From Streptomyces soli (lineage in GTDB: Bacteria > Actinomycetota > Actinomycetes > Streptomycetales > Streptomycetaceae): a stretch of 64,000 nucleotides of DNA. A model generated the notes under the pieces. It made no database searches and was not told the DNA's origin. It was given only the letters and a program-made list of their open reading frames with translations. Positions 1 to 64,000 of this stretch are shown piece after piece (within the stretch, counting starts at the first letter, position 1; each line of letters starts with the position of its first letter). The stretch is from the NCBI RefSeq assembly GCF_003999195.1, contig NZ_RJVR01000285.1:1-64000 (forward strand), written 5' to 3'. A program made the translations under genes and the position numbers.

Positions 1-183
1 AGCAGGCATGATGGGACAGCGGGCACGGACCCTCCTGTGACTACGAAGCGTGAAGAACTCCATAGTCGCCAGGTTCGTGCCCGCGCCTATCAACACCCTT
101 GCCTGCAAGTCGACTTCGGACACCTATCCTCGGTCGCTCTAAACGATCACGTTCGGAAAGCGGATGGCTTCTTAGCCAACAAG

Positions 184-760
184 GTGTTCAAACCGCTGCG
201 CAGCCCGTCGATGACCTCGTCGGCGCCTGCGGCATGCGCCGCGGCGAGCACCGCGGCATCCCCGTCCTCGGTGGCCTGGCCGAGGGTGATGTTCTCCCTC
301 GCTGACAGGGGCCAGTTCGCGTAGGACTGCGGTACGACGGCGACACGCTCCCAGGTGGCATGCGCGTCCAGGTCTCTGGTGTCGGTGCCGTCCCAGGTGA
401 CGGCTCCTCCCTGATCGGGAAGGTAGAGAGCCGACAGGATCTTGCTGAGGGTGGTCTTGCCGGAGCCGTTCTCGCCCACCAGTGCGACGACTTCGCCGCG
501 CCGGACCTCCAGGGAGACGTCGTTGAGGGCAGGGCGGTCGGCGCTCGGGTACTGGAAGGTGATGTTCTCGGCGCGTACGAGAGTGGGCGCGGCCGGCGTC
601 CCGGGGCCGCGGTCGATGCGGTGGCCGCCGGCTTCGTCGATGAAGTCCGCCCAGTCGTCCAAGTACATGCCGGTACGGAAGAGTTGGGCTCCGTAGCCGA
701 CGATCCCGTCCAGTCCTGCGCTGACGCGGCCCAGGGCGAGGAACGCGGTGCCGAGGGCGG
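184..760 (-). pseudogene. ABC exporter fragment (end of membrane domain plus most of the ATPase domain)
   Basis: Remnant of an ABC exporter of the fused membrane-ATPase type. Read on the minus strand, the fragment begins in what looks like the last membrane helix, then shows a Walker A (GENGSGKTTLSK) and a Q-loop region (VVPQSYANWPL). It loses homology near base 184, before the LSGGQ signature and Walker B would appear. It therefore lacks its start, most of the membrane domain and the catalytic end of the ATPase, and is almost certainly non-functional. Its upstream end abuts an unrelated transporter fragment on the other strand at about 757-763, which looks like a recombination scar. Bases 1-183 beyond it show nothing I recognise. 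Confidence 0.75.
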
Positions 761-762
761 AT

Positions 763-1153
763 CACGCCCTGCCTGACGCTGGCGGCCGTCGTCTACGCCC
801 CGGCGGCCTTCCTGACCAGGCCGGCCACCATGCCGTCGGGCGAGGTCCTGGCAGCCCTCGCCGGCCTGGGAGTGGTCTGCACCGCGATCGCGTTCGTGGC
901 CTTCCTGGAGCTGATCAAGGATATCGGCCCGACCCGGGCCGGCGTGATCACCTACGTCAACCCGGCGGTCGCCGTCGCCGCGGGCACCCTCTTCCTGGAC
1001 GAGGAGCTGACCCTCGGCATCGGCGTCGCCTTCACCCTGATCCTGGTGGGCTCGGTGCTGGCGACGGCCGCGGCGCCGAAGCGGGACGCCCGCCGGGTAC
1101 CATGGTCGACACGGCAGACAAGCCGGGCGGACGGCCGCGTGGAGTCCCCCTAA
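763..1153 (+). pseudogene. EamA/DMT-family transporter, C-terminal fragment
   Basis: The frame gives four hydrophobic segments typical of the second half of an EamA (drug/metabolite transporter) permease. These include a conserved-looking stretch (GPTRAGVITYVNPAVAV) and a closing helix. Family members are about 290-310 aa; only about 130 codons remain and no start codon or first half is present. The frame continues into the first 40 bases of the RNase P RNA gene, so the C-terminal tail is probably not native either, unless the original gene really overlapped rnpB. The left end meets the ABC fragment directly. Confidence 0.7.
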
Positions 1154-1525
1154 TGGGGAGCTCCCCGAGGAACGTCCGGGCTCCACAGGGCAGGGTGGTG
1201 GCTAACGGCCACCCGGGGTGACCCGCGGGACAGTGCCACAGAAAGCAAACCGCCGGGGACCTCGGTCCTCGGTAAGGGTGAAACGGTGGTGTAAGAGACC
1301 ACCAGTGCCTGGGGTGATTCAGGCAGCTAGGTAAACCCCACCCGGAGCAAGGTCAAGAGGGAGCACCTCGGTGCTCCTGCGCGGACGATCGAGGGCTGCC
1401 CGCCCGAGTCCGCGGGTAAACCGCACGAGGCCGGTGGCAACACCGGCCCTAGATGGATGGCCGTCGCCCCGGCTCCCGCGAGGGAACCGGGGAACAGAAC
1501 CCGGCGTACAGCCCGACTCGTCTGC
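1114..1525 (+). ncRNA. rnpB: RNase P RNA, bacterial class A
   Basis: Catalytic RNA of ribonuclease P, which removes the 5' leader from precursor tRNAs. The universally conserved P4-side element is present at about 1163-1190 (GAGGAACGTCCGGGCTCC), followed by the ACAGAAA/CAAACCGCC core near 1236-1253. The 3' element (ACAGAACCCGGCGTACAG) lies at about 1494-1511. The ends pair as helix P1: bases 1114-1128 match 1511-1525 with two mismatches. The length of about 410 nt is normal for actinomycetes. It is a single-copy housekeeping gene, so it marks chromosomal DNA at the left edge of the biosynthetic cluster. Confidence 0.93.
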
Positions 1526-1526
1526 C

Positions 1527-1547
1527 GCCCGCATCGCCGCTGCGGGC
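1527..1547 (+). terminator. Hairpin after rnpB
   Basis: GCCCGCA (1527-1533) pairs perfectly with TGCGGGC (1541-1547) around a 7-nt loop, immediately after the P1 helix of rnpB. No T-tract follows, as is usual in Streptomyces. It probably ends or trims the RNase P transcript. Confidence 0.5.
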
Positions 1548-1606
1548 GATGACCTCACCGGGATCTCCACTGCTGAGTGAAGAGATCGTGGACGTACGGT
1601 AAGGCA

Positions 1607-1632
1607 GAATACGTACCTACCGGTTTTCTTCT
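1607..1632. promoter_or_regulatory. ARE-like operator upstream of the HAD-SDR pair
   Basis: AT-rich element whose core (ACCTACCGGTTTTCTTCTCA) matches 18 of 20 positions of the element in front of the afsA homologue at about 7207-7226. Such elements bind ArpA/ScbR-type butyrolactone receptors. It lies about 190 bp upstream of the HAD gene. The shared operator suggests common control of this operon and the butyrolactone synthase. Confidence 0.6.
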
Positions 1633-1824
1633 CAGCCAAGGCCAGGTCAAAGTACGTTAAAAAGCTCGGAGTCCGGCATTCCGAATATGGGGAAATGGTG
1701 ATGCGTCTTGCGGCTGCTCCCATGATTCTCGAAGGCTTGGCCAAGCAGCCGTCGCAGCAGCGATATCGCTCCTGAAGATGTTCGTCCACTCCCCGAGTCC
1801 GCCGAGCAGAACGAAAGAGGGGGG

Positions 1825-2580
1825 ATGGACGTGTCCACCGCCTTGAAGCACCTGCGTCTCGCGGCCGTCAACATCGACGGCGTCCTGCTCAACGACACCT
1901 TCAGTCCGGTGATCCGCGAGATGGTGATCGACCACGGCGGCGACTACACCTCCGAGGTCGAGTACGCACTCTTCTCCCAGCCGCAACTCGCCGCCGCCGC
2001 AGTCTTCGCCGAGGTGACGAAGACGGAAGTGACTCCTCGTCAACTGGTGGCCGACTACCTCGCCCGGCGGGAAGAGTACGTGGCACGACATCCGGTGCGT
2101 GTCCTCGACGGCGCGGGCGATCTGCTGCGGCTCCTGCGCCGCCTGGGCCTCCAGGTGGTGTGTTACGGCGGTTTGGACCGATCCCATTTCGACCGCCACC
2201 TCGACGAGTTCACCGACCTCTTCGACCCTCCCGGCTACGTGTGCACGGACGGCTTTCGCCCGGGCATCCACGAAATCATCCGCGACGTCTTCGGACTCGA
2301 GTACGACAGAGCGGTCTTCATCGACGACGTGGCGAAGGTGGCCGAGGTCGCTCGGTCCCTGGGAGTGCCGTTCATCGGGCATCCCAACACCGAGGCCCAG
2401 TACCAGCGGAGCCTCATGACCCGGGCGGGCGTACGGCACGTGGTCCGCGCCCTGAGCGACATCGACGAGGACCTCCTGCGAACCCTGGACCACGAGGCGT
2501 CGACCGGCGTCGTGTGGGACACCACCGAGTCCCCCGCACACGCCGGGACGCGACAGGAAGGAGTGAGCAATGAGCGATGA
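1825..2580 (+). CDS. HAD-superfamily protein, probably butyrolactone-pathway associated
   Basis: 251 aa with a haloacid-dehalogenase fold. Motif I is at residues 16-18 and motif IV is FIDD at about residue 165. Motif I reads N-I-D-G where phosphatases of this superfamily have D-x-D-G, so the usual aspartate nucleophile is Asn16. The protein may be a non-phosphatase HAD or a degenerate enzyme. It starts at an ATG directly after a G-rich ribosome site and overlaps the following SDR by 11 bp, so the two are translated as a pair. An ARE-like operator nearly identical to that of the afsA homologue stands upstream. I infer a role in making or modifying the butyrolactone signal; HAD phosphatase activity is known in such pathways, but the Asn makes the reaction uncertain. 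Confidence 0.75.
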   Translation: MDVSTALKHLRLAAVNIDGVLLNDTFSPVIREMVIDHGGDYTSEVEYALFSQPQLAAAAVFAEVTKTEVTPRQLVADYLARREEYVARHPVRVLDGAGDLLRLLRRLGLQVVCYGGLDRSHFDRHLDEFTDLFDPPGYVCTDGFRPGIHEIIRDVFGLEYDRAVFIDDVAKVAEVARSLGVPFIGHPNTEAQYQRSLMTRAGVRHVVRALSDIDEDLLRTLDHEASTGVVWDTTESPAHAGTRQEGVSNER

Positions 2581-3340
2581 ACGGGGGCCGTTGGCCGGGA
2601 AGATCATCCTCATCACGGGAGCCAGCAGCGGCATCGGCGCAGCGGCGGCCCGCGTCTTTACCCGGCAGGGAGCCGGCGTGGTCCTCGCGGCACGCCGCGA
2701 AGCCCGCCTGCGCGACCTCGTGGACGAGCTGCGGGACATGGGCGCCACGGCAAGCTTCTTCACCGCCGATGTCTCCGACCCCGCCGACGCCCGGGCGATG
2801 GTCGAATGCGCGGTCTCACGGCACGGCAGGCTGGACGCCGCCTTCAACAACGCGGGCACAGGTATCGAGAAGACCCCGCTGCACCTCACCGACGACGAGG
2901 CCTACAAGCGGGTCATGGACGTCAACGTGACCGGTGTCTGGAACTGTCTGCGACATGAGATCACGGCCATGCTGCCGACCGGGGGCGGCTCCATCGTCAA
3001 TACCAGCAGTGTCGGGGGACTCGTCGCCACGTCGGTCGCGGCCCCGTACATCGCCTCGAAGCACGCCGTCGTCGGGCTGACCAAAGCCGCCGCCGTCGAG
3101 TACGCGGAGCACGGGATCCGGGTCAACGCGATTGCTCCGGGCCTGACACGCTCCGAGCTGGTGGACCAATGGTTCACGCTGCACCCCGAGGCCGAGCAGA
3201 GAGCCTTCCGCTCCGCTCCGCAGCAACGTGCGGCGGAACCCGAGGAGGTGGCTGAGGCAGCGGCGTGGCTGTGCAGCGACCGGGCCTCGTTCGTCACCGG
3301 ATCCTGCCTCGCTGTGGACGGCGGGCGAACCGCTTGGTAG
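2570..3340 (+). CDS. Short-chain dehydrogenase/reductase
   Basis: 256-aa classical SDR. It has the NAD(P)-binding GASSGIG motif near residue 18, NNAG near residue 90, and a catalytic Ser...Tyr-x3-Lys set (YIASK) near residues 160-164. The C-terminal half ends with the usual TGS..VDGG segment. The start overlaps the HAD gene (ATG inside its last codons), implying coupled translation. SDRs of this kind reduce the 6-keto group of A-factor-type butyrolactones in other streptomycetes. Given the shared operator with the afsA homologue, that is the likeliest job here, although a polyketide ketone could also be the substrate. Confidence 0.8.
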   Translation: MSDERGPLAGKIILITGASSGIGAAAARVFTRQGAGVVLAARREARLRDLVDELRDMGATASFFTADVSDPADARAMVECAVSRHGRLDAAFNNAGTGIEKTPLHLTDDEAYKRVMDVNVTGVWNCLRHEITAMLPTGGGSIVNTSSVGGLVATSVAAPYIASKHAVVGLTKAAAVEYAEHGIRVNAIAPGLTRSELVDQWFTLHPEAEQRAFRSAPQQRAAEPEEVAEAAAWLCSDRASFVTGSCLAVDGGRTAW

Positions 3341-3433
3341 AAGTTCCGTACTCCTGCGAGGCAGGCCGCGAATCCGCACGAACGGCACAAGGGTCGGTGG
3401 AAGATCCCGCCTCGGAGAGAGTAGTCGTGCGCT

Positions 3434-3460
3434 AAAGTACGTCCCATTCGGTTTTGTTCT
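3434..3460. promoter_or_regulatory. ARE-like operator before the first TetR gene
   Basis: AAAGTACGTCCCATTCGG followed by TTTTGTTCT resembles the ARE half-site pattern. It ends 16 bp before the TetR start, where autorepression sites of butyrolactone receptors are commonly found. Confidence 0.5.
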
Positions 3461-3476
3461 GTCTCTGGGGGGTTCC

Positions 3477-4142
3477 GTGGCTCAGCAGGAGCGCGGTCTA
3501 CGGACCCGCCGTGCCGTCCTCGAGGCAGCAGCGGCCGTCTTCGCCGAGCGCGGTTACGCGGCAGCCACGATCAATGAGATCCACAGCCGCGCCAACGTGA
3601 CCAAGGGCGCCCTGTACTTCCACTTCGATTCCAAGGCGGCCCTCGCCCAAGGCGTGCTCGAGGCGCAGATCAGCAGTGAGTACCACCTGCCCCGCGAACT
3701 CAAGCTGCAGGAATGGGTGGACGCGGGCCTGACGCTCGCCGCGCGGCTGCCGCGGGAACCTCTGCTCCTCGCCGGCGTCCGGCTCTCCGCGGACCTCCAG
3801 GGCCGTGATGTCTTCGGCAGTGCCTGGCCCGCCTGGACGGACCTCACGACGCAGTTCCTCTCCGAGGCCAAGGCGAGGGGCGAGGTCCTCCCGCACGTCG
3901 TGCCGGAAAGGACGGCCACGGTCTTCCTCGGTGCCTGGATCGGCGTCCAGTTCGTCTCGCAGGCCGCGTCCGACTGGGCCGATCTGAGCCTGCGCATGTC
4001 CGAGCTGTTCGACCACATCCTTCCGGCCATCACCGCCCCCGCCGTGCTGGTGCGGCTCGACACCGCCCCTGATCGGGGAGCCCGTGTCATGGCGGAGGCC
4101 AAGGCCTTGTCGGTGACGGCCGAAACCGGAGCCGACGTCTGA
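3477..4142 (+). CDS. TetR-family gamma-butyrolactone receptor
   Basis: 221 aa, the normal size for ArpA/ScbR receptors. The N-terminal TetR helix-turn-helix ends with the family hallmark TKGALYFHF at residues 42-50. The C-terminal ligand domain contains tryptophans (SAWPAWTDL) in the region where receptors of this type have the Trp needed for ligand binding. GTG at 3477 is chosen because it directly precedes the conserved AQQERG...TRR start. An ARE-like element overlaps its promoter region, which suggests autorepression. With the second TetR and an AfsA homologue nearby it probably senses the butyrolactone and releases the SARP genes. Confidence 0.85.
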   Translation: MAQQERGLRTRRAVLEAAAAVFAERGYAAATINEIHSRANVTKGALYFHFDSKAALAQGVLEAQISSEYHLPRELKLQEWVDAGLTLAARLPREPLLLAGVRLSADLQGRDVFGSAWPAWTDLTTQFLSEAKARGEVLPHVVPERTATVFLGAWIGVQFVSQAASDWADLSLRMSELFDHILPAITAPAVLVRLDTAPDRGARVMAEAKALSVTAETGADV

Positions 4143-4282
4143 CGTCTCCCCGTGGCGGGAGTACGACGCACGGCCGACGGTTTGTTTTCAACGCGCGCTG
4201 ATTGAGCCGAAGCGCCACGCGGGTCCCTCCGTATCCCCTCCATCTCTGTTCAATCCCCTGTCCAGTTTCACTGAAGCACTTT

Positions 4283-4308
4283 CAAAACCGTCGCAACGGT
4301 TTGCTAAC
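4283..4308. promoter_or_regulatory. ARE-like operator before the second TetR gene
   Basis: Nearly palindromic element: AAAACCGT and ACGGTTTGC flank a CGCA centre. It lies about 85 bp upstream of the second TetR start. It belongs to the AAACCG..CGGTTTG subgroup also found at 4981, 5149 and 7515. Confidence 0.6.
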
Positions 4309-4390
4309 TTGGCCGCGAGCAGCAGGTGAGCTGAGGGGTGGACGAGGTGGTCGCGCCGGCCGTCGTCGTCAGATGTCAGTGGAGGCTTGG

Positions 4391-4981
4391 ATGACCAAGC
4401 AGGAACGGGCGATCCAGACCCGGGAAGCATTGCGGCAGGCCGCAGCGGAGATCTTCACGCGAGAGGGCTTTCCACGCGCCTCGCTTCCCTCGATCAGTCA
4501 TGCGGCCGGGGTGAGCAAGGGGGCCCTCTACTTTCACTTCCACAGCAAGGACGACCTCGCCACGGCGATAGAGGAAGAGGCCGAGGCGCGGGTGGAACTC
4601 ATCCTGCAGCGCCTTCAGGCGCGGGAAGGGGTGACCTCACTGCAAACCGTCGTCGACGCCACCTACGCCCTCATGAAGAGCGTCGCGACCGACGCCGTCG
4701 TGCGCGCGGGCTTCCGGCTGGGCACGGAGGTCGCCCGGGAGAGCAGTGTCGATCTGTGGGGGCGTTGGCAGGCGTGGGTGCACGCCATGTTGTCGCGGGC
4801 CGAGGAATCGGCCGAGCTCGCGCCCGGAGTCTCGCGGAGTGCGGCGGGCGCGGTGATCGTGATCGCGGTGGCCGGAATGGAAGTGCTCGCGTCGAAGAAT
4901 GCGGAGTGGATGACTCCGGAACACCTGAACCTGCTCTGGGAGGTGCTGCTGCCTCAGCTAGAAGCATGTCCAGTCGCATGA
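4391..4981 (+). CDS. TetR-family regulator, ArpA-like (receptor or pseudo-receptor)
   Basis: 196 aa. The DNA-binding helix-turn-helix carries the butyrolactone-receptor signature SKGALYFHFHSK at about residues 39-50, close to that of the TetR 250 bp upstream. ATG 4391 is preferred because GGAGG lies five bases before it; an in-frame ATG at 4373 is possible. Paired receptor genes are common in such clusters. One usually binds the butyrolactone, and the other (a pseudo-receptor) binds no butyrolactone or binds the antibiotic. Which of the two this is cannot be read from sequence. It is flanked by ARE-like sites upstream (4283) and downstream (4981), the latter facing the SARP gene. Confidence 0.85.
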   Translation: MTKQERAIQTREALRQAAAEIFTREGFPRASLPSISHAAGVSKGALYFHFHSKDDLATAIEEEAEARVELILQRLQAREGVTSLQTVVDATYALMKSVATDAVVRAGFRLGTEVARESSVDLWGRWQAWVHAMLSRAEESAELAPGVSRSAAGAVIVIAVAGMEVLASKNAEWMTPEHLNLLWEVLLPQLEACPVA

Positions 4982-5005
4982 GAAACCCATCCGTTTGGTT
5001 TTTAA
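4981..5005. promoter_or_regulatory. ARE-like operator between TetR2 and SARP1 (distal)
   Basis: AGAAACCCATCCGTTTGG followed by TTTTTAA overlaps the stop codon of the second TetR and lies about 235 bp upstream of the SARP start. It matches the AAACCG/CGTTTGGTTTTT pattern of the other elements. Confidence 0.5.
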
Positions 5006-5148
5006 TGGTGCGGCAAATTAATCTATGCCAAGTCATTGCCGCGGGTCTGCGTCCTCAATCGCATGGGGGTTTCCTCCGCATTTAGGTAGGTCAGTGGCAT
5101 GACCCGCCTGGTTCCGCCCGGAGAATGCGGCCTCCGTGATCTTCCGTT

Positions 5149-5176
5149 GACAAACCGTCCGCAATGTTTTTTAATG
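5149..5176. promoter_or_regulatory. ARE-like operator before SARP1 (proximal)
   Basis: GACAAACCGTCCGCAATG followed by TTTTTTAATG lies 63 bp upstream of the SARP start, a position that would block its promoter. With the element at 4981 it suggests receptor control of this activator. Confidence 0.55.
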
Positions 5177-5238
5177 AGCCGGTCACTGGGGACCCGTGGT
5201 TCAACGGGTGACCGCATAGCCGGCAGCGACAGGGGGAC

Positions 5239-6078
5239 ATGGCGGTGCACATAGGAATATTGGGGACATTGGCGGTATCGGTGAACGGGGTCTCGATCAC
5301 GCCAACCGCACCCAAAGCGCGGCAGGTTCTCGCCCTCCTGGCCGTGCGTGCGGACCAAGTGGTTCCCGTGGACGCGTTGATCGAGGAGCTGTGGGACGCG
5401 GGCCCCCCGCGAAGCGCCCGGACCACGGTCCAGACGTACGTCCTTCAACTCCGCGAGCTGATCACGACAGCGCTGGAGAAGTCGGGGGAGGGTGAGGGGC
5501 CCACCGCCAAGGACGTCCTGATGACCCTCCCGGGCGGTTACCTCCTTCACAGCGGCGACGGCACCAGCGACATCCGTGAGTTCGAGCGACTGTCCGAGGT
5601 GGGGTACAGGGCCATGGAGGCCGGTGACTTCACGGAGGCGGCACGGTACCTGCGGGAAGCGCTCGCTCTGTGGAGCGGTCCCGCACTCGTCGACGTGCAG
5701 GCCGGCAAGCAGCTGGAGACCGAGATCAAGCGGCTGGAAGAAACGCGGCTGTGTGCGCTGGACCAGCGCATCGAGGCCGAACTGCGCCTGGGGCAGCACC
5801 GGTCCCTGCTCGCCGAACTGACCGTGTTGATCAGGCGCTACCCCACCCACGAGACGCTCTGCGGCCAGTACATGCTGGCCCTGCACCGATCCGGCCGCCG
5901 GGGTGAGGCGCTCGACGCCTATCAGCGGTTGCGCAACACCCTGGTGCGGAGCAAGGGGCTGGAGCCCTCCGCCTGGCTGCGGAAACTGCAGCGCTCCATC
6001 CTGTCGGCCGGCGAGAACGGCAACCAGGCGGTGCCTGCCGAGGAGCGCAAGGGTTTCCGGCTCAGCACGGCCTGCTAG
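5239..6078 (+). CDS. SARP-family transcriptional activator (1)
   Basis: 279-aa Streptomyces antibiotic regulatory protein. Residues about 1-100 form the OmpR-type winged-helix DNA-binding domain. The rest is the bacterial transcriptional activation domain of helical repeats (for example LSEVGYRAMEAGDF and the ALDAYQRLRNTLV region). The size matches ActII-ORF4/RedD-type activators without an ATPase domain. ATG 5239 follows an AGGGGG ribosome site. I see no TTA codon, so no direct bldA dependence. SARPs bind heptamer direct repeats spaced about 11 bp, and such repeats occur before several operons here. Two ARE-like elements stand upstream. Confidence 0.93.
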   Translation: MAVHIGILGTLAVSVNGVSITPTAPKARQVLALLAVRADQVVPVDALIEELWDAGPPRSARTTVQTYVLQLRELITTALEKSGEGEGPTAKDVLMTLPGGYLLHSGDGTSDIREFERLSEVGYRAMEAGDFTEAARYLREALALWSGPALVDVQAGKQLETEIKRLEETRLCALDQRIEAELRLGQHRSLLAELTVLIRRYPTHETLCGQYMLALHRSGRRGEALDAYQRLRNTLVRSKGLEPSAWLRKLQRSILSAGENGNQAVPAEERKGFRLSTAC

Positions 6079-6122
6079 ATCGTTGAAGACCTCGGCGCCC
6101 GGGCGTCGAGCGAGCGGCCCGT

Positions 6123-6155
6123 GGCCCCTGCCGGATGATGCTGCCGGCAGGGGCC
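6123..6155. terminator. Bidirectional terminator between SARP1 and the afsA homologue
   Basis: GGCCCCTGCCGG (6123-6134) pairs perfectly with CCGGCAGGGGCC (6144-6155) around a 9-nt loop, between two convergent genes. Confidence 0.75.
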
Positions 6156-6211
6156 TCTGCTGTCCCCGCGTCCCGCCGAGGGGGCGCGGGGGCCGTGCCG
6201 GGATGCCCGGC

Positions 6212-7153
6212 TCACGCGCAGTGGAGCGGGCCGGTCAGCAGGGACGTGAAGACCTGCCGACCGTCCTGATGCCCCGTCACCTCGATGGCTGCCAGGTCCG
6301 GTTCCTGTGATTCGGCGGGTGTCGCCTCGATGACGCACGCCTCGTCGAACTCCGCGTAGCGGTGGAACACGGTGGAGATCGCGGAGGGCGTGATCGTGTA
6401 CGGGCGCATGAGCCCGCACGCGGCCTGCCGGGCCGCCTCCAGGAGGACCATCCCCGGGTAGTGGTCCCCCTCGTGGTCGAACAGGACCGGATGGTCCGGA
6501 TCCGGCTCCAGCAGCCAGCGGTTGGGCTGCCCGGTGGGCGAGAGCACCACGTCCTCCGGCCGGTCGCGTCCAACGGTGGCCGGTGGCATCGTGGCGCGCG
6601 GCAGGCCACGCCGGCCGCTCAGGGCGCAGCCGAGGCGATCGCCGCGCAGCCGCCGGTAGACGGCGGCCGAGATGCAGGTGAACCGGCCGCCGCCGACGGC
6701 GACAACGGTGCCGCCGCGCCGTATGGACAGCTCCATGCGGAACCCGGTGGCCCTGCCACCCCGCAGGGTGACGTCCGTGCACACGGCGCTCAGCTCGATG
6801 TCGGTGGGAGTGGAGCCGATGTGCAGCTGATCGGGCTCGGTGCTGAACCAGAGGTCCGACATGACGAAGTGATGCCCCAGCGGTACTCCCAGTTCGGCGT
6901 GGGCCAGGAACAGGCCGGCCTGGCGGAACGTCTCGGCGGTCAGCAGCGGGTCGTGACGGCTGCCGTCCGCGGCCCGGAAGAAGGTGTGCGCCCGCGGCCA
7001 CTGGCCGAAGAGCGAGAAGTGGCCCTCGCTCTGCCTCGTGCACCTGGTGAGGAACACCTCGGCCAGGCTCGCGCGGTGGACGTACTCCTTCGGCACCGTG
7101 GTGGTCAGCCCGGAAACGTCAGGTGCCGGAACATGGGTATGCAGCGAAGCCAT
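6212..7153 (-). CDS. AfsA-type gamma-butyrolactone synthase
   Basis: 313 aa, with two A-factor biosynthesis hotdog repeats. The first begins near residue 20 with VPKEYVHRASLAEVFLT and the second covers about residues 180-300. AfsA joins a beta-ketoacyl group from ACP to dihydroxyacetone phosphate, the first committed step to A-factor-type signals. The ATG is preceded by GGGGGATCGAG. An ARE-like operator lies about 50 bp upstream, so the synthase is probably under receptor control. The neighbouring HAD and SDR genes share that operator type and may supply later steps. Confidence 0.92.
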   Translation of the reverse strand: MASLHTHVPAPDVSGLTTTVPKEYVHRASLAEVFLTRCTRQSEGHFSLFGQWPRAHTFFRAADGSRHDPLLTAETFRQAGLFLAHAELGVPLGHHFVMSDLWFSTEPDQLHIGSTPTDIELSAVCTDVTLRGGRATGFRMELSIRRGGTVVAVGGGRFTCISAAVYRRLRGDRLGCALSGRRGLPRATMPPATVGRDRPEDVVLSPTGQPNRWLLEPDPDHPVLFDHEGDHYPGMVLLEAARQAACGLMRPYTITPSAISTVFHRYAEFDEACVIEATPAESQEPDLAAIEVTGHQDGRQVFTSLLTGPLHCA

Positions 7154-7195
7154 CTCGATCCCCCGTTGAGTGCGCTGAATGCGTGTCCGAACGCA

Positions 7196-7223
7196 TAAGT
7201 TACGGACCTACCGGTTTGGTTCT
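7196..7223. promoter_or_regulatory. ARE-like operator before the afsA homologue
   Basis: The core ACCTACCGGTTTGGTTCTCA differs at only two positions from the element before the HAD gene at 1614-1633. It sits about 45 bp upstream of the afsA-like start. Confidence 0.65.
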
Positions 7224-7514
7224 CAATTGCGGCCTGGCAAAGGAACGGTCAAGCGTTCGGATTCCGTGGTCCGTATGCGGCGCCTCGGGCGGCACGGCTC
7301 CGGCATCGGGTGATGTCGGCCGACGGGCAGCGAAAGGCCCCCTTTCCGCTGGGTTCACGGGAAGCCGATCGTGTGAAGTGCGCGCCGCTCCGGCCCAGTT
7401 GGCCGGGAGGATGCGCCGGTCGCCGGGGATCTTCCCGGGGCCGATGGGGAACCGGTGGCCGGCCGGTCACCCGTGTTGCATGGAATCCCGGGGGCGAAGG
7501 CGTCGATCGACAGC

Positions 7515-7543
7515 GTTAAAAACCGCATGGTTCGTTTGTAATG
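7515..7543. promoter_or_regulatory. ARE-like operator upstream of SARP2
   Basis: TTAAAAACCGCATGG followed by TTCGTTTGTAATG is a near-palindromic AAAACCG/GGTTCGTTT element about 370 bp before the second SARP gene. Confidence 0.55.
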
Positions 7544-7911
7544 AGGTTTTCACTTGCCACCGCGGTGAGAAATTCGACGACCGCCTCGGCGGAGGCGGGT
7601 GGAATGGGGGTGGACATTCAGGTACCGGGGCCCTGGAGCGCGAGAGAAGAAGGAGCGCTCGTCGATTCGAGTCGCGGAAGGTGTCCGCCGTGCCGGGGCC
7701 CGTGCGCCGGGGGGCGGCGCTCCCCGGCCGGCGGCGTCGCTCGCGGGACGCTATACCGCCACCCTGCCGCCGTTCTGAAGCGGCCGGAAGTCCGCTTGAC
7801 GAGGGCTCAAGGAACCGCGCGTGGCCGATCCCCGGCCGTTACGGTGCAGCAGTACACCCGCTCCTCGAACACATGCTCGGGGAGAAGTAGACGCGAAGGG
7901 GGATCGGATAC

Positions 7912-8733
7912 ATGAGGATTCAGATACTGGGTCCACTCAGTGCCGAGATCGGTGGGGTGCCGATCGCGCCGACAGCGAGCAAACCGCGACAGATCCTGGC
8001 GCTGCTCGCGCTGTACCCGGGCCGTGTGATGCCCGTACCGACCCTGATGGAGGAGATCTGGGGCGGCGAATCACCGGTCAGTGCCCTGACCACCTTGCAG
8101 ACCTACATCCTTCAGCTGCGCCGGCGGCTCGGCACGGCCATGGGGCCCGACTCCCCGCGCAACGCCAAGGACGTCCTGGCCACTCGGCACGGGGGATACG
8201 TGCTGCAGATCCCGCCCGAGAGCGTCGACGTGCACGCCTACGAGCAGCTCGTGGCCGCGGGGCGTGCGGCGTTCGAGGCCGGTGACGACGCGCGCGCGGC
8301 GGAAACGCTCCGCCGGGCGCTGGACCTCTGGCAGGGTCCGGCCCTGGTCGACGTACGCGTCGGATCGTTGCTGTCCATCGAGACCGTCCGCCTGGAGGAG
8401 AGCAGGCTCGGCGTGCTGGAACGGCGGATCGACGCGGAACTGCGCCTGGGCAGGCACACGGAACTGATCGCCGAACTCAGGGACCTCATCGCGCGCCACC
8501 CCCAGCACGAGGGGCTGCATTCGCAGGCCATGCTGGCGCTGTACCGGTCGGGCCGGCAGGCCGCGGCGCTCGACGTCTACCGGAAGCTGCGCGTACGGCT
8601 CATCGAGGAACTCGGCGTGGAACCGTCGCCTCAACTGCAGCGCCTGCACCAGGCCATGCTGAGCGTGGACCCCGCCCTGGACGTCGCCGCAGGCCCTCGC
8701 CGGGCCTCGACCTTCGACCTCTACACGACCTGA
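7912..8733 (+). CDS. SARP-family transcriptional activator (2)
   Basis: 273 aa, closely similar to the first SARP in layout: winged-helix DNA-binding domain (about residues 1-100, beginning MRIQILGPLSAE) and a bacterial transcriptional activation domain (about 105-250). No ATPase or tetratricopeptide extension is present. The start follows AAGGGGGAT. No TTA codon is seen. It stands directly before the thioesterase-ACP operon, with a heptamer repeat in the intervening gap. Two SARPs in one cluster may act in sequence or on different operons. Confidence 0.93.
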   Translation: MRIQILGPLSAEIGGVPIAPTASKPRQILALLALYPGRVMPVPTLMEEIWGGESPVSALTTLQTYILQLRRRLGTAMGPDSPRNAKDVLATRHGGYVLQIPPESVDVHAYEQLVAAGRAAFEAGDDARAAETLRRALDLWQGPALVDVRVGSLLSIETVRLEESRLGVLERRIDAELRLGRHTELIAELRDLIARHPQHEGLHSQAMLALYRSGRQAAALDVYRKLRVRLIEELGVEPSPQLQRLHQAMLSVDPALDVAAGPRRASTFDLYTT

Positions 8734-8744
8734 CTCCGTCCGTC

Positions 8745-8773
8745 GTCGTGACTGCTTCGAGCCCGCCTCTAGC
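8745..8773 (+). promoter_or_regulatory. SARP-type heptamer repeats before the thioesterase operon
   Basis: GTCGTGA, TTCGAGC and CTCTAGC begin at 8745, 8756 and 8767, exactly 11 bp apart, about 55-80 bp upstream of the thioesterase start. The last two units fit the TCGAGC-type SARP consensus best. Confidence 0.5.
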
Positions 8774-8827
8774 ACCGTCGGCAAGGCTGATGGGGCCCGC
8801 TGAACCAGGGCCGAGGAGGGGGCGGAC

Positions 8828-9565
8828 ATGGCGGACAGAGCGGCACCCGTACGGCTGTACTGCTTCGCGCACGCAGGAGCCGGAGTCTCCGCCTTCCGCG
8901 GGTGGGCGCGCCCGCTGGGTCCCAGCGTCGAGACGGTGCCCGTGCTGCTGCCGGGCAGGGAGAGCCGACGGCGTGAACCGCGTCTGACGGACCGGACGGC
9001 ACTCGTCGCCGATCTGCTGGAACGCGTCAGGCCCGAGCCGGACCAGATGTACGTCCTGTACGGGCACAGCCTGGGCGCCATGGTGGCCCACACCCTCACC
9101 CAGGCCCTCCGGGAACGGGGCCTCCCGCTCCCCGCCCTGCTGGCCGTCGGCGCTTGCCCGCCGCCGGACCAGGCCAGCGATCTGTCCGACAACCACACCG
9201 TCGACGCCACGTTGACGGACCGGCTCCGCACCATGGGGGCCGTGCCCGACGGCGCGGTGCCGGGCGACTACTGGCACCGGGCGTTGCTGCCCGTGCTGCG
9301 CGACGATCTGCGCCTGGCGCACGCGCTGCGCGTGGCGGCCCGCCGCACCGCGGCACTCGACGGCCGGGTGCCGGTGCCACTGCTCGCGGTCTCCGGCAAC
9401 CGCGACCCGCTGGCCCCGCCTTCCGTGGTCGACGGCTGGCGCCGATGGAACGCCGGTCCGGTGGTGACGCGCACCGTCGCCGGCGACCACTTCTTCGTAC
9501 GGGACGACGCGCTGCCCCGCCTTCTGGGTCGTGCGATCCGTGTCGTACGGCGCCTTGCCGCGTGA
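8828..9565 (+). CDS. Type II (editing) thioesterase
   Basis: 245-aa alpha/beta hydrolase of the RifR/TEII family. It has an oxyanion-region stretch (LYCFAHAGAGVSAF) near residue 10, the nucleophile motif GHSLGA near residue 80, and a C-terminal catalytic His in GDHFFV near residue 220. Such enzymes remove misprimed acyl groups from carrier proteins. Here it is first in the operon that carries the ACP. Release of a full-length aromatic chain by this enzyme is possible but less usual in type II systems. Confidence 0.9.
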   Translation: MADRAAPVRLYCFAHAGAGVSAFRGWARPLGPSVETVPVLLPGRESRRREPRLTDRTALVADLLERVRPEPDQMYVLYGHSLGAMVAHTLTQALRERGLPLPALLAVGACPPPDQASDLSDNHTVDATLTDRLRTMGAVPDGAVPGDYWHRALLPVLRDDLRLAHALRVAARRTAALDGRVPVPLLAVSGNRDPLAPPSVVDGWRRWNAGPVVTRTVAGDHFFVRDDALPRLLGRAIRVVRRLAA

Positions 9566-9642
9566 GCCAGGCACCGCTGATGACCTGTCACCGATCAACT
9601 CACCGCTGTACGTGCTCGGCACGAGAAAAGGGAGAGCCACCG

Positions 9643-9909
9643 ATGCAACCGCTCGACATCAAGGATCTGGTCGTCCTGCTGCGCACCAACGCCGGTGACA
9701 GCGACACCTACGACCTGGACGGCGATGTCCTGGACGTTCCGTTCTCCGACCTCAACTACGACTCGCTGGCCCTGCTTCAGGTCACCGGTGCCATCGAGCG
9801 CGACAACGGCGTCGCCCTCGACGAGGAGGCCCTGGAGGAGGCTGAGACCCCGCGTCAGTACCTCGACGTCGTCAATCAGGTGCTCGCAGACGCTTCCCGC
9901 GCGGCCTGA
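9643..9909 (+). CDS. Type II PKS acyl carrier protein
   Basis: 88 aa, normal for an aromatic PKS ACP. The 4'-phosphopantetheine serine is Ser41 in NYDSLALLQ, a typical ACP context. It is the only ACP in the window. It sits about 27 kb from the ketosynthase pair, whereas in most clusters it directly follows KS-beta. ATG 9643 follows AAAAGGGAG. A strong stem-loop lies just after the stop codon. Confidence 0.95.
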   Translation: MQPLDIKDLVVLLRTNAGDSDTYDLDGDVLDVPFSDLNYDSLALLQVTGAIERDNGVALDEEALEEAETPRQYLDVVNQVLADASRAA

Positions 9910-9928
9910 GCGACGGATCCTCGGGCAT

Positions 9929-9976
9929 CCGCACGCGCAGGGGGGCGTCCCATGTGCCGCCCACCTGCGCGTGTGG
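9929..9976 (+). terminator. Long stem-loop between ACP and aromatase/cyclase
   Basis: Bases 9929-9947 pair with 9958-9976: 19 positions, one mismatch and one G-T, with a 10-nt loop. It starts 20 bp after the ACP stop inside the 202-bp gap before the next gene. It could end part of the transcripts or protect the ACP message 3' end, raising ACP level relative to downstream enzymes. Confidence 0.6.
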
Positions 9977-10111
9977 CCGGACCCGGCAGGCGGTGGGGCC
10001 GGGGCCGAGTGCGGCTCCCACGTCGCCACCACCGTTCTCGACTCCCGCTCCACCGGCGCTCGAGGGGTGGCGCATACGGTCGTCGCCCGCAACGAGAAGG
10101 GGAGAACACCG

Positions 10112-11068
10112 ATGCCCGCACCGGCCGTGCACCGCACAACGCATCGGATCGAGGTGGCCGCACCCGCCGGAGTCGTCTACGGGTTCATCGCAGACGCCGA
10201 GCGCTGGCCGCTGTTCTGCGCCCCGAACGTGTACGTGGAGCAGCTCGACCTGGAAGGCCCCGAACAGCGCCTGCGCATCTGGGCACTGAACAGTGACGGC
10301 ATGACGTCCTGGGTCACCCGGCGCACCCTCGATCCCGCCTCGTGTCGCATCGAGTTCCGCCACGAGGCGGGCCCGGGAGCCGTGGACGGCATGCTCGGCG
10401 TCTGGAACGTCGAGCAGTTGCCCGGCGGTTCCTCGGTGCTGACGCTGGTGCGCGAGTTCCCGACGGCGGACGGCCGTCTCCCGGCGGACCCGCTCGACGA
10501 CGCCCTGATCCGCAGGCACATGGCCGACCTGAAGCGCCTCACGGAGAGCTGGACCGTCCTCGACGAGCTGGTCCTGACCGTCGAGCACGCGGTACGCGTC
10601 GACGGACCCGCGGAACTGGTCTACGGCTTTCTGCACCGGGCGGGTGCCTGGACCGGCGGTATTCCAGGGCTGACGGAGGTCCGGCTGGACGAGGACGTCC
10701 CCGGCATCCAGATGGTGCGCACCACGGCCGAGGGTGCCGAGCAGAGCCGCGCCGTACGCCTGTGCTTCCCCGGTGCCGGTCTCATCGTCTACAGCCTCAC
10801 CGAGCCGCCCGCTCTGATCGCCGGGCAGGCCGGCGAGTGGTCGGTGGAGCCCGACCCGACGGGAGTGAGCGTGCGCGTCCGGCACCAAGTGGTGCTGAAC
10901 GAGAAGGATGTCGCCCGCGTCCTGGGGGAGGAGGCCGACCTGTCCGACGCCCGCCGCCATGTCCGCGAGATCATCACCAGGGACAGCGCCGCGCTGCTCG
11001 GACTGGCACGCAGGCACGCGGAGGACGCGGCCGACGCGCTCGGGCTGCCCGTCCCAGGAATGTCATGA
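10112..11068 (+). CDS. Didomain aromatase/cyclase
   Basis: 318 aa with two SRPBCC (START-like) domains, about residues 5-150 and 160-305, each opening with a similar strand (HRIEVAAPAGVVYGFI and HAVRVDGPAELVYGFL). This layout is the didomain ARO/CYC that closes and aromatises the first ring of type II polyketides. Didomain forms usually serve chains reduced by a ketoreductase, which fits the two ketoreductases in the core block. The last codon overlaps the next ATG. Confidence 0.9.
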   Translation: MPAPAVHRTTHRIEVAAPAGVVYGFIADAERWPLFCAPNVYVEQLDLEGPEQRLRIWALNSDGMTSWVTRRTLDPASCRIEFRHEAGPGAVDGMLGVWNVEQLPGGSSVLTLVREFPTADGRLPADPLDDALIRRHMADLKRLTESWTVLDELVLTVEHAVRVDGPAELVYGFLHRAGAWTGGIPGLTEVRLDEDVPGIQMVRTTAEGAEQSRAVRLCFPGAGLIVYSLTEPPALIAGQAGEWSVEPDPTGVSVRVRHQVVLNEKDVARVLGEEADLSDARRHVREIITRDSAALLGLARRHAEDAADALGLPVPGMS

Positions 11069-12921
11069 CCACTACCGCAGAGGCGCGCACCGCCGACCAG
11101 AGCGCAGACCGGCGCACCCCCGACCGGAGCACAGACCGGCGCACCCCCGCCTCCGGCACCGCCGACGAAGACGGCCCCCGGGACGGCACGGTCACCGGCG
11201 CCCGGCGCCGGGCCGCTCGTCTGGACGCACTGCTCGGCGACCCGTACGACCCGGCCAACGCCCACGGTTTCGCGGCGTTCGTCACCGCCGCACAGGACCG
11301 CCGGCCCGCGTGGGCCACCGAACGGCTGCTCGCCGAGGCCGGATTCGCATCCGAGTTCGTCCCCGCCGGGCACGGCGGCACCCTGACCCGGGCCGACCTG
11401 CTCCTGAAGGTCCTGCGGCCGGTGTTCCGGCGCGATGTGGCGCTCGGTTTCGCCGGCGGCATCACCTCGCTGTTCGCCTCCTCCGCGGTATGGGCTGCCG
11501 GAAGCGCCGAACAGCGGCGCACCATGGCTCGGCTGCTCCTGAGCGGCGGACGCGCCACTGTGGTGCATCCGGGGCTCGCGCCGGCGGGCGGGGTGCGACG
11601 CGAGCGGATCACCGCCCGGCGCCGGACCGACGGCACGGGCATGCTCCTCAGCGGCAACAGCGCCGTCGTCCCGGACGCGGCCCGAGCGGATGTCCACCTG
11701 GTCCACGCCCGCACCGCCGCCTCCGGCCCCCGCACCCACTCCGTGCTGCTGGTGGACCCCGCGCGGCTGCCCCCCGGGCGGATCCACCGGTTGCCCCGCG
11801 TGGCGACCGAGGGGATGCGCGGAGCGCTCTTCTCCGGGCTGGCGTTCACCGAGTGCCCGGTACCCGACGACGCCCTCGTGGGCGCTCCCGGGGACGGGGC
11901 CGCCCTGGCGCTGCGCATGAACCAGGTCAACCGCTGCCTGGTCGCCGGGGCCATGACCGCGGCTGTCGACCCGGTCCTGCGGTCCGCGGTGGGCGCGGCC
12001 ACCGACGGGCGCCGCGGGCCCCCGGCCCGCCGCTGGCACCGGCCGCTCGCCGGAGTCTTCGCCGACCTGCTCGTCTGCGACGCCGTGACCACGACGTGCC
12101 TGCGGGCGGCCGGCGCGCTGCCCGGCCGGACCCATGCGCCGACGGTCGCCGCGACCTACACGGTGTCCACGCTGCTCCAGGACGGCCTGGAGGAACTGGC
12201 CGCCGTGCTCGGCTCGCACCGTCGGCCCGGTGACGACCCGCTGCACGGCATCCTCGCGAAACTGGTGCGGGACCTGCCGGCCGCGGGGCTCGGCCGCGAG
12301 GGCGCCGCCGCCTGCCAGGCGGTCATCGTGCCTCAGTTGGGCGGCCTCGCGAACCACTCCTGGTTCATCGAGGAGGAACCGCCCGCCGCACTGTTCAGCG
12401 GCCGCGCGGACGTGCCGCCGCTTAACCACCGGGCGCTGGCCTTCGCCGGCGGCGGGGACTTCCTCGCCGCCTCCCTGGTCGGCGCCGCCGAAAGGCTCGC
12501 CCGGCCGGGCCGCGGCGGAGGACGCACCGGGCTGCTCGCACGAATGGCGCGAGCCTTCGGCACGGAACTGCGTGTGCTGCGCGACCAGTGCGCCCCGCTG
12601 CCGGGCGGGTTCGGCGAAGCCCTGTCCGGCCCCGCGGCCTGCGCCTTGAGCGACCGCTACGGACTCGTCGTCGCGGCCGCCGCCGTGCTCGCCGTCCGGG
12701 AGGGGCAGGAGGGCGACGATCCCTTCCTCGCCGACGACGGCTGGGCCGTCCTCGCCCTGTCCCGGCTCGGCCGCAGGCTGGGGCTCGCGCTGCCGGACCC
12801 ACCTCAGGACTGTGTGACCGGCGTCCTCGACGAACTGCTGTGCCGCCATCGCACCGGGCGCGGCCTCGACCTCGACGGCATCGCGCTCACGCCGGGAGCC
12901 CGGGAGGAGCCGTCCGGATGA
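11065..12921 (+). CDS. Acyl-CoA dehydrogenase-like flavoprotein
   Basis: 618 aa. After a 45-residue polar leader that contains a 9-residue repeat (ending DRRTP twice), the protein follows the acyl-CoA dehydrogenase fold: helical N-domain, central beta domain near residues 170-290 and C-terminal helical domain. Family members are usually about 380 aa; this one has a C-terminal extension of about 150-200 aa, as in some long-chain forms. Possible roles are making an unsaturated starter or extender acyl group or oxidising the polyketide. ATGA overlaps join it to the cyclase before it and the PPTase after it. The substrate is unknown. Confidence 0.75.
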   Translation: MTTTAEARTADQSADRRTPDRSTDRRTPASGTADEDGPRDGTVTGARRRAARLDALLGDPYDPANAHGFAAFVTAAQDRRPAWATERLLAEAGFASEFVPAGHGGTLTRADLLLKVLRPVFRRDVALGFAGGITSLFASSAVWAAGSAEQRRTMARLLLSGGRATVVHPGLAPAGGVRRERITARRRTDGTGMLLSGNSAVVPDAARADVHLVHARTAASGPRTHSVLLVDPARLPPGRIHRLPRVATEGMRGALFSGLAFTECPVPDDALVGAPGDGAALALRMNQVNRCLVAGAMTAAVDPVLRSAVGAATDGRRGPPARRWHRPLAGVFADLLVCDAVTTTCLRAAGALPGRTHAPTVAATYTVSTLLQDGLEELAAVLGSHRRPGDDPLHGILAKLVRDLPAAGLGREGAAACQAVIVPQLGGLANHSWFIEEEPPAALFSGRADVPPLNHRALAFAGGGDFLAASLVGAAERLARPGRGGGRTGLLARMARAFGTELRVLRDQCAPLPGGFGEALSGPAACALSDRYGLVVAAAAVLAVREGQEGDDPFLADDGWAVLALSRLGRRLGLALPDPPQDCVTGVLDELLCRHRTGRGLDLDGIALTPGAREEPSG

Positions 12922-13805
12922 CGCCAGGGCCTCGCATCACCCCACCCGTGCACGTGGCGGGACCGGCCGGACCGTGGGACGAGGTTCGGGACGGGATGCA
13001 CCGCCGCGGCAACGCGGTGGTGTTCACCACCTGGGGGGAATGGCTGAGCGCCGTCGGCACCGGGCCCCGGCTGCGCCTGTTGCTCGGCCGGGACTGGCCG
13101 CGTTACCGGCGTACCGTCGATCCCCGGGCGCGCGACCGGTTCGCCGCCGCGCGGCTGGTGCTGAAGCACACGGCGGCGGCCGCGCTGGGCACCGACGCCG
13201 CCGAACTCGACCTCGCCTACAAGATCGGCGGGCGGCCCCATCTGCGCGGGCTGGGGCAGGTCGATGTGGGGATGTCCCACACCGGCGAGCTCATCGTGGT
13301 CGGCATCAGCCGCGGCGGACGGATCGGCGTCGATGCCGAACCGCTCTCGCGCACACTGAGCGTGGACGTGCTGCGCCGGCGCGTGTGCACGCCCGCCGAA
13401 CGGGCCTCCCTGAGTGCCCTGGACGGCCCGCGGCAGACAGCCGCCCTGCTGCGCCTGTGGACCCTGAAGGAGGCGTACACCAAGGCGCTCGGGCAGGGAC
13501 TGAGGCTGAGGTTCGACGAGTTCGGATTCCCCCCGGGCGTCGAGGGAGAGTTCCCCGGCCCCGACAGCGGGCTGCTCGCACCGGAGGGCGGCCTCGCGGA
13601 ACGCGGAGCCTGGGCGTTCGGCACCTACCGGGCACTGGAGCGCTATCTGGTCACCGTGGCCCGCTACGACCAGGCCCCCCGCGCGACGCCCGGGGCTGCC
13701 GGGCGGACCGTGGCGGACGAGAGCTCCTTGAGCCTCGTCGCGCAGTTGCTGCCTGTGGAGTGGACCGCCCCGACAGCACAGCGGCCGCGCCCGGTGGGCG
13801 CTTGA
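12918..13805 (+). CDS. 4'-Phosphopantetheinyl transferase (Sfp type)
   Basis: 295 aa. The two magnesium/CoA-binding motifs of Sfp-type transferases are present: GVDAE near residue 137 and WTLKEAYTK near residue 182. It transfers phosphopantetheine from CoA to carrier proteins, most obviously the cluster ACP encoded 3 kb upstream. A C-terminal tail of about 60 residues is less conserved. The start overlaps the previous stop (ATGA). Confidence 0.88.
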   Translation: MTPGPRITPPVHVAGPAGPWDEVRDGMHRRGNAVVFTTWGEWLSAVGTGPRLRLLLGRDWPRYRRTVDPRARDRFAAARLVLKHTAAAALGTDAAELDLAYKIGGRPHLRGLGQVDVGMSHTGELIVVGISRGGRIGVDAEPLSRTLSVDVLRRRVCTPAERASLSALDGPRQTAALLRLWTLKEAYTKALGQGLRLRFDEFGFPPGVEGEFPGPDSGLLAPEGGLAERGAWAFGTYRALERYLVTVARYDQAPRATPGAAGRTVADESSLSLVAQLLPVEWTAPTAQRPRPVGA

Positions 13806-13956
13806 CCCCGCTTGGGACGCGGCCGGTTCTCGAGCGCACCTCCACGTGCCGTTGAGCCCCTCCTGTGAATGTGGGCGAGTTCGACACCGCGTATCGGGAA
13901 GTGAGGAGGACGGTCATGCCGTTGCTGACAGTTACGTCCTCGGTGACGGGGGACTC

Positions 13957-14202
13957 GTGGATGCCTGGTCGATAACCACCGCGTTGACGCGAGCCATCTT
14001 CCGGTCGCTGGTGGCGGCGGGCGCCATCTGGGTCTACATCCCCCCTCCGGAGGAGCCGGGGCAGGAACTGGTCCCGGAGCAGAAGCGGGCCCTTCTCAAA
14101 CCCCCGCCGGGACACCCCGAGCGCCTTCGCCCCGACATCCCGCTCAGCGCGGTCGAACGGAACCTTGCACGCTCGCTGTCGCACCCGGAGGACACCGAAT
14201 GA
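13957..14202 (+). CDS. DUF6059-like small protein
   Basis: 81 aa. It has one hydrophobic helix near the N terminus (residues about 10-25) and a proline-rich C-terminal motif, PPPGHPERLRPDIPLSAVER, which I associate with the small Streptomyces family DUF6059, of unknown function. GTG 13957 after GGGGGA is chosen. A better ribosome site (GAGGAGG) 40 bp upstream serves a 19-codon ORF in another frame (ATG 13917) that ends at 13976, inside this gene, so coupled translation or an alternative start is possible. Its stop overlaps the carboxylase ATG. Confidence 0.6.
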   Translation: MDAWSITTALTRAIFRSLVAAGAIWVYIPPPEEPGQELVPEQKRALLKPPPGHPERLRPDIPLSAVERNLARSLSHPEDTE

Positions 14203-15767
14203 GCATCGCCACCGAGGGTCCGGTACGTGACCGGCTGACCGAACTCACCGAGATCAAGGCGCTGGCGGCCGGCGGCCCCGACGACCAGGCCACCGCACGG
14301 CAGCATGCCAAGGGCAAGCTGACCGCCCGCGAACGCGTCGACCTCCTGCTGGACGAGGGTTCGTTCCAGGAGATCGAGGCGCTGCGACGGCATCGCGCGA
14401 CCGGGTTCGGGCTGGAGGCCAAGCGGCCCTACACCGACGGTGTGATCACCGGCTGGGGCACCGTCCACGGCCGTACCGTCTTCGTCTACGCGCACGACTT
14501 CCGCATCTTCGGCGGCGCCCTCGGCGAGGCCCACGCGGCCAAGATCCACAAGGTGATGGACCTGGCGCTGGCGGCCGGCGCCCCCCTGGTCTCCCTCAAC
14601 GACGGCGCCGGCGCCCGTATTCAGGAAGGTGTCACGGCGCTCGCCGGCTACGGGGGCATCTTCCAGCGCAACACGAAGGCCTCGGGCGTCATCCCGCAGA
14701 TCTCCGTGATGCTCGGCCCGTGTGCGGGCGGCGCCGCCTACTCGCCGGCGCTGACGGACTTCGTGTTCATGGTGCGCGAGACCTCGCAGATGTTCATCAC
14801 CGGGCCGGACGTCGTCAAGGCCGTCACCGGCGAGGAGATCACGCAGAACGGGCTCGGCGGCGCCGACGTCCACGCCACCGTCTCCGGCGTCGCGGCCTTC
14901 GCCTACGACGACGAGGCCGCCTGCCTCGAGGACGTGCGCTACCTGCTGTCCCTGCTGCCGTCCAACAACCGTGAGACGGCGCCGCGTCACCCGTCGCAGG
15001 ACCCGGCCCGTCGGCCGACCGAGAGCCTGCGCGAGATCGTCCCGGCCAACACCAACCAGGCGTACGACATACGCGCGGTCATCGAGGAGATCGTCGACGA
15101 CGGGGAGTACTTCGAGGTTCAGCCAGGCTGGGCGACCAACGTGGTCTGCGCGCTCGTGCGTCTCGACGGCCACGTCACAGGCGTCGTGGCCAACCAGCCC
15201 TCCGCCTTCGCCGGGGTCCTCGACATCCACGCCAGCGAGAAGGCCGCGCGTTTCGTGCAGTTCTGCGACGCCTTCTGCATTCCCCTGGTGACCCTCGTGG
15301 ACGTACCCGGCTTCCTGCCGGGCGTGGACCAGGAGCACGGCGGAATCATCCGGCACGGTGCCAAACTGCTGTACGCCTACTGCAACGCGACAGTCCCGCG
15401 GGTACAGCTGATCCTGCGCAAGGCGTACGGCGGCGCGTACATCGTCATGGACTCGCGGTCCATCGGCGCCGACGTGTCGCTGGCCTGGCCCAGCAACGAG
15501 ATAGCCGTCATGGGTGCCGAGGGCGCCGCCAACGTCATCTTCCGCAGGGAGATCGCCGCCGCGGACGATCCCGACGCCGTGCGAGCGCGGAAGATCAAGG
15601 AATACCAGTCCGAGCTGATGCACCCCTACTACGCCGCCGAGCGCGGTCTGGTGGACGACGTCATCGATCCCGCCGAGACCCGCTCGGCGCTGATCGGCGC
15701 GCTCGCGATGCTGCGTTCCAAGTACGCGGACACCCCTGCCCGCAAGCACGGCAACCCGCCGGTGTGA
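14199..15767 (+). CDS. Acyl-CoA carboxylase, carboxyltransferase (beta) subunit
   Basis: 522 aa, the standard length for AccB/PccB-type biotin-dependent carboxyltransferases. Two crotonase-like halves carry the acyl-CoA and biotin sites (GGGAR-equivalent NDGAGARIQEG near residue 135; GFLPGVDQEHGGI near residue 370). With the epsilon subunit that follows, and a biotinylated alpha subunit encoded elsewhere, it would make malonyl-CoA, the extender unit of aromatic PKSs. A dedicated copy raises precursor supply. ATGA overlap with the preceding gene. Confidence 0.95.
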   Translation: MSIATEGPVRDRLTELTEIKALAAGGPDDQATARQHAKGKLTARERVDLLLDEGSFQEIEALRRHRATGFGLEAKRPYTDGVITGWGTVHGRTVFVYAHDFRIFGGALGEAHAAKIHKVMDLALAAGAPLVSLNDGAGARIQEGVTALAGYGGIFQRNTKASGVIPQISVMLGPCAGGAAYSPALTDFVFMVRETSQMFITGPDVVKAVTGEEITQNGLGGADVHATVSGVAAFAYDDEAACLEDVRYLLSLLPSNNRETAPRHPSQDPARRPTESLREIVPANTNQAYDIRAVIEEIVDDGEYFEVQPGWATNVVCALVRLDGHVTGVVANQPSAFAGVLDIHASEKAARFVQFCDAFCIPLVTLVDVPGFLPGVDQEHGGIIRHGAKLLYAYCNATVPRVQLILRKAYGGAYIVMDSRSIGADVSLAWPSNEIAVMGAEGAANVIFRREIAAADDPDAVRARKIKEYQSELMHPYYAAERGLVDDVIDPAETRSALIGALAMLRSKYADTPARKHGNPPV

Positions 15768-15787
15768 CGGGCGAGGGGACGAGACCC

Positions 15788-15985
15788 ATGACCGCCTGGC
15801 AGATCACCGGCGGCAGTCCCTCGGCAGAGGAGACCGCCGCCCTCACCGTGGTCCTGACGGCCCTGCTGGCGCAGCGGGCCGCCACCGGGGAGCCGGCGGA
15901 GCAGCGGGAGACCGCCGGCACCGGCTGGTACCGCCGCGACGACCGGAACTCATATGTCGCGGCCGGGACATGGCGCGGCAGGTGA
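15788..15985 (+). CDS. Acyl-CoA carboxylase epsilon subunit
   Basis: 65 aa. It begins MTAWQITGGSPSAEETAAL, the actinomycete AccE pattern (short basic protein with a GxPxxEE turn), and ends in a Trp/Arg-rich tail. AccE stabilises and stimulates the beta subunit encoded just upstream. ATG 15788 after GAGGGGA is preferred; a GTG at 15764 overlapping the previous stop is also in frame. Confidence 0.85.
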   Translation: MTAWQITGGSPSAEETAALTVVLTALLAQRAATGEPAEQRETAGTGWYRRDDRNSYVAAGTWRGR

Positions 15986-16015
15986 CCGAAGCCCGTCCCG
16001 TGCGATGCGGGGCTC

Positions 16016-16056
16016 TTCAAGTGCCCGGTGCAGGGCTGTTCAAGTGCCGCTCCAGC
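16016..16056 (+). promoter_or_regulatory. SARP-type heptamer repeats before the lipocalin-like gene
   Basis: TTCAAGT (16016), GTGCAGG (16028), TTCAAGT (16039) and CTCCAGC (16050) recur every 11-12 bp, about 60-100 bp before the start at 16118. Two identical units make this one of the clearer sites. Confidence 0.6.
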
Positions 16057-16117
16057 CGGGGGCGGCACCGTGATGACGACACACGACACACACGAAGACC
16101 ACGTCTGGAGTATCGCC

Positions 16118-16486
16118 ATGACCGACGCAAGGCTTGTCGGAACCTGGACCACGGAGCTGGTGGACGATGGCAGGTCCGTGTTCGGACTGGCGTCCTTCTC
16201 GGGTGACGGCGGCGTCACCTGCTACCAGGTCAACGCCAAGAACATCGGCCTGGGCAACTGGGAGTCCACCGGTCCGGACTCCTTCACCTACAACTTCCAC
16301 ATCCTCGCCGTGAGCCCCGAGGGCGAGCACGTCGGCGAGGCCCATGTTTACGTGACCGGCGAGTTCATCTCCGACGACCACTGGGAGGGCGTCGGCGGCG
16401 GCAACTTCTACTCGCCGAAGGGGGAGTTGCTGCGCGGCCACGAAGGCAACCGGGTCATCGCCCGCAAGTTCGGCATCGACAAGTAG
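16118..16486 (+). CDS. Lipocalin-like domain protein
   Basis: 122 aa of alternating short strands with the opening LVGTWTTEL typical of lipocalin-like (beta-barrel, small-ligand) domains. No signal peptide is seen, so it acts in the cytoplasm. ATG 16118 follows CTGGAG at good spacing; in-frame starts at 16070 and 16073 would overlap the promoter region. Small barrel proteins of this type sometimes bind or cyclise polyketides, but no catalytic residues can be assigned. It heads the oxidative operon under its own SARP-type site. Confidence 0.65.
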   Translation: MTDARLVGTWTTELVDDGRSVFGLASFSGDGGVTCYQVNAKNIGLGNWESTGPDSFTYNFHILAVSPEGEHVGEAHVYVTGEFISDDHWEGVGGGNFYSPKGELLRGHEGNRVIARKFGIDK

Positions 16487-16550
16487 GCCGGACGGCGAGC
16501 TGCGCATTCGCCGGTACCCCGGATCGGGAAGCCACGGAGGAAGAAGCCCC

Positions 16551-17993
16551 ATGCCAAGCGTTGAACTCAAGGGTGAGCTCGTTCTCCCGTCAGATCCGGG
16601 GTACCCGCTCGCCAAGCAGCTCCAGAACACCGAGTACGACACCGTCACGCCGCACGGCATCGCCTATTGCGAGTCCGTCGACGACGTCATCGCCTGCGTG
16701 CGCCACGCCCGGGAGACCGGCATCGCCGCGCACGTCCGCGGCGCCGGGCACAGCTTCAACGGCTGGTCGACCGGTGCGGGCCTGGTCATCGACCTGTCCC
16801 GGATGAACCACGCCGTCGCCGACGGCCCCACCGTGCGCATCGGCGCCGGCATCCAGTCGCTCGACGCACTCGACACCCTCGAGCCGCTGGGCCGCCAGAT
16901 CATCACGGGCACCTTCCCCACCGTCAGCCAGGGCGGCTTCCTGAGCGGCGGCGGACTGGGCTGGCAGACCCGCAAGTTCGGCGTCGGCAGCGACCGGATC
17001 GTCTCCGCCCGCGTCGTCCTCGCCGACGGCCGGACCGTGCGCGCGTCCGCGGACGAGCACCCCGACCTGTACTGGGCGCTGCGCGGTGGTGGCGGCGGGA
17101 ACTTCGGGATCGTCACCGAGTTCGAGCTGCGCCCGGTCGACGCCCCGCGGCTGATCGGCTTCGAGACGCTGTGGCCGCACGAGGACGCCGCCGACGTGCT
17201 GGTGGCCTGGCAGGCCTGGGCGGCTGAGGCATCCGATGACCTCGGCACCTCCCTCGTGGTGCTGCCCGGCATCTTCGGACCCGGCGGCAAGCCGGTCATC
17301 AAGATCTGGGGCGTCCACCACGGCGCACCCGAGGATCTCGAACGTGCCCTCGACGAGCTCACCGAGCGCACCGGCGGCAAACCCCTGCACCGCGAGGTCG
17401 GCACGCCCGGGCGGTACGCCGACGTCATGCACGAGGCGTTGTGCGGCTCCAAGACCGTTCAGCAGTGCCACCGCACCGGCACCCGTCCCGACGCCGTCGG
17501 CCACCGCCACCCCTATACCCGGCAGGCCTACCGGCTCACCGGCCGGCCCGTCACACGCGTCGAGGCGGACGCCCTGTTGCAGGCCTGGAACCCGGACCTG
17601 GACAACGAGCGCTATCTGCTGTGCATCGCGCTCGGCGGCGCCGCCAACCGCGTCGGTCGCACCGAGACCGCGTACGTGCATCGTGACGCCCAGTTCCTGA
17701 CGGGTTTTCAGATCGCGATCCGCGACGAGGAGGCGGCGGTCCGGCGCCCGGCCGAACTCGACGCGTGGGCCGACCGGTGCGGCGCCGCCCTCGCCCCGCT
17801 GGCCACCGGCTCGTACATCAACTTCCCCAGCTCCCGGGTGCCGGCGCAGTGGGAGAGCGACCACTACGGGGAGAACGCGGCCCGGCTGCGCGCCGTCAAG
17901 CGGGCCTACGACCCCGACGGCTTCTTCCGGCACGGCCAGAGCATCGGCACCGGACCGGACGGTGCCCACCAGACGACGAAGGCAGGACGATGA
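16551..17993 (+). CDS. FAD-linked oxidase, berberine-bridge-enzyme type
   Basis: 480 aa: FAD-binding PCMH domain (about residues 35-205) and C-terminal BBE domain (about 425-465). The HRGAGHS-like motif (VRGAGHSFNG) near residue 63 supplies the histidine that usually binds FAD covalently. The second (cysteinyl) attachment position has no Cys (GGGLGWQTRKFGVGSD), so a single covalent link is expected. Such enzymes oxidise alcohols or phenols and form rings or quinones in aromatic polyketide pathways. It overlaps the following SDR by ATGA. Confidence 0.9.
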   Translation: MPSVELKGELVLPSDPGYPLAKQLQNTEYDTVTPHGIAYCESVDDVIACVRHARETGIAAHVRGAGHSFNGWSTGAGLVIDLSRMNHAVADGPTVRIGAGIQSLDALDTLEPLGRQIITGTFPTVSQGGFLSGGGLGWQTRKFGVGSDRIVSARVVLADGRTVRASADEHPDLYWALRGGGGGNFGIVTEFELRPVDAPRLIGFETLWPHEDAADVLVAWQAWAAEASDDLGTSLVVLPGIFGPGGKPVIKIWGVHHGAPEDLERALDELTERTGGKPLHREVGTPGRYADVMHEALCGSKTVQQCHRTGTRPDAVGHRHPYTRQAYRLTGRPVTRVEADALLQAWNPDLDNERYLLCIALGGAANRVGRTETAYVHRDAQFLTGFQIAIRDEEAAVRRPAELDAWADRCGAALAPLATGSYINFPSSRVPAQWESDHYGENAARLRAVKRAYDPDGFFRHGQSIGTGPDGAHQTTKAGR

Positions 17994-18763
17994 AGACTCA
18001 TCTCACGGACAAGGTGGTGCTCGTCACCGGAGCCTCCCGGGGCATCGGCCGGGCCACCGCCCTCGCCTACGCGGCGGAGGGCGCGCGCGTCGCGATCACC
18101 TACCACTCCGACGAGGCGGGGGCGAAGGAGACGGCCGAGCAGGTCGCCGCCGCGGGGGGCACCCCCTGTGTGGTCCGCTACGACCTCGCAGACGAGGACT
18201 CCGCCCGCACCGCCGTCGCCGCGGTCGTCGCCGAGTGGGGTGGCATCGACGTGCTGGTCGCCAACGCGGTCGAGTGGGGTGACGCGATCCCGCGCCCCGG
18301 CCGGCGGATGCCCGCCTTCGAGGACGTCCCGGCACAGCAGTGGCAGCGCGTCCTGCGCACGGGCCTGGACGCCGTCTTCCACACCGTGCAGGCCGCCCTG
18401 CCCCACATGCGCGACCGCGACTGGGGCCGCATCGTGCTGGTCGGCGCCGGCCTGGCGGACACCGGCATGATCGGCGCAGGTGCCTACGGCGCCGCCAAGT
18501 CCGGCCTGTACGGGCTGGTCCGCAGCCTCGCCTGGGAACTGGGGCCCGCCGGGATCCTGGTGAACCTCGTGGTCCCGGGCCAGTCCCTCACCGAGAACGT
18601 CCTCGCCCACGCCTCGCCCGCCTTCCTGGAGAACAAGGCCGCGTCCCTGCCGTCGGGCCGGATGAACACTCCCGACGACGTGGCGCGCACCATCGTCTTC
18701 CTCGGCTCCGCCGCCAACGGCAACGTCCACGGCGAGGCGCTGCGCGTCACCGGCGGCCTGTGA
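17990..18763 (+). CDS. Short-chain dehydrogenase/reductase (tailoring)
   Basis: 257-aa SDR with GASRGIG near residue 15, a degenerate NNAG position (VANAVEWG) and the catalytic pair YGAAK near residue 164. It overlaps the flavin oxidase by 4 bp, so the two may act as a matched oxidation-reduction pair on the same site. The substrate is unknown; reduction of a ring ketone or quinone during late tailoring fits the context. Confidence 0.85.
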   Translation: MKTHLTDKVVLVTGASRGIGRATALAYAAEGARVAITYHSDEAGAKETAEQVAAAGGTPCVVRYDLADEDSARTAVAAVVAEWGGIDVLVANAVEWGDAIPRPGRRMPAFEDVPAQQWQRVLRTGLDAVFHTVQAALPHMRDRDWGRIVLVGAGLADTGMIGAGAYGAAKSGLYGLVRSLAWELGPAGILVNLVVPGQSLTENVLAHASPAFLENKAASLPSGRMNTPDDVARTIVFLGSAANGNVHGEALRVTGGL

Positions 18764-18827
18764 AAGCCGCCCCGCCCTCCGACCGCCCCCACTTCGCTGC
18801 CCCACGGCCGCTCACCCGGGAGAACCC

Positions 18828-20081
18828 ATGACCGACACACTCGACACGCCGCCGAAGACGCTGGAGGACGGGAACGAGGACGCTCCCGCCTACCCGATCA
18901 AGCGCGGCTGCCCGTACCAGATGCCGCCCGGGTACGAGCAGCTGCGCGAGAAGGGGCCGATCTCCAGGGTCACCCTCTGGAACGGCCGGGTCGTCTGGCT
19001 GGTGACCGGCAACGAGCTCGGCCGCAAGCTGTTCCCGGACGCCCGGCTCTCCTCGGACGTCCTGGACCCGAACTTCCCGCTGCTCGCCCCGCGGATCGAG
19101 GCGCAGCGCCAGCAGGCCGCCGCGCCCCCGCTGGTCGGGGTCGACGACCCGGTGCACGCCCGCCAGCGCCGCATGGTGCTGCCCAGCTTCGGCGTCCGGC
19201 AGATCAACGCCCTGCGCCCGGTGATCCAGCGGTACGCCGACGAGCTCCTCGACACGATGCTGGCCAAGGAACCGGGCACGACAGTCGACCTGCTGACCGA
19301 GTACGCGCTGCCGATGCCGTCCGCCGTCATCTGCGAGCTGCTGGGCGTCCCCTATGAGGACCACCGCTACTTCGACGAGCGCTCCCGGCACGTGCTGTCC
19401 TCCTCCGGCCCCGAGCAGGCCGCGCAGGCGCAGCAGGCGTTCACCGAGATCCTCGCCTATCTGGACGACCTGATCAGCCGCAAGCAGGCCGAGCCGGGCG
19501 ACACACTGCTGGACGAGCTGATCGCGCGTCAGATGGAAGAGGGCAAGGTCGACCGGCAGGAGCTGGCGATGCTCGCCACCGTCCTGCTGGTCTCCGGGCA
19601 CGAGACCACGTCGAACATGATCGCGCTGTCCACGATGGCGCTGCTGGCTCACCCCGAGCAGCTGGAGGCGCTGCGCGCCGACGAGTCCCTGATGCCCCGG
19701 GCCGTGGACGAACTGATGCGATACGCCTCCATCGGCGACATGCTGATGCGGGTCGCCAAGGAGCCCATCGAGATCGAGGGGCACCTCATCAAGGCCGGTG
19801 ACGGGGTGATCCTGTCGACGATGCTGATGAACCGTGACCCGGAGTCCTTCGGCCGGCCCGACGACCTGGACATCTTCCGGCCGGCCGGCCGTCACGTCGG
19901 CTTCGGCTACGGCATCCACCAGTGCATCGGCCAGAACCTGGCCCGCGCCGAGATGGAGATCGCCCTCACCACCCTCTTCCGCCGCGTGCCCACGCTGCGG
20001 CTGGCGGTCCCCGCCGACCAGGTGCCCGTCAACGCGCCGTTCGTCCTGCAGGGAGTCTCCGAACTCCCCGTCACCTGGTAG
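18828..20081 (+). CDS. Cytochrome P450
   Basis: 417 aa. The oxygen-binding I-helix motif (SGHETTS) is near residue 260 and the haem-ligand loop FGYGIHQCIGQNLAR has the axial Cys at about residue 366. The size and sequence fit class I bacterial P450s (CYP105/107-like). A 3Fe-4S ferredoxin gene follows after 6 bp. It hydroxylates or couples rings of the aromatic product. Methylenedioxy-bridge formation by a P450 occurs in related xanthones, but nothing here proves it. Confidence 0.93.
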   Translation: MTDTLDTPPKTLEDGNEDAPAYPIKRGCPYQMPPGYEQLREKGPISRVTLWNGRVVWLVTGNELGRKLFPDARLSSDVLDPNFPLLAPRIEAQRQQAAAPPLVGVDDPVHARQRRMVLPSFGVRQINALRPVIQRYADELLDTMLAKEPGTTVDLLTEYALPMPSAVICELLGVPYEDHRYFDERSRHVLSSSGPEQAAQAQQAFTEILAYLDDLISRKQAEPGDTLLDELIARQMEEGKVDRQELAMLATVLLVSGHETTSNMIALSTMALLAHPEQLEALRADESLMPRAVDELMRYASIGDMLMRVAKEPIEIEGHLIKAGDGVILSTMLMNRDPESFGRPDDLDIFRPAGRHVGFGYGIHQCIGQNLARAEMEIALTTLFRRVPTLRLAVPADQVPVNAPFVLQGVSELPVTW

Positions 20082-20087
20082 TCCGCC

Positions 20088-20294
20088 GTGCGTATTTCCA
20101 TCGACACCGACCGGTGCATCGGCTCCGCCCAGTGCGCGGTCGCCGTGCCCTCCGTGTTCGAACAGGACGAGGACGGCTTCTCCACCGTGATCCCGGGCAG
20201 CGAGAACGCCGGCGACGAGCCGCCGGGTCTGCGCGAGGCCGTACGGGCCTGCCCGGTGCAGGCCATCACGCTCACGGACGCGGGAGAAGCGTAA
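20088..20294 (+). CDS. 3Fe-4S ferredoxin
   Basis: 68 aa, typical P450-partner ferredoxin. It has cysteines in CIGSAQC (residues 10 and 16) and in ACPVQAI near residue 56, three ligands in the pattern of a 3Fe-4S cluster. It starts with GTG only 6 bp after the P450 stop and presumably carries electrons to it. The reductase is not encoded in the window. Confidence 0.92.
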   Translation: MRISIDTDRCIGSAQCAVAVPSVFEQDEDGFSTVIPGSENAGDEPPGLREAVRACPVQAITLTDAGEA

Positions 20295-20296
20295 AC

Positions 20297-20349
20297 GCTC
20301 CGGCCAGGCCCCGGCGGGAGCGCAAGCGCTCCGGCCGGGCCCCCGGCGG
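20297..20349. repeat. Short GC-rich direct repeat with hairpin
   Basis: GCTCCGGCCAGGCCCCGGCGG (one base beyond a 20-mer; 20297-20317) recurs with small changes at 20328-20349. A GGAGCGC/GCGCTCC hairpin lies between. It sits after the ferredoxin stop and may act as a transcript end. Confidence 0.4.
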
Positions 20350-20424
20350 TTCGGGCAGCGGCGGTGCGGCGCCCTGCCCGAACCCGCCACGACGGATCCC
20401 ACCGGCGTACAACAGAAGGAAGCC

Positions 20425-21387
20425 ATGGACATTCGCAGCCTCGACGGCGACGACCCGGCGACGATCGCCCTGCTCCTCCCCGGCTTTCAGGAGACGATGA
20501 GCCTCGAACTGCCCGGTGACCCGCCCGTGTCGGAGGGTCTGCTGGCCCGGCTGATGCAGCGCCGGCACGGTGCCGACCGGATCGTCCTGGTGGTCTTCGA
20601 CGGCGACCGGCCCGTCGCCTGTTCCAAGCTGGGCCTCGACCTCGGCGACCCGGACGGCCCCGGACACGGCTCGCTGTGGGTCTTCCCCTCGTTCCGCGGC
20701 CGCGGCGCCGGCACCGCCCTGGTCGACGCCGCCCGCGCCGAACTGCGCCGCCGGGGGCGCAGTCACCTCGTGGTCGACGCCCCCCACAGCCCTGCCGCCG
20801 AGGCGTTCGCCGCCACCTGTGGCGCACGGCTGCGCGGTACCGGTCTGCGCAATCGCCTCTTCCTGCGGGGCCCTGCCCGCACCGGACTCGACGAGCTCGC
20901 CGCCCGGGCGGTGCCCGGTCACCATCTGGTGCAGTGGACCGACCGCTGTCCGGACGGACTCCTCGACTCCTATGCACGCGCCTGGAGCACCCTCGACACG
21001 CCGGTCAACGGCCAGGCACAGGTGCGCGCCCCCACCGGCGACGACGTACGAGCGCGCGAGGCCGAGGCCGGCCGCGCCGGGCACCGCCAGTACGTGACCG
21101 CCGCCGTCGCCGACGACTCCGGCGAAGTCGCCGGGTACGCCACGCTCTTCGTCCGCGACAGCCCGATGGCGGATGCGGGCGAGACTCTCGTGCTCGCCTC
21201 CCGGCGCCGCCGGGGACTGGGCACCTGGCTCAAGGCGGGCCTGCTGGCCCGGGCCGCCCGCGAGAACGGTGACCTGGCGCTGGTGCAGGCCTGGAACGAC
21301 GTGCGCAACGACGCCGTCATCGCCCTCAACCGTCGCCTCGGGTTCAGGGCGGACAGCTCCTGGTCCACGTACTCCCTCGAGGTCTGA
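20425..21387 (+). CDS. Tandem GNAT-domain N-acetyltransferase
   Basis: 320 aa with two GNAT folds. The first has the acetyl-CoA loop in FRGRGAGTALVDAAR near residue 97, and the second has RRRRGLGTWLKAG near residue 262. The layout resembles mycothiol synthase-like double-GNAT proteins. In an aromatic polyketide cluster the role is unclear: acylation of an amino or hydroxyl group, self-protection, or making a thiol cofactor adduct. The start follows AGAAGGAAGCC. It probably ends or follows the P450 operon after a 130-bp gap. Confidence 0.8.
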   Translation: MDIRSLDGDDPATIALLLPGFQETMSLELPGDPPVSEGLLARLMQRRHGADRIVLVVFDGDRPVACSKLGLDLGDPDGPGHGSLWVFPSFRGRGAGTALVDAARAELRRRGRSHLVVDAPHSPAAEAFAATCGARLRGTGLRNRLFLRGPARTGLDELAARAVPGHHLVQWTDRCPDGLLDSYARAWSTLDTPVNGQAQVRAPTGDDVRAREAEAGRAGHRQYVTAAVADDSGEVAGYATLFVRDSPMADAGETLVLASRRRRGLGTWLKAGLLARAARENGDLALVQAWNDVRNDAVIALNRRLGFRADSSWSTYSLEV

Positions 21388-21468
21388 TCACACCAGCCGC
21401 GTTCGAGTTCGGGTCCACCGGCCGCTGCCACGATCCGCAGCAGATGGCAACCGCGAGAGGGGTTCTTT

Positions 21469-23085
21469 GTGACTACCAGCGACACACCTGTACTGATCGT
21501 CGGCGGCAGCCTCGTCGGCCTGTCCACCGCGGTGTTTCTCGCGCATCACAAGGTGCCCTGCACCGTCGTCGAGCGGCACCCGAGCACCTCCGTCCATCCC
21601 CGCGCGGTCGGCTACTACCCGCGCACCGCCGAACTCCTGCGCACCGTCGGGGTCGAGGAGGCCGCCAAGGAGGCCGCGTCCGGATTCGAGAAGCACAAGA
21701 CACGCGCCGGTGTCGTCTCGCTCGCCGGCGAGGTCCTCTTCAGCAAGGAGGAGCTGGAGGGCGGGGACGAACTCTCCGATCTGACCCCCTCCTCGTTGCT
21801 GCTGCTGCCCCAGGACCGGCTGGAGCCGATCCTGCGCGCCCGGGCCGAGAAGCTCGGCGCCGACCTGCGGTTCGGCACCGAGCTTGTCTCCTTCGAGCAG
21901 GACGACGACGGAGTCACCGCCGTCCTCAGGGACGCCGAGGGCGCCGAGAGCACCCTGCGGGCCGGCTACCTGGTGGCCGCCGACGGGCCGCGCAGCACGG
22001 TGCGCGAGTCCCTCGGCATCGCGCGCGAGGGCCGGGGTGTGCTCTCCCGGCACGTCAGCATCGCCTTCGGCGCCGACTTCCGCGCGGTTCTCGGCGACCG
22101 CCGCTACAGCGTCGTACACGTCAAGAACGACGTGGTCACCGGCATCCTGGTGCACGACGACACCCTCACCGAGGGCACGCTGATCGTCGGCTACGACCCC
22201 GACAAGGGCGAGAGCCTGGAGGACTTCACCGACGCGCGCTGCGCCGAACTGGTCTCCGCGGCGATCGGCTCGGACGAGGTCGAGGTCACCGTCCGCTCCC
22301 GCTTCCCCTGGGACATGGCCGAGCTGGTGGCCGAGACCTTCGTCCAGGGGCGCGTGCTGATCACGGGCGACGCCGCCCACCAGATCCCGCCCACCGGCGG
22401 GTACGGGGCCAACACCGGCATCGCGGACGCCTTCAACCTGGCCTGGAAGCTGGCCCTGGTGCTCGACGGGACCGCGGGCTCCGGCCTGCTGAGGACCTAT
22501 GAGGAGGAGCGCCGGCCCGTAGGCGTGTACACCGCGCGGCAGGGCTCACTGCAACTGGCCATGCGCTCGGGCACCGCGACCGAGGAGCAGCGGGCCGCCA
22601 CCGACGACGCGATGACCGTGACGATGGGCCAGGCCTACCGCTCCGGCGCGTTCGTTCCCGAGACCGGGGCGGAGCAGCTGCCGCTGACCTCCGACCCGCG
22701 CACGTTGCGCGGCGAGCCCGGCACCCGCGCTCCTTACGTGGTGCTGGAGCCGGAAGGCGCCGCGCCGGCCACCCTCGATCTGTTCGGCTCCGGGTTCGTG
22801 CTGATGGCCGGTCAGGACGGCGGTTCCTGGGCCGAGGCGGCCGAGGCGGCCGCCGCCGAGGTCGGCGTCGACCTCGCCTTCCACCGCGTCACCACGACCG
22901 CCCGGGCCGACGGGGCACCGGCCGATTCCGAGGACCGTTGGGCCGCCGCGTACGGTGTGCGCGCCGACGGCGCGGTCCTGGTGCGCCCGGACGGGATCGT
23001 CGCCTGGCGCCGTCCCGACGGTGGGCCGGTCGGGGACCGACGCGCAGCGCTCGTCGCGGCGCTGCGCCGGATCCTGGCGCGCTGA
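21469..23085 (+). CDS. Class A FAD-dependent monooxygenase (1)
   Basis: 538-aa aromatic polyketide hydroxylase (PgaE/RdmE-like). It has the dinucleotide-binding VGGSLVGLSTA near residue 10, the DG motif VAADGPRST near residue 165, and the GD motif TGDAAHQIPPTGGYGANTG near residue 300. A C-terminal thioredoxin-like domain fills about residues 400-538. Such enzymes hydroxylate rings or open them in Baeyer-Villiger fashion using NADPH and oxygen. GTG start at 21469. Confidence 0.93.
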   Translation: MTTSDTPVLIVGGSLVGLSTAVFLAHHKVPCTVVERHPSTSVHPRAVGYYPRTAELLRTVGVEEAAKEAASGFEKHKTRAGVVSLAGEVLFSKEELEGGDELSDLTPSSLLLLPQDRLEPILRARAEKLGADLRFGTELVSFEQDDDGVTAVLRDAEGAESTLRAGYLVAADGPRSTVRESLGIAREGRGVLSRHVSIAFGADFRAVLGDRRYSVVHVKNDVVTGILVHDDTLTEGTLIVGYDPDKGESLEDFTDARCAELVSAAIGSDEVEVTVRSRFPWDMAELVAETFVQGRVLITGDAAHQIPPTGGYGANTGIADAFNLAWKLALVLDGTAGSGLLRTYEEERRPVGVYTARQGSLQLAMRSGTATEEQRAATDDAMTVTMGQAYRSGAFVPETGAEQLPLTSDPRTLRGEPGTRAPYVVLEPEGAAPATLDLFGSGFVLMAGQDGGSWAEAAEAAAAEVGVDLAFHRVTTTARADGAPADSEDRWAAAYGVRADGAVLVRPDGIVAWRRPDGGPVGDRRAALVAALRRILAR

Positions 23086-23103
23086 GGGACCGGCGGCCGG
23101 CGG

Positions 23104-23625
23104 TCAGCCGTCGGCCGACGACTCGCGCGCCTCGGCCACAGAGTCGACGTACTTGATCAACAGCCGGGCGAACTGCAGGCGATCGTCCTCGGGCCACTCC
23201 CGGGTGATGAACTCGAAGGCCGCCCGCTGGTGGCGCCGGAAGGCCGCCAGCATCTCCAGGCCCTCGTCGGTCATCTGCAGGATGGTGCGCCGCCCGTCCT
23301 GCTGGGACGCGGCGCGGATCAGGTAGCCCGCGGAGATGCAGTCGGTGACCATGCGGCTGGCCACGGAAGGGTCCACGGCCAGCCGCTCCGCGACGACTCC
23401 GACGGTGATCTCCTGGCCGTCGTGCTCCGGTCCCTCTTCCACGATGTTGAGCACCAGGGTCCGGCTCATGTCCTTGCGGGACACCGGTTTCCCCACGTTC
23501 AGCGCAGAGGCGCGGCGCAGCCGCGAGAACGCCGGCCCCACCGCGTCCAGCGGGTCCGCGGCGTCGAGGGGGCCCCGCTCGGACGGAGGCTGCTCGCTCT
23601 TCTGCCCGGTGGTCGAAGTCTTCAT
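23104..23625 (-). CDS. MarR-family transcriptional regulator
   Basis: 173 aa. The winged helix (about residues 70-140) is recognisable from VGVVAERLAVDPSVASRMV and the wing QQDGRRTILQMTDEG. It is divergent from monooxygenase 2, with an AT-rich palindrome-containing region between them. Related AT-rich patches precede the quinone oxidoreductase and the second exporter. MarR proteins usually repress export and tailoring genes until a phenolic ligand binds, so the pathway product or an intermediate is the likely inducer. ATG 23625 is chosen for AGGA spacing. Confidence 0.88.
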   Translation of the reverse strand: MKTSTTGQKSEQPPSERGPLDAADPLDAVGPAFSRLRRASALNVGKPVSRKDMSRTLVLNIVEEGPEHDGQEITVGVVAERLAVDPSVASRMVTDCISAGYLIRAASQQDGRRTILQMTDEGLEMLAAFRRHQRAAFEFITREWPEDDRLQFARLLIKYVDSVAEARESSADG

Positions 23626-23683
23626 GGCAAACATCCTAGGCGCGCGATTAACGACAAGCGGCATGTGTATGCTTACAACTTGT

Positions 23684-23699
23684 TGCATGATTACATGCA
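23684..23699. promoter_or_regulatory. Palindromic operator candidate between marR and monooxygenase 2
   Basis: TGCATGATTACATGCA is a perfect 6-bp inverted repeat with a 4-bp spacer in a strikingly AT-rich stretch. It fits the size of a MarR dimer site. Confidence 0.6.
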
Positions 23700-23762
23700 T
23701 ATGCTGACGAGTCAATGAAGCCACTCACCCGTCAACGACCCCATTCCCCTGGAAGGACCGCA

Positions 23763-25298
23763 ATGCCGAACACCAAGGACTTCGACTTCGACGTCCTCAT
23801 CGTCGGAGGAGGCCCGGTGGGCATGCTGCTCGCCTCCGAACTCCGCATCTCCCGCGCCAAGCCGGTCGTCCTGGAGCGCCTCGCCGAGCGGACCCCCCAC
23901 TCCAAGGCCTTCGGCCTGCACGCCCGTTCGCTCGAGTCGCTCGACCGCCGCGGCCTGGTCGAGCGCTTCCGTGACGGCGCCCGCTCGTGGAGCAACGGCC
24001 ACTTCGCCGGACTCGACGTCTGGGTCGACTTCTCCCTCCTCGACAGCACCCACAACTACGCGTTGCTCTCCGAGCAGACCCGCACCGAGCGCCTGCTCGA
24101 GGAGCGGGCCGAGGAGCTCGGTGTCCCGGTCCGCCGCGGCCACGAGGTGACCGCCGTCCGGCAGGACGCGGACGGCGCCGAGGTCGACGTCACCGGCCCC
24201 GAGGGCCCCTACACGCTGCGCGGCCGCTACGTCGTCGGCACCGACGGCGGCCGCAGCCTGGTCCGCAAATCCGCCGGCATCGGCTTCCCCGGCACCGGCG
24301 GGCGCGTCACCGCGCGCCTGGCCGACGTCGTCCTGGCCGACGGCGAGAAGGCGCCGATGGGCATGGAGCGCACCGAGCGCGGCCTGCTCTTCTGCGTCCC
24401 GCTCGACGAGAAGTACCACCGCGTCGCCACCTTCGACTTCCAGCAGGGCAAGGAGGCGGGCTCCGAGCTGACGATGGAGGAGTTCACCGAGAGCCTGCGC
24501 GAGATCTGGGGCGACGACCTCGGCGCGAGCGAGCCGCGCTGGCTGTCGTGGTTCACCGACTCCGCCTGCCAGGCCGAGCGCTACCGCGAGGGCCGGATCT
24601 TCCTGGCCGGTGACGCCGCGCACACGCATTTCCCCGTCGGCGGCCAGGGCGTCAACCTCGGCCTGCAGGACGCCCTCAACCTCGGCTGGAAGCTGGCCGC
24701 GGAGATCAACGGCTGGGCCCCGGAGGGTCTGCTCGACACGTACGACAGGGAGCGCCAGGCGCCGGCTCGCAACGTGCTGGCCAACACCCGCGCGCAGATC
24801 GCGCTGATGAACCCCGACCCGTACGTCACCCAGCTGCGCGAGCTCTTCCAGGAGCTCATGACCAAGGAGCAGGTCAACCGTCACGTCGCGGAGATGCTCA
24901 GCGGTGTCGGGGTCCGCTACGAGCTGGAGGGCCCCGAGCACCGGCTGCTCGGCGACTTCGCCCGCGACCTGACGCTGGAGACCGAGGACGGCACCGTCAC
25001 CCTCCCGAAGCTCCTGCACCGCGGCACCTTCGCCCTGCTGGACCTGGGCGGCCGCCCGGAGATCACCGAGGTGTACGAGGAGTGGGGGGCGAAGCTGGGC
25101 TGGGCAGGACGGGTGCGGCACGTCGTCGCCCGGTGTGCGCAGGAGCCGGACCTCGCCGGTGTGCTGGTCCGCCCCGACGGCTACGTCGCCTGGGCCGCCG
25201 ACAAGGACGCCTCGCCCGCCGAGGTGGCCGACGGCCTGCGCGCGGCCCTGGCCGCATGGGCCGGCACCGGGGACCCCGCCCGGCCGGTCTTCAAGTAA
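23763..25298 (+). CDS. Class A FAD-dependent monooxygenase (2)
   Basis: 511 aa. It has VGGGPVGMLLASEL near residue 13, TDGGRSLVRKSAGI near residue 160, and AGDAAHTHFPVGGQGVNLG near residue 280, all standard for aromatic hydroxylases. It differs from the other three monooxygenases of the cluster (H-T-H-F-P and QGVN in the GD region, closer to RebC/OxyS-type enzymes), suggesting a distinct reaction. ATG 23763 follows GGAAGGACCG. It is transcribed away from the MarR gene and is probably its target. Confidence 0.92.
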   Translation: MPNTKDFDFDVLIVGGGPVGMLLASELRISRAKPVVLERLAERTPHSKAFGLHARSLESLDRRGLVERFRDGARSWSNGHFAGLDVWVDFSLLDSTHNYALLSEQTRTERLLEERAEELGVPVRRGHEVTAVRQDADGAEVDVTGPEGPYTLRGRYVVGTDGGRSLVRKSAGIGFPGTGGRVTARLADVVLADGEKAPMGMERTERGLLFCVPLDEKYHRVATFDFQQGKEAGSELTMEEFTESLREIWGDDLGASEPRWLSWFTDSACQAERYREGRIFLAGDAAHTHFPVGGQGVNLGLQDALNLGWKLAAEINGWAPEGLLDTYDRERQAPARNVLANTRAQIALMNPDPYVTQLRELFQELMTKEQVNRHVAEMLSGVGVRYELEGPEHRLLGDFARDLTLETEDGTVTLPKLLHRGTFALLDLGGRPEITEVYEEWGAKLGWAGRVRHVVARCAQEPDLAGVLVRPDGYVAWAADKDASPAEVADGLRAALAAWAGTGDPARPVFK

Positions 25299-25337
25299 TC
25301 GGCAAAGAAGTCCACGGGCTCATATTCATGTGGACTT

Positions 25338-25363
25338 ACATGCAAATACATGACAACATGCAT
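25338..25363. promoter_or_regulatory. AT-rich MarR-site candidate before the quinone oxidoreductase
   Basis: The region reads ACATGCAAATACATGACAAC then ATGCAT, sharing the ACATGCATA unit with the marR-monooxygenase 2 region. It lies about 70 bp upstream of the gene at 25432. Confidence 0.5.
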
Positions 25364-25431
25364 ACTCATAAGCTCGTGAAGGCACATCGGCGACGCGGCG
25401 GCTCGACGGAACCCCCTGTTTGGAGACATCA

Positions 25432-26409
25432 ATGCGAATCATCCGCCACTACGAGCACGGCGATCCTTCGGTACTGCGCCTCGAAGAGGCGGAGAAGCCG
25501 CAACCCGGTCCGGACCAGGTTCTGATCCGCGCCGAGGCCATCGGCGTCACCTTCGCCGAGGTGCAGCGCCGCCAGGGCATCCCGATCGGCGGCCACGCCG
25601 GTCTCCCCGGCGCTCCCGGCGGCGACGTCGCCGGCACGATCGAGGCCGTCGGCGAGGCGGTCACCGGCTTCGCCGTCGGCGACCGTGTCGTCGGCGACCT
25701 CGACCACAGCGCCTACGCCGACTACGTGGTCACCGGCACCGACTGGCTCATCAAGCTTCCGCAGGGCCTGGACGCCGCCGAGGCGACCCTCCTGCCCAGC
25801 CCGGCCCAGACCGCCTACCACGCGATCAGGGAGGCCGGCCGCCTGCAGCCCGGCCAGACGATCGTGATCGACGCCGCCTCCGGTGGCGTCGGACACCTCG
25901 CCGTCCAGATCGCCAAGGCGCTCGGCGCGGGGAAGGTCATCGCGACCGCCGGCAGCCAGGCCAAGCTCGACTTCGTGCGCGAGCTCGGTGCCGACATCGC
26001 CATCAACTACACCGACGACGACTGGACCGACCGGGTCCTCGCCGCCACCGACGGCCGCGGCGCCGACGTGGTCCTGGAGACCGTCGGCGGCGAGGTGCTG
26101 CTCAAGTCCCTGGACATCACCGCCACGTTCGGCACCCTCGTCTTCTACGGCTCGGCCTCGGGCGACATCCCGCCGATCCCGACGCTGGCCCTGGCGCGCA
26201 TGAAGAACGTCGCGGGCTTCAGCCTCTACGCGATGCTCTACAACAAGCCGGACGCGGTGGCCGAGGGCCTCCGCCACCTGCTGGAGCTCGTCGGCTCCGG
26301 CCAGGTCAAGCCGGTCGTCCACCAGCGCCTCGCGCTCGAGGACGCCGTCAAGGCCCACGAGCTCATGGAAGCGCGAGCCCAGCTCGGCAAGGTCGTCCTC
26401 GTTCCGTGA
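25432..26409 (+). CDS. Quinone oxidoreductase-like MDR enzyme
   Basis: 325-aa medium-chain dehydrogenase/reductase of the zeta-crystallin (zinc-free) branch. The N-terminal GroES-like fold is followed by an NADPH-binding segment (DAASGGVGHLAVQIAKALGAG near residue 146, quoted in part). The zinc-ligand cysteines of true alcohol dehydrogenases are absent. It may reduce quinone intermediates or detoxify the product. The upstream AT-rich patch suggests MarR control together with monooxygenase 2. Confidence 0.85.
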   Translation: MRIIRHYEHGDPSVLRLEEAEKPQPGPDQVLIRAEAIGVTFAEVQRRQGIPIGGHAGLPGAPGGDVAGTIEAVGEAVTGFAVGDRVVGDLDHSAYADYVVTGTDWLIKLPQGLDAAEATLLPSPAQTAYHAIREAGRLQPGQTIVIDAASGGVGHLAVQIAKALGAGKVIATAGSQAKLDFVRELGADIAINYTDDDWTDRVLAATDGRGADVVLETVGGEVLLKSLDITATFGTLVFYGSASGDIPPIPTLALARMKNVAGFSLYAMLYNKPDAVAEGLRHLLELVGSGQVKPVVHQRLALEDAVKAHELMEARAQLGKVVLVP

Positions 26410-26430
26410 CGGCCCGCTGAGCAGGCGGCC

Positions 26431-26453
26431 GGCCCGGCCCTCCCGGCCGGGCC
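26431..26453 (+). terminator. Hairpin after the quinone oxidoreductase
   Basis: GGCCCGGCC (26431-26439) and GGCCGGGCC (26445-26453) form a perfect 9-bp stem with a 5-nt loop, 20 bp after the stop codon. Confidence 0.6.
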
Positions 26454-26586
26454 CGCCGCCCTCTTCACACCCAAGAAGTGACCATCCCCTAAGCCCACTC
26501 GGGCCCGGAAGAAAAGTGACATCGCCCGCCCACCGGCGGTCGGTGCAAGGGGGGATCGCACACCGACCCTGAAAGGCGGCCCCTCC

Positions 26587-28182
26587 GTGTCCGCTCCCAC
26601 CGCCCAGGAGGCCGGAGGATTCCCCTCCGCAGGCCTCAGGACCACCCCGGTACTGATCGCGTGCATGCTCTCCGCGTTCCTGGCCATGCTCGACATGCAG
26701 ATCGTCACCACCGCCCTGCCCCGCATCGCGGGCGACCTCCACGGCATCGGGCTCTTCGCCTGGGTGACCATCGCCTACGTCATCGCCAGCAGCGTGACCA
26801 CGCCCATCTACGGCAAGCTCGGCGACCACTTCGGCCGCAAGGCCACCCTCCTGTCCGCGCTGACCCTCTTCCTGGCCGGCTCCGCCCTCTCGGGCATGGC
26901 CGGCTCGATGGAGCAGCTGATCGCCTTCCGCGCCGTACAGGGCGTGGGCGCCGGAGGCATCTTCGTCTCCGTCCTCGCCGTCATCGGTGAGCTGTACACC
27001 CCGCGCGAAGGCGCCAAGTACTACGGCATGCTCAGCATGATCTTCGCCGGTGCATCCCTGCTCGGCCCCGCCATCGGCGGCGTCCTCACCGAGGTGCTCA
27101 GCTGGCACTGGGTCTTCCTCGTCAACCTGTCCCTCGGCAGCGCCATCGTCGTCCTGTTCGCCAGGTACCTGCACCTGCCGCACACCGTCCGCGAGTCCAA
27201 GCTCGACTACGCAGGCATCGCCACCCTCTCCGCCGGCATCGTCGCGCTGACGCTCCTCACCTCGTGGGGCGGCGTCGAGTACTCCTGGACCTCCCCGCAG
27301 ATCCTGGGACTCGGCCTTGGCGCGCTGCTGAGCCTGGGCCTGTTCGTCAAGGCCGAGTCCACCGCCGCCGAACCGATCGTGCCGCTGCGCCTGCTCAAGG
27401 ACTCCACGCTGACCCTCTCGGTGCTCGCCACCATGATCTGCGGCGTCGCATTCGTCGGCTCCGTCAACTTCCTCGCCCTGTACATCCAGGTGGTCACCGG
27501 AGCCGGCCCCACCACCTCCGGGTTCGCCCTGCTGCCGATGATGCTCGGCCTCGTGCTCTCCTCCGTCGTCACCGGCAAGATCATCGGCAGGACCGGCAAG
27601 TACAAGATCTTCACCGTTCTGAGCATGGCCCTCGGCATCGTCGGCGCCCTGCTGCTGTCCACCATGGACGCCGGCACCCCGCGCACCGTGGCCGTCCTCT
27701 ACATGGCCCTCTTCGGTCTCGCCTCGGGCCTGTCCGCCCAGGTCTTCACCCAGGCCGCCCAGAACACCGCGCCCCGACAGGACATGGGCGCCGTCTCCGG
27801 CACCGTGACCTTCGGACGCTCCTTCGGCACCTCGATCGGCATCTCCCTCTTCGCCGCGATCTTCTACAGCCGGCTCACCGACGAGCTCTCCGCGCGCGTC
27901 CCGGCCGGTGCGCTCAAGGGCATCGACCAGGACTCGCTGTCCTCGCAGCAGGTCCTGAACTCGCTCGCCCCACCGGTGCGCCACGCCGTCGAGGAGTCCT
28001 ACGCCGCCGCGCTCAGCCCGGTGTTCCTCACCACCGTGCCCATCCTCGTGCTCGGCCTCGTCCTCGCCCTGTCCCTCAAGAACGTCAAGCTCCGCTCCGG
28101 CCACCACGGTGGCCACGACGGAGAGCGGACCGGTCCCGCCGATGACCGCACAACGGTCGGCAAGTCCCCCGGAACGGCCTGA
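26587..28182 (+). CDS. DHA2-family (14-TMS) drug exporter (1)
   Basis: 531 aa with about 14 hydrophobic segments. It has motif C-type glycine-proline patterns (GPAIGGVLT near residue 160) and motif A (GKLGDHFGRK near residue 78). This is the EmrB/QacA branch of MFS proton antiporters, which export aromatic antibiotics, so it is a probable self-resistance pump. It starts with GTG and is followed by a strong terminator. It is related to, but clearly distinct from, the second DHA2 pump of the cluster. Confidence 0.92.
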   Translation: MSAPTAQEAGGFPSAGLRTTPVLIACMLSAFLAMLDMQIVTTALPRIAGDLHGIGLFAWVTIAYVIASSVTTPIYGKLGDHFGRKATLLSALTLFLAGSALSGMAGSMEQLIAFRAVQGVGAGGIFVSVLAVIGELYTPREGAKYYGMLSMIFAGASLLGPAIGGVLTEVLSWHWVFLVNLSLGSAIVVLFARYLHLPHTVRESKLDYAGIATLSAGIVALTLLTSWGGVEYSWTSPQILGLGLGALLSLGLFVKAESTAAEPIVPLRLLKDSTLTLSVLATMICGVAFVGSVNFLALYIQVVTGAGPTTSGFALLPMMLGLVLSSVVTGKIIGRTGKYKIFTVLSMALGIVGALLLSTMDAGTPRTVAVLYMALFGLASGLSAQVFTQAAQNTAPRQDMGAVSGTVTFGRSFGTSIGISLFAAIFYSRLTDELSARVPAGALKGIDQDSLSSQQVLNSLAPPVRHAVEESYAAALSPVFLTTVPILVLGLVLALSLKNVKLRSGHHGGHDGERTGPADDRTTVGKSPGTA

Positions 28183-28215
28183 TCGCACGAATCCCCCACG
28201 TGTGATCCATGGCCG

Positions 28216-28260
28216 AAGGGCTGTCCTCCCACCGTGTTTCTCGGTGAGGGGACAGCCCTT
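28216..28260 (+). terminator. Strong terminator after exporter 1
   Basis: AAGGGCTGTCCTCCCACCG (28216-28234) pairs with 28242-28260 with one bulge or mismatch region and a 7-nt loop, ending in CCCTTTCCC. Confidence 0.8.
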
Positions 28261-28289
28261 TCCCGTGCCCGGGGCGTGGTCGGACCCGC

Positions 28290-28317
28290 TTCAGGCCGGT
28301 TCGAGCGGGACTCCATG
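28290..28317 (+). promoter_or_regulatory. Possible SARP-type repeats before the O-methyltransferase
   Basis: TTCAGGC (28290), TTCGAGC (28300) and CTCCATG (28311) recur at 10-11 bp, about 60-90 bp upstream of the start. The irregular first spacing lowers confidence. Confidence 0.35.
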
Positions 28318-28378
28318 CCCACCGGCCATTGTCGGGAACGGGACCGTGGCGGTCCCCATGGCTCGCTAGGAGGCTCGC

Positions 28379-29413
28379 GTGACAACGACCGATGACCGTA
28401 CGAAGGCCGCGGCGGTCGACCCCGGACCGCTGATCAAGCTGACCATCGCGGACTGCGCGGCCAAGGTGCTGCACAGCGCCGTGACACTCGGCGTGTTCGG
28501 TGCGCTCGCCGAAGGGCCGGCCGACGCCGACCGGATCGTCGCCGCCACCGGTCTGCACCCGCGGATGGCCGGCGACTTCCTCGACGCACTCGCGGGCCTC
28601 GGCCTGCTGGAGCGTACCGGCGATGATCGGTACACCAACGGGCCGCTGGCGAAGGCCTACCTCGTTCCGGGCACCTCCACCTATCTCGGCGGCTTCGTGG
28701 AGCTCACCAACGAGACGCTGTACGGCACCTGGGGGCGGCTCACCGAGGCCCTGACCACCGGTACCCCGCAGCACCTCGACCCCGACAAGGGCGGGTTCGT
28801 CGGGGACAAGCACAAGGACCCGGAGAAGATGAAGCGCTTCTTCGCCGGTCTCGACGCCTACAGCGACCGGATGGGCGTCGAGATCGCCGGACGCGTCGAC
28901 TGGTCCCGCCACTCCTCCTTCGTCGACCTCGGCGGCGCACGCGGCAACCTCGCCTCCGTTCTGGTCAAGGAACACCCCCACCTCAAGGCGGGCGTGTTCG
29001 ACCTGGAGCGCACCCGGCCGCTGTTCACCGAGCACGTCGGCCGCCTCGGGTACGCCGACCGCATCGAGTTCACCGGCGGCGACTTCTTCACCGACGACAT
29101 CCCCCGGGCCGACGTCATCGTGCTCGGCCACATCCTGCACGGCTTCGACACCGACCGGCGCCGGGAACTGCTGCGCAGGGTCCACGCGGCCGTCAACCCC
29201 GGCGGACGGATCCTCGTGTACGACCGGATGATCGACGACGAACGCCGCGACGCCGAACGCCTGCTCTCCAGCCTGCACATGCGCCTGGTCAGCCCCGACG
29301 GCTCCGAGTACCGCGTCGGGGACCTGTACGCCTGGCTGCGCGAGGCCGGATTCACCGACGCCGTCGCAGAGCCGCTGCTCGGCACTCACACGCTGGTGAC
29401 GGCGACCCGATGA
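28379..29413 (+). CDS. SAM-dependent O-methyltransferase
   Basis: 344 aa: an N-terminal dimerisation/winged-helix domain (about residues 15-100) and a Rossmann SAM domain with DLGGARGNLA near residue 180. The family is the plant-type Methyltransf_2/TcmN C-domain group that methylates phenolic hydroxyls of aromatic polyketides. The acidic-histidine base region reads LGHILHGFD near residue 249. GTG start after TAGGAGG. It is followed by monooxygenase 3, probably in the same transcript. Confidence 0.9.
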   Translation: MTTTDDRTKAAAVDPGPLIKLTIADCAAKVLHSAVTLGVFGALAEGPADADRIVAATGLHPRMAGDFLDALAGLGLLERTGDDRYTNGPLAKAYLVPGTSTYLGGFVELTNETLYGTWGRLTEALTTGTPQHLDPDKGGFVGDKHKDPEKMKRFFAGLDAYSDRMGVEIAGRVDWSRHSSFVDLGGARGNLASVLVKEHPHLKAGVFDLERTRPLFTEHVGRLGYADRIEFTGGDFFTDDIPRADVIVLGHILHGFDTDRRRELLRRVHAAVNPGGRILVYDRMIDDERRDAERLLSSLHMRLVSPDGSEYRVGDLYAWLREAGFTDAVAEPLLGTHTLVTATR

Positions 29414-29457
29414 CCGACTCGGACGGCACGGCCGCCCCGACCACCCAAGGAGTCAAC

Positions 29458-31062
29458 ATGAGCCAGGAGAAGGTGCCCGTTCTCATCGTCGGCGGTGGCC
29501 TCACCGGACTGTCCGCCGCGGTCTTCCTCGCCCACCACGGTGTGCGGGCCACGCTGGTCGAGCGCCACCCGAGCACCTCGGTCCATCCCAAGGCCCGTGC
29601 CATCAACCCGCGCACCATGGAGCTGTACCGCGCGGTCGGCATGGAGGAGCGGGTCAGGGCCGGCCGTTCGCCGATCTCCGGCAACACCGACCTGGTGCAC
29701 GTCGAGACCCTCGCCGGCAACGAGCGGGTCCGCATGCCCAACGCCTCCATCGAGGACATCAGCCGGATCAGCCCCACCCAGTGGACGCTGATCGACCAGA
29801 ACCAGCTCGAGCCGATCCTGCGCAAGCGCGCCGAGGAAGTCGGCGTCGACCTGCGCTTCCACACCCGCCTCGACGCCGTCGCCGAGGACTCCGACGGGGT
29901 GACCGCCACCCTCACCGACGTCGGCACCGGCGAGAGCTCCCAGCTGCGCGCCGAGTACGTCGTCGCCGCCGACGGCAGCCGCAGCCCGCTCCGTGAGCTG
30001 CTGGGCATCGGCGCCCACGGCCGCGGGACCATCACCAACCTCGTCAGCTTCTTCTTCGACGCCGACCTGACCGAGGCCCTGCGCGGCCGCAAGATCATCG
30101 CTGCCTATGTCAACAACCCCGCCGTGCGCGGCACGATCATCCCGATCGACAACGACCGCAAGTGGGTCATCAACGTCTCCTTCTTCCCGGAGAAGGGACA
30201 GAGCGCCGAGGACTTCACCGAGGAGCGCTGCGTCGAACTGGTCCGGGCGGCCGTCGGCGTCCCCGACCTGCCGCTGACCATCGAGTCGGTCGACATGCCG
30301 GCCTGGGACATCTCCGCGCGGATCGCCGACACCTTCGCCACCGGCCGCTTCCTCGTCGCCGGCGATGCCGCCCACGTGATGCCGCCCACCGGTGCCTTCG
30401 GCGCCAGCACCGGTATCCAGGACGCCTACAACCTGGCCTGGAAGCTGGCCCTCGTGCTGGACGGCAAGGCCGGACGGGACCTGCCGGCCACGTACGACTC
30501 CGAGCGCCGCCCGGTCGCCGAGGAGACGGTGCGCCAGGCGATGCTGCGCTTCGCCGTCCGCGAGGGCAAGCAATTCCAGGACGTCGCCGAGGACCTGGTC
30601 GACGAGACCACGATGACCTTCGGATTCGCCTACCCGGCGGGCGCGTTCGTCGGTGAGGACCCCCAGCTGTGGACCGTCACCGAGAACCCCGACAAGCCCA
30701 GCGGCCGGCCCGGTACCCGCGCCCCGCATGTCACCGTCGAGGGCGCGCACGGGCCGTTCTCCACGGTGGACCTCTTCCCGGTCGGTTTCACCCTGCTGAC
30801 CGCCGGGGCCGTCGGCCCGTGGGCCGCCGCCGCACAGGCCGGCCGGGACCTCGGCCTGGTGATGACCGTGCGCGGCATCGGCGAGGGCGGCGACTACACC
30901 GACACCGAGGACACCTTCACCGAGCGCTACGGCATCGCCCCGGGCGGCGCGGTACTGGTCCGCCCCGACGGCTTCGTCGCCTGGCGCTCGTCCGGCAGCC
31001 CCGAAGGGGACGTCGCCCACATCCTGACCACGGTGCTGCGCCGCGTCCTCTGCCTGGACTGA
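29458..31062 (+). CDS. Class A FAD-dependent monooxygenase (3)
   Basis: 534 aa. VGGGLTGLSAAVFLAHHGV near residue 12, AADGSRSPLRELLGI near residue 170 and AGDAAHVMPPTGAFGASTG near residue 300 mark an aromatic polyketide hydroxylase, with a C-terminal thioredoxin-like domain. ATG 29458 after AAGGAG is preferred over the in-frame ATG 29410 that overlaps the methyltransferase stop. The sequence is closest among its neighbours to monooxygenases 1 and 4 and may have arisen by duplication. Confidence 0.92.
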   Translation: MSQEKVPVLIVGGGLTGLSAAVFLAHHGVRATLVERHPSTSVHPKARAINPRTMELYRAVGMEERVRAGRSPISGNTDLVHVETLAGNERVRMPNASIEDISRISPTQWTLIDQNQLEPILRKRAEEVGVDLRFHTRLDAVAEDSDGVTATLTDVGTGESSQLRAEYVVAADGSRSPLRELLGIGAHGRGTITNLVSFFFDADLTEALRGRKIIAAYVNNPAVRGTIIPIDNDRKWVINVSFFPEKGQSAEDFTEERCVELVRAAVGVPDLPLTIESVDMPAWDISARIADTFATGRFLVAGDAAHVMPPTGAFGASTGIQDAYNLAWKLALVLDGKAGRDLPATYDSERRPVAEETVRQAMLRFAVREGKQFQDVAEDLVDETTMTFGFAYPAGAFVGEDPQLWTVTENPDKPSGRPGTRAPHVTVEGAHGPFSTVDLFPVGFTLLTAGAVGPWAAAAQAGRDLGLVMTVRGIGEGGDYTDTEDTFTERYGIAPGGAVLVRPDGFVAWRSSGSPEGDVAHILTTVLRRVLCLD

Positions 31063-31076
31063 CCGGCCCCCCACAT

Positions 31077-31115
31077 GACTGGGCGCGCCTCCCGAACGGG
31101 GAGACGCGCCCAGTC
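31077..31115. terminator. Bidirectional terminator between monooxygenases 3 and 4
   Basis: GACTGGGCGCGCCTCCC (31077-31093) pairs with GGGAGACGCGCCCAGTC-type sequence at 31098-31115 around GAAC, between convergent genes. Confidence 0.8.
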
Positions 31116-31136
31116 GTATGCGGGACCGCCGGTCGC

Positions 31137-32726
31137 TCAGAGCGTGCGTGACAGCAACCGGTGGACGACCGCCGACAATTCGACCGCCGGGTCCGAGGGC
31201 TGCTCGGCCGAGCGCCAGGCCAGGAACCCGTCGGGGCGGACCAGCACCGCACCGGAGGCCGTGATGCCGTACTTCTTGAGGAAGTCCTCGACCACCGGCG
31301 CCGGTTCCTCACCGCCCAGCCGGTGGAAGGCGATGTCGACACCGGTCAGCCGGGACACACCGGACGCCGCCCGCTCCCACAGCCCGTCGTCCGGCCCGGC
31401 CAGCAGGAGCCAGCCGCCCGTCAGCGTGTCGTGCAGGGCCGTGTCCGCACCGGCCGTGCGCAGTACGACGTGCGGGGCCCGGGTGCCCGGCCGGCCCGAG
31501 GGCTGGGTGGGGTCCTCCACCGGGGCGCCGTCGTCCCCGCCGGGCTCGGCCAGCACCGCGCCCGAACGGTAGACATGGCCGAACAGCACGGTGGTCTCCG
31601 GCCGATGCCGGGCTGCCACCTCCTCGTCCAGGCCACTGCGCTGCAGGTAGCGGATCACCCCCTGTTCGACCGTGAACTCGGCGACCGGGAGCCGCTCCTC
31701 CTCGTACGAGTCCAGGAGTTCCACACCGGCCTGCCCGCGCAGCACCAGCGCCAGCTTCCATGCCAGGTTGTGCGCGTCCTGCAGCCCCATGTTGCCGCCG
31801 AACCCGCCGGTGGGCGGCATGACATGGGCGGCGTCACCGGTGAGCAGCACCCGGCCGGAGCGAAAGCGGTCGGCGATCCGTGCCGCGATCTCCCAACTGC
31901 TGCTCGACTCCACCGCCACGTCCAGGTCCGGCACACCGACCGCGGCCCGCACCATCGCGACGCAGTCCTCGTCGGAGTACTCGGCGTGGGTCTCCTGAGG
32001 CGGCAGGCTCGGCGCCAGCACCCAGCGGTCCGCGTCGTCGAGCCGGCCCAGCACGCCCTTGACCTTGTCGTTGCTGACGAAGCACAGGAAGAACTCGCGG
32101 CCGGCGACGTACTCGTCGAGCGCGGCATGGAAGATGATGTTCATCTGGCGACCGAAGACGCCCTGGCCGTGCGTGCCGATGCCCAGCTCTTCACGGATCG
32201 GGCTGCGGAACCCGTCCGCGGCGACGAGGTACTTCGCGCGGACCGTGGTCTCGGTGTCGTGCCGCAGGTCCCGCAGCACCGCGGTGACCCCGTCGGCGTC
32301 CTGCTCGTAGCTCACCAGCTCGGTGGCGAACCGGATGTCCGCGCCCAGCTCCTCGGCCTTCGCGCGCAGGACCGGCTCGAACCGGTCCTGGCCGATCAGA
32401 GTCCACCCGGTGGTGCTGACCTCGTTCGGGTCGTGCCGGAAGGGCCCGTCGAAGCGGCCCAGCTCGGCGCCCGTGAGCGACTCCACCTGCAGGATGTCGC
32501 CGTACTGCGCGTGCGGGTTCTCCTGCCTGCGCACCTTCTGCTCCAGGCCCAGCGCGCGCATCAGCTCCATCGTGCGGGGACTGGCCGCCTGCGCCCGCGG
32601 GTGCGCCGAGATGTGCGTGTGCCGCTCGACGAGCACCGGCCGGATGCCCTGCTGGGCGAGGAACAGGGCCTGGGCGAGGCCCACCATGCTGCCGCCCACG
32701 ATCAGTACGTCGGTTTGCTCCGCCAC
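31137..32726 (-). CDS. Class A FAD-dependent monooxygenase (4)
   Basis: 529 aa. VGGSMVGLAQALFLAQQGI near residue 10, AADGFRSPIREELGI near residue 165 and TGDAAHVMPPTGGFGGNMG near residue 295 show the three FAD/NADPH motifs. It is the only biosynthetic oxygenase on the minus strand, divergent from the DUF1772-AsnB operon. The GTG start (complement of 32724-32726) has an AAGGGAG site upstream. It could be the enzyme that opens a quinone ring on the way to a xanthone, but which of the four does this cannot be told by eye. Confidence 0.92.
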   Translation of the reverse strand: MAEQTDVLIVGGSMVGLAQALFLAQQGIRPVLVERHTHISAHPRAQAASPRTMELMRALGLEQKVRRQENPHAQYGDILQVESLTGAELGRFDGPFRHDPNEVSTTGWTLIGQDRFEPVLRAKAEELGADIRFATELVSYEQDADGVTAVLRDLRHDTETTVRAKYLVAADGFRSPIREELGIGTHGQGVFGRQMNIIFHAALDEYVAGREFFLCFVSNDKVKGVLGRLDDADRWVLAPSLPPQETHAEYSDEDCVAMVRAAVGVPDLDVAVESSSSWEIAARIADRFRSGRVLLTGDAAHVMPPTGGFGGNMGLQDAHNLAWKLALVLRGQAGVELLDSYEEERLPVAEFTVEQGVIRYLQRSGLDEEVAARHRPETTVLFGHVYRSGAVLAEPGGDDGAPVEDPTQPSGRPGTRAPHVVLRTAGADTALHDTLTGGWLLLAGPDDGLWERAASGVSRLTGVDIAFHRLGGEEPAPVVEDFLKKYGITASGAVLVRPDGFLAWRSAEQPSDPAVELSAVVHRLLSRTL

Positions 32727-32864
32727 CGGATGTGCTCCCTTGTCTCGATGCCGTTTCAGGTCCTCATGCGGTTCGGGACTCCCGGCCAGCGAACAGGGCC
32801 CGGCTAGAGGGCCGCTCGGGCTGCGCACGCGCCCCGTGCCGTGGTTGCCGGGACCCGCCCGCCC

Positions 32865-32893
32865 GTCAAGACCGCTTCGAGCGGCACACGAGG
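32865..32893 (+). promoter_or_regulatory. SARP-type heptamer repeats before the DUF1772-AsnB operon
   Basis: GTCAAGA (32865), TTCGAGC (32876) and CACGAGG (32887) are spaced exactly 11 bp, 60-90 bp before the first start codon. Confidence 0.65.
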
Positions 32894-32956
32894 CACCGCT
32901 GGAACCGTCGCCCTCATCGCTGTTGACGATCCGTGAGGGACGGGAGGCCTTGGGCC

Positions 32957-33409
32957 GTGGTGGAAACCCTGAGTGTGCTGGTGCTGTTGGGCACCGGGCT
33001 GGTGGCGGGGGTGCTGTTCGCCGTGGCGATCAGTGTCATGCCCGCCCTGATCGCGATGACCCCCGACCGCTATGTCGACACGCACAAGCTGCTCGGTAAG
33101 CGCTACGACCGGATCATGCCGTTCATCGTGTCCGGCAGCGTCGTCGTCGACGCGGCGTTCGCCGTGCGCGCCGAAGAGGCCGCGCCGCGCGGGCTGTTCA
33201 TCGCCGCGGCACTCGCCATGACCGGTGTCGCCGTCGTCTCCCAGACCAGGAACGTCCCCATCAACAACCGGGTCAAGACGACACAGCCCGAGGACATCGG
33301 CCCCGGATGGGACGACCCGCGGATCCAGTGGCGCGACTGGCACCTGCTGCGCACCTGCTTCGCCGTCGCCGGCTGCGCCCTGACCGCGGCCGCGGTGGTG
33401 CTGTCATGA
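32957..33409 (+). CDS. DUF1772 (anthrone-oxygenase-like) membrane protein
   Basis: 150 aa with about four hydrophobic segments and the conserved NVPINNRVK and WRDWHLLRT stretches of DUF1772. The family includes cofactor-free anthrone oxygenases and homologues in many type II PKS clusters, where they help make quinones. GTG 32957 with GGGAGG nine bases upstream is chosen. It overlaps the next gene by ATGA. Oxidation of an anthrone-like ring is the inferred job. Confidence 0.85.
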   Translation: MVETLSVLVLLGTGLVAGVLFAVAISVMPALIAMTPDRYVDTHKLLGKRYDRIMPFIVSGSVVVDAAFAVRAEEAAPRGLFIAAALAMTGVAVVSQTRNVPINNRVKTTQPEDIGPGWDDPRIQWRDWHLLRTCFAVAGCALTAAAVVLS

Positions 33410-33957
33410 CCGCGATCGAGCAGACCGCGGCGGCCGGCGCGCGCATCACCCGACCGCTGCCCGGCGGCGAGGACCGCGCCGCCACCAACGCCCGGATGAC
33501 CGCGCTCCTGTCCAGCCCCGACCCCGGACCGGTCGCGGCCCACCTCGCACTGGTGCACTTCACCGGCCGCCGCACCGGGCGCGCGTACACCGTGCCCGCG
33601 GGCGTCCACCGCCTCGGCGGCGCCCTGTACATCGCCACCGGCAGCTCCTGGCGCCACAACTTCCGCACCGAAGCCGCCGGTGAGCTCACCTGGAACGGCA
33701 GGCGCACGGCGGCCCGCTTCGCACTGGTCACCGACCCCGAGACGACCGCCCGCGGATACCTGGAGCTGTACGAGCGCTACGGGGCCGAAGCCGCGCAGCG
33801 CCGCCTCGGCATCAGCGTGAGCGACGGGCCCGCGCCCGGCCTGGACGACTTCCGCGCCGCCGTCACCGGCATCCCGCTCACCCTCGTCGCCGTCACGCTC
33901 GCCACCGAGCCCGGCGACACCACCGAACTCGCCGTGAACGAGAGGACCTCCCGATGA
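33406..33957 (+). CDS. Nitroreductase/F420-type (DUF385-like) protein
   Basis: 183 aa. The central region (HFTGRRTGRAYTVPAG near residue 50, then LYIATGSSWRHNFR) matches deazaflavin-dependent nitroreductase-family split-barrel proteins, where the RRTG...W-N pattern contacts cofactor F420. It may act as an F420H2-dependent reductase. It is co-translated with DUF1772 and AsnB genes on both sides (4-bp overlaps), so a role next to amide formation or quinone reduction is likely. The substrate is unknown. Confidence 0.7.
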   Translation: MTAIEQTAAAGARITRPLPGGEDRAATNARMTALLSSPDPGPVAAHLALVHFTGRRTGRAYTVPAGVHRLGGALYIATGSSWRHNFRTEAAGELTWNGRRTAARFALVTDPETTARGYLELYERYGAEAAQRRLGISVSDGPAPGLDDFRAAVTGIPLTLVAVTLATEPGDTTELAVNERTSR

Positions 33958-35831
33958 GCGCAATCGCCGGCTGGGTCGACTTCGAGCGGGACCTGTCCCC
34001 GCGGGCCGACGTCGTCGAGGCCATGGCGGCCACCCTCACCCACCGCGGCCCGGACGGCCGGGGCACCTGGGCCGAGGGCCACGCCGCTCTCGCCCACCGG
34101 CGCCTGGCGCTGCTCGACGTGACGGAGTCCGGGACACAGCCCGCCGTCCACATCACCGAAGGCGGCACCACGGTCGCGGTCCTCACCCTCGACGGGGCCA
34201 TCACCAACCACACCGAGCTGCGCACCGAACTGGCGGCCAGAGGCCACCGGTTCACCGGTGGAGGCGACGGTGAGACCGCCCTGCGCGCCTACCTGGAGTG
34301 GGGCGCCGACTTCCTCACCCGCCTGGAAGGCCTCTTCGCGATCGCCGTGTGGGACGTCCGCAGCCAGGAGCTCCTGCTGGCCCGCGACCGCCTCGGCGTC
34401 AAGCCGCTCAGCTACCACCCGACCCCCACCGGCGTCATCTTCGGCTCCGAGGCCAAGGCGATCCTCGCCCACCCCGACGTGGAACCGGTCGTGGACGCCG
34501 ACGGCCTGCGCGAACTGTTCGCGCACAGCCGCAAACCCGGCACGGCCGTCTACCGCGGCATGCGCGAGGTCGTTCCCGGCCACGTCCTGGTCGTGCGCCG
34601 ACCGGGCAGCCACGACAAGCGCTACTGGTCGCTGCCCGCACGGGAGCACACCGACAGCCTCGAGGACACCGTCGCCACCGTGCGCGGCCTGCTCGCCGAC
34701 GCGGTCGCCTCCCACCTGCGCGCCGACGTGCCGGTCGGCGCGATGCTCTCCGGCGGCATCGACTCCAGCGCCCTGACGGCCCTGGCCCACCGGTCGCTCA
34801 CCGCCGAAGGCGCCGGCCCGCTGCGCAGCTTCTCGGTGAACTTCACCGGCTACACCGAGAACTTCGAACCGCACCCCACGATGCGCGCAACACCGGACGC
34901 GCCCTTCGCGGCCCTCGCCTCGCAGCACATCGGCTCGCGGCACACCGAGATCCTCCTCGACACGGCCGCGCTCACGGACCCCGAGGTGCACGCGGCCTCC
35001 CTGCGCGTGCAGGACGCCCCGTCCCCGCTCGGCGACATGGACGTCTCCCTCATCCAGTTCTTCGCCCGGCTGCGCGCGGAAGGCTTCGCCGCCGTGCTCT
35101 CCGGCGAGACCGCCGACGAGGTCTTCAACGGCTACTTCTGGGCCTACGACCCGCAGCACAGCAACTCTCAGACGTTCCCCTGGGTCTCCTTCGAGCGTGG
35201 CCACGACGCCGCCGCAAGCGGCCTGGGCACCTCCATGATCGACCGTCGGCTGCGCAAGGACCTCGACTTCATCGGCTACGCCGACCAGCACTACCGCGAC
35301 GCCCTCACCGAGGTCCCGCACATCGACGGGGACACTCCCGCCGAGCGCCGGGCCCGCGAGGTCACCTACCTCGCTCTCACCCGGTGGGCACCCACCCACC
35401 TCGACCGCGCCGACCGCATGAGCATGGCCCACGGTGTGCAGCTACGGCCGCCGTTCTGCGACCGGGCGCTGGTCGAGTACGTCTACAACGTGCCGGCCGC
35501 CATGAAGCGCGTGGACGGGGTCGAGAAGAGCCTGCTGCGCTCCGCGGTGGCCGACCTGCTGCCCGAGGCCGTACTGCAGCGCAAGAAGAGCGCCTACCCC
35601 ACCACCCAGGAAGCGGCCTACGGGGACTTCGTGCGGCGCCGGTTCACCGAGCTGGCCGGCGACCGCAACGCCGCCGTCGCGCCTCTGCTCGACACCTCGG
35701 CGACCGCCGACGCAACCACCGCCGGCAGGTCCCCGCAGGGTGCCTTCGCCTGGGTCGAGCGGGCCAGCATGGAGATGGTGCTGCAGCTCGAGACCTGGCT
35801 GACCGAGTACCGGATCGACCTGCGGCTGTGA
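33954..35831 (+). CDS. AsnB-like amide synthetase lacking the glutaminase Cys
   Basis: 625 aa in the layout of class II asparagine synthetases: glutaminase-like N-domain (1-about 200) and ATP-pyrophosphatase synthetase domain (about 230-560) with the PP-loop SGGIDSS near residue 265 and SGETADEVFNGY near residue 383. The N terminus reads M-S-A-I-A-G, so the essential Cys2 of glutamine-dependent enzymes is Ser. It should therefore use ammonia, or get it from a partner. Homologues (FdmV of fredericamycin, and genes in lysolipin and xantholipin clusters) form the amide that becomes an isoquinolone-type ring. It overlaps the gene before it by 4 bp. Confidence 0.9.
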   Translation: MSAIAGWVDFERDLSPRADVVEAMAATLTHRGPDGRGTWAEGHAALAHRRLALLDVTESGTQPAVHITEGGTTVAVLTLDGAITNHTELRTELAARGHRFTGGGDGETALRAYLEWGADFLTRLEGLFAIAVWDVRSQELLLARDRLGVKPLSYHPTPTGVIFGSEAKAILAHPDVEPVVDADGLRELFAHSRKPGTAVYRGMREVVPGHVLVVRRPGSHDKRYWSLPAREHTDSLEDTVATVRGLLADAVASHLRADVPVGAMLSGGIDSSALTALAHRSLTAEGAGPLRSFSVNFTGYTENFEPHPTMRATPDAPFAALASQHIGSRHTEILLDTAALTDPEVHAASLRVQDAPSPLGDMDVSLIQFFARLRAEGFAAVLSGETADEVFNGYFWAYDPQHSNSQTFPWVSFERGHDAAASGLGTSMIDRRLRKDLDFIGYADQHYRDALTEVPHIDGDTPAERRAREVTYLALTRWAPTHLDRADRMSMAHGVQLRPPFCDRALVEYVYNVPAAMKRVDGVEKSLLRSAVADLLPEAVLQRKKSAYPTTQEAAYGDFVRRRFTELAGDRNAAVAPLLDTSATADATTAGRSPQGAFAWVERASMEMVLQLETWLTEYRIDLRL

Positions 35832-35846
35832 CCGCCCGGTCGGCCG

Positions 35847-35875
35847 TTCCAGACCGGTTCAAGACAGCTTCGAGA
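35847..35875 (+). promoter_or_regulatory. SARP-type heptamer repeats before the minimal PKS operon
   Basis: TTCCAGA (35847), TTCAAGA (35858) and TTCGAGA (35869) are spaced exactly 11 bp and end 47 bp before the cyclase start. This is the clearest SARP-type site in the window. Confidence 0.75.
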
Positions 35876-35922
35876 GCCCCCCGCGAGGGTGGGGTCACGA
35901 CCGAAGAAGCCAGGAGGGCAAC

Positions 35923-36294
35923 GTGCACCGCACACTGATCGTGGCGCGGATGAATCTCGCCGACGCCGAGGGCGTCGCCAAGGTCTTCGCGGACTCGGAC
36001 AGCACCGACCTGCCGCACATGGTGGGCGTCTCCAGGCGGACCCTGTTCGCCTTCCACGACCTGTACTTCCACCTCGTCGAGGCCGAGCAGGACATCGGCC
36101 CGAACCTGTACAAGGCGCGCAGCCACCCGCTGTACAACGACATCAACACCCGTCTGCAGGAGTTCATCTCTCCCTACGACCCGAACTGGCGTGAGCCGCG
36201 CGACGCGATGGCCGTGCCGTTCTACACCTGGACCCCGCAGGACGGTCCCGTCACCACCAAGCCGTCCGGTCCGACCCTGGGCGGTGCCCGATGA
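35923..36294 (+). CDS. TcmI-type polyketide cyclase
   Basis: 123 aa, the usual length of the TcmI/ActVA-like cyclase family (ferredoxin-like fold dimer). It shows the family signatures FAFHDLYFHLVEAEQDI near residue 43 and a C-terminal FYTWTP. Such cyclases close later rings of pentangular and tetracenomycin-type polyketides. GTG 35923 follows AGGAGG. It is first in the operon TcmI-cyclase, cupin, KS-alpha, KS-beta, fusion cyclase-KR, KR, ABM, ABM, all coupled by short gaps or overlaps. Confidence 0.93.
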   Translation: MHRTLIVARMNLADAEGVAKVFADSDSTDLPHMVGVSRRTLFAFHDLYFHLVEAEQDIGPNLYKARSHPLYNDINTRLQEFISPYDPNWREPRDAMAVPFYTWTPQDGPVTTKPSGPTLGGAR

Positions 36295-36718
36295 CCACAG
36301 CGGCGAACCGCAGCAAGGTCAACTTCGAGGACGTGGCCTCCAACCGCAAGCGCGGCGGCGACATCCGGATCACCCTCAGCCCGCGCACCGTCGGCTGCAC
36401 CTCCGGCTTCGGCGGGACGCTCAGGCTGGCCCCGGGGGAGTACGTCACCGAGCACCTGCACCCGTACTCCGAGGAGTTCCTGCACGTCGTCTCCGGTGAT
36501 CTGGAGATCAGCCTCGACGGGGAGCCCGTACGCATCGGCCCGGGCGACTCCCTGCTCGTCCCGATCGGCGTGCGCCACCGCCTAGTCAACGCCGGCCAGG
36601 AACCGGCCCACGTGGTGTTCCACCTGTCCCCGCTGGCGCCGCGCCCGGAGCTCGGGCACGTCGACACCGAGACCCCGCTCGTCGAGGGCGGCGCCAACCC
36701 GGACGTCGGAGGGGCCCG

Positions 36719-36722
<4 letters not shown>
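36291..36722 (+). CDS. Cupin-domain cyclase/oxygenase (TcmJ-like)
   Basis: 143 aa with a single cupin barrel: the [15 protein letters not shown] stretch near residue 57 holds the metal-binding His/Glu set, and a second half ([12 protein letters not shown]) carries the last His near residue 99. TcmJ-like cupins sit beside TcmI-type cyclases in tetracenomycin and pentangular clusters and assist correct folding or cyclisation. ATGA overlaps link it to both neighbours. Confidence 0.88.
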
Positions 36723-40538
<3,816 letters not shown>

Positions 40539-40570
40539 ACCGCCCGTCGCTCCACGGAAGGACATCCCAG

Positions 40571-41320
40571 GTGGAACTCGGACTGCAGGGCAAGAAGATC
40601 CTGGTCACCGGTGGCTCCCGGGGCATCGGGCGGGGCATCGTGCTCGCCGCCGCCCGCGCCGGCGCCGACGTCATCACCTGCTACGTGCAGGAGAGCGAGT
40701 ACGTCGAGAGCCTGCGCCGAGAGCTCAAGGAGACCGGCGGCGACCACCACGTCATACGCACCGACGTCGGTGACCTGGCCCAGGTCGACTCGCTGATCGA
40801 GACCGTCAAGGAGAAGTACGGCAAGCTCGACGGCATCGTCAACAACGCCGGTGTCATCAGCCACATCCCGTTCGCGGAGCTGGCTCCGGAGGAGTGGTCG
40901 CGCGTCCTGGACACCAACCTGACGGCGACGTACCGCGTCATCCAGCAGGCGCTGCCGCTGCTCGGTCAGGGCGCCTCCGTCGTCAACATCGGCTCCCGCG
41001 GTGCCGCCGCGGGCATCCCGCTGCGCGCCCACTACACCGCCGCCAAGGCGGCAATGATCGGCCTGACCCGCTCGCTGTCCAAGGAACTGGGCGGCAAGGG
41101 CATCCGGGTCAACGTGGTCGCCCCCGGCGTCATCGAGACGGAGGCGTTCGACACGCTGCCGGCCGAACGCGCCGAGGGCCTGCGCGCCACCTACTCGCAG
41201 AAGACCGCCCTGGCCCGGCTCGGCCGCGTCGACGAGCTGGCCGCCCCGGTGCTGTTCCTCCTCAGCGACCTGTCGGCCTACGTCACCGGCGAGACCCTCA
41301 ACGTGGACGGAGGCATCTGA
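40571..41320 (+). CDS. Ketoreductase (SDR)
   Basis: 249 aa. It has the nucleotide motif GGSRGIGRG near residue 13, NNAGVIS near residue 90 and catalytic YTAAK near residue 157. This is a free-standing polyketide ketoreductase or reductase of a later ketone. With the fused one it gives two ketoreductases of about 65-70% similarity by eye. GTG 40571 is 32 bp after the fusion stop. The similarity and the shared 87-bp block point to duplication within this cluster lineage. Confidence 0.9.
   Translation: MELGLQGKKILVTGGSRGIGRGIVLAAARAGADVITCYVQESEYVESLRRELKETGGDHHVIRTDVGDLAQVDSLIETVKEKYGKLDGIVNNAGVISHIPFAELAPEEWSRVLDTNLTATYRVIQQALPLLGQGASVVNIGSRGAAAGIPLRAHYTAAKAAMIGLTRSLSKELGGKGIRVNVVAPGVIETEAFDTLPAERAEGLRATYSQKTALARLGRVDELAAPVLFLLSDLSAYVTGETLNVDGGI
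40598..40684 (+). repeat. 87-bp exact direct repeat, copy 2 (free-standing ketoreductase)
   Basis: Identical to 39816-39902, offset 782 bp. Perfect identity over synonymous positions, in genes otherwise well diverged, points to recent gene conversion rather than selection alone. Confidence 0.95.
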
Positions 41321-41322
41321 CC

Positions 41323-41646
41323 ATGACCGACGCGACGTTCCGGGTCATGCTGCGCATGCAGATCAAGCAAGGCATGGAGGCCGACTTCGAGCGGGTGTGG
41401 CAGGAGGTCGGTGACTCGGTCACCGGCCATCCGGCCAACCGCGGCCAGTGGCTGGCCAAGAGCACCACCGAGGACGAGGAGGGCATCTACTACATCGTCA
41501 GCGACTGGGTCGACGAGCCGCAGTTCCGCCAGTTCGAGACGAGCGACACCCACCTTCAGCACCGCACCAGGCTGCACCCCTTCCGCAGTGGCGGCTCCAT
41601 GGCCACGATGCGGATCGTGGCGAGCCTGGCGGGAGCGGTGGCATGA
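41323..41646 (+). CDS. ABM-type monooxygenase or cyclase (1)
   Basis: 107 aa, a ferredoxin-like antibiotic biosynthesis monooxygenase domain (FRVMLRMQIKQGMEADFERV at the start, then a YYIVSDWVDEPQFRQF strand). Small cofactor-free ABM enzymes such as ActVA-Orf6 and TcmH oxidise phenols to quinones. The start is 2 bp after the ketoreductase stop, and the end overlaps the next ABM gene by ATGA. Confidence 0.88.
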   Translation: MTDATFRVMLRMQIKQGMEADFERVWQEVGDSVTGHPANRGQWLAKSTTEDEEGIYYIVSDWVDEPQFRQFETSDTHLQHRTRLHPFRSGGSMATMRIVASLAGAVA

Positions 41647-41951
41647 CGACCGCACCGGCCGTGGAGGTGGTGCTGTACCACCTGTCCGACCGGGGCGAGG
41701 ACGTCCTGGCGGCCTACCACGAGGCCAGCCGCCGCATGGCCGGCACACCCGGCCTGCTGGGCAACCAGCTCATGAACGAGCAGGGGCGCCCCGACAGTTA
41801 CGTCGTGGTCAGCCACTGGGACAGCTGGGAGTCCTTCGAGACATGGGAGCGCGGCGCGGCGCACAAGGACCAGACGGCTCCTCTGCGTGAGTTCCGCGAC
41901 ACCGAGCGGGACCGCCCGTTCGAGATCTACCGGGTCCTCGCCCGCTATTGA
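41643..41951 (+). CDS. ABM-type monooxygenase (2)
   Basis: 102 aa, second ABM domain (VEVVLYHLSDRGEDVLAAY; YVVVSHWDSWESFETWERG with the conserved W-x-S-x-E-x-F pattern). Directly coupled to the first ABM gene. The two may form a heterodimer, or act at different rings as anthrone or naphthacenone oxygenases. It ends the core operon, about 105 bp before the sugar gene rmlB. Confidence 0.88.
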   Translation: MTTAPAVEVVLYHLSDRGEDVLAAYHEASRRMAGTPGLLGNQLMNEQGRPDSYVVVSHWDSWESFETWERGAAHKDQTAPLREFRDTERDRPFEIYRVLARY

Positions 41952-42057
41952 GATCGCACGGGACCGGGGCGCCGTGGGCGCTTTCCCGCCTGTGCGGGCT
42001 CCCTCCGCGGGAACTCTCGCGGCCCCGGTCGCCGTGCCTTCAAGAGGAGACAACCAC

Positions 42058-43056
42058 GTGGCGCAGCAACGCATCCTGGTCACCGGCGGAGCCGGATTCA
42101 TCGGGTCCCACTACGTCCGGCACCTGCTCGGTCGGGAGCACGACGGCGGTCTGCTGCTGACCGTCCTCGACAAGTTCACGTACGCGGGCAATCCCGCCAA
42201 CCTCGATCCGGTGAGGGGGCACCCCTCACTGCGGGTGGTCCACGGCGACATCGCGGACGCCGCTCTGGTCCGCCGGTTGCTCGCCGGCCACGACCAGGTC
42301 GTGCACTTCGCCGCGGAGACGCACGTGGACCGCTCCATCGAGTCGGCCGACGCCTTCGTGCGCACCAATGTCCTGGGCACCCAGACGCTGCTGGACGCCG
42401 CACTGCACACCGGGGTCCGTACGTTCCTGCACATCTCCACGGACGAGGTGTACGGCTCGGTGGAGCACGGCTCGTCCAAGGAGGACGCTCCGCTCGCCCC
42501 CAACTCGCCGTACGCCGCGTCCAAAGCCGCTTCCGACCTGCTGGCGCTGGCGCAGCACCGCACCCACGGACTGGACGTGCGGATCACCCGGTGTTCCAAC
42601 AACTACGGGCCGCGGCAGCTGCCCGAGAAGCTGATCCCGCGGTTCGTGACCACGCTCATGGAGGGCCGGCACGTGCCGCTCTACGGCGACGGACTCCATG
42701 TCCGGGACTGGTTGCACGTCGACGACCACGTGCGCGGCATCGAGTCGGTGCGCACCCTGGGACGGCCCGGCGAGATCTACAACATCGGCGGCGGCACGGA
42801 ACTGACGAACCGTGAGCTGACCGGGCAGCTCCTGGCGGCGTGCGGCGCCGACTGGAGCCGGGTCCGTCATGTCACGGACCGCAAGGGGCATGACCGCCGC
42901 TACTCCGTGGACTGGTCCAAGGCTCACGAGGAGTTGGGGTACGCCCCGGGACGGGACTTCGCCGAAGGCCTGGCTGAGACCGTCGCGTGGTACCGGGACA
43001 ACCCCTCGTGGTGGGAGGCGTCGGTGCCGCACCGTGAGGTGGGCTCCGCGGTGTGA
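42058..43056 (+). CDS. rmlB: dTDP-glucose 4,6-dehydratase
   Basis: 332 aa extended SDR. It has GGAGFIGSHYVRHLL at the N terminus, the catalytic STDEVYG near residue 125 with the adjacent acids of 4,6-dehydratases, and YAASKAASD near residue 152. It makes dTDP-4-keto-6-deoxyglucose, the precursor of all 6-deoxysugars. GTG 42058 follows AGAGGAG. It stands apart from the other sugar genes, separated by the exporter, the NmrA-like gene and the glycosyltransferase. Confidence 0.95.
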   Translation: MAQQRILVTGGAGFIGSHYVRHLLGREHDGGLLLTVLDKFTYAGNPANLDPVRGHPSLRVVHGDIADAALVRRLLAGHDQVVHFAAETHVDRSIESADAFVRTNVLGTQTLLDAALHTGVRTFLHISTDEVYGSVEHGSSKEDAPLAPNSPYAASKAASDLLALAQHRTHGLDVRITRCSNNYGPRQLPEKLIPRFVTTLMEGRHVPLYGDGLHVRDWLHVDDHVRGIESVRTLGRPGEIYNIGGGTELTNRELTGQLLAACGADWSRVRHVTDRKGHDRRYSVDWSKAHEELGYAPGRDFAEGLAETVAWYRDNPSWWEASVPHREVGSAV

Positions 43057-43092
43057 GGGGCCGTTCCGCCGGGTGCAAAATCATGTCGCTCC

Positions 43093-43136
43093 ACAAATGC
43101 ATGCAGTCTTGCAATTAAGTGCGTGCTAGTATGCAA
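43093..43136. promoter_or_regulatory. AT-rich MarR-site candidate before exporter 2
   Basis: Contains ATGCATGCA and a TTGCA...TGCAA pair, in an AT-rich island like those beside the MarR gene and before the quinone oxidoreductase. It ends about 30 bp before the exporter start. Confidence 0.5.
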
Positions 43137-43166
43137 CTCGTCCTCGCTCAGTCCGCAAGGAGTGCC

Positions 43167-44756
43167 GTGAAACCCTCCAAGGCGCGCACGAGCCGCGTCT
43201 CACCCGCCGATCCGCCACCGCCCACGCAGCGGATCGGCCTCGTCATGACCGGCCTGCTGCTGTCCGTGTTCCTCGCCATGCTCGACGCGCAGATCGTCGC
43301 CACCGCCATCCCGCGCCTCGTCGCGGACCTCGGCGGACTGGACCAGCTGGCCTGGATCACCACGGCCTACGTCATCTCCTCCACGGTCATGACGCCCATC
43401 TACGGCAAGCTCAGCGACCTGTTCGGTCGCAAAGAGGTCTTCCTGCTGGCGATCCTGCTCTTCGTCGTGGGATCGGCGGCCAGCGGTGCGGCGCAGAGCA
43501 TGGGGCAGTTCATCACCTTCCGCGTCGTGCAGGGCATCGGCGCGGGCGGCCTCTTCGTGTCCGTGCTGTCGATCATCGGCGGCATGCTGAGCCCGCGTGC
43601 GGCGGCGCGGTACTACGGGTACTTCTCGCTCGCCTTCGCGGCCTCCGCGCTCGCGGGCCCGCCGCTCGGCGGGCTGCTGACCGATCTCGTGGGCTGGCGC
43701 TGGGTCTTCCTGGTCAACGTGCCCATCGGCGTGGGCGCGCTGCTGCTGGTGGGCCGCCACCTCAAGCTTCCCCGGACGGTACGCCCGGTCCGCATCGACT
43801 ACGCGGGGGTGCTGCTGCTCAGCACCGCGGTCGTGGCAGCCTCCCTCGTCGCCACGTGGGCAGGCACGAAGTACGAGTGGTCCTCGCCGGTCATCGTCGC
43901 ACTGATCGCGATCGCCCTGGTCGCCACCGCGGCTTTCGTGCCCGTGGAGCGCAGGGCCGTGGAACCGGTCATCCCGCCCCACCTCTTCCGCAACCCCACG
44001 TTCACGGTGTGCGCGCTGGTCAGCTTCGCCGCCGGCTTCGTCTTCCTGGGCGCGGTGAACTTCCTGGCCCTGTTCACCCAGGCGGTCACCGGCGCCAGCC
44101 CGATGGTCTCGGGTCTGCTGCTGCTGCCGATGATGGCCGGCCTGGTCGCCTCATCCATCGTCAGTTCCAAACGCATCTCACAGACCGGCTCCTACCGCTG
44201 GTACCCGGTGCTCAGCATGGCCCTCGGCATCATCGCGACGGCCGCCATGGCCACCATGAACGCCGACACCTCGCGACCGCTCGCCGCCGTCTACATGTTC
44301 GTGCTGGGTGTGGCGGCCGGTCTGAACATGCAGGTCCTCACCATGGCCGCGCAGAACACCGCCTCGCCCGAGGACATCGGCGCGGTCTCGGCGACCATCA
44401 CCTTCAGCCGCGCGATCGGCACGTCACTGGGCATCTCGATCTTCGCGGCCGTCTTCTACGGGCCGCTGCACGACCACCTGGCACGCCGCCTGCCGGCCGC
44501 CGCGCTGCGCACGTTCGACCTGGATCGTGCCGCCGACGCCGAGAAGGTCCGGCAACTGCCCGCCGACGTGCGGCACGGACTGGCCCAGGCGTACGCCGAC
44601 TCCCTGAGCCCGGTCTTCCTGCTCGCCGCGGTCGTTCTGGCCGGCGGACTCGCGTGCGCGCTCTTCCTCAAGGACATCCCCCTGCGGAGCAGGGACGAGG
44701 ACGCCCAGGAAGACGACGGACCGGCCGCTGACACGACGAACGACCAGCTGGCCTGA
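43167..44756 (+). CDS. DHA2-family (14-TMS) drug exporter (2)
   Basis: 529 aa with about 14 hydrophobic segments, motif A (GKLSDLFGRK near residue 80) and the antiporter motif near GPPLGGLLTD. It is similar in layout to exporter 1 but a separate lineage. GTG 43167 with AAGGAG four bases upstream is preferred; in-frame ATGs at 43119 and 43131 lie inside the AT-rich operator-like region. It is probably repressed by the cluster MarR and induced by product. Confidence 0.9.
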   Translation: MKPSKARTSRVSPADPPPPTQRIGLVMTGLLLSVFLAMLDAQIVATAIPRLVADLGGLDQLAWITTAYVISSTVMTPIYGKLSDLFGRKEVFLLAILLFVVGSAASGAAQSMGQFITFRVVQGIGAGGLFVSVLSIIGGMLSPRAAARYYGYFSLAFAASALAGPPLGGLLTDLVGWRWVFLVNVPIGVGALLLVGRHLKLPRTVRPVRIDYAGVLLLSTAVVAASLVATWAGTKYEWSSPVIVALIAIALVATAAFVPVERRAVEPVIPPHLFRNPTFTVCALVSFAAGFVFLGAVNFLALFTQAVTGASPMVSGLLLLPMMAGLVASSIVSSKRISQTGSYRWYPVLSMALGIIATAAMATMNADTSRPLAAVYMFVLGVAAGLNMQVLTMAAQNTASPEDIGAVSATITFSRAIGTSLGISIFAAVFYGPLHDHLARRLPAAALRTFDLDRAADAEKVRQLPADVRHGLAQAYADSLSPVFLLAAVVLAGGLACALFLKDIPLRSRDEDAQEDDGPAADTTNDQLA

Positions 44757-44798
44757 GCAAGGCCGGCTCCTCCCCCCTCGAACGGAGATCTCCGCATC

Positions 44799-45635
44799 AT
44801 GATTCTGGTAACCGGTGCCACCGGCACTGTCGGCAGCGAGCTCGTGCGACAGCTGGTCGACAAGGGCGAGCAGGTCCGGGCCCTGACCCGAAACCCGGAG
44901 CGGGCCGCCTTCGACCCCGCCGTCGAGGTCGTCAAGGGCGACCTCTCCCAGCCGGAGACCCTGCGACCGGCCGTCGCCGGAGCCGACCGGGTCTTCACCC
45001 TCGCGTCGAGCGACGACGGCATCCTGGAACGCAACCTCGCCACCGCCGCCCTCGAGGCCGGAGTACGGCACCTCGTCAAACTGTCGACCAACGGTGTCCA
45101 CTTCGGCCTGGACGACCCCATCACCAGCATGCATCGCGCCGGTGAGCAGGCCGTCATGGAGTCCGGTGTGCCGTGGACGACGCTGCGCCCGGGCACCTTC
45201 ATGTCCAACCGGGGTGCCTGGCGGGCGTCGGTGCCGTCGGAGGGCATCGCCTACGTGACCGTGGGCGACCCGACGTCGGCGCTCATCCACCCGCGTGACA
45301 TCGCCTCCGTCGCGGCGGTCGTGCTCACCACCGAGGGACACGAGGGCAAGGCGTACCCGCTGTCGGGGCCCGAGCCCCTCACTCCCGCGGAATCCCTCCA
45401 GATCCTCGCCGAGGCCCTGGGACGGCCGCTGAAGCTGGTGGAGGAGACCGAGGAGCAGACCGTCAAGCGGTTCGCCGCCTGGGTTTCCGCCGAGGACCTG
45501 GCAGCCGTCTTCGAACTCAAGCGCCAGTCCGCGCCCTACGACGCCGAGGTCTTCGACACGGTCGAGCGGATCACCGGCCGGGCCCCGCTCACGTTCGCGG
45601 CCTGGGTCGCGGAGAACGTCGACTCGTTCCGCTGA
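44799..45635 (+). CDS. NmrA-like NAD(P)-binding protein
   Basis: 278 aa atypical SDR: VTGATGTVGSELVRQLVDKG at the N terminus, then the NmrA-type HRAGEQAVMESGVPWTTLRPG near residue 115. It lacks the classic YxxxK. Family members are quinone or flavin-like reductases or redox sensors. It lies among sugar genes and follows exporter 2. It might be the missing 4-ketoreductase of the sugar, but such enzymes usually come from another SDR branch, so a quinone reductase is equally likely. Confidence 0.8.
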   Translation: MILVTGATGTVGSELVRQLVDKGEQVRALTRNPERAAFDPAVEVVKGDLSQPETLRPAVAGADRVFTLASSDDGILERNLATAALEAGVRHLVKLSTNGVHFGLDDPITSMHRAGEQAVMESGVPWTTLRPGTFMSNRGAWRASVPSEGIAYVTVGDPTSALIHPRDIASVAAVVLTTEGHEGKAYPLSGPEPLTPAESLQILAEALGRPLKLVEETEEQTVKRFAAWVSAEDLAAVFELKRQSAPYDAEVFDTVERITGRAPLTFAAWVAENVDSFR

Positions 45636-45678
45636 GCCCGCGGGCGCCCTGTTCGCGTGGTGCGCCATACATGTGGAC

Positions 45679-45712
45679 CATCGGGTCCGGACCACACGGT
45701 CCGGACCCGATG
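45679..45712. terminator. Bidirectional terminator between the NmrA-like gene and the glycosyltransferase
   Basis: CATCGGGTCCGGACC (45679-45693) and GGTCCGGACCCGATG (45698-45712) form a perfect 15-bp stem with loop ACAC between convergent genes. Confidence 0.9.
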
Positions 45713-45717
45713 CGGCG

Positions 45718-46974
45718 TTATACCGGCTGCCGGGGCAGGGCGCCGGTGGCCAGTTCGATGAGCAGGTCCGCGGCTTCGGCGGCACCTCCGTGGCCGGCGA
45801 AGTCGGCCCTCACCCCGGCGGCCCGGTCTCGGTACGACGGGTCCGCGAGGACCTCCGCGACGGCCCGGCTCAGCTGATCGGGCTTCGGCCGGCCGGTGTG
45901 CAGGTCGATGCCGACACCCGCGAGCCGGACACGGTTGGCCACCTCCGGCTTGTCGTCGGTGTCGCCGGCCACGACCAGCGGGACACCGTGGCTCAGGGCT
46001 ATCTGCACGCCGTTGAAGCCGCCGTTGGTGACCATGACCTGTGCCAGCGGGAGCACGTCCTGGTAGGGGACGTACGCCGCGGCCCGTACGTTCTCCGGCA
46101 GCGGGCCCAGGCCCCGGGGATCGGGCGTCGAGACCACCAGCAGGACGTCCTGCCCGGCCAGGGCGTCGATCGTGGGCAGGACGAGGTCGCCGGGATCGGT
46201 GGCCAGAGTGCCCTGCGAGACGAAGACCACCGGCCTGTCACCCCGCAACTCGCCCCACCACGGCGGCAGATCGGCGGTGGCGCCGGGCTCGGTCGCCACG
46301 GTCGCACCGACATAGCGGATCGCCGGACTCAGGCCGGGGCGCGGATAGTCCAGGGACCGGGTGCCGCACTGCAGGTGCAGGAACGACGAGCAGAGGATGT
46401 CCCAGATCGACACCTCCGGCTCCAGGGGAGCGAGCCCGAGACCGGTCCGCAGCGCGTTCAAGCCCCGGGTCACCCCCGGTGTCCGGACATGGGCGTGCTC
46501 CCAGTGCATCCGGCGGTAGCGCTCACGGTCCTCGGCCGTGGTGGCCGGTGGTAGTCCGGACCGCCACGGCGGCGTCTCCGGGCTCGGCAGCGCCAGCGGG
46601 CTGACGCCGAGAGTCGCCCAGGGGGGCCCGCCGAGTTCGTGCAGGATCATCGCGCCCAGCCCGGACGTGGAGTCGGTGATGACGGCCGACGCCGGAAACT
46701 CCTCCAGACAGGCGCGGTAGTCGGCGAGCTGGCCGGGGATGAGGTCGACGAACTGGGCGTTGAGCGGGTCGCTGCCCGCCTCGATCAGGTTCGCCAGACT
46801 GGGCGTGTGCGCGGGCGTGACATGCCGCGCGCCCGCGCGCTCCACCATCTCGGCGAAGTCGTCCTCGACGATCCATCGCACCCGGTGACCTCGCCGTACG
46901 AGCTCGGATGCAACGGGCAGTCCCGGTGTGATGTGACCGGAGATGGGCTTGGTGCAGAACAGGAAGTTCGTCAA
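45718..46974 (-). CDS. Glycosyltransferase, GT1/MGT family
   Basis: 418 aa, GT-B fold. The acceptor domain begins FLFCTKPISGHITPGLPVA, and the donor domain carries VSQGTLATDPGDLVLP near residue 235 and the nucleotide-sugar motif NGGFNGVQIALSHGVPLV near residue 310. The start is TTG (complement of 46972-46974) with GGAGGAG six bases upstream; no ATG or GTG fits better. It is the only glycosyltransferase in the window, so one sugar (or one iterative addition) is expected on the aglycone. Confidence 0.92.
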   Translation of the reverse strand: MTNFLFCTKPISGHITPGLPVASELVRRGHRVRWIVEDDFAEMVERAGARHVTPAHTPSLANLIEAGSDPLNAQFVDLIPGQLADYRACLEEFPASAVITDSTSGLGAMILHELGGPPWATLGVSPLALPSPETPPWRSGLPPATTAEDRERYRRMHWEHAHVRTPGVTRGLNALRTGLGLAPLEPEVSIWDILCSSFLHLQCGTRSLDYPRPGLSPAIRYVGATVATEPGATADLPPWWGELRGDRPVVFVSQGTLATDPGDLVLPTIDALAGQDVLLVVSTPDPRGLGPLPENVRAAAYVPYQDVLPLAQVMVTNGGFNGVQIALSHGVPLVVAGDTDDKPEVANRVRLAGVGIDLHTGRPKPDQLSRAVAEVLADPSYRDRAAGVRADFAGHGGAAEAADLLIELATGALPRQPV

Positions 46975-47119
46975 CGGATCTCCTCCCGGAGAGTGCGGGG
47001 CGCGTACGCGCAGACATCGCTCGGAAGTGTCCGGCAGGCCACTCGACCCCGGCTGGAAGCAGGGTGAACGCACGGTCCGGGCGGCGGAACGCCGGCGGTC
47101 TCCCGGACCCACCTGCGCA

Positions 47120-47137
47120 CCCAAGCGGGGCTCGAGC
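47120..47137 (+). promoter_or_regulatory. Possible SARP-type repeats before rmlA
   Basis: CCCAAGC (47120) and CTCGAGC (47131) are 11 bp apart in the 216-bp divergent gap between the glycosyltransferase and rmlA, about 55 bp before the rmlA start. Confidence 0.4.
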
Positions 47138-47190
47138 CGGGACCGCCAGCATGGGGCCGTCCGCCCTCGCCCACGTCGAAAGAGGGAAAA

Positions 47191-48081
47191 GTGAAAGGGA
47201 TCGTTCTCGCGGGTGGAAGCGGCACCCGACTGAATCCGATCACCGTCGGTGTGTCGAAGCAGCTCCTGCCGGTCTACGACAAGCCGATGATCTACTACCC
47301 GATGTCGGTGCTGATGCTGGCAGGCATCCAGGACATTCTGATCATCTCCACACCGAGGGACCTGCCGGGATTCCGCCGGCTCTTCGGAGACGGCAGCTCC
47401 CTCGGGCTGTCCATCAGCTACGCCGAGCAGGCGAGCCCGCGGGGAATCGCCGAGGCGTTCCTGATCGGTGGCGATCACGTGGGGACGGATTCCGTGGCAC
47501 TGGTGCTCGGGGACAACATCTTCCACGGCCCCGGCTTCGCGCGCCTGTTGCAGCGCAACGCGCGTGCCCTGCACGGCTGCGTGCTGTTCGGATACGAGGT
47601 GACGGATCCGCACCGCTACGGCATCGGTGAGGTCGACGAGCTGGGCAGACTGATCTCGCTGGAGGAGAAGCCCAAGCGTCCCCGGTCCAACCGGGCCGTC
47701 ACCGGGCTCTACTTCTACGACAACGACGTCCTCGACATCGCGCGCGACATCCGGCCGTCACCCCGCGGTGAGCTGGAGATCACCGATGTCAACCGGGTCT
47801 ACCTGGAACGCGGCGCGGCCAGGATGGTCGATCTCGGCCGCGGCTTCGCCTGGCTGGACACCGGCACCCACGACGCGCTGCTCACGGCAGGCCAGTACAT
47901 CCAGACCCTCGAGCACCGCCAGGGCGTCCGGATCGCCTGCCTCGAAGAGGTCGCCCTGCGGATGGGATACATCGACCGCGAAGCGTGCTGGGAGTTGGGA
48001 CAGGGGATAGGAAACACCCGCTACGGGCAGTACGTGCGCCAGATGGCGGCGCCGCGCGCTCTGCTGCGTGCGATCGACTGA
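47191..48081 (+). CDS. rmlA: Glucose-1-phosphate thymidylyltransferase
   Basis: 296 aa nucleotidyltransferase: GIVLAGGSGTRLNPITVGVS at the N terminus (nucleotide loop) and the VEEKPKRPRSN-like LEEKPKRPRSNRAVTG near residue 155. It makes dTDP-glucose, the first sugar intermediate. GTG start after AGAGGG. It opens an operon of rmlA, 2,3-dehydratase, epimerase and 3-ketoreductase, transcribed away from the glycosyltransferase. Confidence 0.96.
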   Translation: MKGIVLAGGSGTRLNPITVGVSKQLLPVYDKPMIYYPMSVLMLAGIQDILIISTPRDLPGFRRLFGDGSSLGLSISYAEQASPRGIAEAFLIGGDHVGTDSVALVLGDNIFHGPGFARLLQRNARALHGCVLFGYEVTDPHRYGIGEVDELGRLISLEEKPKRPRSNRAVTGLYFYDNDVLDIARDIRPSPRGELEITDVNRVYLERGAARMVDLGRGFAWLDTGTHDALLTAGQYIQTLEHRQGVRIACLEEVALRMGYIDREACWELGQGIGNTRYGQYVRQMAAPRALLRAID

Positions 48082-48090
48082 GGGGGACGA

Positions 48091-49428
48091 GTGTTCCGCG
48101 ATCTGTCGGACTTCCACGCCTGGTGGGCAGAACGAACCCGGGCCAACGACTACCGCGTCACCAGGACGCCGCTGGAGTCGATGCCCGGCTGGGCCCTCGA
48201 ACCCGGCACCGAAAACATCGTCCATGACAGCGGCAGGTTCTTCTCGGTCTGCGGGCTGGAGATCCGCACCGATCACCGCGAAGTGGCGAGCTGGTCCCAG
48301 CCGATCATCGTGCAGCCCGAGATCGGCATCCTCGGCATCCTCGTCAAAATGATCGACGGCCGGCCGCACTGCCTGCTGCAGGCCAAGATGGAGCCGGGCA
48401 ACGTCAACCTGCTCCAGCTGTCGCCGACGGTACAGGCGACCCGCAGCAACTACACCCGGGTGCACCGGGGAAGCGCGGTGCCGTATCTCGACCACTTCGT
48501 CGCCCCGCGGGGCGGCCGGGTCGTCTTCGACGCCCTGCAGTCCGAGCAGGGTTCGTGGTTCCTCGGCAAGCGGAACCGCAACATGATCGTCGAGGTGACG
48601 GGCGAGGTGCCGGTGCGCGACGACTACTGCTGGCTCGACCTCGAGCAGATCGCCGTGCTGCTCAAGGAGCCCAACCTGGTCAACATGGACACCCGTACGG
48701 TGCTGTCCGGCATGCCGTTCCTCCTCTCGCAGTACGGCGGTGCGCCACGGCACGAGGAGAGCCCGGGAGGGGCCCTCCACGCCTACGGGGAACTGCTGAG
48801 CTGGCTCTCCGAGATGAAGTCGAGGTACGTCCTGACCCGCCGAACGGTGCCGTTGGCGCAGCTTGCGCGGTGGAAACGCACGGGCGGCGAGATCGTGCAC
48901 GAGGAGAGCCGCTACTTCTCCATCGTCGGCGTGGACGTGCAGGCGACCAACCGTGAGGTGGCGCAGTGGTCGCAGCCGATGCTGAAACCGGCCGGGCGCG
49001 GGGTGATCGGCTTCCTGGGCCGGACGATCGACGGGGTCTTCCATGTGCTGGTCCGCGCGAAGACGGAGGCCGGCACGCACGACGTGCTCGAACTGGCACC
49101 GACGGTGAGCTGCAACGCGGCCAACTACGCCTGTCTGTCGCCCGAACTCCGGCCCCGCTACCTGGACGACCTCGAACGGGCGGCTGCCACGCGGGCCCTG
49201 GTCGACGTCGTGCACTCGGAGGAGGGAGGCAGGTTCCTCCACGCGGAGAACCGCTACCTGGTGGTCGATGCCGGCGAGGACTTCGGGCTGGACGTCCCGG
49301 ACGACTTCCGCTGGATGACGGTCGATCAGCTGACCGCGTTGCTGAGGTACGGCAATCACGTCGACGTCGCCGCCCGCTGCCTGCTCAGCTGCCTCGCGGC
49401 CGTCCCCGCCCCGGTGGCGGTCGGATGA
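48091..49428 (+). CDS. NDP-hexose 2,3-dehydratase
   Basis: 445 aa with two similar halves (about 1-215 and 240-445), each carrying the family pattern of a W-A-L/H-E start and a Q-P-I/M plus SPTVQ/APTVS-N-Y stretch (TRSNYTR near residue 115; SCNAANYACL near 345). It removes the 2-OH of dTDP-4-keto-6-deoxyglucose, committing the sugar to a 2,6-dideoxy type. GTG 48091 is 9 bp after the rmlA stop. Confidence 0.94.
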   Translation: MFRDLSDFHAWWAERTRANDYRVTRTPLESMPGWALEPGTENIVHDSGRFFSVCGLEIRTDHREVASWSQPIIVQPEIGILGILVKMIDGRPHCLLQAKMEPGNVNLLQLSPTVQATRSNYTRVHRGSAVPYLDHFVAPRGGRVVFDALQSEQGSWFLGKRNRNMIVEVTGEVPVRDDYCWLDLEQIAVLLKEPNLVNMDTRTVLSGMPFLLSQYGGAPRHEESPGGALHAYGELLSWLSEMKSRYVLTRRTVPLAQLARWKRTGGEIVHEESRYFSIVGVDVQATNREVAQWSQPMLKPAGRGVIGFLGRTIDGVFHVLVRAKTEAGTHDVLELAPTVSCNAANYACLSPELRPRYLDDLERAAATRALVDVVHSEEGGRFLHAENRYLVVDAGEDFGLDVPDDFRWMTVDQLTALLRYGNHVDVAARCLLSCLAAVPAPVAVG

Positions 49429-49507
49429 GGGCGGAGGCACCCGGCGGCGGCCGGCCCGGCATCCGGCACCAACTGACGGCACTCGAAGGCGAACAGGAGC
49501 GAAAGTG

Positions 49508-50134
49508 ATGGAGATCAGCGAAATGGCGGTGCGGGACGCGTACCGGATCACGCCGGAGCACCTGCCCGACCGGCGCGGCCTGTTCTTCGAGGCCTGGCGC
49601 GCCCGTGCGCTGACGGAGGCACTGGGGCACGAGTTCACGGTCTCCCAGGTGAACTACTCGGTGTCGGGGCGCAACACGTTGCGCGGCATTCACGGTACGA
49701 CAGTCCCGCCGGGCCAGGCCAAGCTGGTCACTTGCGTACGCGGTGCCGCGCTGGACGTGGTGGTGGACCTGCGGATCGGGTCACCCACCTTCGGCATGTA
49801 CGACGTCACCCTTCAGGAAGCGGGCTCCGGCATCGGCGTCTACCTCGCCGACGGACTCGGCCACGCCTTCCTCGCGCTGGCCGACGACACCTGCATGAAC
49901 TACCTGTGCTCCGAGGAGTACGTCCCCGGAACCATGATCGACATCCAGGCGCTCGACCCGGAGCTGGCCATACCCTGGGGCCTGACCGAACCGCCGATCC
50001 GGTCGGACAAGGACGCCGCGGCTCCCACCCTGGCCGAGGCCGCGGAGAGGGGACTGCTGCCGGTCTACGAACAGCTCGTGCCGACGGCCGCTCGGGGCAC
50101 GCGGACCTCCGCCGAAGGAGAGGTCCGGCTGTGA
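49508..50134 (+). CDS. dTDP-4-keto-6-deoxyhexose 3,5- or 5-epimerase
   Basis: 208 aa RmlC-like cupin. The catalytic His region reads NTLRGIHGTTVPPGQAKLV near residue 60, the variant seen in antibiotic sugar pathways rather than LPS ones. DVVVDLRIGSPTFG follows, then the YLCSEEY region near residue 135. Epimerisation at C-5 turns the D-series into an L-sugar, so the product probably carries an L-2,6-dideoxyhexose. ATG 49508 chosen; the stop overlaps the next GTG. Confidence 0.92.
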   Translation: MEISEMAVRDAYRITPEHLPDRRGLFFEAWRARALTEALGHEFTVSQVNYSVSGRNTLRGIHGTTVPPGQAKLVTCVRGAALDVVVDLRIGSPTFGMYDVTLQEAGSGIGVYLADGLGHAFLALADDTCMNYLCSEEYVPGTMIDIQALDPELAIPWGLTEPPIRSDKDAAAPTLAEAAERGLLPVYEQLVPTAARGTRTSAEGEVRL

Positions 50135-51132
50135 CGGGCGCGCGGGTCACAGGCCTTCCGGTGGTGCGGATGGGGGTCATCGGCTGCGCCGACATCGCCT
50201 GGCGGCGGACCCTGCCCGCGATGCTCGACGAGAAGACGATCGACGTCGTCGCCCTCGCGAGCCGGGACGGGCAGCGGGCGAAGCGGTTCGCGGACCGGTT
50301 CGGCGGTGAGCCGGTCGAGGGCTACCAGGCCCTGCTCGAACGCGACGACGTGGACGCCGTCTACGTCCCGCTGCCCGCGATGCTGCACGCCGAGTGGATC
50401 GAACGGGCCCTGGACGCGGGCAAGCATGTGCTGGCGGAAAAGCCGCTGACGACCGACGCCGCGGCGACGCGGCGCCTGCTGGAGCTGGCGGCCGCGCGCG
50501 GCCTGGTACTCCTCGAGAACTTCATGTTCCTCCATCACGCCCAGCACACGGCCGTGGACCGGCGGCTGGCCGACGGCGCGATCGGCGAACTGCGCCACTT
50601 CACCGGCGTGTTCACCATTCCGCCCAAGCCCTCGGACGACATCCGCAACTTCCCGGCGGTCGGGGGCGGAGCACTGTTCGACATCGGGGTCTACCCGCTG
50701 CGCGCCGCGGGGCGTTTCCTCGGTCCCGACCTGCGGCTCTCGGGCGCGGTGCTGCGCGTGGACAGACAGCGTGACGTCGTGGTCTCCGGATCGGTACAGC
50801 TGTTCCGGCAGGACGGGGTCACGGCCCAGCTGAGATTCGGCATGGAGCACGCGTACCGCACGCACTACGAACTCTCCGGCTCACACGGCAGGCTGTGGCT
50901 GGACCGGGTGTTCACTCCGCCGGACTCGTACCAGCCGGTGCTGTACGTGGAGCGGCAGGACCACCGCGAAGAGCTGACCCTGCCCGCCGACCGGCAGTTC
51001 GGCAACGTCGTGCGAGCCTTCGCCGAGGCGGTCCTCACCGGCGACACGCTCGATGAGCAGGCGCAGGCCTCCAAGCGGCACGCGCAGCTCGTCGAGGAGG
51101 TGAACTCCCGGGCCCGGCGACAGTACATCTGA
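50131..51132 (+). CDS. NDP-hexose 3-ketoreductase (Gfo/Idh/MocA)
   Basis: 333 aa. The N-terminal Rossmann domain (MGVIGCADIAWRRTLPAM) is followed by the conserved EKP of the family (LAEKPLTTD near residue 103) and a C-terminal alpha/beta domain with GGGALFDIGVYPL near residue 180. With the 2,3-dehydratase it sets the C-3 hydroxyl of the 2-deoxysugar. It starts with GTG overlapping the epimerase stop (GTGA). No 4-ketoreductase follows in the operon. Confidence 0.92.
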   Translation: MTGARVTGLPVVRMGVIGCADIAWRRTLPAMLDEKTIDVVALASRDGQRAKRFADRFGGEPVEGYQALLERDDVDAVYVPLPAMLHAEWIERALDAGKHVLAEKPLTTDAAATRRLLELAAARGLVLLENFMFLHHAQHTAVDRRLADGAIGELRHFTGVFTIPPKPSDDIRNFPAVGGGALFDIGVYPLRAAGRFLGPDLRLSGAVLRVDRQRDVVVSGSVQLFRQDGVTAQLRFGMEHAYRTHYELSGSHGRLWLDRVFTPPDSYQPVLYVERQDHREELTLPADRQFGNVVRAFAEAVLTGDTLDEQAQASKRHAQLVEEVNSRARRQYI

Positions 51133-51304
51133 CGCCCCGGCACGAGGTCACCGGCGTCACGCGCCGCCCCAGCCGTACACCAGGCCCGCTCCAGACGGCC
51201 CTTGCAGGGTGGGACACATCACGCGCACCGGGCATCGCCGCCGTGCGGCCGCCCGGCGTGACCGGACGTCCTCGTTCGAGGACCGGATGAAGGAGACAGC
51301 CACG

Positions 51305-52825
51305 GTGAGCCGGAGCAGGCCGGAGGACCTCACGCATCCCGCGCCGCCACGCCCCGAGGAGGACGGCGAGCAGTCCGGCCCGCTGCGGCCCGGCGCGTGG
51401 GCGGACGACCCCGCCGTACCGCGTAACGGGGCCGCGGGCCCCGGGGCCCGCCGTGGTTTTCTCACCCTGCTCGGCGTCGACCTGTGGGAACGCTTCAGCT
51501 TCTTCGGCATGGCGGCGATCCTCGTCCTCTACCTCACCGCCGCCCCCGCCGACGGCGGCCTGGGCATGTCCCAGCAAACGGCCACCGCGCTCTTCGCGAC
51601 CTACATGTCCCTGAACTTCATGGCCGGGCTGCCCGGGGGCTGGCTCGCGGACCGGGTCCTCGGGGCCCGCCGGGCCGTACTGGCGGGCGGCGCGCTCATC
51701 GCCTGCGGCCATGCCGTGCTCGCGATCGCGGCCGTCCCGGCCCTGTACGCCGGTCTGGCACTCGTCGTCGTCGGCACCGGCCTGGTCAAGCCGTCCCTGG
51801 CCGCCATGGTGTCCGCGGTCAGCGGCACGGCCAAGCGGGAGGAGGCCTTCTCCCGCTTCTACATGTGCATCCAGGTCTCCGCACTGCTCGCCCCGCTCGT
51901 CACAGGACTGCTCGCGGAGAAGGTCACCTGGCACCTGGGCTTCGCCGCGGCCGCCTTCGGCATGGCGGCGGGCCTTGCCCAGTTCCGTCTCGGCCTGCGC
52001 GTCCTCGACGGCGTCGGCAGCGCCCCCACCTGCCCCCTGACCCGCGCGGAGGCACGCACGGCCGCTCGGCGCGCCGCCGTGGTCGTCCTGGTCGGCGCCG
52101 CCGCCGCGACCGCGGTCGTCCTCGGCCTGCTGCCGCTGCTGGCGGTGCTGGCCCTGCTGGGCCTGGCCACGGTGTTCCTGCCGTTTCTCCATCTGCGCGC
52201 CCTGGGCCGCCGCAGTGCGGTCGACCGGCGTCGGCTGACCGCCTTCGCCGCGGTCATGGCAGCCTCGGCGGCCTTCTGGATGATCTTCGCGCAGAGCGGT
52301 TCCGTCCTGTCCCTGTTCGCCGCGCACCACACCGACCGCGACGTCCTCGGCTTCACGGTCCCCGCGAGTTGGCTGCAGTCCGTGCACCCGCTGTTCATCC
52401 TGCTCCTGGCGCCCTTCGCCGGCCGGCTGCGTGCTCGGACGACCACCAAGTTCGCCGGAGCCCTGGCCGCGGCCGGGCTGAGCTTCATCGTCATGACGGC
52501 GGCCGCCCTGCTGGCCCGCACCGGCGATGTCTCGGTGGCGTGGCTGATCGCCGTCTACCTGCTGTACTCCCTGGGTGAGGTCGTGCTCGCCCCGGCCGGC
52601 CTGGCACTGGCCGCCGCGACCGCCCCACCCGGCTACCTCAACCGGTTCCTGGCGCTGAACGGCATGTTCGCCGCCGTCGGAGTCGTCCTCGGCGGCCAGT
52701 TCTTCCGCCTGACCGCCGTCCTGCCCCTGCCCTTCTACTTCCTGGCGCTGGCCGGGATCGCCCTGGCAGCCGGCGCGGCCGTGGCTGCCGCCGCCCGCCG
52801 TCTGCGCCTCCACCTGCCTGCCTGA
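51305..52825 (+). CDS. POT/PTR-family MFS transporter
   Basis: 506 aa with 12-14 hydrophobic segments and the proton-dependent oligopeptide transporter signature near the start (FLTLLGVDLWERFSFFGMAA, residues about 54-73) and GTGLVKPSLAAMVSA near residue 159. A third exporter-like protein for a cluster already holding two DHA2 pumps; it may import peptides or export product. GTG 51305, with AAGGAG nine bases before it, is preferred to ATG 51287. It is the last gene that plausibly belongs to the cluster. Confidence 0.88.
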   Translation: MSRSRPEDLTHPAPPRPEEDGEQSGPLRPGAWADDPAVPRNGAAGPGARRGFLTLLGVDLWERFSFFGMAAILVLYLTAAPADGGLGMSQQTATALFATYMSLNFMAGLPGGWLADRVLGARRAVLAGGALIACGHAVLAIAAVPALYAGLALVVVGTGLVKPSLAAMVSAVSGTAKREEAFSRFYMCIQVSALLAPLVTGLLAEKVTWHLGFAAAAFGMAAGLAQFRLGLRVLDGVGSAPTCPLTRAEARTAARRAAVVVLVGAAAATAVVLGLLPLLAVLALLGLATVFLPFLHLRALGRRSAVDRRRLTAFAAVMAASAAFWMIFAQSGSVLSLFAAHHTDRDVLGFTVPASWLQSVHPLFILLLAPFAGRLRARTTTKFAGALAAAGLSFIVMTAAALLARTGDVSVAWLIAVYLLYSLGEVVLAPAGLALAAATAPPGYLNRFLALNGMFAAVGVVLGGQFFRLTAVLPLPFYFLALAGIALAAGAAVAAAARRLRLHLPA

Positions 52826-52952
52826 CCGCCTGACACCGAGCCGGAGCCGGGGCTTTCCCGTCTGCGATCCGCCCCCCGAAGGCGGTCAGCCCGGCGACCT
52901 CAGCGACCGCTCCCGCACCCGCTCCACATGCCCCCCGAACACCTCCCGAGCT

Positions 52953-53114
52953 GTGACTGAGAGGTTCTTAGGTCGAAGGGACTGGAACCGGGCGCGCGCC
53001 CGCAGGACCCACTGCCGACACGGCCACGAGTACACGTCGGAGAACACGTACCTGGACCCTCGAGGCTTCCGGCAGTGCCGGGCCTGTCGTAGCGAGAAGA
53101 ACAAGAGCCGTTAG
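52953..53114 (+). pseudogene. HNH-nuclease-like C-terminal remnant
   Basis: A 53-codon frame whose second half has the zinc-knuckle pattern C-x2-GHEYT-x-ENTY...C-x2-C (HCRHGHEYTSENTYLD, then RQCRACR) seen at the ends of phage-type HNH endonucleases. No nuclease core precedes it. It lies in the 338-bp gap between the transporter and the pcaL-type gene, at the right border of the cluster, and is probably debris from a mobile element. Confidence 0.45.
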
Positions 53115-53163
53115 GTTGGGACCGGCCGTGTGAGATCCCGTGAGAGATGAGAGGGTCAGAAGG

Positions 53164-54429
53164 GTGAGCGAGACACCAGCGAAAACCCTGCAATACCGCT
53201 TTGACGGGCCAGAAGACGCACCTGTCCTGATCTTGGGGCCCTCACTGGGTACCACATGGCACATGTGGGACCGCCAGGTGCCCGAGCTGACCCGGCAGTG
53301 GCGCGTCCTGCGCTACGACCTCCCCGGCCACGGCGGAGCACCGGCGGAGCCGGCCAACGCCACCGCCGAACTGGCCGACCGGCTGCTCGCCACCCTCGAC
53401 GGGCTCAGCATCGAGAGCTTCGGCTACGCCGGCTGCTCCATCGGCGGCGCCATCGGCACCCAGCTCGCCCTGCGCGCCCCGCACCGGGTCGCCTCCCTCG
53501 CCCTGATCTCCTCCTCCGCCCGCTACGGCACCCCCGACGAGTGGCGGCAGCGCGGCGTGATCGTACGGGCCAACGGGCTCGGCCAGATCGCGCATAGCGC
53601 CCCGGAGCGCTGGTTCGCCGACGGCTTCCGGGCGACGCAGGGTGCCATCGTCGAGTGGGCGGTGCAGATGGTGCGGACCACAGAACCGGGCTGCTACATC
53701 GCCGCCTGCGAGGCCATGGCCGCCCACGACCTGCGCGAGGAGCTGGCCCGCATCACCGTGCCGACCCTCGTCCTCGGCGGCGCGGAGGACCCAGTCACGC
53801 CCCCGGCCGACGCGCGGGTCCTGGTCGCCGGAATACCGGACGCGCGGCTCGCCATCGTGCCGGGCGCCTCGCACCTCGTCCCGGTCGAGCAGCCCGCCGC
53901 CGTCACCGACCTTCTCGTACGGCACTTCGGCACCGCCTGGGCCGGGCCGCCGGTGCTCGTGCCGGTGCCGGTGGCCGAACCGGTCGCCGCCCCCGTTTCC
54001 GTCGCCGTCCCCACCGCGCCCGAACCGGCCGGGCCGGCGGGGGAGGTTCTCCCGGACCCGTACGACGCCGGGATGAAGGTGCGCCGCGAGGTGCTGGGCG
54101 ACGCGCACGTGGACCGGGCCGGCGCGGGCGCCGACGAGTTCACCGAGGACTTCCAGGAGTTCATCACCCGCTACGCCTGGGGTGAGATCTGGACCCGCGA
54201 GGGCCTCGACCGCCGCACCCGCAGCGTCGTCACCCTCACCGCGCTCGCCGCCCGGGGCCACTACGACGAACTGGCCTTCCACACCCGCGCCGCACTGCGC
54301 AACGGACTCAGCCCCGCCGAGATCAAGGAGGTGCTGATGCACACCGCCGTCTACTGCGGGGTGCCGGCCGCGAACTCCGCCTTCGCGGTGGCCCAGCGTG
54401 TTATCCAGGAAGAAACTGCACCACGTTGA
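53164..54429 (+). CDS. pcaL: 3-oxoadipate enol-lactonase / 4-carboxymuconolactone decarboxylase fusion
   Basis: 421 aa. Residues 1 to about 260 are an alpha/beta hydrolase (nucleophile in GCSIGGAIG near residue 96). An Ala/Pro/Val-rich linker of about 30 residues follows, then a carboxymuconolactone decarboxylase domain (RREVLGDAHVDRA to the end). This is the PcaL (PcaD-PcaC) fusion of the protocatechuate branch of the beta-ketoadipate pathway. The other pca genes are not adjacent. GTG 53164 is the natural start. It is a chromosomal catabolic gene, not a cluster gene. Confidence 0.92.
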   Translation: MSETPAKTLQYRFDGPEDAPVLILGPSLGTTWHMWDRQVPELTRQWRVLRYDLPGHGGAPAEPANATAELADRLLATLDGLSIESFGYAGCSIGGAIGTQLALRAPHRVASLALISSSARYGTPDEWRQRGVIVRANGLGQIAHSAPERWFADGFRATQGAIVEWAVQMVRTTEPGCYIAACEAMAAHDLREELARITVPTLVLGGAEDPVTPPADARVLVAGIPDARLAIVPGASHLVPVEQPAAVTDLLVRHFGTAWAGPPVLVPVPVAEPVAAPVSVAVPTAPEPAGPAGEVLPDPYDAGMKVRREVLGDAHVDRAGAGADEFTEDFQEFITRYAWGEIWTREGLDRRTRSVVTLTALAARGHYDELAFHTRAALRNGLSPAEIKEVLMHTAVYCGVPAANSAFAVAQRVIQEETAPR

Positions 54430-54459
54430 TGATCGGCGGGCGGGCCCCGGTCGGCCATC

Positions 54460-55116
54460 ATGGTTCGTATGAAGCTGACCAAGAAGGGCCACGCCTGCGT
54501 CCGGCTGGAGAAGGACGGGCGCACGCTCGTCATCGACCCCGGTACTTTCAGCGAGGAGGACGCCGCCGTCGGCGCCGAGGCCGTCCTCGTCACCCATGAA
54601 CACCTCGACCACTTCAACGAGGACCGGTTGCGGGCCGCGCTGGAGGCGAACCCCGAGGCCGAGATCTGGACGCTGAGCAGCGTCGCGGAGAAGGTCGCGG
54701 CGGCCTTCCCGGGACGGGTGCACACGGTGGGGGAGGGCGACACCTTCTCCGCCGCCGGGTTCGACATCCAGGTGCACGGAGAGCTGCACGCCGTGATCCA
54801 CCCGGACATCCCGCGCATCACCAACGTGGGTTACCTGGTGGACGGCAGCCTCTTCCACCCCGGCGACGCGCTCACCGTCCCGGACAGCCCGGTCGACACC
54901 CTGCTGCTGCCGGTGCACGCGCCGTGGAACAAGGTGGCGGAGGTCATCGACTACGTACGCGAGATCAAGCCGCAGCGCGCGATCGACGTCCACGACGGGC
55001 TGCTCACCGACATCGCGCGCATGGTCTACGACAACCTGCTCGGCCCCAACGGCCCGGGCGTCGCCGGAGCCGACCACGGCCGACTCGCGCCGGGCGAGAG
55101 CCTCGACCTGGGCTGA
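54460..55116 (+). CDS. MBL-fold metal-dependent hydrolase
   Basis: 218 aa metallo-beta-lactamase fold. The zinc-binding motif T-H-E-H-L-D-H lies near residue 47, and further His/Asp ligands occur in HGELHAVIH and HPGD. The start may be ATG 54460 or the in-frame ATG 54469. The substrate is unknown; related proteins are UlaG-like hydrolases. It stands 30 bp after pcaL and is probably an independent housekeeping gene. Confidence 0.85.
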   Translation: MVRMKLTKKGHACVRLEKDGRTLVIDPGTFSEEDAAVGAEAVLVTHEHLDHFNEDRLRAALEANPEAEIWTLSSVAEKVAAAFPGRVHTVGEGDTFSAAGFDIQVHGELHAVIHPDIPRITNVGYLVDGSLFHPGDALTVPDSPVDTLLLPVHAPWNKVAEVIDYVREIKPQRAIDVHDGLLTDIARMVYDNLLGPNGPGVAGADHGRLAPGESLDLG

Positions 55117-55163
55117 AGCGCTGCTCCCTCCGGCTGTCAGAGGCGGGCGGTACATTCGAGGGC

Positions 55164-55943
55164 ATGCGCATCGCCACATGGAACGTCAACTCGATCGCCG
55201 CCCGCCTCCCCCGGCTGCTGGCCTGGCTCGAAGCCTCGGGCACGGATGTGCTGTGCATCCAGGAGACCAAGTGCACCGAGGAGCAGTTTCCCTTCGACGA
55301 GCTCCGGGCGATCGGCTACGAGGCCGCCGTCAACTGCACCGGCCGGTGGAACGGGGTGGCGCTGCTCTCCCGCGTCGGCCTGGAGGACGTGGTCGTCGGC
55401 CTGCCCGGTGGCCCGCTCTACGAGGAGGTGGACGAGCCGCGCGCGGTGTCCGCCACCTGCGGTCCGGTCCGGGTCTGGTCGGTCTACGTACCCAACGGCC
55501 GTGAGGTCGGGCACGACCACTACGCCTACAAGCTCCGCTGGTTCGAGGCGCTGCGGTCCGCCGTCGCCGAGGACGCGGCCGGCGAGCGCCCCTTCGCGAT
55601 CCTGGGCGACTACAACGTGGCGCCGACCGATGAGGACGTCTACGACCCGGCGGTCTTCGAGGGCCTGACCCATGTCACCCCCGCCGAGCGGGCCGCCCTG
55701 GCCGCGCTGCGTGAGGCTGGGCTGAGCGACGTGGTGCCCCGCCCGCTGAAGTACGACCGCCCGTACACCTACTGGGACTACCGCCAGCTCGCCTTTCCCA
55801 AGAACCGGGGCATGCGCATCGACCTCGTCTACGCCAACCAGCCCTTCACCAAGGCCGTCGGCGACGCCTATGCGGACCGCGAGGAGCGCAAGGGCAAGGG
55901 CGCCTCGGATCACGCGCCGGTCGTGGTCGACCTCGACGTCTGA
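55164..55943 (+). CDS. xthA: Exodeoxyribonuclease III
   Basis: 259 aa AP-endonuclease/exonuclease of the EEP fold. It has MRIATWNVNSIAARLPRLL at the N terminus, CIQETKC with the metal-binding Glu near residue 34, LGDYNVAPTDEDVYDP near residue 148, and GASDHAPVVVDL at the end. It removes abasic sites in base-excision repair. Its 3' end overlaps the convergent gene by 34 bp. Confidence 0.95.
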   Translation: MRIATWNVNSIAARLPRLLAWLEASGTDVLCIQETKCTEEQFPFDELRAIGYEAAVNCTGRWNGVALLSRVGLEDVVVGLPGGPLYEEVDEPRAVSATCGPVRVWSVYVPNGREVGHDHYAYKLRWFEALRSAVAEDAAGERPFAILGDYNVAPTDEDVYDPAVFEGLTHVTPAERAALAALREAGLSDVVPRPLKYDRPYTYWDYRQLAFPKNRGMRIDLVYANQPFTKAVGDAYADREERKGKGASDHAPVVVDLDV

Positions 55944-56698
55944 GCCGGCCGGGGGAAGCCCACGGCGAACCGCCCGCCCACCCGGCGCTGGAACTCCATG
56001 TAGCCGCCCCGGAGCGCGGGCGGGCACGGCAGGTGCAGGGTGGCCGGGGCCCGGACCTCGCGCAGGTCGACCACGAGCGCGTCGTCCGGCAGCCCGGCGA
56101 GCACGGACGCCAGCTCCGGGTCCGAGCCCGCGTCGGACCCGGCGCGGGCCTGCGGCACCGGCGTGCCGCGCAGGTCGGGGCGGTACGACATGACGCGCGA
56201 GGCCTCGGTCAGGCGCTCCAGCAGCAGGCCCTCGTCGTCGGCCGCGCGCAGCGCCGCCAGCCCCGCCCGGGCCAGCGCGGAAACCCAGGCGACCAGGGAC
56301 GGGGCGGCGTAGGCCCACGTCTCGTGGAAGACTCCGGCCGCCGACGCCGCGAACACCCGCCCCCACGCCCCGGTCGTACAGTCCACGTCCACGAACAGCG
56401 CGTCCCCGCCCGCCTCACGGATCAGGTGGGCCGATCCCGGCGGCCCTGTCGCCCACCCGCCCGACGCCAGCCCCCGCTCCGGCGCGAGCCGGTACTCCTC
56501 GCTCTCCGCGATCCGGAACGCCCGCACCCGCCGCGCGAGCTGCCGTACGCCGGCCGGCAAAGGCACGCCCCACGCGTCGATCTCGGCGTCCTTGGCCCCC
56601 GATGCCAGCCGCACCGCTCCCGGGGCGCGTTCGGCGAGCTGCGCCAGTAAGCGCCAGGCGCGGTCGGCGGCCTCGCGCTCGTGGTGTTCGTCGCACAT
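55910..56698 (-). CDS. SMI1/KNR4 (SUKH)-like protein
   Basis: 262 aa, mostly helical and alanine-rich, with DAWGVPLPAGVRQL and HLIREAGGDALFVDVDCTTGAWGRVF patterns that resemble SMI1/KNR4-type proteins, some of which are immunity or adaptor proteins. ATG 56698 (MCDEHHERE) is chosen. No membrane or secretion signals. The function is unknown. Confidence 0.6.
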   Translation of the reverse strand: MCDEHHEREAADRAWRLLAQLAERAPGAVRLASGAKDAEIDAWGVPLPAGVRQLARRVRAFRIAESEEYRLAPERGLASGGWATGPPGSAHLIREAGGDALFVDVDCTTGAWGRVFAASAAGVFHETWAYAAPSLVAWVSALARAGLAALRAADDEGLLLERLTEASRVMSYRPDLRGTPVPQARAGSDAGSDPELASVLAGLPDDALVVDLREVRAPATLHLPCPPALRGGYMEFQRRVGGRFAVGFPRPAQTSRSTTTGA

Positions 56699-56797
56699 TG
56701 CATGCCCCTTCAATCGCCGGGCATCCTTACGCAACGTATTGTGCGGCAACAGAACGTATACAACGTGTCGTTCCCCGGCATGTGCCAGGCTGAGCGC

Positions 56798-57247
56798 ATG
56801 GACATCCCGTTCCTGGACAAGTGGCTCAAGCGGCGCGCGGGGCAGGGCGAAGCCCGCGGTGTGGCCGTGATCGGTCCGATCGCCGACGACCCGCAGGGCG
56901 TGGCGGAGCTGCTGGCGGAGTGCGGGCTGCTGCGTGAGCAGGCTGCGGCCGCAGGCGTCGAACTCGACGACACGGTCGCGTCGTTGGAGCGCCTGGACCA
57001 ACTGCTGCCGCGCTGGCGCGACGACCCGGACGAGGTGCCCTGGCTGGGCAACGACGCCGGTCTCTACCTGGGCACCGTCATCATTCGCACCGTGCCGGGC
57101 GCGGCCTGGCGGGTGTGGCCCAATGGGCAGCCGGTGGTGACGCTCGACTCCGGACGCGAGGTCGATGTCGTCGATATCGGCCACGGCTGGGCCGAGAGCG
57201 GCACGCCGGAGCTGTCGCAGGCCTACGCCGAGGTGTCGGAGGGCTGA
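56798..57247 (+). CDS. DUF6278-like protein
   Basis: 149 aa beginning MDIPFLDKWLKRR, with a C-terminal part of short strands and the dipeptide-rich AWRVWPNGQPVVTLDSGREV. It resembles a small conserved Streptomyces family (DUF6278) of unknown function. An in-frame ATG at 56681 would overlap the divergent gene, so ATG 56798 is preferred. Confidence 0.6.
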   Translation: MDIPFLDKWLKRRAGQGEARGVAVIGPIADDPQGVAELLAECGLLREQAAAAGVELDDTVASLERLDQLLPRWRDDPDEVPWLGNDAGLYLGTVIIRTVPGAAWRVWPNGQPVVTLDSGREVDVVDIGHGWAESGTPELSQAYAEVSEG

Positions 57248-57280
57248 GGTCCGCCGGACAGGGCCTGAACCCTGGCGCGC

Positions 57281-58174
57281 TCAGATCACTCGTTCGGCAC
57301 CGTCCCTCAAGGCATCGAAGTACCGCTCGAAGCCGACGGCGAACGTGGCCGGCGGGGTCGGCGAGAACCGGTAGACGAGCGACGCGTGCGGGTCGCTGCG
57401 CGCGCCGATGACCGCCACGAACGACGTGTCGTCCAGCCGGATCATCCGCCAGACCGGCGGCGTCCGGTAGCGGTAGACCTCCAGCTTCAGCGTGCCCTCC
57501 TCGGCCAGCTCGCCGAGCAGTTCCTCCGCGAACCGCAGACTCGCCGAGAAGAAGCGGGCCGTCTCGCCGACCTCCTCGGCGATCCGGGACACGGCCGGGC
57601 TCTCGTGGTGCAGCACCATGACCCGAACCCTCGGCACGCATTCACGGTCCGGGCGCGTCAGGGCCCTCCGCAGCAGCGAATCGCCCATCGCGACCATGCC
57701 CAGGGCCCGTACGGCGATCACATCCGCCGACCGGGCGTTCTCCGCCGCCTGCCGGATCTCCGTCATCGCCTCGGCCTTCGTACGCGACACGGCCGCGACC
57801 TGCGGATGCTGCAGCAGATCCAGCGGCCCGGACTGGCTGAACCGGATCGGCGCGAGCCCCATCAGCAGTCGCGCCTCGTCAGGCATACGCAGGCCGGCCG
57901 CGATCCGTTCAAAGACGTCGATCCGCACCACCACTCGCCGGTTGCGGACGATTTCGTTGACCCGCCCCTGTAACAGCCCGGTGGCGGCCGCGATTCTTGA
58001 CTGGCTGGCCCCGCCGTACTGCTGGGCGAAGCGCAGGATCGCGCCCGCGTCGCGACCGCGCAGCGCCTCACGTATCTCCTCCCGCTGCCAGGCCCAGTCG
58101 GGCATCTCCACGAAATCCCCGGAAGGCGGAGAAGGGGGAGAAAGGGGAGAAGACGGAGATGCTGGACCAGACAT
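57281..58174 (-). CDS. Helix-turn-helix transcriptional regulator
   Basis: 297 aa. After a serine/proline-rich leader the XRE-type helix-turn-helix covers about residues 40-90 (GGASQSRIAAATGLLQGRVN), followed by a ligand or partner domain of about 190 residues. It is divergent from an anti-sigma-type ATPase gene, an arrangement common in Streptomyces for small regulatory pairs. ATG 58174 is chosen; longer in-frame starts reach into the intergenic region. Confidence 0.8.
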   Translation of the reverse strand: MSGPASPSSPLSPPSPPSGDFVEMPDWAWQREEIREALRGRDAGAILRFAQQYGGASQSRIAAATGLLQGRVNEIVRNRRVVVRIDVFERIAAGLRMPDEARLLMGLAPIRFSQSGPLDLLQHPQVAAVSRTKAEAMTEIRQAAENARSADVIAVRALGMVAMGDSLLRRALTRPDRECVPRVRVMVLHHESPAVSRIAEEVGETARFFSASLRFAEELLGELAEEGTLKLEVYRYRTPPVWRMIRLDDTSFVAVIGARSDPHASLVYRFSPTPPATFAVGFERYFDALRDGAERVI

Positions 58175-58316
58175 GGGTGAACTCTCCCGCCCGCGCAGAC
58201 GGCCCCCAGTCGAGTTACCAGGGGGTATATCGCAGTGAGAATAGCGCGGGGGTATCGCATTCACAGGGTCTTCACGAGATGCTCAGCGCCACCTTCCCCA
58301 CAAATGAGGTGGACAT

Positions 58317-58838
58317 ATGCGTGAAAACCTGGCTGCTCAGGCACCAATCCATCGAGATACCGGTGAGGCGCCCAGCGACGAAATACCCCGGAATACCGCG
58401 CCCGAACCGGCCGAACATGCACAACCCGTCGAACCCGTGGATTGCCCGCCGACGACCCTGCTCGTCGGCGAAGTCTTCCTCCCCTGCGACGAGCACGCCC
58501 CGCGCCAGGCCCGCCGCATCCTCGACGCGACCCTGGACGTGTGGGGCCTCAGCCACCTGATGGAAACGGCGAGCGTGGTGCTGGCCGAACTGGTCACCAA
58601 TGCCGTACGACACGCGGGCGGCCGCCAGATCGGTCTGACGCTGTGGCGCAGACTGACCCTTGTGCACATCTCGGTGCGCGACTGCTCGCGCTCGCTGCCC
58701 TGCCTGATCCTCACCGGACCGTTCCCCACCACGGCCGAGAGCAGCCGCGGGCTTCAGCTGGTCTCCGCGTACACCTTCCGCTGGGGTACGGAACTCCTCC
58801 CGGGCGGCAAGCGTGTCTGGGCTGAGATCGCGGTCTGA
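58317..58838 (+). CDS. Anti-sigma-factor-type ATP-binding protein
   Basis: 173 aa with a HATPase_c_2 (RsbW/SpoIIAB-like) domain: the N-box VVLAELVTNAVRHAGG near residue 88 and a G-box (SRGLQLVSAYT) near residue 145. Such Streptomyces proteins often work with a divergent HTH regulator like the one next door. About 45 polar residues precede the domain. Confidence 0.85.
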   Translation: MRENLAAQAPIHRDTGEAPSDEIPRNTAPEPAEHAQPVEPVDCPPTTLLVGEVFLPCDEHAPRQARRILDATLDVWGLSHLMETASVVLAELVTNAVRHAGGRQIGLTLWRRLTLVHISVRDCSRSLPCLILTGPFPTTAESSRGLQLVSAYTFRWGTELLPGGKRVWAEIAV

Positions 58839-58867
58839 CGGACCGTCCGGCGGTGCATGATGTCGGC

Positions 58868-59119
58868 ATGGACTCCCTGCAGCAGATGCCCAACATCGGA
58901 GCGATCCTCGCAGAGCGCCTGCGCCGCGCCGGTGTGACGGACGCCGACGAGCTGCGCCGCCTCGGCGCCGGCCGGGCCTTCGAGAAGATCCGGGCGGATC
59001 TCCCGGAGGAAGCCTGCACGCACACCCTGCTCGCCCTGGAGGGCGCCATCCGCGGAACCCGGTGGACCGCCATCCCCAAGCCGGAACGGGACACCCTCGT
59101 CGACCGCGTCCTTGGCTGA
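58868..59119 (+). CDS. TfoX C-terminal domain protein
   Basis: 83 aa, all helical, containing the helix-hairpin-helix-like LQQMPNIGAILAERLRRAGV pattern of the TfoX/Sxy C-terminal domain. The N-terminal TfoX domain is absent, as in many stand-alone actinomycete homologues. ATG 58868 assumed; an upstream in-frame ATG at 58853 exists. Function unknown; DNA-linked regulation is possible. Confidence 0.75.
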   Translation: MDSLQQMPNIGAILAERLRRAGVTDADELRRLGAGRAFEKIRADLPEEACTHTLLALEGAIRGTRWTAIPKPERDTLVDRVLG

Positions 59120-59268
59120 CGGACTTCCTGGGCATAAACCTCCCTTGACCAGGCGCATACGGTACTCACAGGGTCAGCACAGTGCGGGCATGGGCGGATG
59201 GGATTGGCTCGTGGGACACCTGATATCCGGGCGTCGCGTGCGCCGGACCTTTGAGGAGCTACTGACCC

Positions 59269-59610
59269 ATGACTCGTGTCCTGAGGACTCGCCGCCGGAC
59301 GGTTCCCGCCGCCGTCGCACTACTGGCTGCCTCGACGCTGTTGCTGGCTGGCTGTGGCTCGGGCTCCTCGTCCAGCAGCAGCAGCGGAAGCCAGCCGAGC
59401 AGCACCGCCTGTCCGAGCGGCCGCCCCGGCGGCGGCTTCGGCGGATCGGGCCGGCCCTCCGGTATGCCGAGCGGTAGGCCGTCCGGCATGCCGAGCGGCC
59501 GGCCGTCGGGGATGCCCTCGGGCAGGCCCTCCGGTGGCTTCGGCGGCCGCGGCGGCTGCGGTGGCTTCGGCGGCCAGGGCAGCGCGGCGCCGCAGCCCTC
59601 CAGCTCCTGA
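59269..59610 (+). CDS. Gly/Pro/Ser-repeat lipoprotein
   Basis: 113 aa. A lipoprotein signal peptide ends in the lipobox LLAGC (Cys near residue 29), followed by a serine tract and then a low-complexity tail of PSGRPSGM repeats and glycine-rich GGFGG blocks. It is probably anchored outside the membrane. The repeated DNA (about 24-bp units at 59450-59540) could vary in number between strains. Function unknown. Confidence 0.75.
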   Translation: MTRVLRTRRRTVPAAVALLAASTLLLAGCGSGSSSSSSSGSQPSSTACPSGRPGGGFGGSGRPSGMPSGRPSGMPSGRPSGMPSGRPSGGFGGRGGCGGFGGQGSAAPQPSSS

Positions 59611-59622
59611 GTCCTGCGCCCT

Positions 59623-59675
59623 GAGCGGGTGAGCGGGGCCCCGGGTCGGTGACCCGGGGCCCCGCTCACCCGCTC
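59623..59675. terminator. Very strong terminator after the lipoprotein gene
   Basis: A perfect 25-bp stem, 59623-59647 with 59651-59675, with a 3-nt loop. Confidence 0.9.
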
Positions 59676-59799
59676 ACCGGCACCGACAGCGTGGACGGAT
59701 CGCCGGCCGGGGACGTGAAGGCGATCGTCGACAGCGCCGGATTGCGCTCGATGTACAGCGGGTCGACGGTGTCGATCACCAGCGCCAGCCTGGGGGTAA
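59666..59799 (-). pseudogene. C-terminal scrap of a CocE/NonD-type hydrolase
   Basis: The minus-strand frame reads RLALVIDTVDPLYIERNPAL and ends TSPAGDPSTLSVPVSG, the usual last 45 residues of CocE/NonD X-Pro dipeptidyl-peptidase-like hydrolases. Upstream the similarity stops abruptly near 59799. The rest of the gene is missing. Confidence 0.55.
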
Positions 59800-59800
59800 T

Positions 59801-59823
59801 ACTCGTGAGTGTTACGCACGAGT
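59801..59823. promoter_or_regulatory. Inverted repeat upstream of the SGNH hydrolase
   Basis: ACTCGTG (59801-59807) and CACGAGT (59817-59823) form a perfect 7-bp inverted repeat with a 9-bp spacer, in AT-richer DNA about 125 bp before the gene. Possible repressor site. Confidence 0.4.
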
Positions 59824-59949
59824 AACGATTGGTCGATCGCCTTGAAAGAACGTCAGTCCGTTGACTCAACTGTCGTCCCGGCCATTGACACCCGCCCCGC
59901 GTGCACTGAATCTGAGCACGTCAATGTCGACACAGGGGGAGGATCACAG

Positions 59950-60837
59950 ATGCGCAGACGCACACTGGTCCGGGGGGTCGCCGCACTCGGCGCCACCGTC
60001 GCACTCACCGCAGGCAGTGCCATTCCGGCCGCCGCCCACGACCACGGTCCGGGCGGCGGCCGCAGTTATGTCGCCCTCGGCGACTCGTATACGGCCGGAC
60101 CGCTCATCCCGGTACAGACGGACGCCAACTGCCTTCGCTCCAGCAGCAACTACCCGTCGCTCGTCGTGCAGCGGCTGGCCCGCGCCACCCTGACCGATGT
60201 GAGCTGCAGTGGCGCCACCACGAAGGAGATGTGGCAGGCGCAGGGCACCAACCCGCCGCAGCTCGACGCCGTCACCAGGGCGACCGACCTCGTCACGCTC
60301 CAGATCGGCGGCAACGACGTCGGTTTCGGCAGCATCATCGCCACCTGCGCCGGCGTCGCCGCCACCGACCCGACCGGCAGCCCGTGCCGGGCGCACTACA
60401 ACGCGAGCGGAACGGACCAGCTCCAGACCAACATCCGCGACACCGCCCCCAAGGTCGCGGCTGTCCTCGCCGGCATCCACAAGCGTGCCCCGCACGCCCG
60501 CGTCGTCGTGGTCGGCTACCCGGACCTGCTGCCCGACAGCGGCGTCGGTTGCCGTCCCTCGGTGCCCTTCGCCGACGGCGACTTCGCCTATCTCCGCGAC
60601 ACCGAGAAGGGGGTCAACGCCATGCTCGCCCGTCAGGCGCGGGCCGCCCACGCGACGTACGTCGACACCTACACCCCGACCATCGGCCACGACATGTGCC
60701 AGACCCCCGGCGTCCGCTGGATCGAGCCGCTGACCCCGGCCTCGCCCGCCGCCCCCGCACACCCCAACGCCCTGGGGGAGCAGGCCATGGCGGCCGCCGT
60801 CCTCGACCGGCTCTGCGTCAGGCAGCCGGCCGGCTGA
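59950..60837 (+). CDS. Secreted SGNH-family esterase/lipase
   Basis: 295 aa. A Tat/Sec-type signal peptide (MRRRTLVRGVAALGATVAL, cleavage near AAAHD) is followed by block I GDSYTAG near residue 45, block III GGNDVGFG near residue 120, and the C-terminal His in APAHPNALGEQ near residue 275. It resembles secreted Streptomyces SGNH lipases. The 3' end overlaps the convergent LtrA gene by 20 bp. Confidence 0.92.
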   Translation: MRRRTLVRGVAALGATVALTAGSAIPAAAHDHGPGGGRSYVALGDSYTAGPLIPVQTDANCLRSSSNYPSLVVQRLARATLTDVSCSGATTKEMWQAQGTNPPQLDAVTRATDLVTLQIGGNDVGFGSIIATCAGVAATDPTGSPCRAHYNASGTDQLQTNIRDTAPKVAAVLAGIHKRAPHARVVVVGYPDLLPDSGVGCRPSVPFADGDFAYLRDTEKGVNAMLARQARAAHATYVDTYTPTIGHDMCQTPGVRWIEPLTPASPAAPAHPNALGEQAMAAAVLDRLCVRQPAG

Positions 60838-61990
60838 CCACCACCGATGCCGCCCCCAGGGCCGCGAGGACCAGCCCGGTGGCGAGCACGGGGATGGCGG
60901 TGAAGGTCACGGCCAGCACCAGCGCCGCCGCGCCCGGCGACAGCAGGTTGTGGGCGAGGGGCACATGGTGCGGCCTGATGTGCAGGACGTACAGCACGAG
61001 CAGGAACACCGCGACCGGCACCGTCACGGTGGCCCCCGCCGCGGCGTGCGAGATATGGGCGTGGTGCGTGGCGTAGTCGATGTTGACTGCCAGCCCCGCA
61101 CCCACGGCCGCTGCTGAGGCGAAGATCAGGTAGTGGCCGTAACCCCAGGGGATGCTGGCCCGGTTGGAGGTCAGGAACTGGGCGGCGGGCTTCGCGAAGT
61201 ACAGCCACCAGATGGAAAAGACGATCAGCAGCCCGCCGCCGGCCACGCTGAACAGCGCGAGCGGCGTCTCCCGCAGGTCGATCGCCTGCTGCACCGCCAA
61301 CGTCGCCGCGAGCACCGACTCGCCCAGGACGATGAGGGTGAACAGGCTATAGCGCTCGGCGATGTGATGCGGATGCCAGGGAGTCCGGCCGGCGGCCTCG
61401 GACCAGATGGGGACGCAGAGGTCCAGGAGTCCCAGCACCGCGAAGGTGGCGGCCTGCCACGAGTGGGGCAGGAAGAGCCAGCCGGTCCAGGCGCACTGGA
61501 TGGCGATGATTCCGAGGGCGTAGCGCAGGGCCGTCGCGCGCCCCTGCGGATGGGAGTGCGCCGCCCGCAGCCACTGCGAGACCAGCCCGGTCCGCATGAT
61601 GATGTAGCCGGTCACCGGCAGCGTGAAGTCATGCGCGGTGAAGGCGCGGGGGACCCCGGCGGCCAAAATCAGGATGCCGGTGATCTGGACGAACGTGGTC
61701 AGCCGGTACGGGACGTCGTCGATGTCGTACGCGGACGCGAACCACGTGAAGCCCATCCAGGCCCACCAGATCGCGAAGAACACCATCACGTAACTGGCCA
61801 CCCCGGTCGAGGCGTGGTCCCCGGACAGCGCGTGGTGCAGCTGGGCCCCCACCTGGGCCACGGCGACCACGAAGCACAGGTCGAAGAGCAGCTCCAACGG
61901 CGTGGCCGCGCGATGCGGCTCCGCGGGGTCGCGGGCCGTCATCGGGCGCAGCCAGGGGGTTCTCGCGGCGGTGGTGTTCTGTTGGCTCAC
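60818..61990 (-). CDS. Low temperature requirement A (LtrA) family membrane protein
   Basis: 390 aa with about ten membrane segments. It starts with the LtrA signature ELLFDLCFVVAVAQVG near residue 33, then FFAIWWAWMGFTWFASAYD. LtrA proteins are widespread in actinomycetes; their transport role is not settled. The gene runs 4 bp from the next minus-strand gene, so the two may be co-transcribed. Confidence 0.9.
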   Translation of the reverse strand: MSQQNTTAARTPWLRPMTARDPAEPHRAATPLELLFDLCFVVAVAQVGAQLHHALSGDHASTGVASYVMVFFAIWWAWMGFTWFASAYDIDDVPYRLTTFVQITGILILAAGVPRAFTAHDFTLPVTGYIIMRTGLVSQWLRAAHSHPQGRATALRYALGIIAIQCAWTGWLFLPHSWQAATFAVLGLLDLCVPIWSEAAGRTPWHPHHIAERYSLFTLIVLGESVLAATLAVQQAIDLRETPLALFSVAGGGLLIVFSIWWLYFAKPAAQFLTSNRASIPWGYGHYLIFASAAAVGAGLAVNIDYATHHAHISHAAAGATVTVPVAVFLLVLYVLHIRPHHVPLAHNLLSPGAAALVLAVTFTAIPVLATGLVLAALGAASVVVSRPAA

Positions 61991-61994
61991 GCCG

Positions 61995-62744
61995 TCATTC
62001 TGCCGTTATGGCTGCCGGACGGCTGTTCGGTGTCGATGCCGCCCGGGTGACGTCGGCGACGACCTCCACGACATCGGGACCGTACGCCTGCGAATTGACC
62101 ACCTTCAGCAGCAGGCAGAAGGAGCCGTCCAGCCCGTACTTGCGGGCCAGGCGGGGGTAGTGGCGGGCCAGGTAGCGCACGGCCGCCTGGTTGGTGATCG
62201 CGGTCTGGCCGGAGGAGAGGAAGACCGGGCGGCTGTTCCCGGTGTTCTCGTCGGCGGCGATGCGGGCCAGGAGTATGTACTCCACCGAGCCCTTGTCCAG
62301 GCGGTAGGTCTCGCCGTCGATGGTGAAGGCGCCCCGGTCCGGGCCGATGCTGTCGGGGTTGACCTCGACGCCGGGGAGCATGGAGCGAAGATGGGCCGCC
62401 ATGCGCTGGTTGGACACCGGGCCTCCGATGCAGAACTCCGTACGCGCCCCGAAGCCCTGCCACGCCGTGTCGTGCGGCAGGATCTCGGCGTGCGCCCGGC
62501 AGTCCTTGATCAGCGCCGCCAGTTCGATCAGCGCGAAGACGTCGTGCCGCGCCACGCTCCACTCCCGTGCGCCCGGGTCGCGGTTGACCACCAGCAGGCA
62601 CTCGGAGCCGGTGGGCAGCCCGAAGAAGCGCTGCTGGCGGCGGAGTTTGCGGCGCCACAGGTAGGTGCGGACGAACCAGCCCAGCGCTGCGCTGATGGCG
62701 CTGGCGGCCAGGCCCAGGATGATGTTGCGGACGTCGTCGCTCAT
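61995..62744 (-). CDS. Membrane-anchored conserved actinomycete protein, unknown function
   Basis: 249 aa. One N-terminal membrane segment (ILGLAASAISAALGWFVRTYLW) is followed by a cytoplasmic basic stretch (RRKLRRQQR) and a soluble domain of about 200 residues containing FCIGGPVSNQRMAAHLR. I do not recognise a catalytic motif. It sits directly upstream of ltrA on the same strand. Confidence 0.7.
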   Translation of the reverse strand: MSDDVRNIILGLAASAISAALGWFVRTYLWRRKLRRQQRFFGLPTGSECLLVVNRDPGAREWSVARHDVFALIELAALIKDCRAHAEILPHDTAWQGFGARTEFCIGGPVSNQRMAAHLRSMLPGVEVNPDSIGPDRGAFTIDGETYRLDKGSVEYILLARIAADENTGNSRPVFLSSGQTAITNQAAVRYLARHYPRLARKYGLDGSFCLLLKVVNSQAYGPDVVEVVADVTRAASTPNSRPAAITAE

Positions 62745-62850
62745 GAGCGCGAATCGTAGCGGCGACGTTCGAGGTGATGTGTTCCTGACGGAGGAGACGA
62801 ATCCCGTTAGGCTGCGCAGACGGTCGCGGTCGTCCAGTGGAGGTCCCCGT

Positions 62851-64000
62851 ATGCGTCGTCGCCATGTCTCGCTGCTCGCCGTCAGTGCGGCCCTGATTTC
62901 GGTCGGCGCGGCGCCCCCGAACCAGGCCGCGCCCTCGACACCGGCGAAGGTCCCGGTGGCCGTCGGCTACGGCGGCGCCGTCGCGAGCGTGGACGCCGAC
63001 GCGTCGGCCGCCGGCATCGAGGTGCTGCGGCAGGGCGGCAACGCGGTCGACGCCGCCGTGGCCACCGCCGCCGCGCTCGGCGTCACCGAGCCGTACTCCT
63101 CGGGCATCGGCGGTGGCGGCTACTTCGTCTACTACAACGCCCGCACCCACAAGGTCTCCACGATCGACGGCCGCGAGACCGCCCCCGCCAGCGCCACCGA
63201 CCAGCTCTTCGTCGAGAACGGCCAGGCCATCCCCTTCGACGCCGCCGTCACCAGCGGCCTGAGCGTCGGGGTCCCCGGCACGCCCGCCACTTGGTCGAGA
63301 GCCCTCAACACCTGGGGCTCCGAGTCCCTCAAGACGGTCCTGCGGCCCGCCGAGCGCATCGCCCGCGACGGCTTCACCGTGGACGGCACCTTCCGCAGCC
63401 AGACGCAGTCCAACCAGGCCCGCTTCGCCGACTTCCCCGACACCGCCAAGCTCTTCCTCCCCGGCGGCGAACTCCCGGTCGTCGGCTCCACCTTCACCAA
63501 CCCCGACCTCGCCACTACGTACGAGGAGCTGGGCAAGAAGGGCGTCAAGGCCGTCTACGCCGGCGACATCGGCGCCGACATCGTCAAGACCGTCCGCAAC
63601 CCGCCCGTCGACCCGGCCTCGAGCCGCGTCGTACGCACCGGGGACCTCACCGCCGCCGACCTCAAGGCGTACCGGGCGAAGCAGCAGGCCCCGACCAAGG
63701 TCTCCTACCGTGGCCGGGACGTCTACGGCATCGCCCCCTCGTCCTCGGGCGGCACCACCGTCGGCGAGGCCCTCAACATCCTCGAGGGCACGGACCTCTC
63801 CAAGCTCACCGACGCCCAGTACCTCCACCGCTACCTCGAGGCCAGCCGCATCGCCTTCGCCGACCGGGGCCGCTGGGTCGGCGACCCCGCGTACGAGAAG
63901 GTCCCGACCGCCGGGCTGCTCTCCCAGTCGTACGCCGACTCGCGCGCCTGCCTGATCAAGGACGACGCCGTCCTGACCAGCCCGCTGGCCCCCGGCGATC
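62851..64000 (+). CDS. ggt: Gamma-glutamyltransferase, cut by the window end
   Basis: The first 383 codons of an enzyme usually of about 580-610 aa; it runs off the right edge. A signal peptide (residues 1 to about 27) precedes the GGT large-subunit pattern: RQGGNAVDAAVATAAALGV, then GIGGGGYFVYYN, RETAPASA and GVPGTPATW. The autoprocessing Thr and small subunit lie beyond the window. It transfers or hydrolyses the gamma-glutamyl group of glutathione-like peptides outside the membrane. The start follows GTGGAGG. Confidence 0.93.
   Translation, partial: MRRRHVSLLAVSAALISVGAAPPNQAAPSTPAKVPVAVGYGGAVASVDADASAAGIEVLRQGGNAVDAAVATAAALGVTEPYSSGIGGGGYFVYYNARTHKVSTIDGRETAPASATDQLFVENGQAIPFDAAVTSGLSVGVPGTPATWSRALNTWGSESLKTVLRPAERIARDGFTVDGTFRSQTQSNQARFADFPDTAKLFLPGGELPVVGSTFTNPDLATTYEELGKKGVKAVYAGDIGADIVKTVRNPPVDPASSRVVRTGDLTAADLKAYRAKQQAPTKVSYRGRDVYGIAPSSSGGTTVGEALNILEGTDLSKLTDAQYLHRYLEASRIAFADRGRWVGDPAYEKVPTAGLLSQSYADSRACLIKDDAVLTSPLAPGD

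Follow-up and report, generated by a model that had tools for sequence, protein, structure and literature searches.

Seven ARE-like sites in a Streptomyces soli autoregulator locus probably belong to one circuit built from two degraded tandem modules

Seven ARE-like elements, at about positions 1607, 3434, 4283, 4981, 5149, 7196 and 7515, crowd into a 6-kb regulatory block of Streptomyces soli. Do they belong to a complete butyrolactone circuit in which every regulator is under receptor control, as a preliminary description had proposed? We analysed the block within the 64,000-nucleotide stretch that contains it (contig NZ_RJVR01000285.1 of assembly GCF_003999195.1, hereafter the window). The draft genome comprises 9.4 Mb in 412 contigs, with a listed completeness of 99.66 and contamination of 0.05, and position 1 of the window is a contig end. 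Near this edge, outside the circuit, lies a full-length second copy of the RNase P RNA gene (1119–1524, + strand; RF00010, 280 bits), a better-scoring copy of which is found on contig C31. A literature search for rnpB used as a site of integration listed no paper mentioning rnpB.

Profile matches agreed with the gene identities given in the preliminary description and added a short-chain reductase. The block opens with a HAD-family phosphatase-like gene in the position of srrP (1825–2580, +; PF00702, E 2.5e-4, below the Pfam cut-off), followed by the SDR-family reductase gene (2570–3340, +; PF13561, E 7.8e-64). Two ScbR-family regulators come next: TetR1, a probable autoregulator receptor of the SrrA/AvaR1 type (3477–4142, +; NF041196, 200.9 bits for a cut-off of 150), and TetR2, a probable pseudo-receptor (4391–4981, +; NF041196, 177.4 bits, same cut-off). 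TetR2 is acidic (pI 5.43), unlike most pseudo-receptors, which does not exclude this assignment because exceptions to the common basic pI, such as ScbR2, have been reported (PMC7480387). An SrrY-like activator gene, SARP1 (5239–6078, +; PF03704 BTAD, E 6.3e-43), is followed by an afsA-type synthase gene on the opposite strand (6212–7153, −; NF041195, 361.7 bits, cut-off 200), by a second activator gene, SARP2 (7912–8733, +; PF03704 BTAD, E 1.8e-48), and, towards an aromatic polyketide cluster, by a thioesterase gene (8828–9565, +; PF00975, E 2.1e-29). The whole assembly encodes this one AfsA protein and these two ScbR-family proteins over the cut-off; neither a second AfsA nor a third such ScbR-family protein was found in it. 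Another genome of the genus (G029) encodes matches to HAD (57%), AfsA (41%) and the TetR proteins (34–40%).

We aligned the seven elements in a common 30-bp register and scored each against the matrix of the other six (leave-one-out log-odds). Site 1 (1603–1632, +; 24.8 bits) lies about 190 bp before HAD, and sites 2 (3431–3460, +; 21.9 bits) and 3 (4279–4308, +; 21.0 bits) occupy the TetR1 and TetR2 promoters. Two sites precede SARP1, the distal site 4 (4978–5007, −; 20.8 bits), which overlaps the TetR2 stop codon, and the proximal site 5 (5146–5175, −; 18.9 bits), which encloses a promoter-like core, TTGACA-N17-TTTAAT. Site 6 (7194–7223, +; 25.9 bits) is in the promoter of the extant afsA, and site 7 (7514–7543, −; 22.4 bits) faces SARP2. 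Elsewhere in the window (127,088 positions), no score equalled the leave-one-out score of any of them (background maxima 8.1–12.1 bits), confirming that all seven are real elements. To control for the alignment having been optimised on all seven sites, we repeated the optimisation with AT-rich segments of the genome, seven at a time, in 12 sets; the lowest leave-one-out scores of these sets ranged from −2.5 to 9.0, compared to 19.6 for the real set.

The motif also singled out the block beyond the window. A matrix of 75 sites from related loci, which like the profile below is not wholly independent of the window because those sites had been picked with the seven-site matrix, gave the seven sites 20.6–37.2 bits; across 400 kb sampled from this genome (798,840 positions) it nowhere reached 10 bits (maximum 8.5). 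The next-best window position scored 6.2 bits with this matrix, and on that ground we discarded the idea of another operator amid the window's biosynthetic genes. With the seven-site matrix, one position of the 400-kb sample scored 16.7 bits, below all seven leave-one-out scores. A profile of 73 of the relatives' sites (one site each of loci L016 and L053 was left out as odd; the matrix kept all 75) was run over the 9.4-Mb genome at E ≤ 10 and matched five places, all inside the block, at weak E-values of 0.04–1.03 (5148−, 3433+, 7195+, 7517− and 1606+); sites 3 and 4 were not among these matches, and scoring covered 150 of the 842 initial candidates. A published 18-nt consensus from S. filipinensis, AAACVGNNBVNNCSGTTT, did not discriminate the seven sites. 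With up to three mismatches it touched all seven among 78 window matches (73 expected), with up to two it covered three of the seven among 11 matches (6 expected), and with up to one it matched 20 places genome-wide compared to 25 for the reversed control pattern, its sole exact genome match being site 3. Specificity needs the entire element of about 30 bp.

To judge conservation, we counted the 20 of 42 related loci (L015–L056) with AfsA in the fetched stretch, several of the others being short contigs or lone receptor genes, and scored the 300 bp before each gene at a threshold of 15 bits, leaving out gene matches below 40% identity. Sites were concentrated upstream of the scored genes (90 in 38.4 kb versus 5 in 341 kb elsewhere), a contrast that is independent of the window-based picking of sites. 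They preceded afsA in 20/20 cases, tetR1 in 20/20 (46–49 bp before the start in 16 relatives), SARP1 in 22/23 and tetR2 in 12/20, so that the operators assigned to these four genes recur across the related loci. L015 has a weak equivalent of the distal SARP1 site, scoring 13.1 bits and lying 257 bp upstream of SARP1 (261 bp here). A DNA loop joining the two SARP1 sites was considered and rejected, as their spacing (168 bp here, 167 bp in L015, 158 bp in L053, 215–226 bp in L043, L045, L048, L049 and L051) does not keep to one fixed number of helical turns. A predicted synthase, a predicted ScbR-family receptor and conserved ARE-like sites at the receptor, synthase and SARP promoters are all consistent with a circuit of the AfsA/ArpA type.

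The protein trees point to a composite origin (coverage above 75% required; L056 left out). Their AU values are optimistic, since percent identities were already known when the groups were chosen. HAD and SDR grouped with L015 and L033 (support 98/96 and 99/95), a grouping with L016 and L017 being rejected (AU p 0.012 and 0.015), while TetR1 (96/95; rejected only just, p 0.047), TetR2 (100/99; p 0.020) and SARP1 (100/100; p 5e-39) grouped with L015; AfsA grouped with L016 and L017 (97/90), its pairing with L015 being rejected (p 0.0045) and its placement with L015 and L033 not rejected at 0.05 (p 0.06). SARP2 also grouped with L016 and L017, at modest support (86/81); in that tree, loci that lack SARP2 are represented by SARP1-type paralogues. 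At the sequence level, then, the surviving synthase falls with one set of relatives and the surviving receptor with another. Very probably the seven elements are AREs of the single autoregulator circuit of this genome, built from two degraded tandem modules. The first, HAD-SDR-TetR1-TetR2-SARP1 of L015/L033 type, would have lost afsA and a P450 gene and kept the afsA promoter at site 1; the second, running from afsA to SARP2 and the thioesterase gene and of L016/L017 type, would have lost the interval between afsA and SARP2 except for a SARP promoter and stub at site 7. Such a tandem of homologous modules, both decayed, would account for the unusual gene layout. When the SARP1-afsA junction was searched in 394 genomes of the family, only matches shorter than 80 bp appeared outside this genome among the matches listed. 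A literature search for ARE sequences and recombined autoregulator modules found no such mosaic in titles and abstract openings, from which we claim no absence.

Both joints carry relicts that match the lineage predicted by the trees. On the left, 1530–1585 (−) aligned locally with the afsA leaders of L015 and L033 at scores of 29 and 30, as high as none of 300 shuffles, and with the leader of the extant afsA at only 13, reached by 239 of 300; the match is short, and L036 also beats its shuffles (23 versus a largest null of 22). This segment appears to be the relict 5′ leader, including the ribosome-binding region, of a lost afsA of L015/L033 type. Window positions 1609–1637 and the promoter of the L015 afsA share 28 of 29 bp. 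These alignments indicate that site 1 belonged to the promoter of a divergent afsA, since lost, and adjoins that gene's leader. In the relatives HAD lacks a site of its own, but 9 of 19 loci have HAD and afsA pointing directly away from each other, with the afsA site (at 266–335 bp) common to both, which makes control of HAD through site 1 plausible. Of the proposal that HAD stands under an operator, such shared control survives as plausible, and the element itself is better assigned to the vanished neighbour.

On the right, site 7 aligns with SARP1 promoters and is followed by an apparent SARP remnant, a leader with about the first ten codons (7545–7660, +), that scored 55 against L016 and 46 against L017 (0/300 shuffles as high) and 24 against the window's own SARP1 region (reached by 1/300). 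Further along, 7795–7903 (+) is homologous to the SARP1-SARP2 spacer of L016 and L017 (blastn E 1.9e-12 and 2.5e-17, respectively). The alignments indicate that site 7 is the promoter element of a lost SARP gene of L016/L017 type. It ends 368 bp before SARP2, and none of six SARP2 copies in relatives has a site within 300 bp. Receptor control of every regulator is therefore not upheld, the relatives' SARP2 copies having no site within that distance and site 7 stemming from another, degraded SARP gene. Read-through from site 7 into SARP2 is possible; no terminator-like site was found in 1500–8900.

How far these relicts still function separates our reading from its strongest competitor, in which sites 1 and 7 are dead, drive no gene, and leave a working circuit of five operators. 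Their original genes are gone, the −35-like part of site 7 has drifted from TTGACA, and the relatives' SARP2 copies do without a nearby site; against this, both elements still exceed 22 bits, nothing resembling a terminator was found between site 7 and SARP2, and nine relatives have an afsA-type site before HAD as site 1 is here. We regard this as possible, though clearly not the favoured account. A complete circuit of one lineage, with afsA merely relocated and all seven operators in use, is improbable. It would accommodate the strong pattern kept at all seven sites, the odd position of afsA and the nine relatives in which HAD, with no P450 gene, adjoins an afsA-type site, but the trees assign afsA to one set of relatives and the left-hand genes to another, and both relicts disfavour it: the leader at 1530–1585 resembles those of L015 and L033 rather than that of the window's own afsA, and a SARP stub of L016/L017 type follows site 7.

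A misassembly or contamination that fused two loci is a quite unlikely source of the mosaic. The assembly is a 412-contig draft, and the window begins at a contig end with a second RNase P RNA gene; however, the lack of a second AfsA or a third ScbR-family protein over the cut-off means that no unbroken partner copies are seen, the listed completeness and contamination also speak against such a join, and degraded relicts at both joints are unlike the product of a misjoin. Least credible of all is that the sites are AT-rich promoter cores alike by chance, or bound by another factor. They do overlap promoter-like hexamers, AT-rich in any GC-rich genome, and the short consensus occurs at chance frequency, but AT-rich segments of the same genome give no such scores under the same procedure and conservation of the sites tracks the circuit genes.

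Within the two-module circuit, the gene set departs from that of the nearest relatives. The SrrO-type P450 present in the four nearest is absent here, the best genome match being 41% identical to the L015 P450, whereas the carriers (11 of 20 loci counting L015) are 62–77% identical to it; to this extent the circuit is not the complete one that had been claimed. The absence is not peculiar to this genome, since 9 of the 20 related loci, with afsA directly divergent from HAD, also lack the gene. Two candidates were rejected: the window P450 at 18828–20081 as a moved SrrO (33–35% identity to eight relatives' P450s), and a P450 remnant in 1632–1824 (best raw local scores, uncalibrated by shuffles, of 16–20 against five relatives' stretches). 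S. rochei without SrrO is reported to make 6′-deoxo-SRBs, of which 100-fold more is needed to release SrrA, yet antibiotic levels are normal (PMC7564063).

The circuit is, by homology, related to the SRB system of S. rochei (srrX, srrO, srrP, srrA, srrG, srrB, srrY), with which it shares component classes (AfsA-type synthase, HAD, two ScbR-family regulators, SARP) and related sites; homologues of SrrX, SrrP, SrrA and SrrY are all present. It differs in having afsA between two SARP genes, no such P450, two relict sites, and a synthase and a receptor that the trees place with different relatives. Identities to L053 and L055 are 55–57% for AfsA, 61–63% for HAD, 59–63% for TetR1 and 66–67% for SARP1 (in L053 the SARP1 alignment is cut to 166 aa by a stretch end); matches to SDR, the candidate for a SrrG-type dehydrogenase, are weak (32–33%) and on the opposite strand. 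The annotated order of the S. griseofuscus plasmid locus L055/L132 is a ScbA/BarX-type synthase (−), a cytochrome P450, a hypothetical protein that matches HAD, and a ScbR-family receptor, and the S. cellostaticus locus L053 is arranged likewise. S. cellostaticus is described as accumulating SRBs and carrying a SrrX homologue 86% identical to that of S. rochei (PMC12301235); from species and homology we infer that L053 holds this homologue.

In the most probable mechanism, TetR1 without signal would sit on the AREs overlapping the tetR1, tetR2, SARP1 and afsA promoters and keep them off. AfsA, with SDR and HAD, would make a butenolide or butyrolactone that binds and releases TetR1, switching on SARP1 and in turn the polyketide genes, to which SARP2 might contribute through read-through from site 7. 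TetR2 would accumulate and later shut the same promoters, like SrrB in S. rochei, where SrrA and SrrB are both reported to bind the srrY promoter (footprints of 28 and 58 bp) and SrrB itself to be released by SRB (PMC7296167). Comparable shut-off late in growth by a pseudo-receptor is described for AlpZ/AlpW/AlpV of the kinamycin cluster in S. ambofaciens, whose receptor represses SARP and pseudo-receptor genes (PMC7296167, PMC7343708). In S. filipinensis, receptor SfbR and pseudo-receptor SfbR2 are reported to bind five AREs in the GBL cluster (PMC7480387), which differs in gene content and order and whose consensus alone fails to single out the present sites. Among solved structures TetR1 best matches AvaR1 of S. 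avermitilis (174 bits), a receptor whose signal, avenolide, is by contrast described as made with an acyl-CoA oxidase homologue and not AfsA (PMC12301235).

We tentatively suggest a natural swap of signal and receptor together with loss of the tail-oxidising P450, such that a 6′-deoxo-type butenolide is read by a receptor of the other branch, and two operator classes. The sites split into two half-site classes (orientation being the matrix's choice), which would correspond to self-control (synthase, receptor) and output (SARP, second repressor) and could determine which promoters open earlier and which later with rising signal. If the swap is true, recombination of two related modules left one working circuit with synthase and receptor from different branches. 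The locus offers a compact case of a hormone-like antibiotic switch probably rebuilt by recombination, in which the retention of operators, the possible acceptance of a signal across lineages and the effect of P450 absence can be examined together. The conserved 30-bp site may serve as a motif in searches for similar circuits, and TetR1 and TetR2 are candidate deletion targets for trying to wake the uncharacterised aromatic polyketide cluster.

Contig C7 of a 9.4-Mb draft genome (412 contigs) begins with the regulatory block, window position 1 being the contig end. As named from database annotations, it comprises HAD (1825-2580, +), SDR (2570-3340, +), TetR1 (3477-4142, +), TetR2 (4391-4981, +), SARP1 (5239-6078, +), afsA (6212-7153, −), SARP2 (7912-8733, +) and a thioesterase gene (8828-9565, +). 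Of 87 matches genome-wide to the ScbR family at E≤0.001, just two, TetR1 and TetR2, pass the cut-off; the genome's single AfsA protein is likewise encoded here. Judged from its family and position, TetR2, whose pI is acidic, is a putative pseudo-receptor. ABC transporter and EamA transporter gene fragments (147-1153) lie close to the contig end. To the right of the block, an aromatic (type II) polyketide cluster (8828-50134) contains two ketosynthase-type genes, polyketide cyclases, several or many FAD monooxygenases, an asparagine-synthase-type gene, an anthrone-oxygenase-type gene and sugar/deoxysugar genes.

The preliminary description had placed seven ARE-like operators in this block, and these sites proved to be real. 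In a 30-bp register, sites 1607, 3434, 4283 and 7196 occupy 1603-1632, 3431-3460, 4279-4308 and 7194-7223 on the forward strand, and sites 4981, 5149 and 7515 occupy 4978-5007, 5146-5175 and 7514-7543 on the reverse strand. Leave-one-out matrices gave them 18.9-25.9 bits compared to window background maxima of 8.1-12.1, with 0 of 127,088 background positions scoring as high as each site. When 12 sets of random AT-rich segments of this genome were taken through the same procedure as a control, their lowest leave-one-out scores ranged from −2.5 to 9.0, compared to 19.6 for the real set. Using a matrix of 75 sites from relatives, themselves selected with the window matrix, the seven sites scored 20.6-37.2 and the next place in the window 6.2, while no position out of 798,840 across 400 kb of genomic sequence reached 10. 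A whole-genome scan with a profile of 73 relatives' sites (E≤10; 150 of 842 candidates scored) returned five places, all within the block, at weak E-values of 0.04-1.03; it missed sites 4283 and 4981. As a point against the reality of the sites, the short published 18-nt consensus matched at or near chance frequency. Action of the sites as operators, with receptor binding, a ligand and an effect on transcription, is a prediction.

Scanning a collection of named genomes for TetR1 relatives yielded 48 loci. Of the 42 Streptomyces loci (L015-L056), 20 had afsA in the fetched stretch and served for counting sites of at least 15 bits located at most 300 bp upstream of a gene. Such a site precedes afsA and tetR1 in all 20 loci (at 46-49 bp from tetR1 in 16), 22 of 23 copies of SARP1 and 12 of 20 copies of tetR2. 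A second site of at least 15 bits precedes 8 of the 23 SARP1 copies; the L015 counterpart of site 4981 scores 13.1 bits. HAD is preceded by a site in 4 of 19 loci, where it is the common site of the divergent afsA, and in five further loci the afsA site stands 331-335 bp before HAD, just past the 300-bp limit. No site was found within 300 bp upstream of SDR (0/16) or SARP2 (0/6 copies) in the related loci. Overall, 90 sites fall in 38.4 kb of upstream sequence versus 5 in 341 kb elsewhere in the 20 loci. Close TetR1 relatives (76-83% identity) also occur in L018-L032 and others, in fetched stretches where afsA, HAD and SARP had no match. An ARE-like site frequently follows such a gene at short distance, and in some of these stretches one precedes it; these are possible orphan receptors.

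Read in the matrix-chosen orientation, the sites fall into two classes by element bases 8-10. Among the proximal sites of the related loci, whose counts are not independent events, those of afsA and tetR1 carry TAC here in 37 of 40 cases, and those of SARP1 and tetR2 in 0 of 36 (33 AAC, 3 GAC); distal sites, kept outside this count, are 4 AAC and 1 TAC for afsA, and 8 AAC and 1 ACC for SARP1. In the window, sites 1607, 3434 and 7196 carry TAC, and sites 4283, 4981, 5149 and 7515 carry AAC. As read from the sequences, this split appears to go with promoter-like hexamers. At tetR1 and afsA, a TAnnnT hexamer (TAAGGT or TAAAGT; TATCTT on the other strand) overlaps the left half-site, and SARP1 sites have a TTGACA-like hexamer at one end and a T-rich hexamer at the other with 17 bp between (TTGACA-N17-TTTAAT at site 5149). 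A strict promoter scan found none.

Phylogenetic trees point to two modules in the block. HAD and SDR group with L015 and L033 (98/96 and 99/95), and TetR1, TetR2 and SARP1 with L015 (96/95, 100/99 and 100/100); grouping with L016 and L017 was rejected for each (AU test, P = 0.012, 0.015, 0.047, 0.020 and 5e-39, respectively). AfsA groups with L016 and L017 (97/90); window plus L015 was rejected (P = 0.0045) and window plus L015 plus L033 was not (P = 0.06). SARP2 also groups with L016 and L017 (86/81), SARP1-type paralogues being among the rows of that tree. All these groups were chosen once the identities were known.

Putative relicts lie beside sites 1607 and 7515, their significance being assessed with 300 shuffles in which base pairs were shuffled as blocks. 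The segment left of site 1607 (1530-1585, −) resembles the leader of afsA in L015 (score 29) and L033 (30), with 0/300 shuffles as high; L036 gave 23 (0/300). Against those of L016, L017 and the window itself, it scores 13, 12 and 13 (254, 280 and 239/300 shuffles as high), and against the remaining 15 loci 24 to 289/300 shuffles are as high. The stretch following site 7515 (7545-7660) resembles the start of SARP1, leader plus first codons, in L016 (55) and L017 (46; 0/300 for both) and hardly matches SARP1 of L015 (21; 9/300) or of the window (24; 1/300), L034 (23; 7/300), L046 (21; 33/300) or SARP2 (19; 41/300). Farther on, 7795-7903 matches the SARP1-SARP2 spacer of L016 (E = 1.9e-12) and L017 (E = 2.5e-17). 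Judged by these matches, both putative relicts come from the same lineage as their module does in the trees; because of this agreement, sites 1607 and 7515 are best read as promoters of a lost afsA and a lost SARP, respectively. A search of 1500-8900 revealed no terminator-like site, so SARP2 may be transcribed from 7515 through the SARP stub. HAD may be transcribed from 1607, as nine relatives have such a site ahead of HAD.

The afsA relict starts a few bases past a second RNase P RNA gene (1119-1524), which differs by ~17-19% from the other genome copy, on contig C31. As judged from translations, the C31 copy adjoins YaaA-like and RNase-H-like genes, as does that of genome G001. The best match of the window copy in same-genus genomes is 83-88% identical in 27 of 34 and 79-81% in five. 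Several same-genus genomes contain short matches (88-100%) to its last ~36 bp (1494-1529) at places other than rnpB. Three such stretches were fetched (L146, L147 and L148); in the two whose neighbouring genes were scanned (L147 and L148), a phage-integrase-family gene ends within ~100 bp of the match, an arrangement suggestive of an integration site.

Among the 19 loci having both afsA and HAD, 10 carry a P450 of a single family between these divergent genes, including the four nearest relatives (L015, L016, L017 and L033); L056, which lacks HAD, carries it beside afsA. In the other nine, afsA and HAD diverge directly, their matched parts being only 348-442 bp apart. The window has no such P450, and its afsA sits between the SARP genes; the genome encodes other P450s, of which the closest to the L015 enzyme shows 41% identity. 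On a S. griseofuscus plasmid (L055/L132), the order is synthase, P450, hypothetical protein at the HAD match, and receptor. PMC7564063 numbers the S. rochei genes srrB (orf79), srrG (orf81), srrA (orf82), srrP (orf83), srrO (orf84) and srrX (orf85). For S. rochei, PMC7296167 describes repression of srrY and srrB by SrrA, its lifting by the signal and a later shutdown of srrY by SrrB, with srrY footprints of 28 bp for SrrA and 58 bp for SrrB; the two ARE-like sites 27 bp apart ahead of SARP1 in L016, L017, L038 and L053 would fit these footprints. L053 is a locus of S. cellostaticus, a species reported in PMC12301235 to have a synthase 86% identical to S. rochei SrrX and to accumulate SRBs. The same text holds that AfsA sequence does not reveal the nature of the signal, and this applies likewise to the window's AfsA. 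Loss of SrrO in S. rochei is described in PMC7564063 as yielding 6′-deoxo-SRBs, 100-fold weaker on SrrA, with antibiotics still normal. By analogy, we predict that the window's signal would be without the C-6′ keto group.
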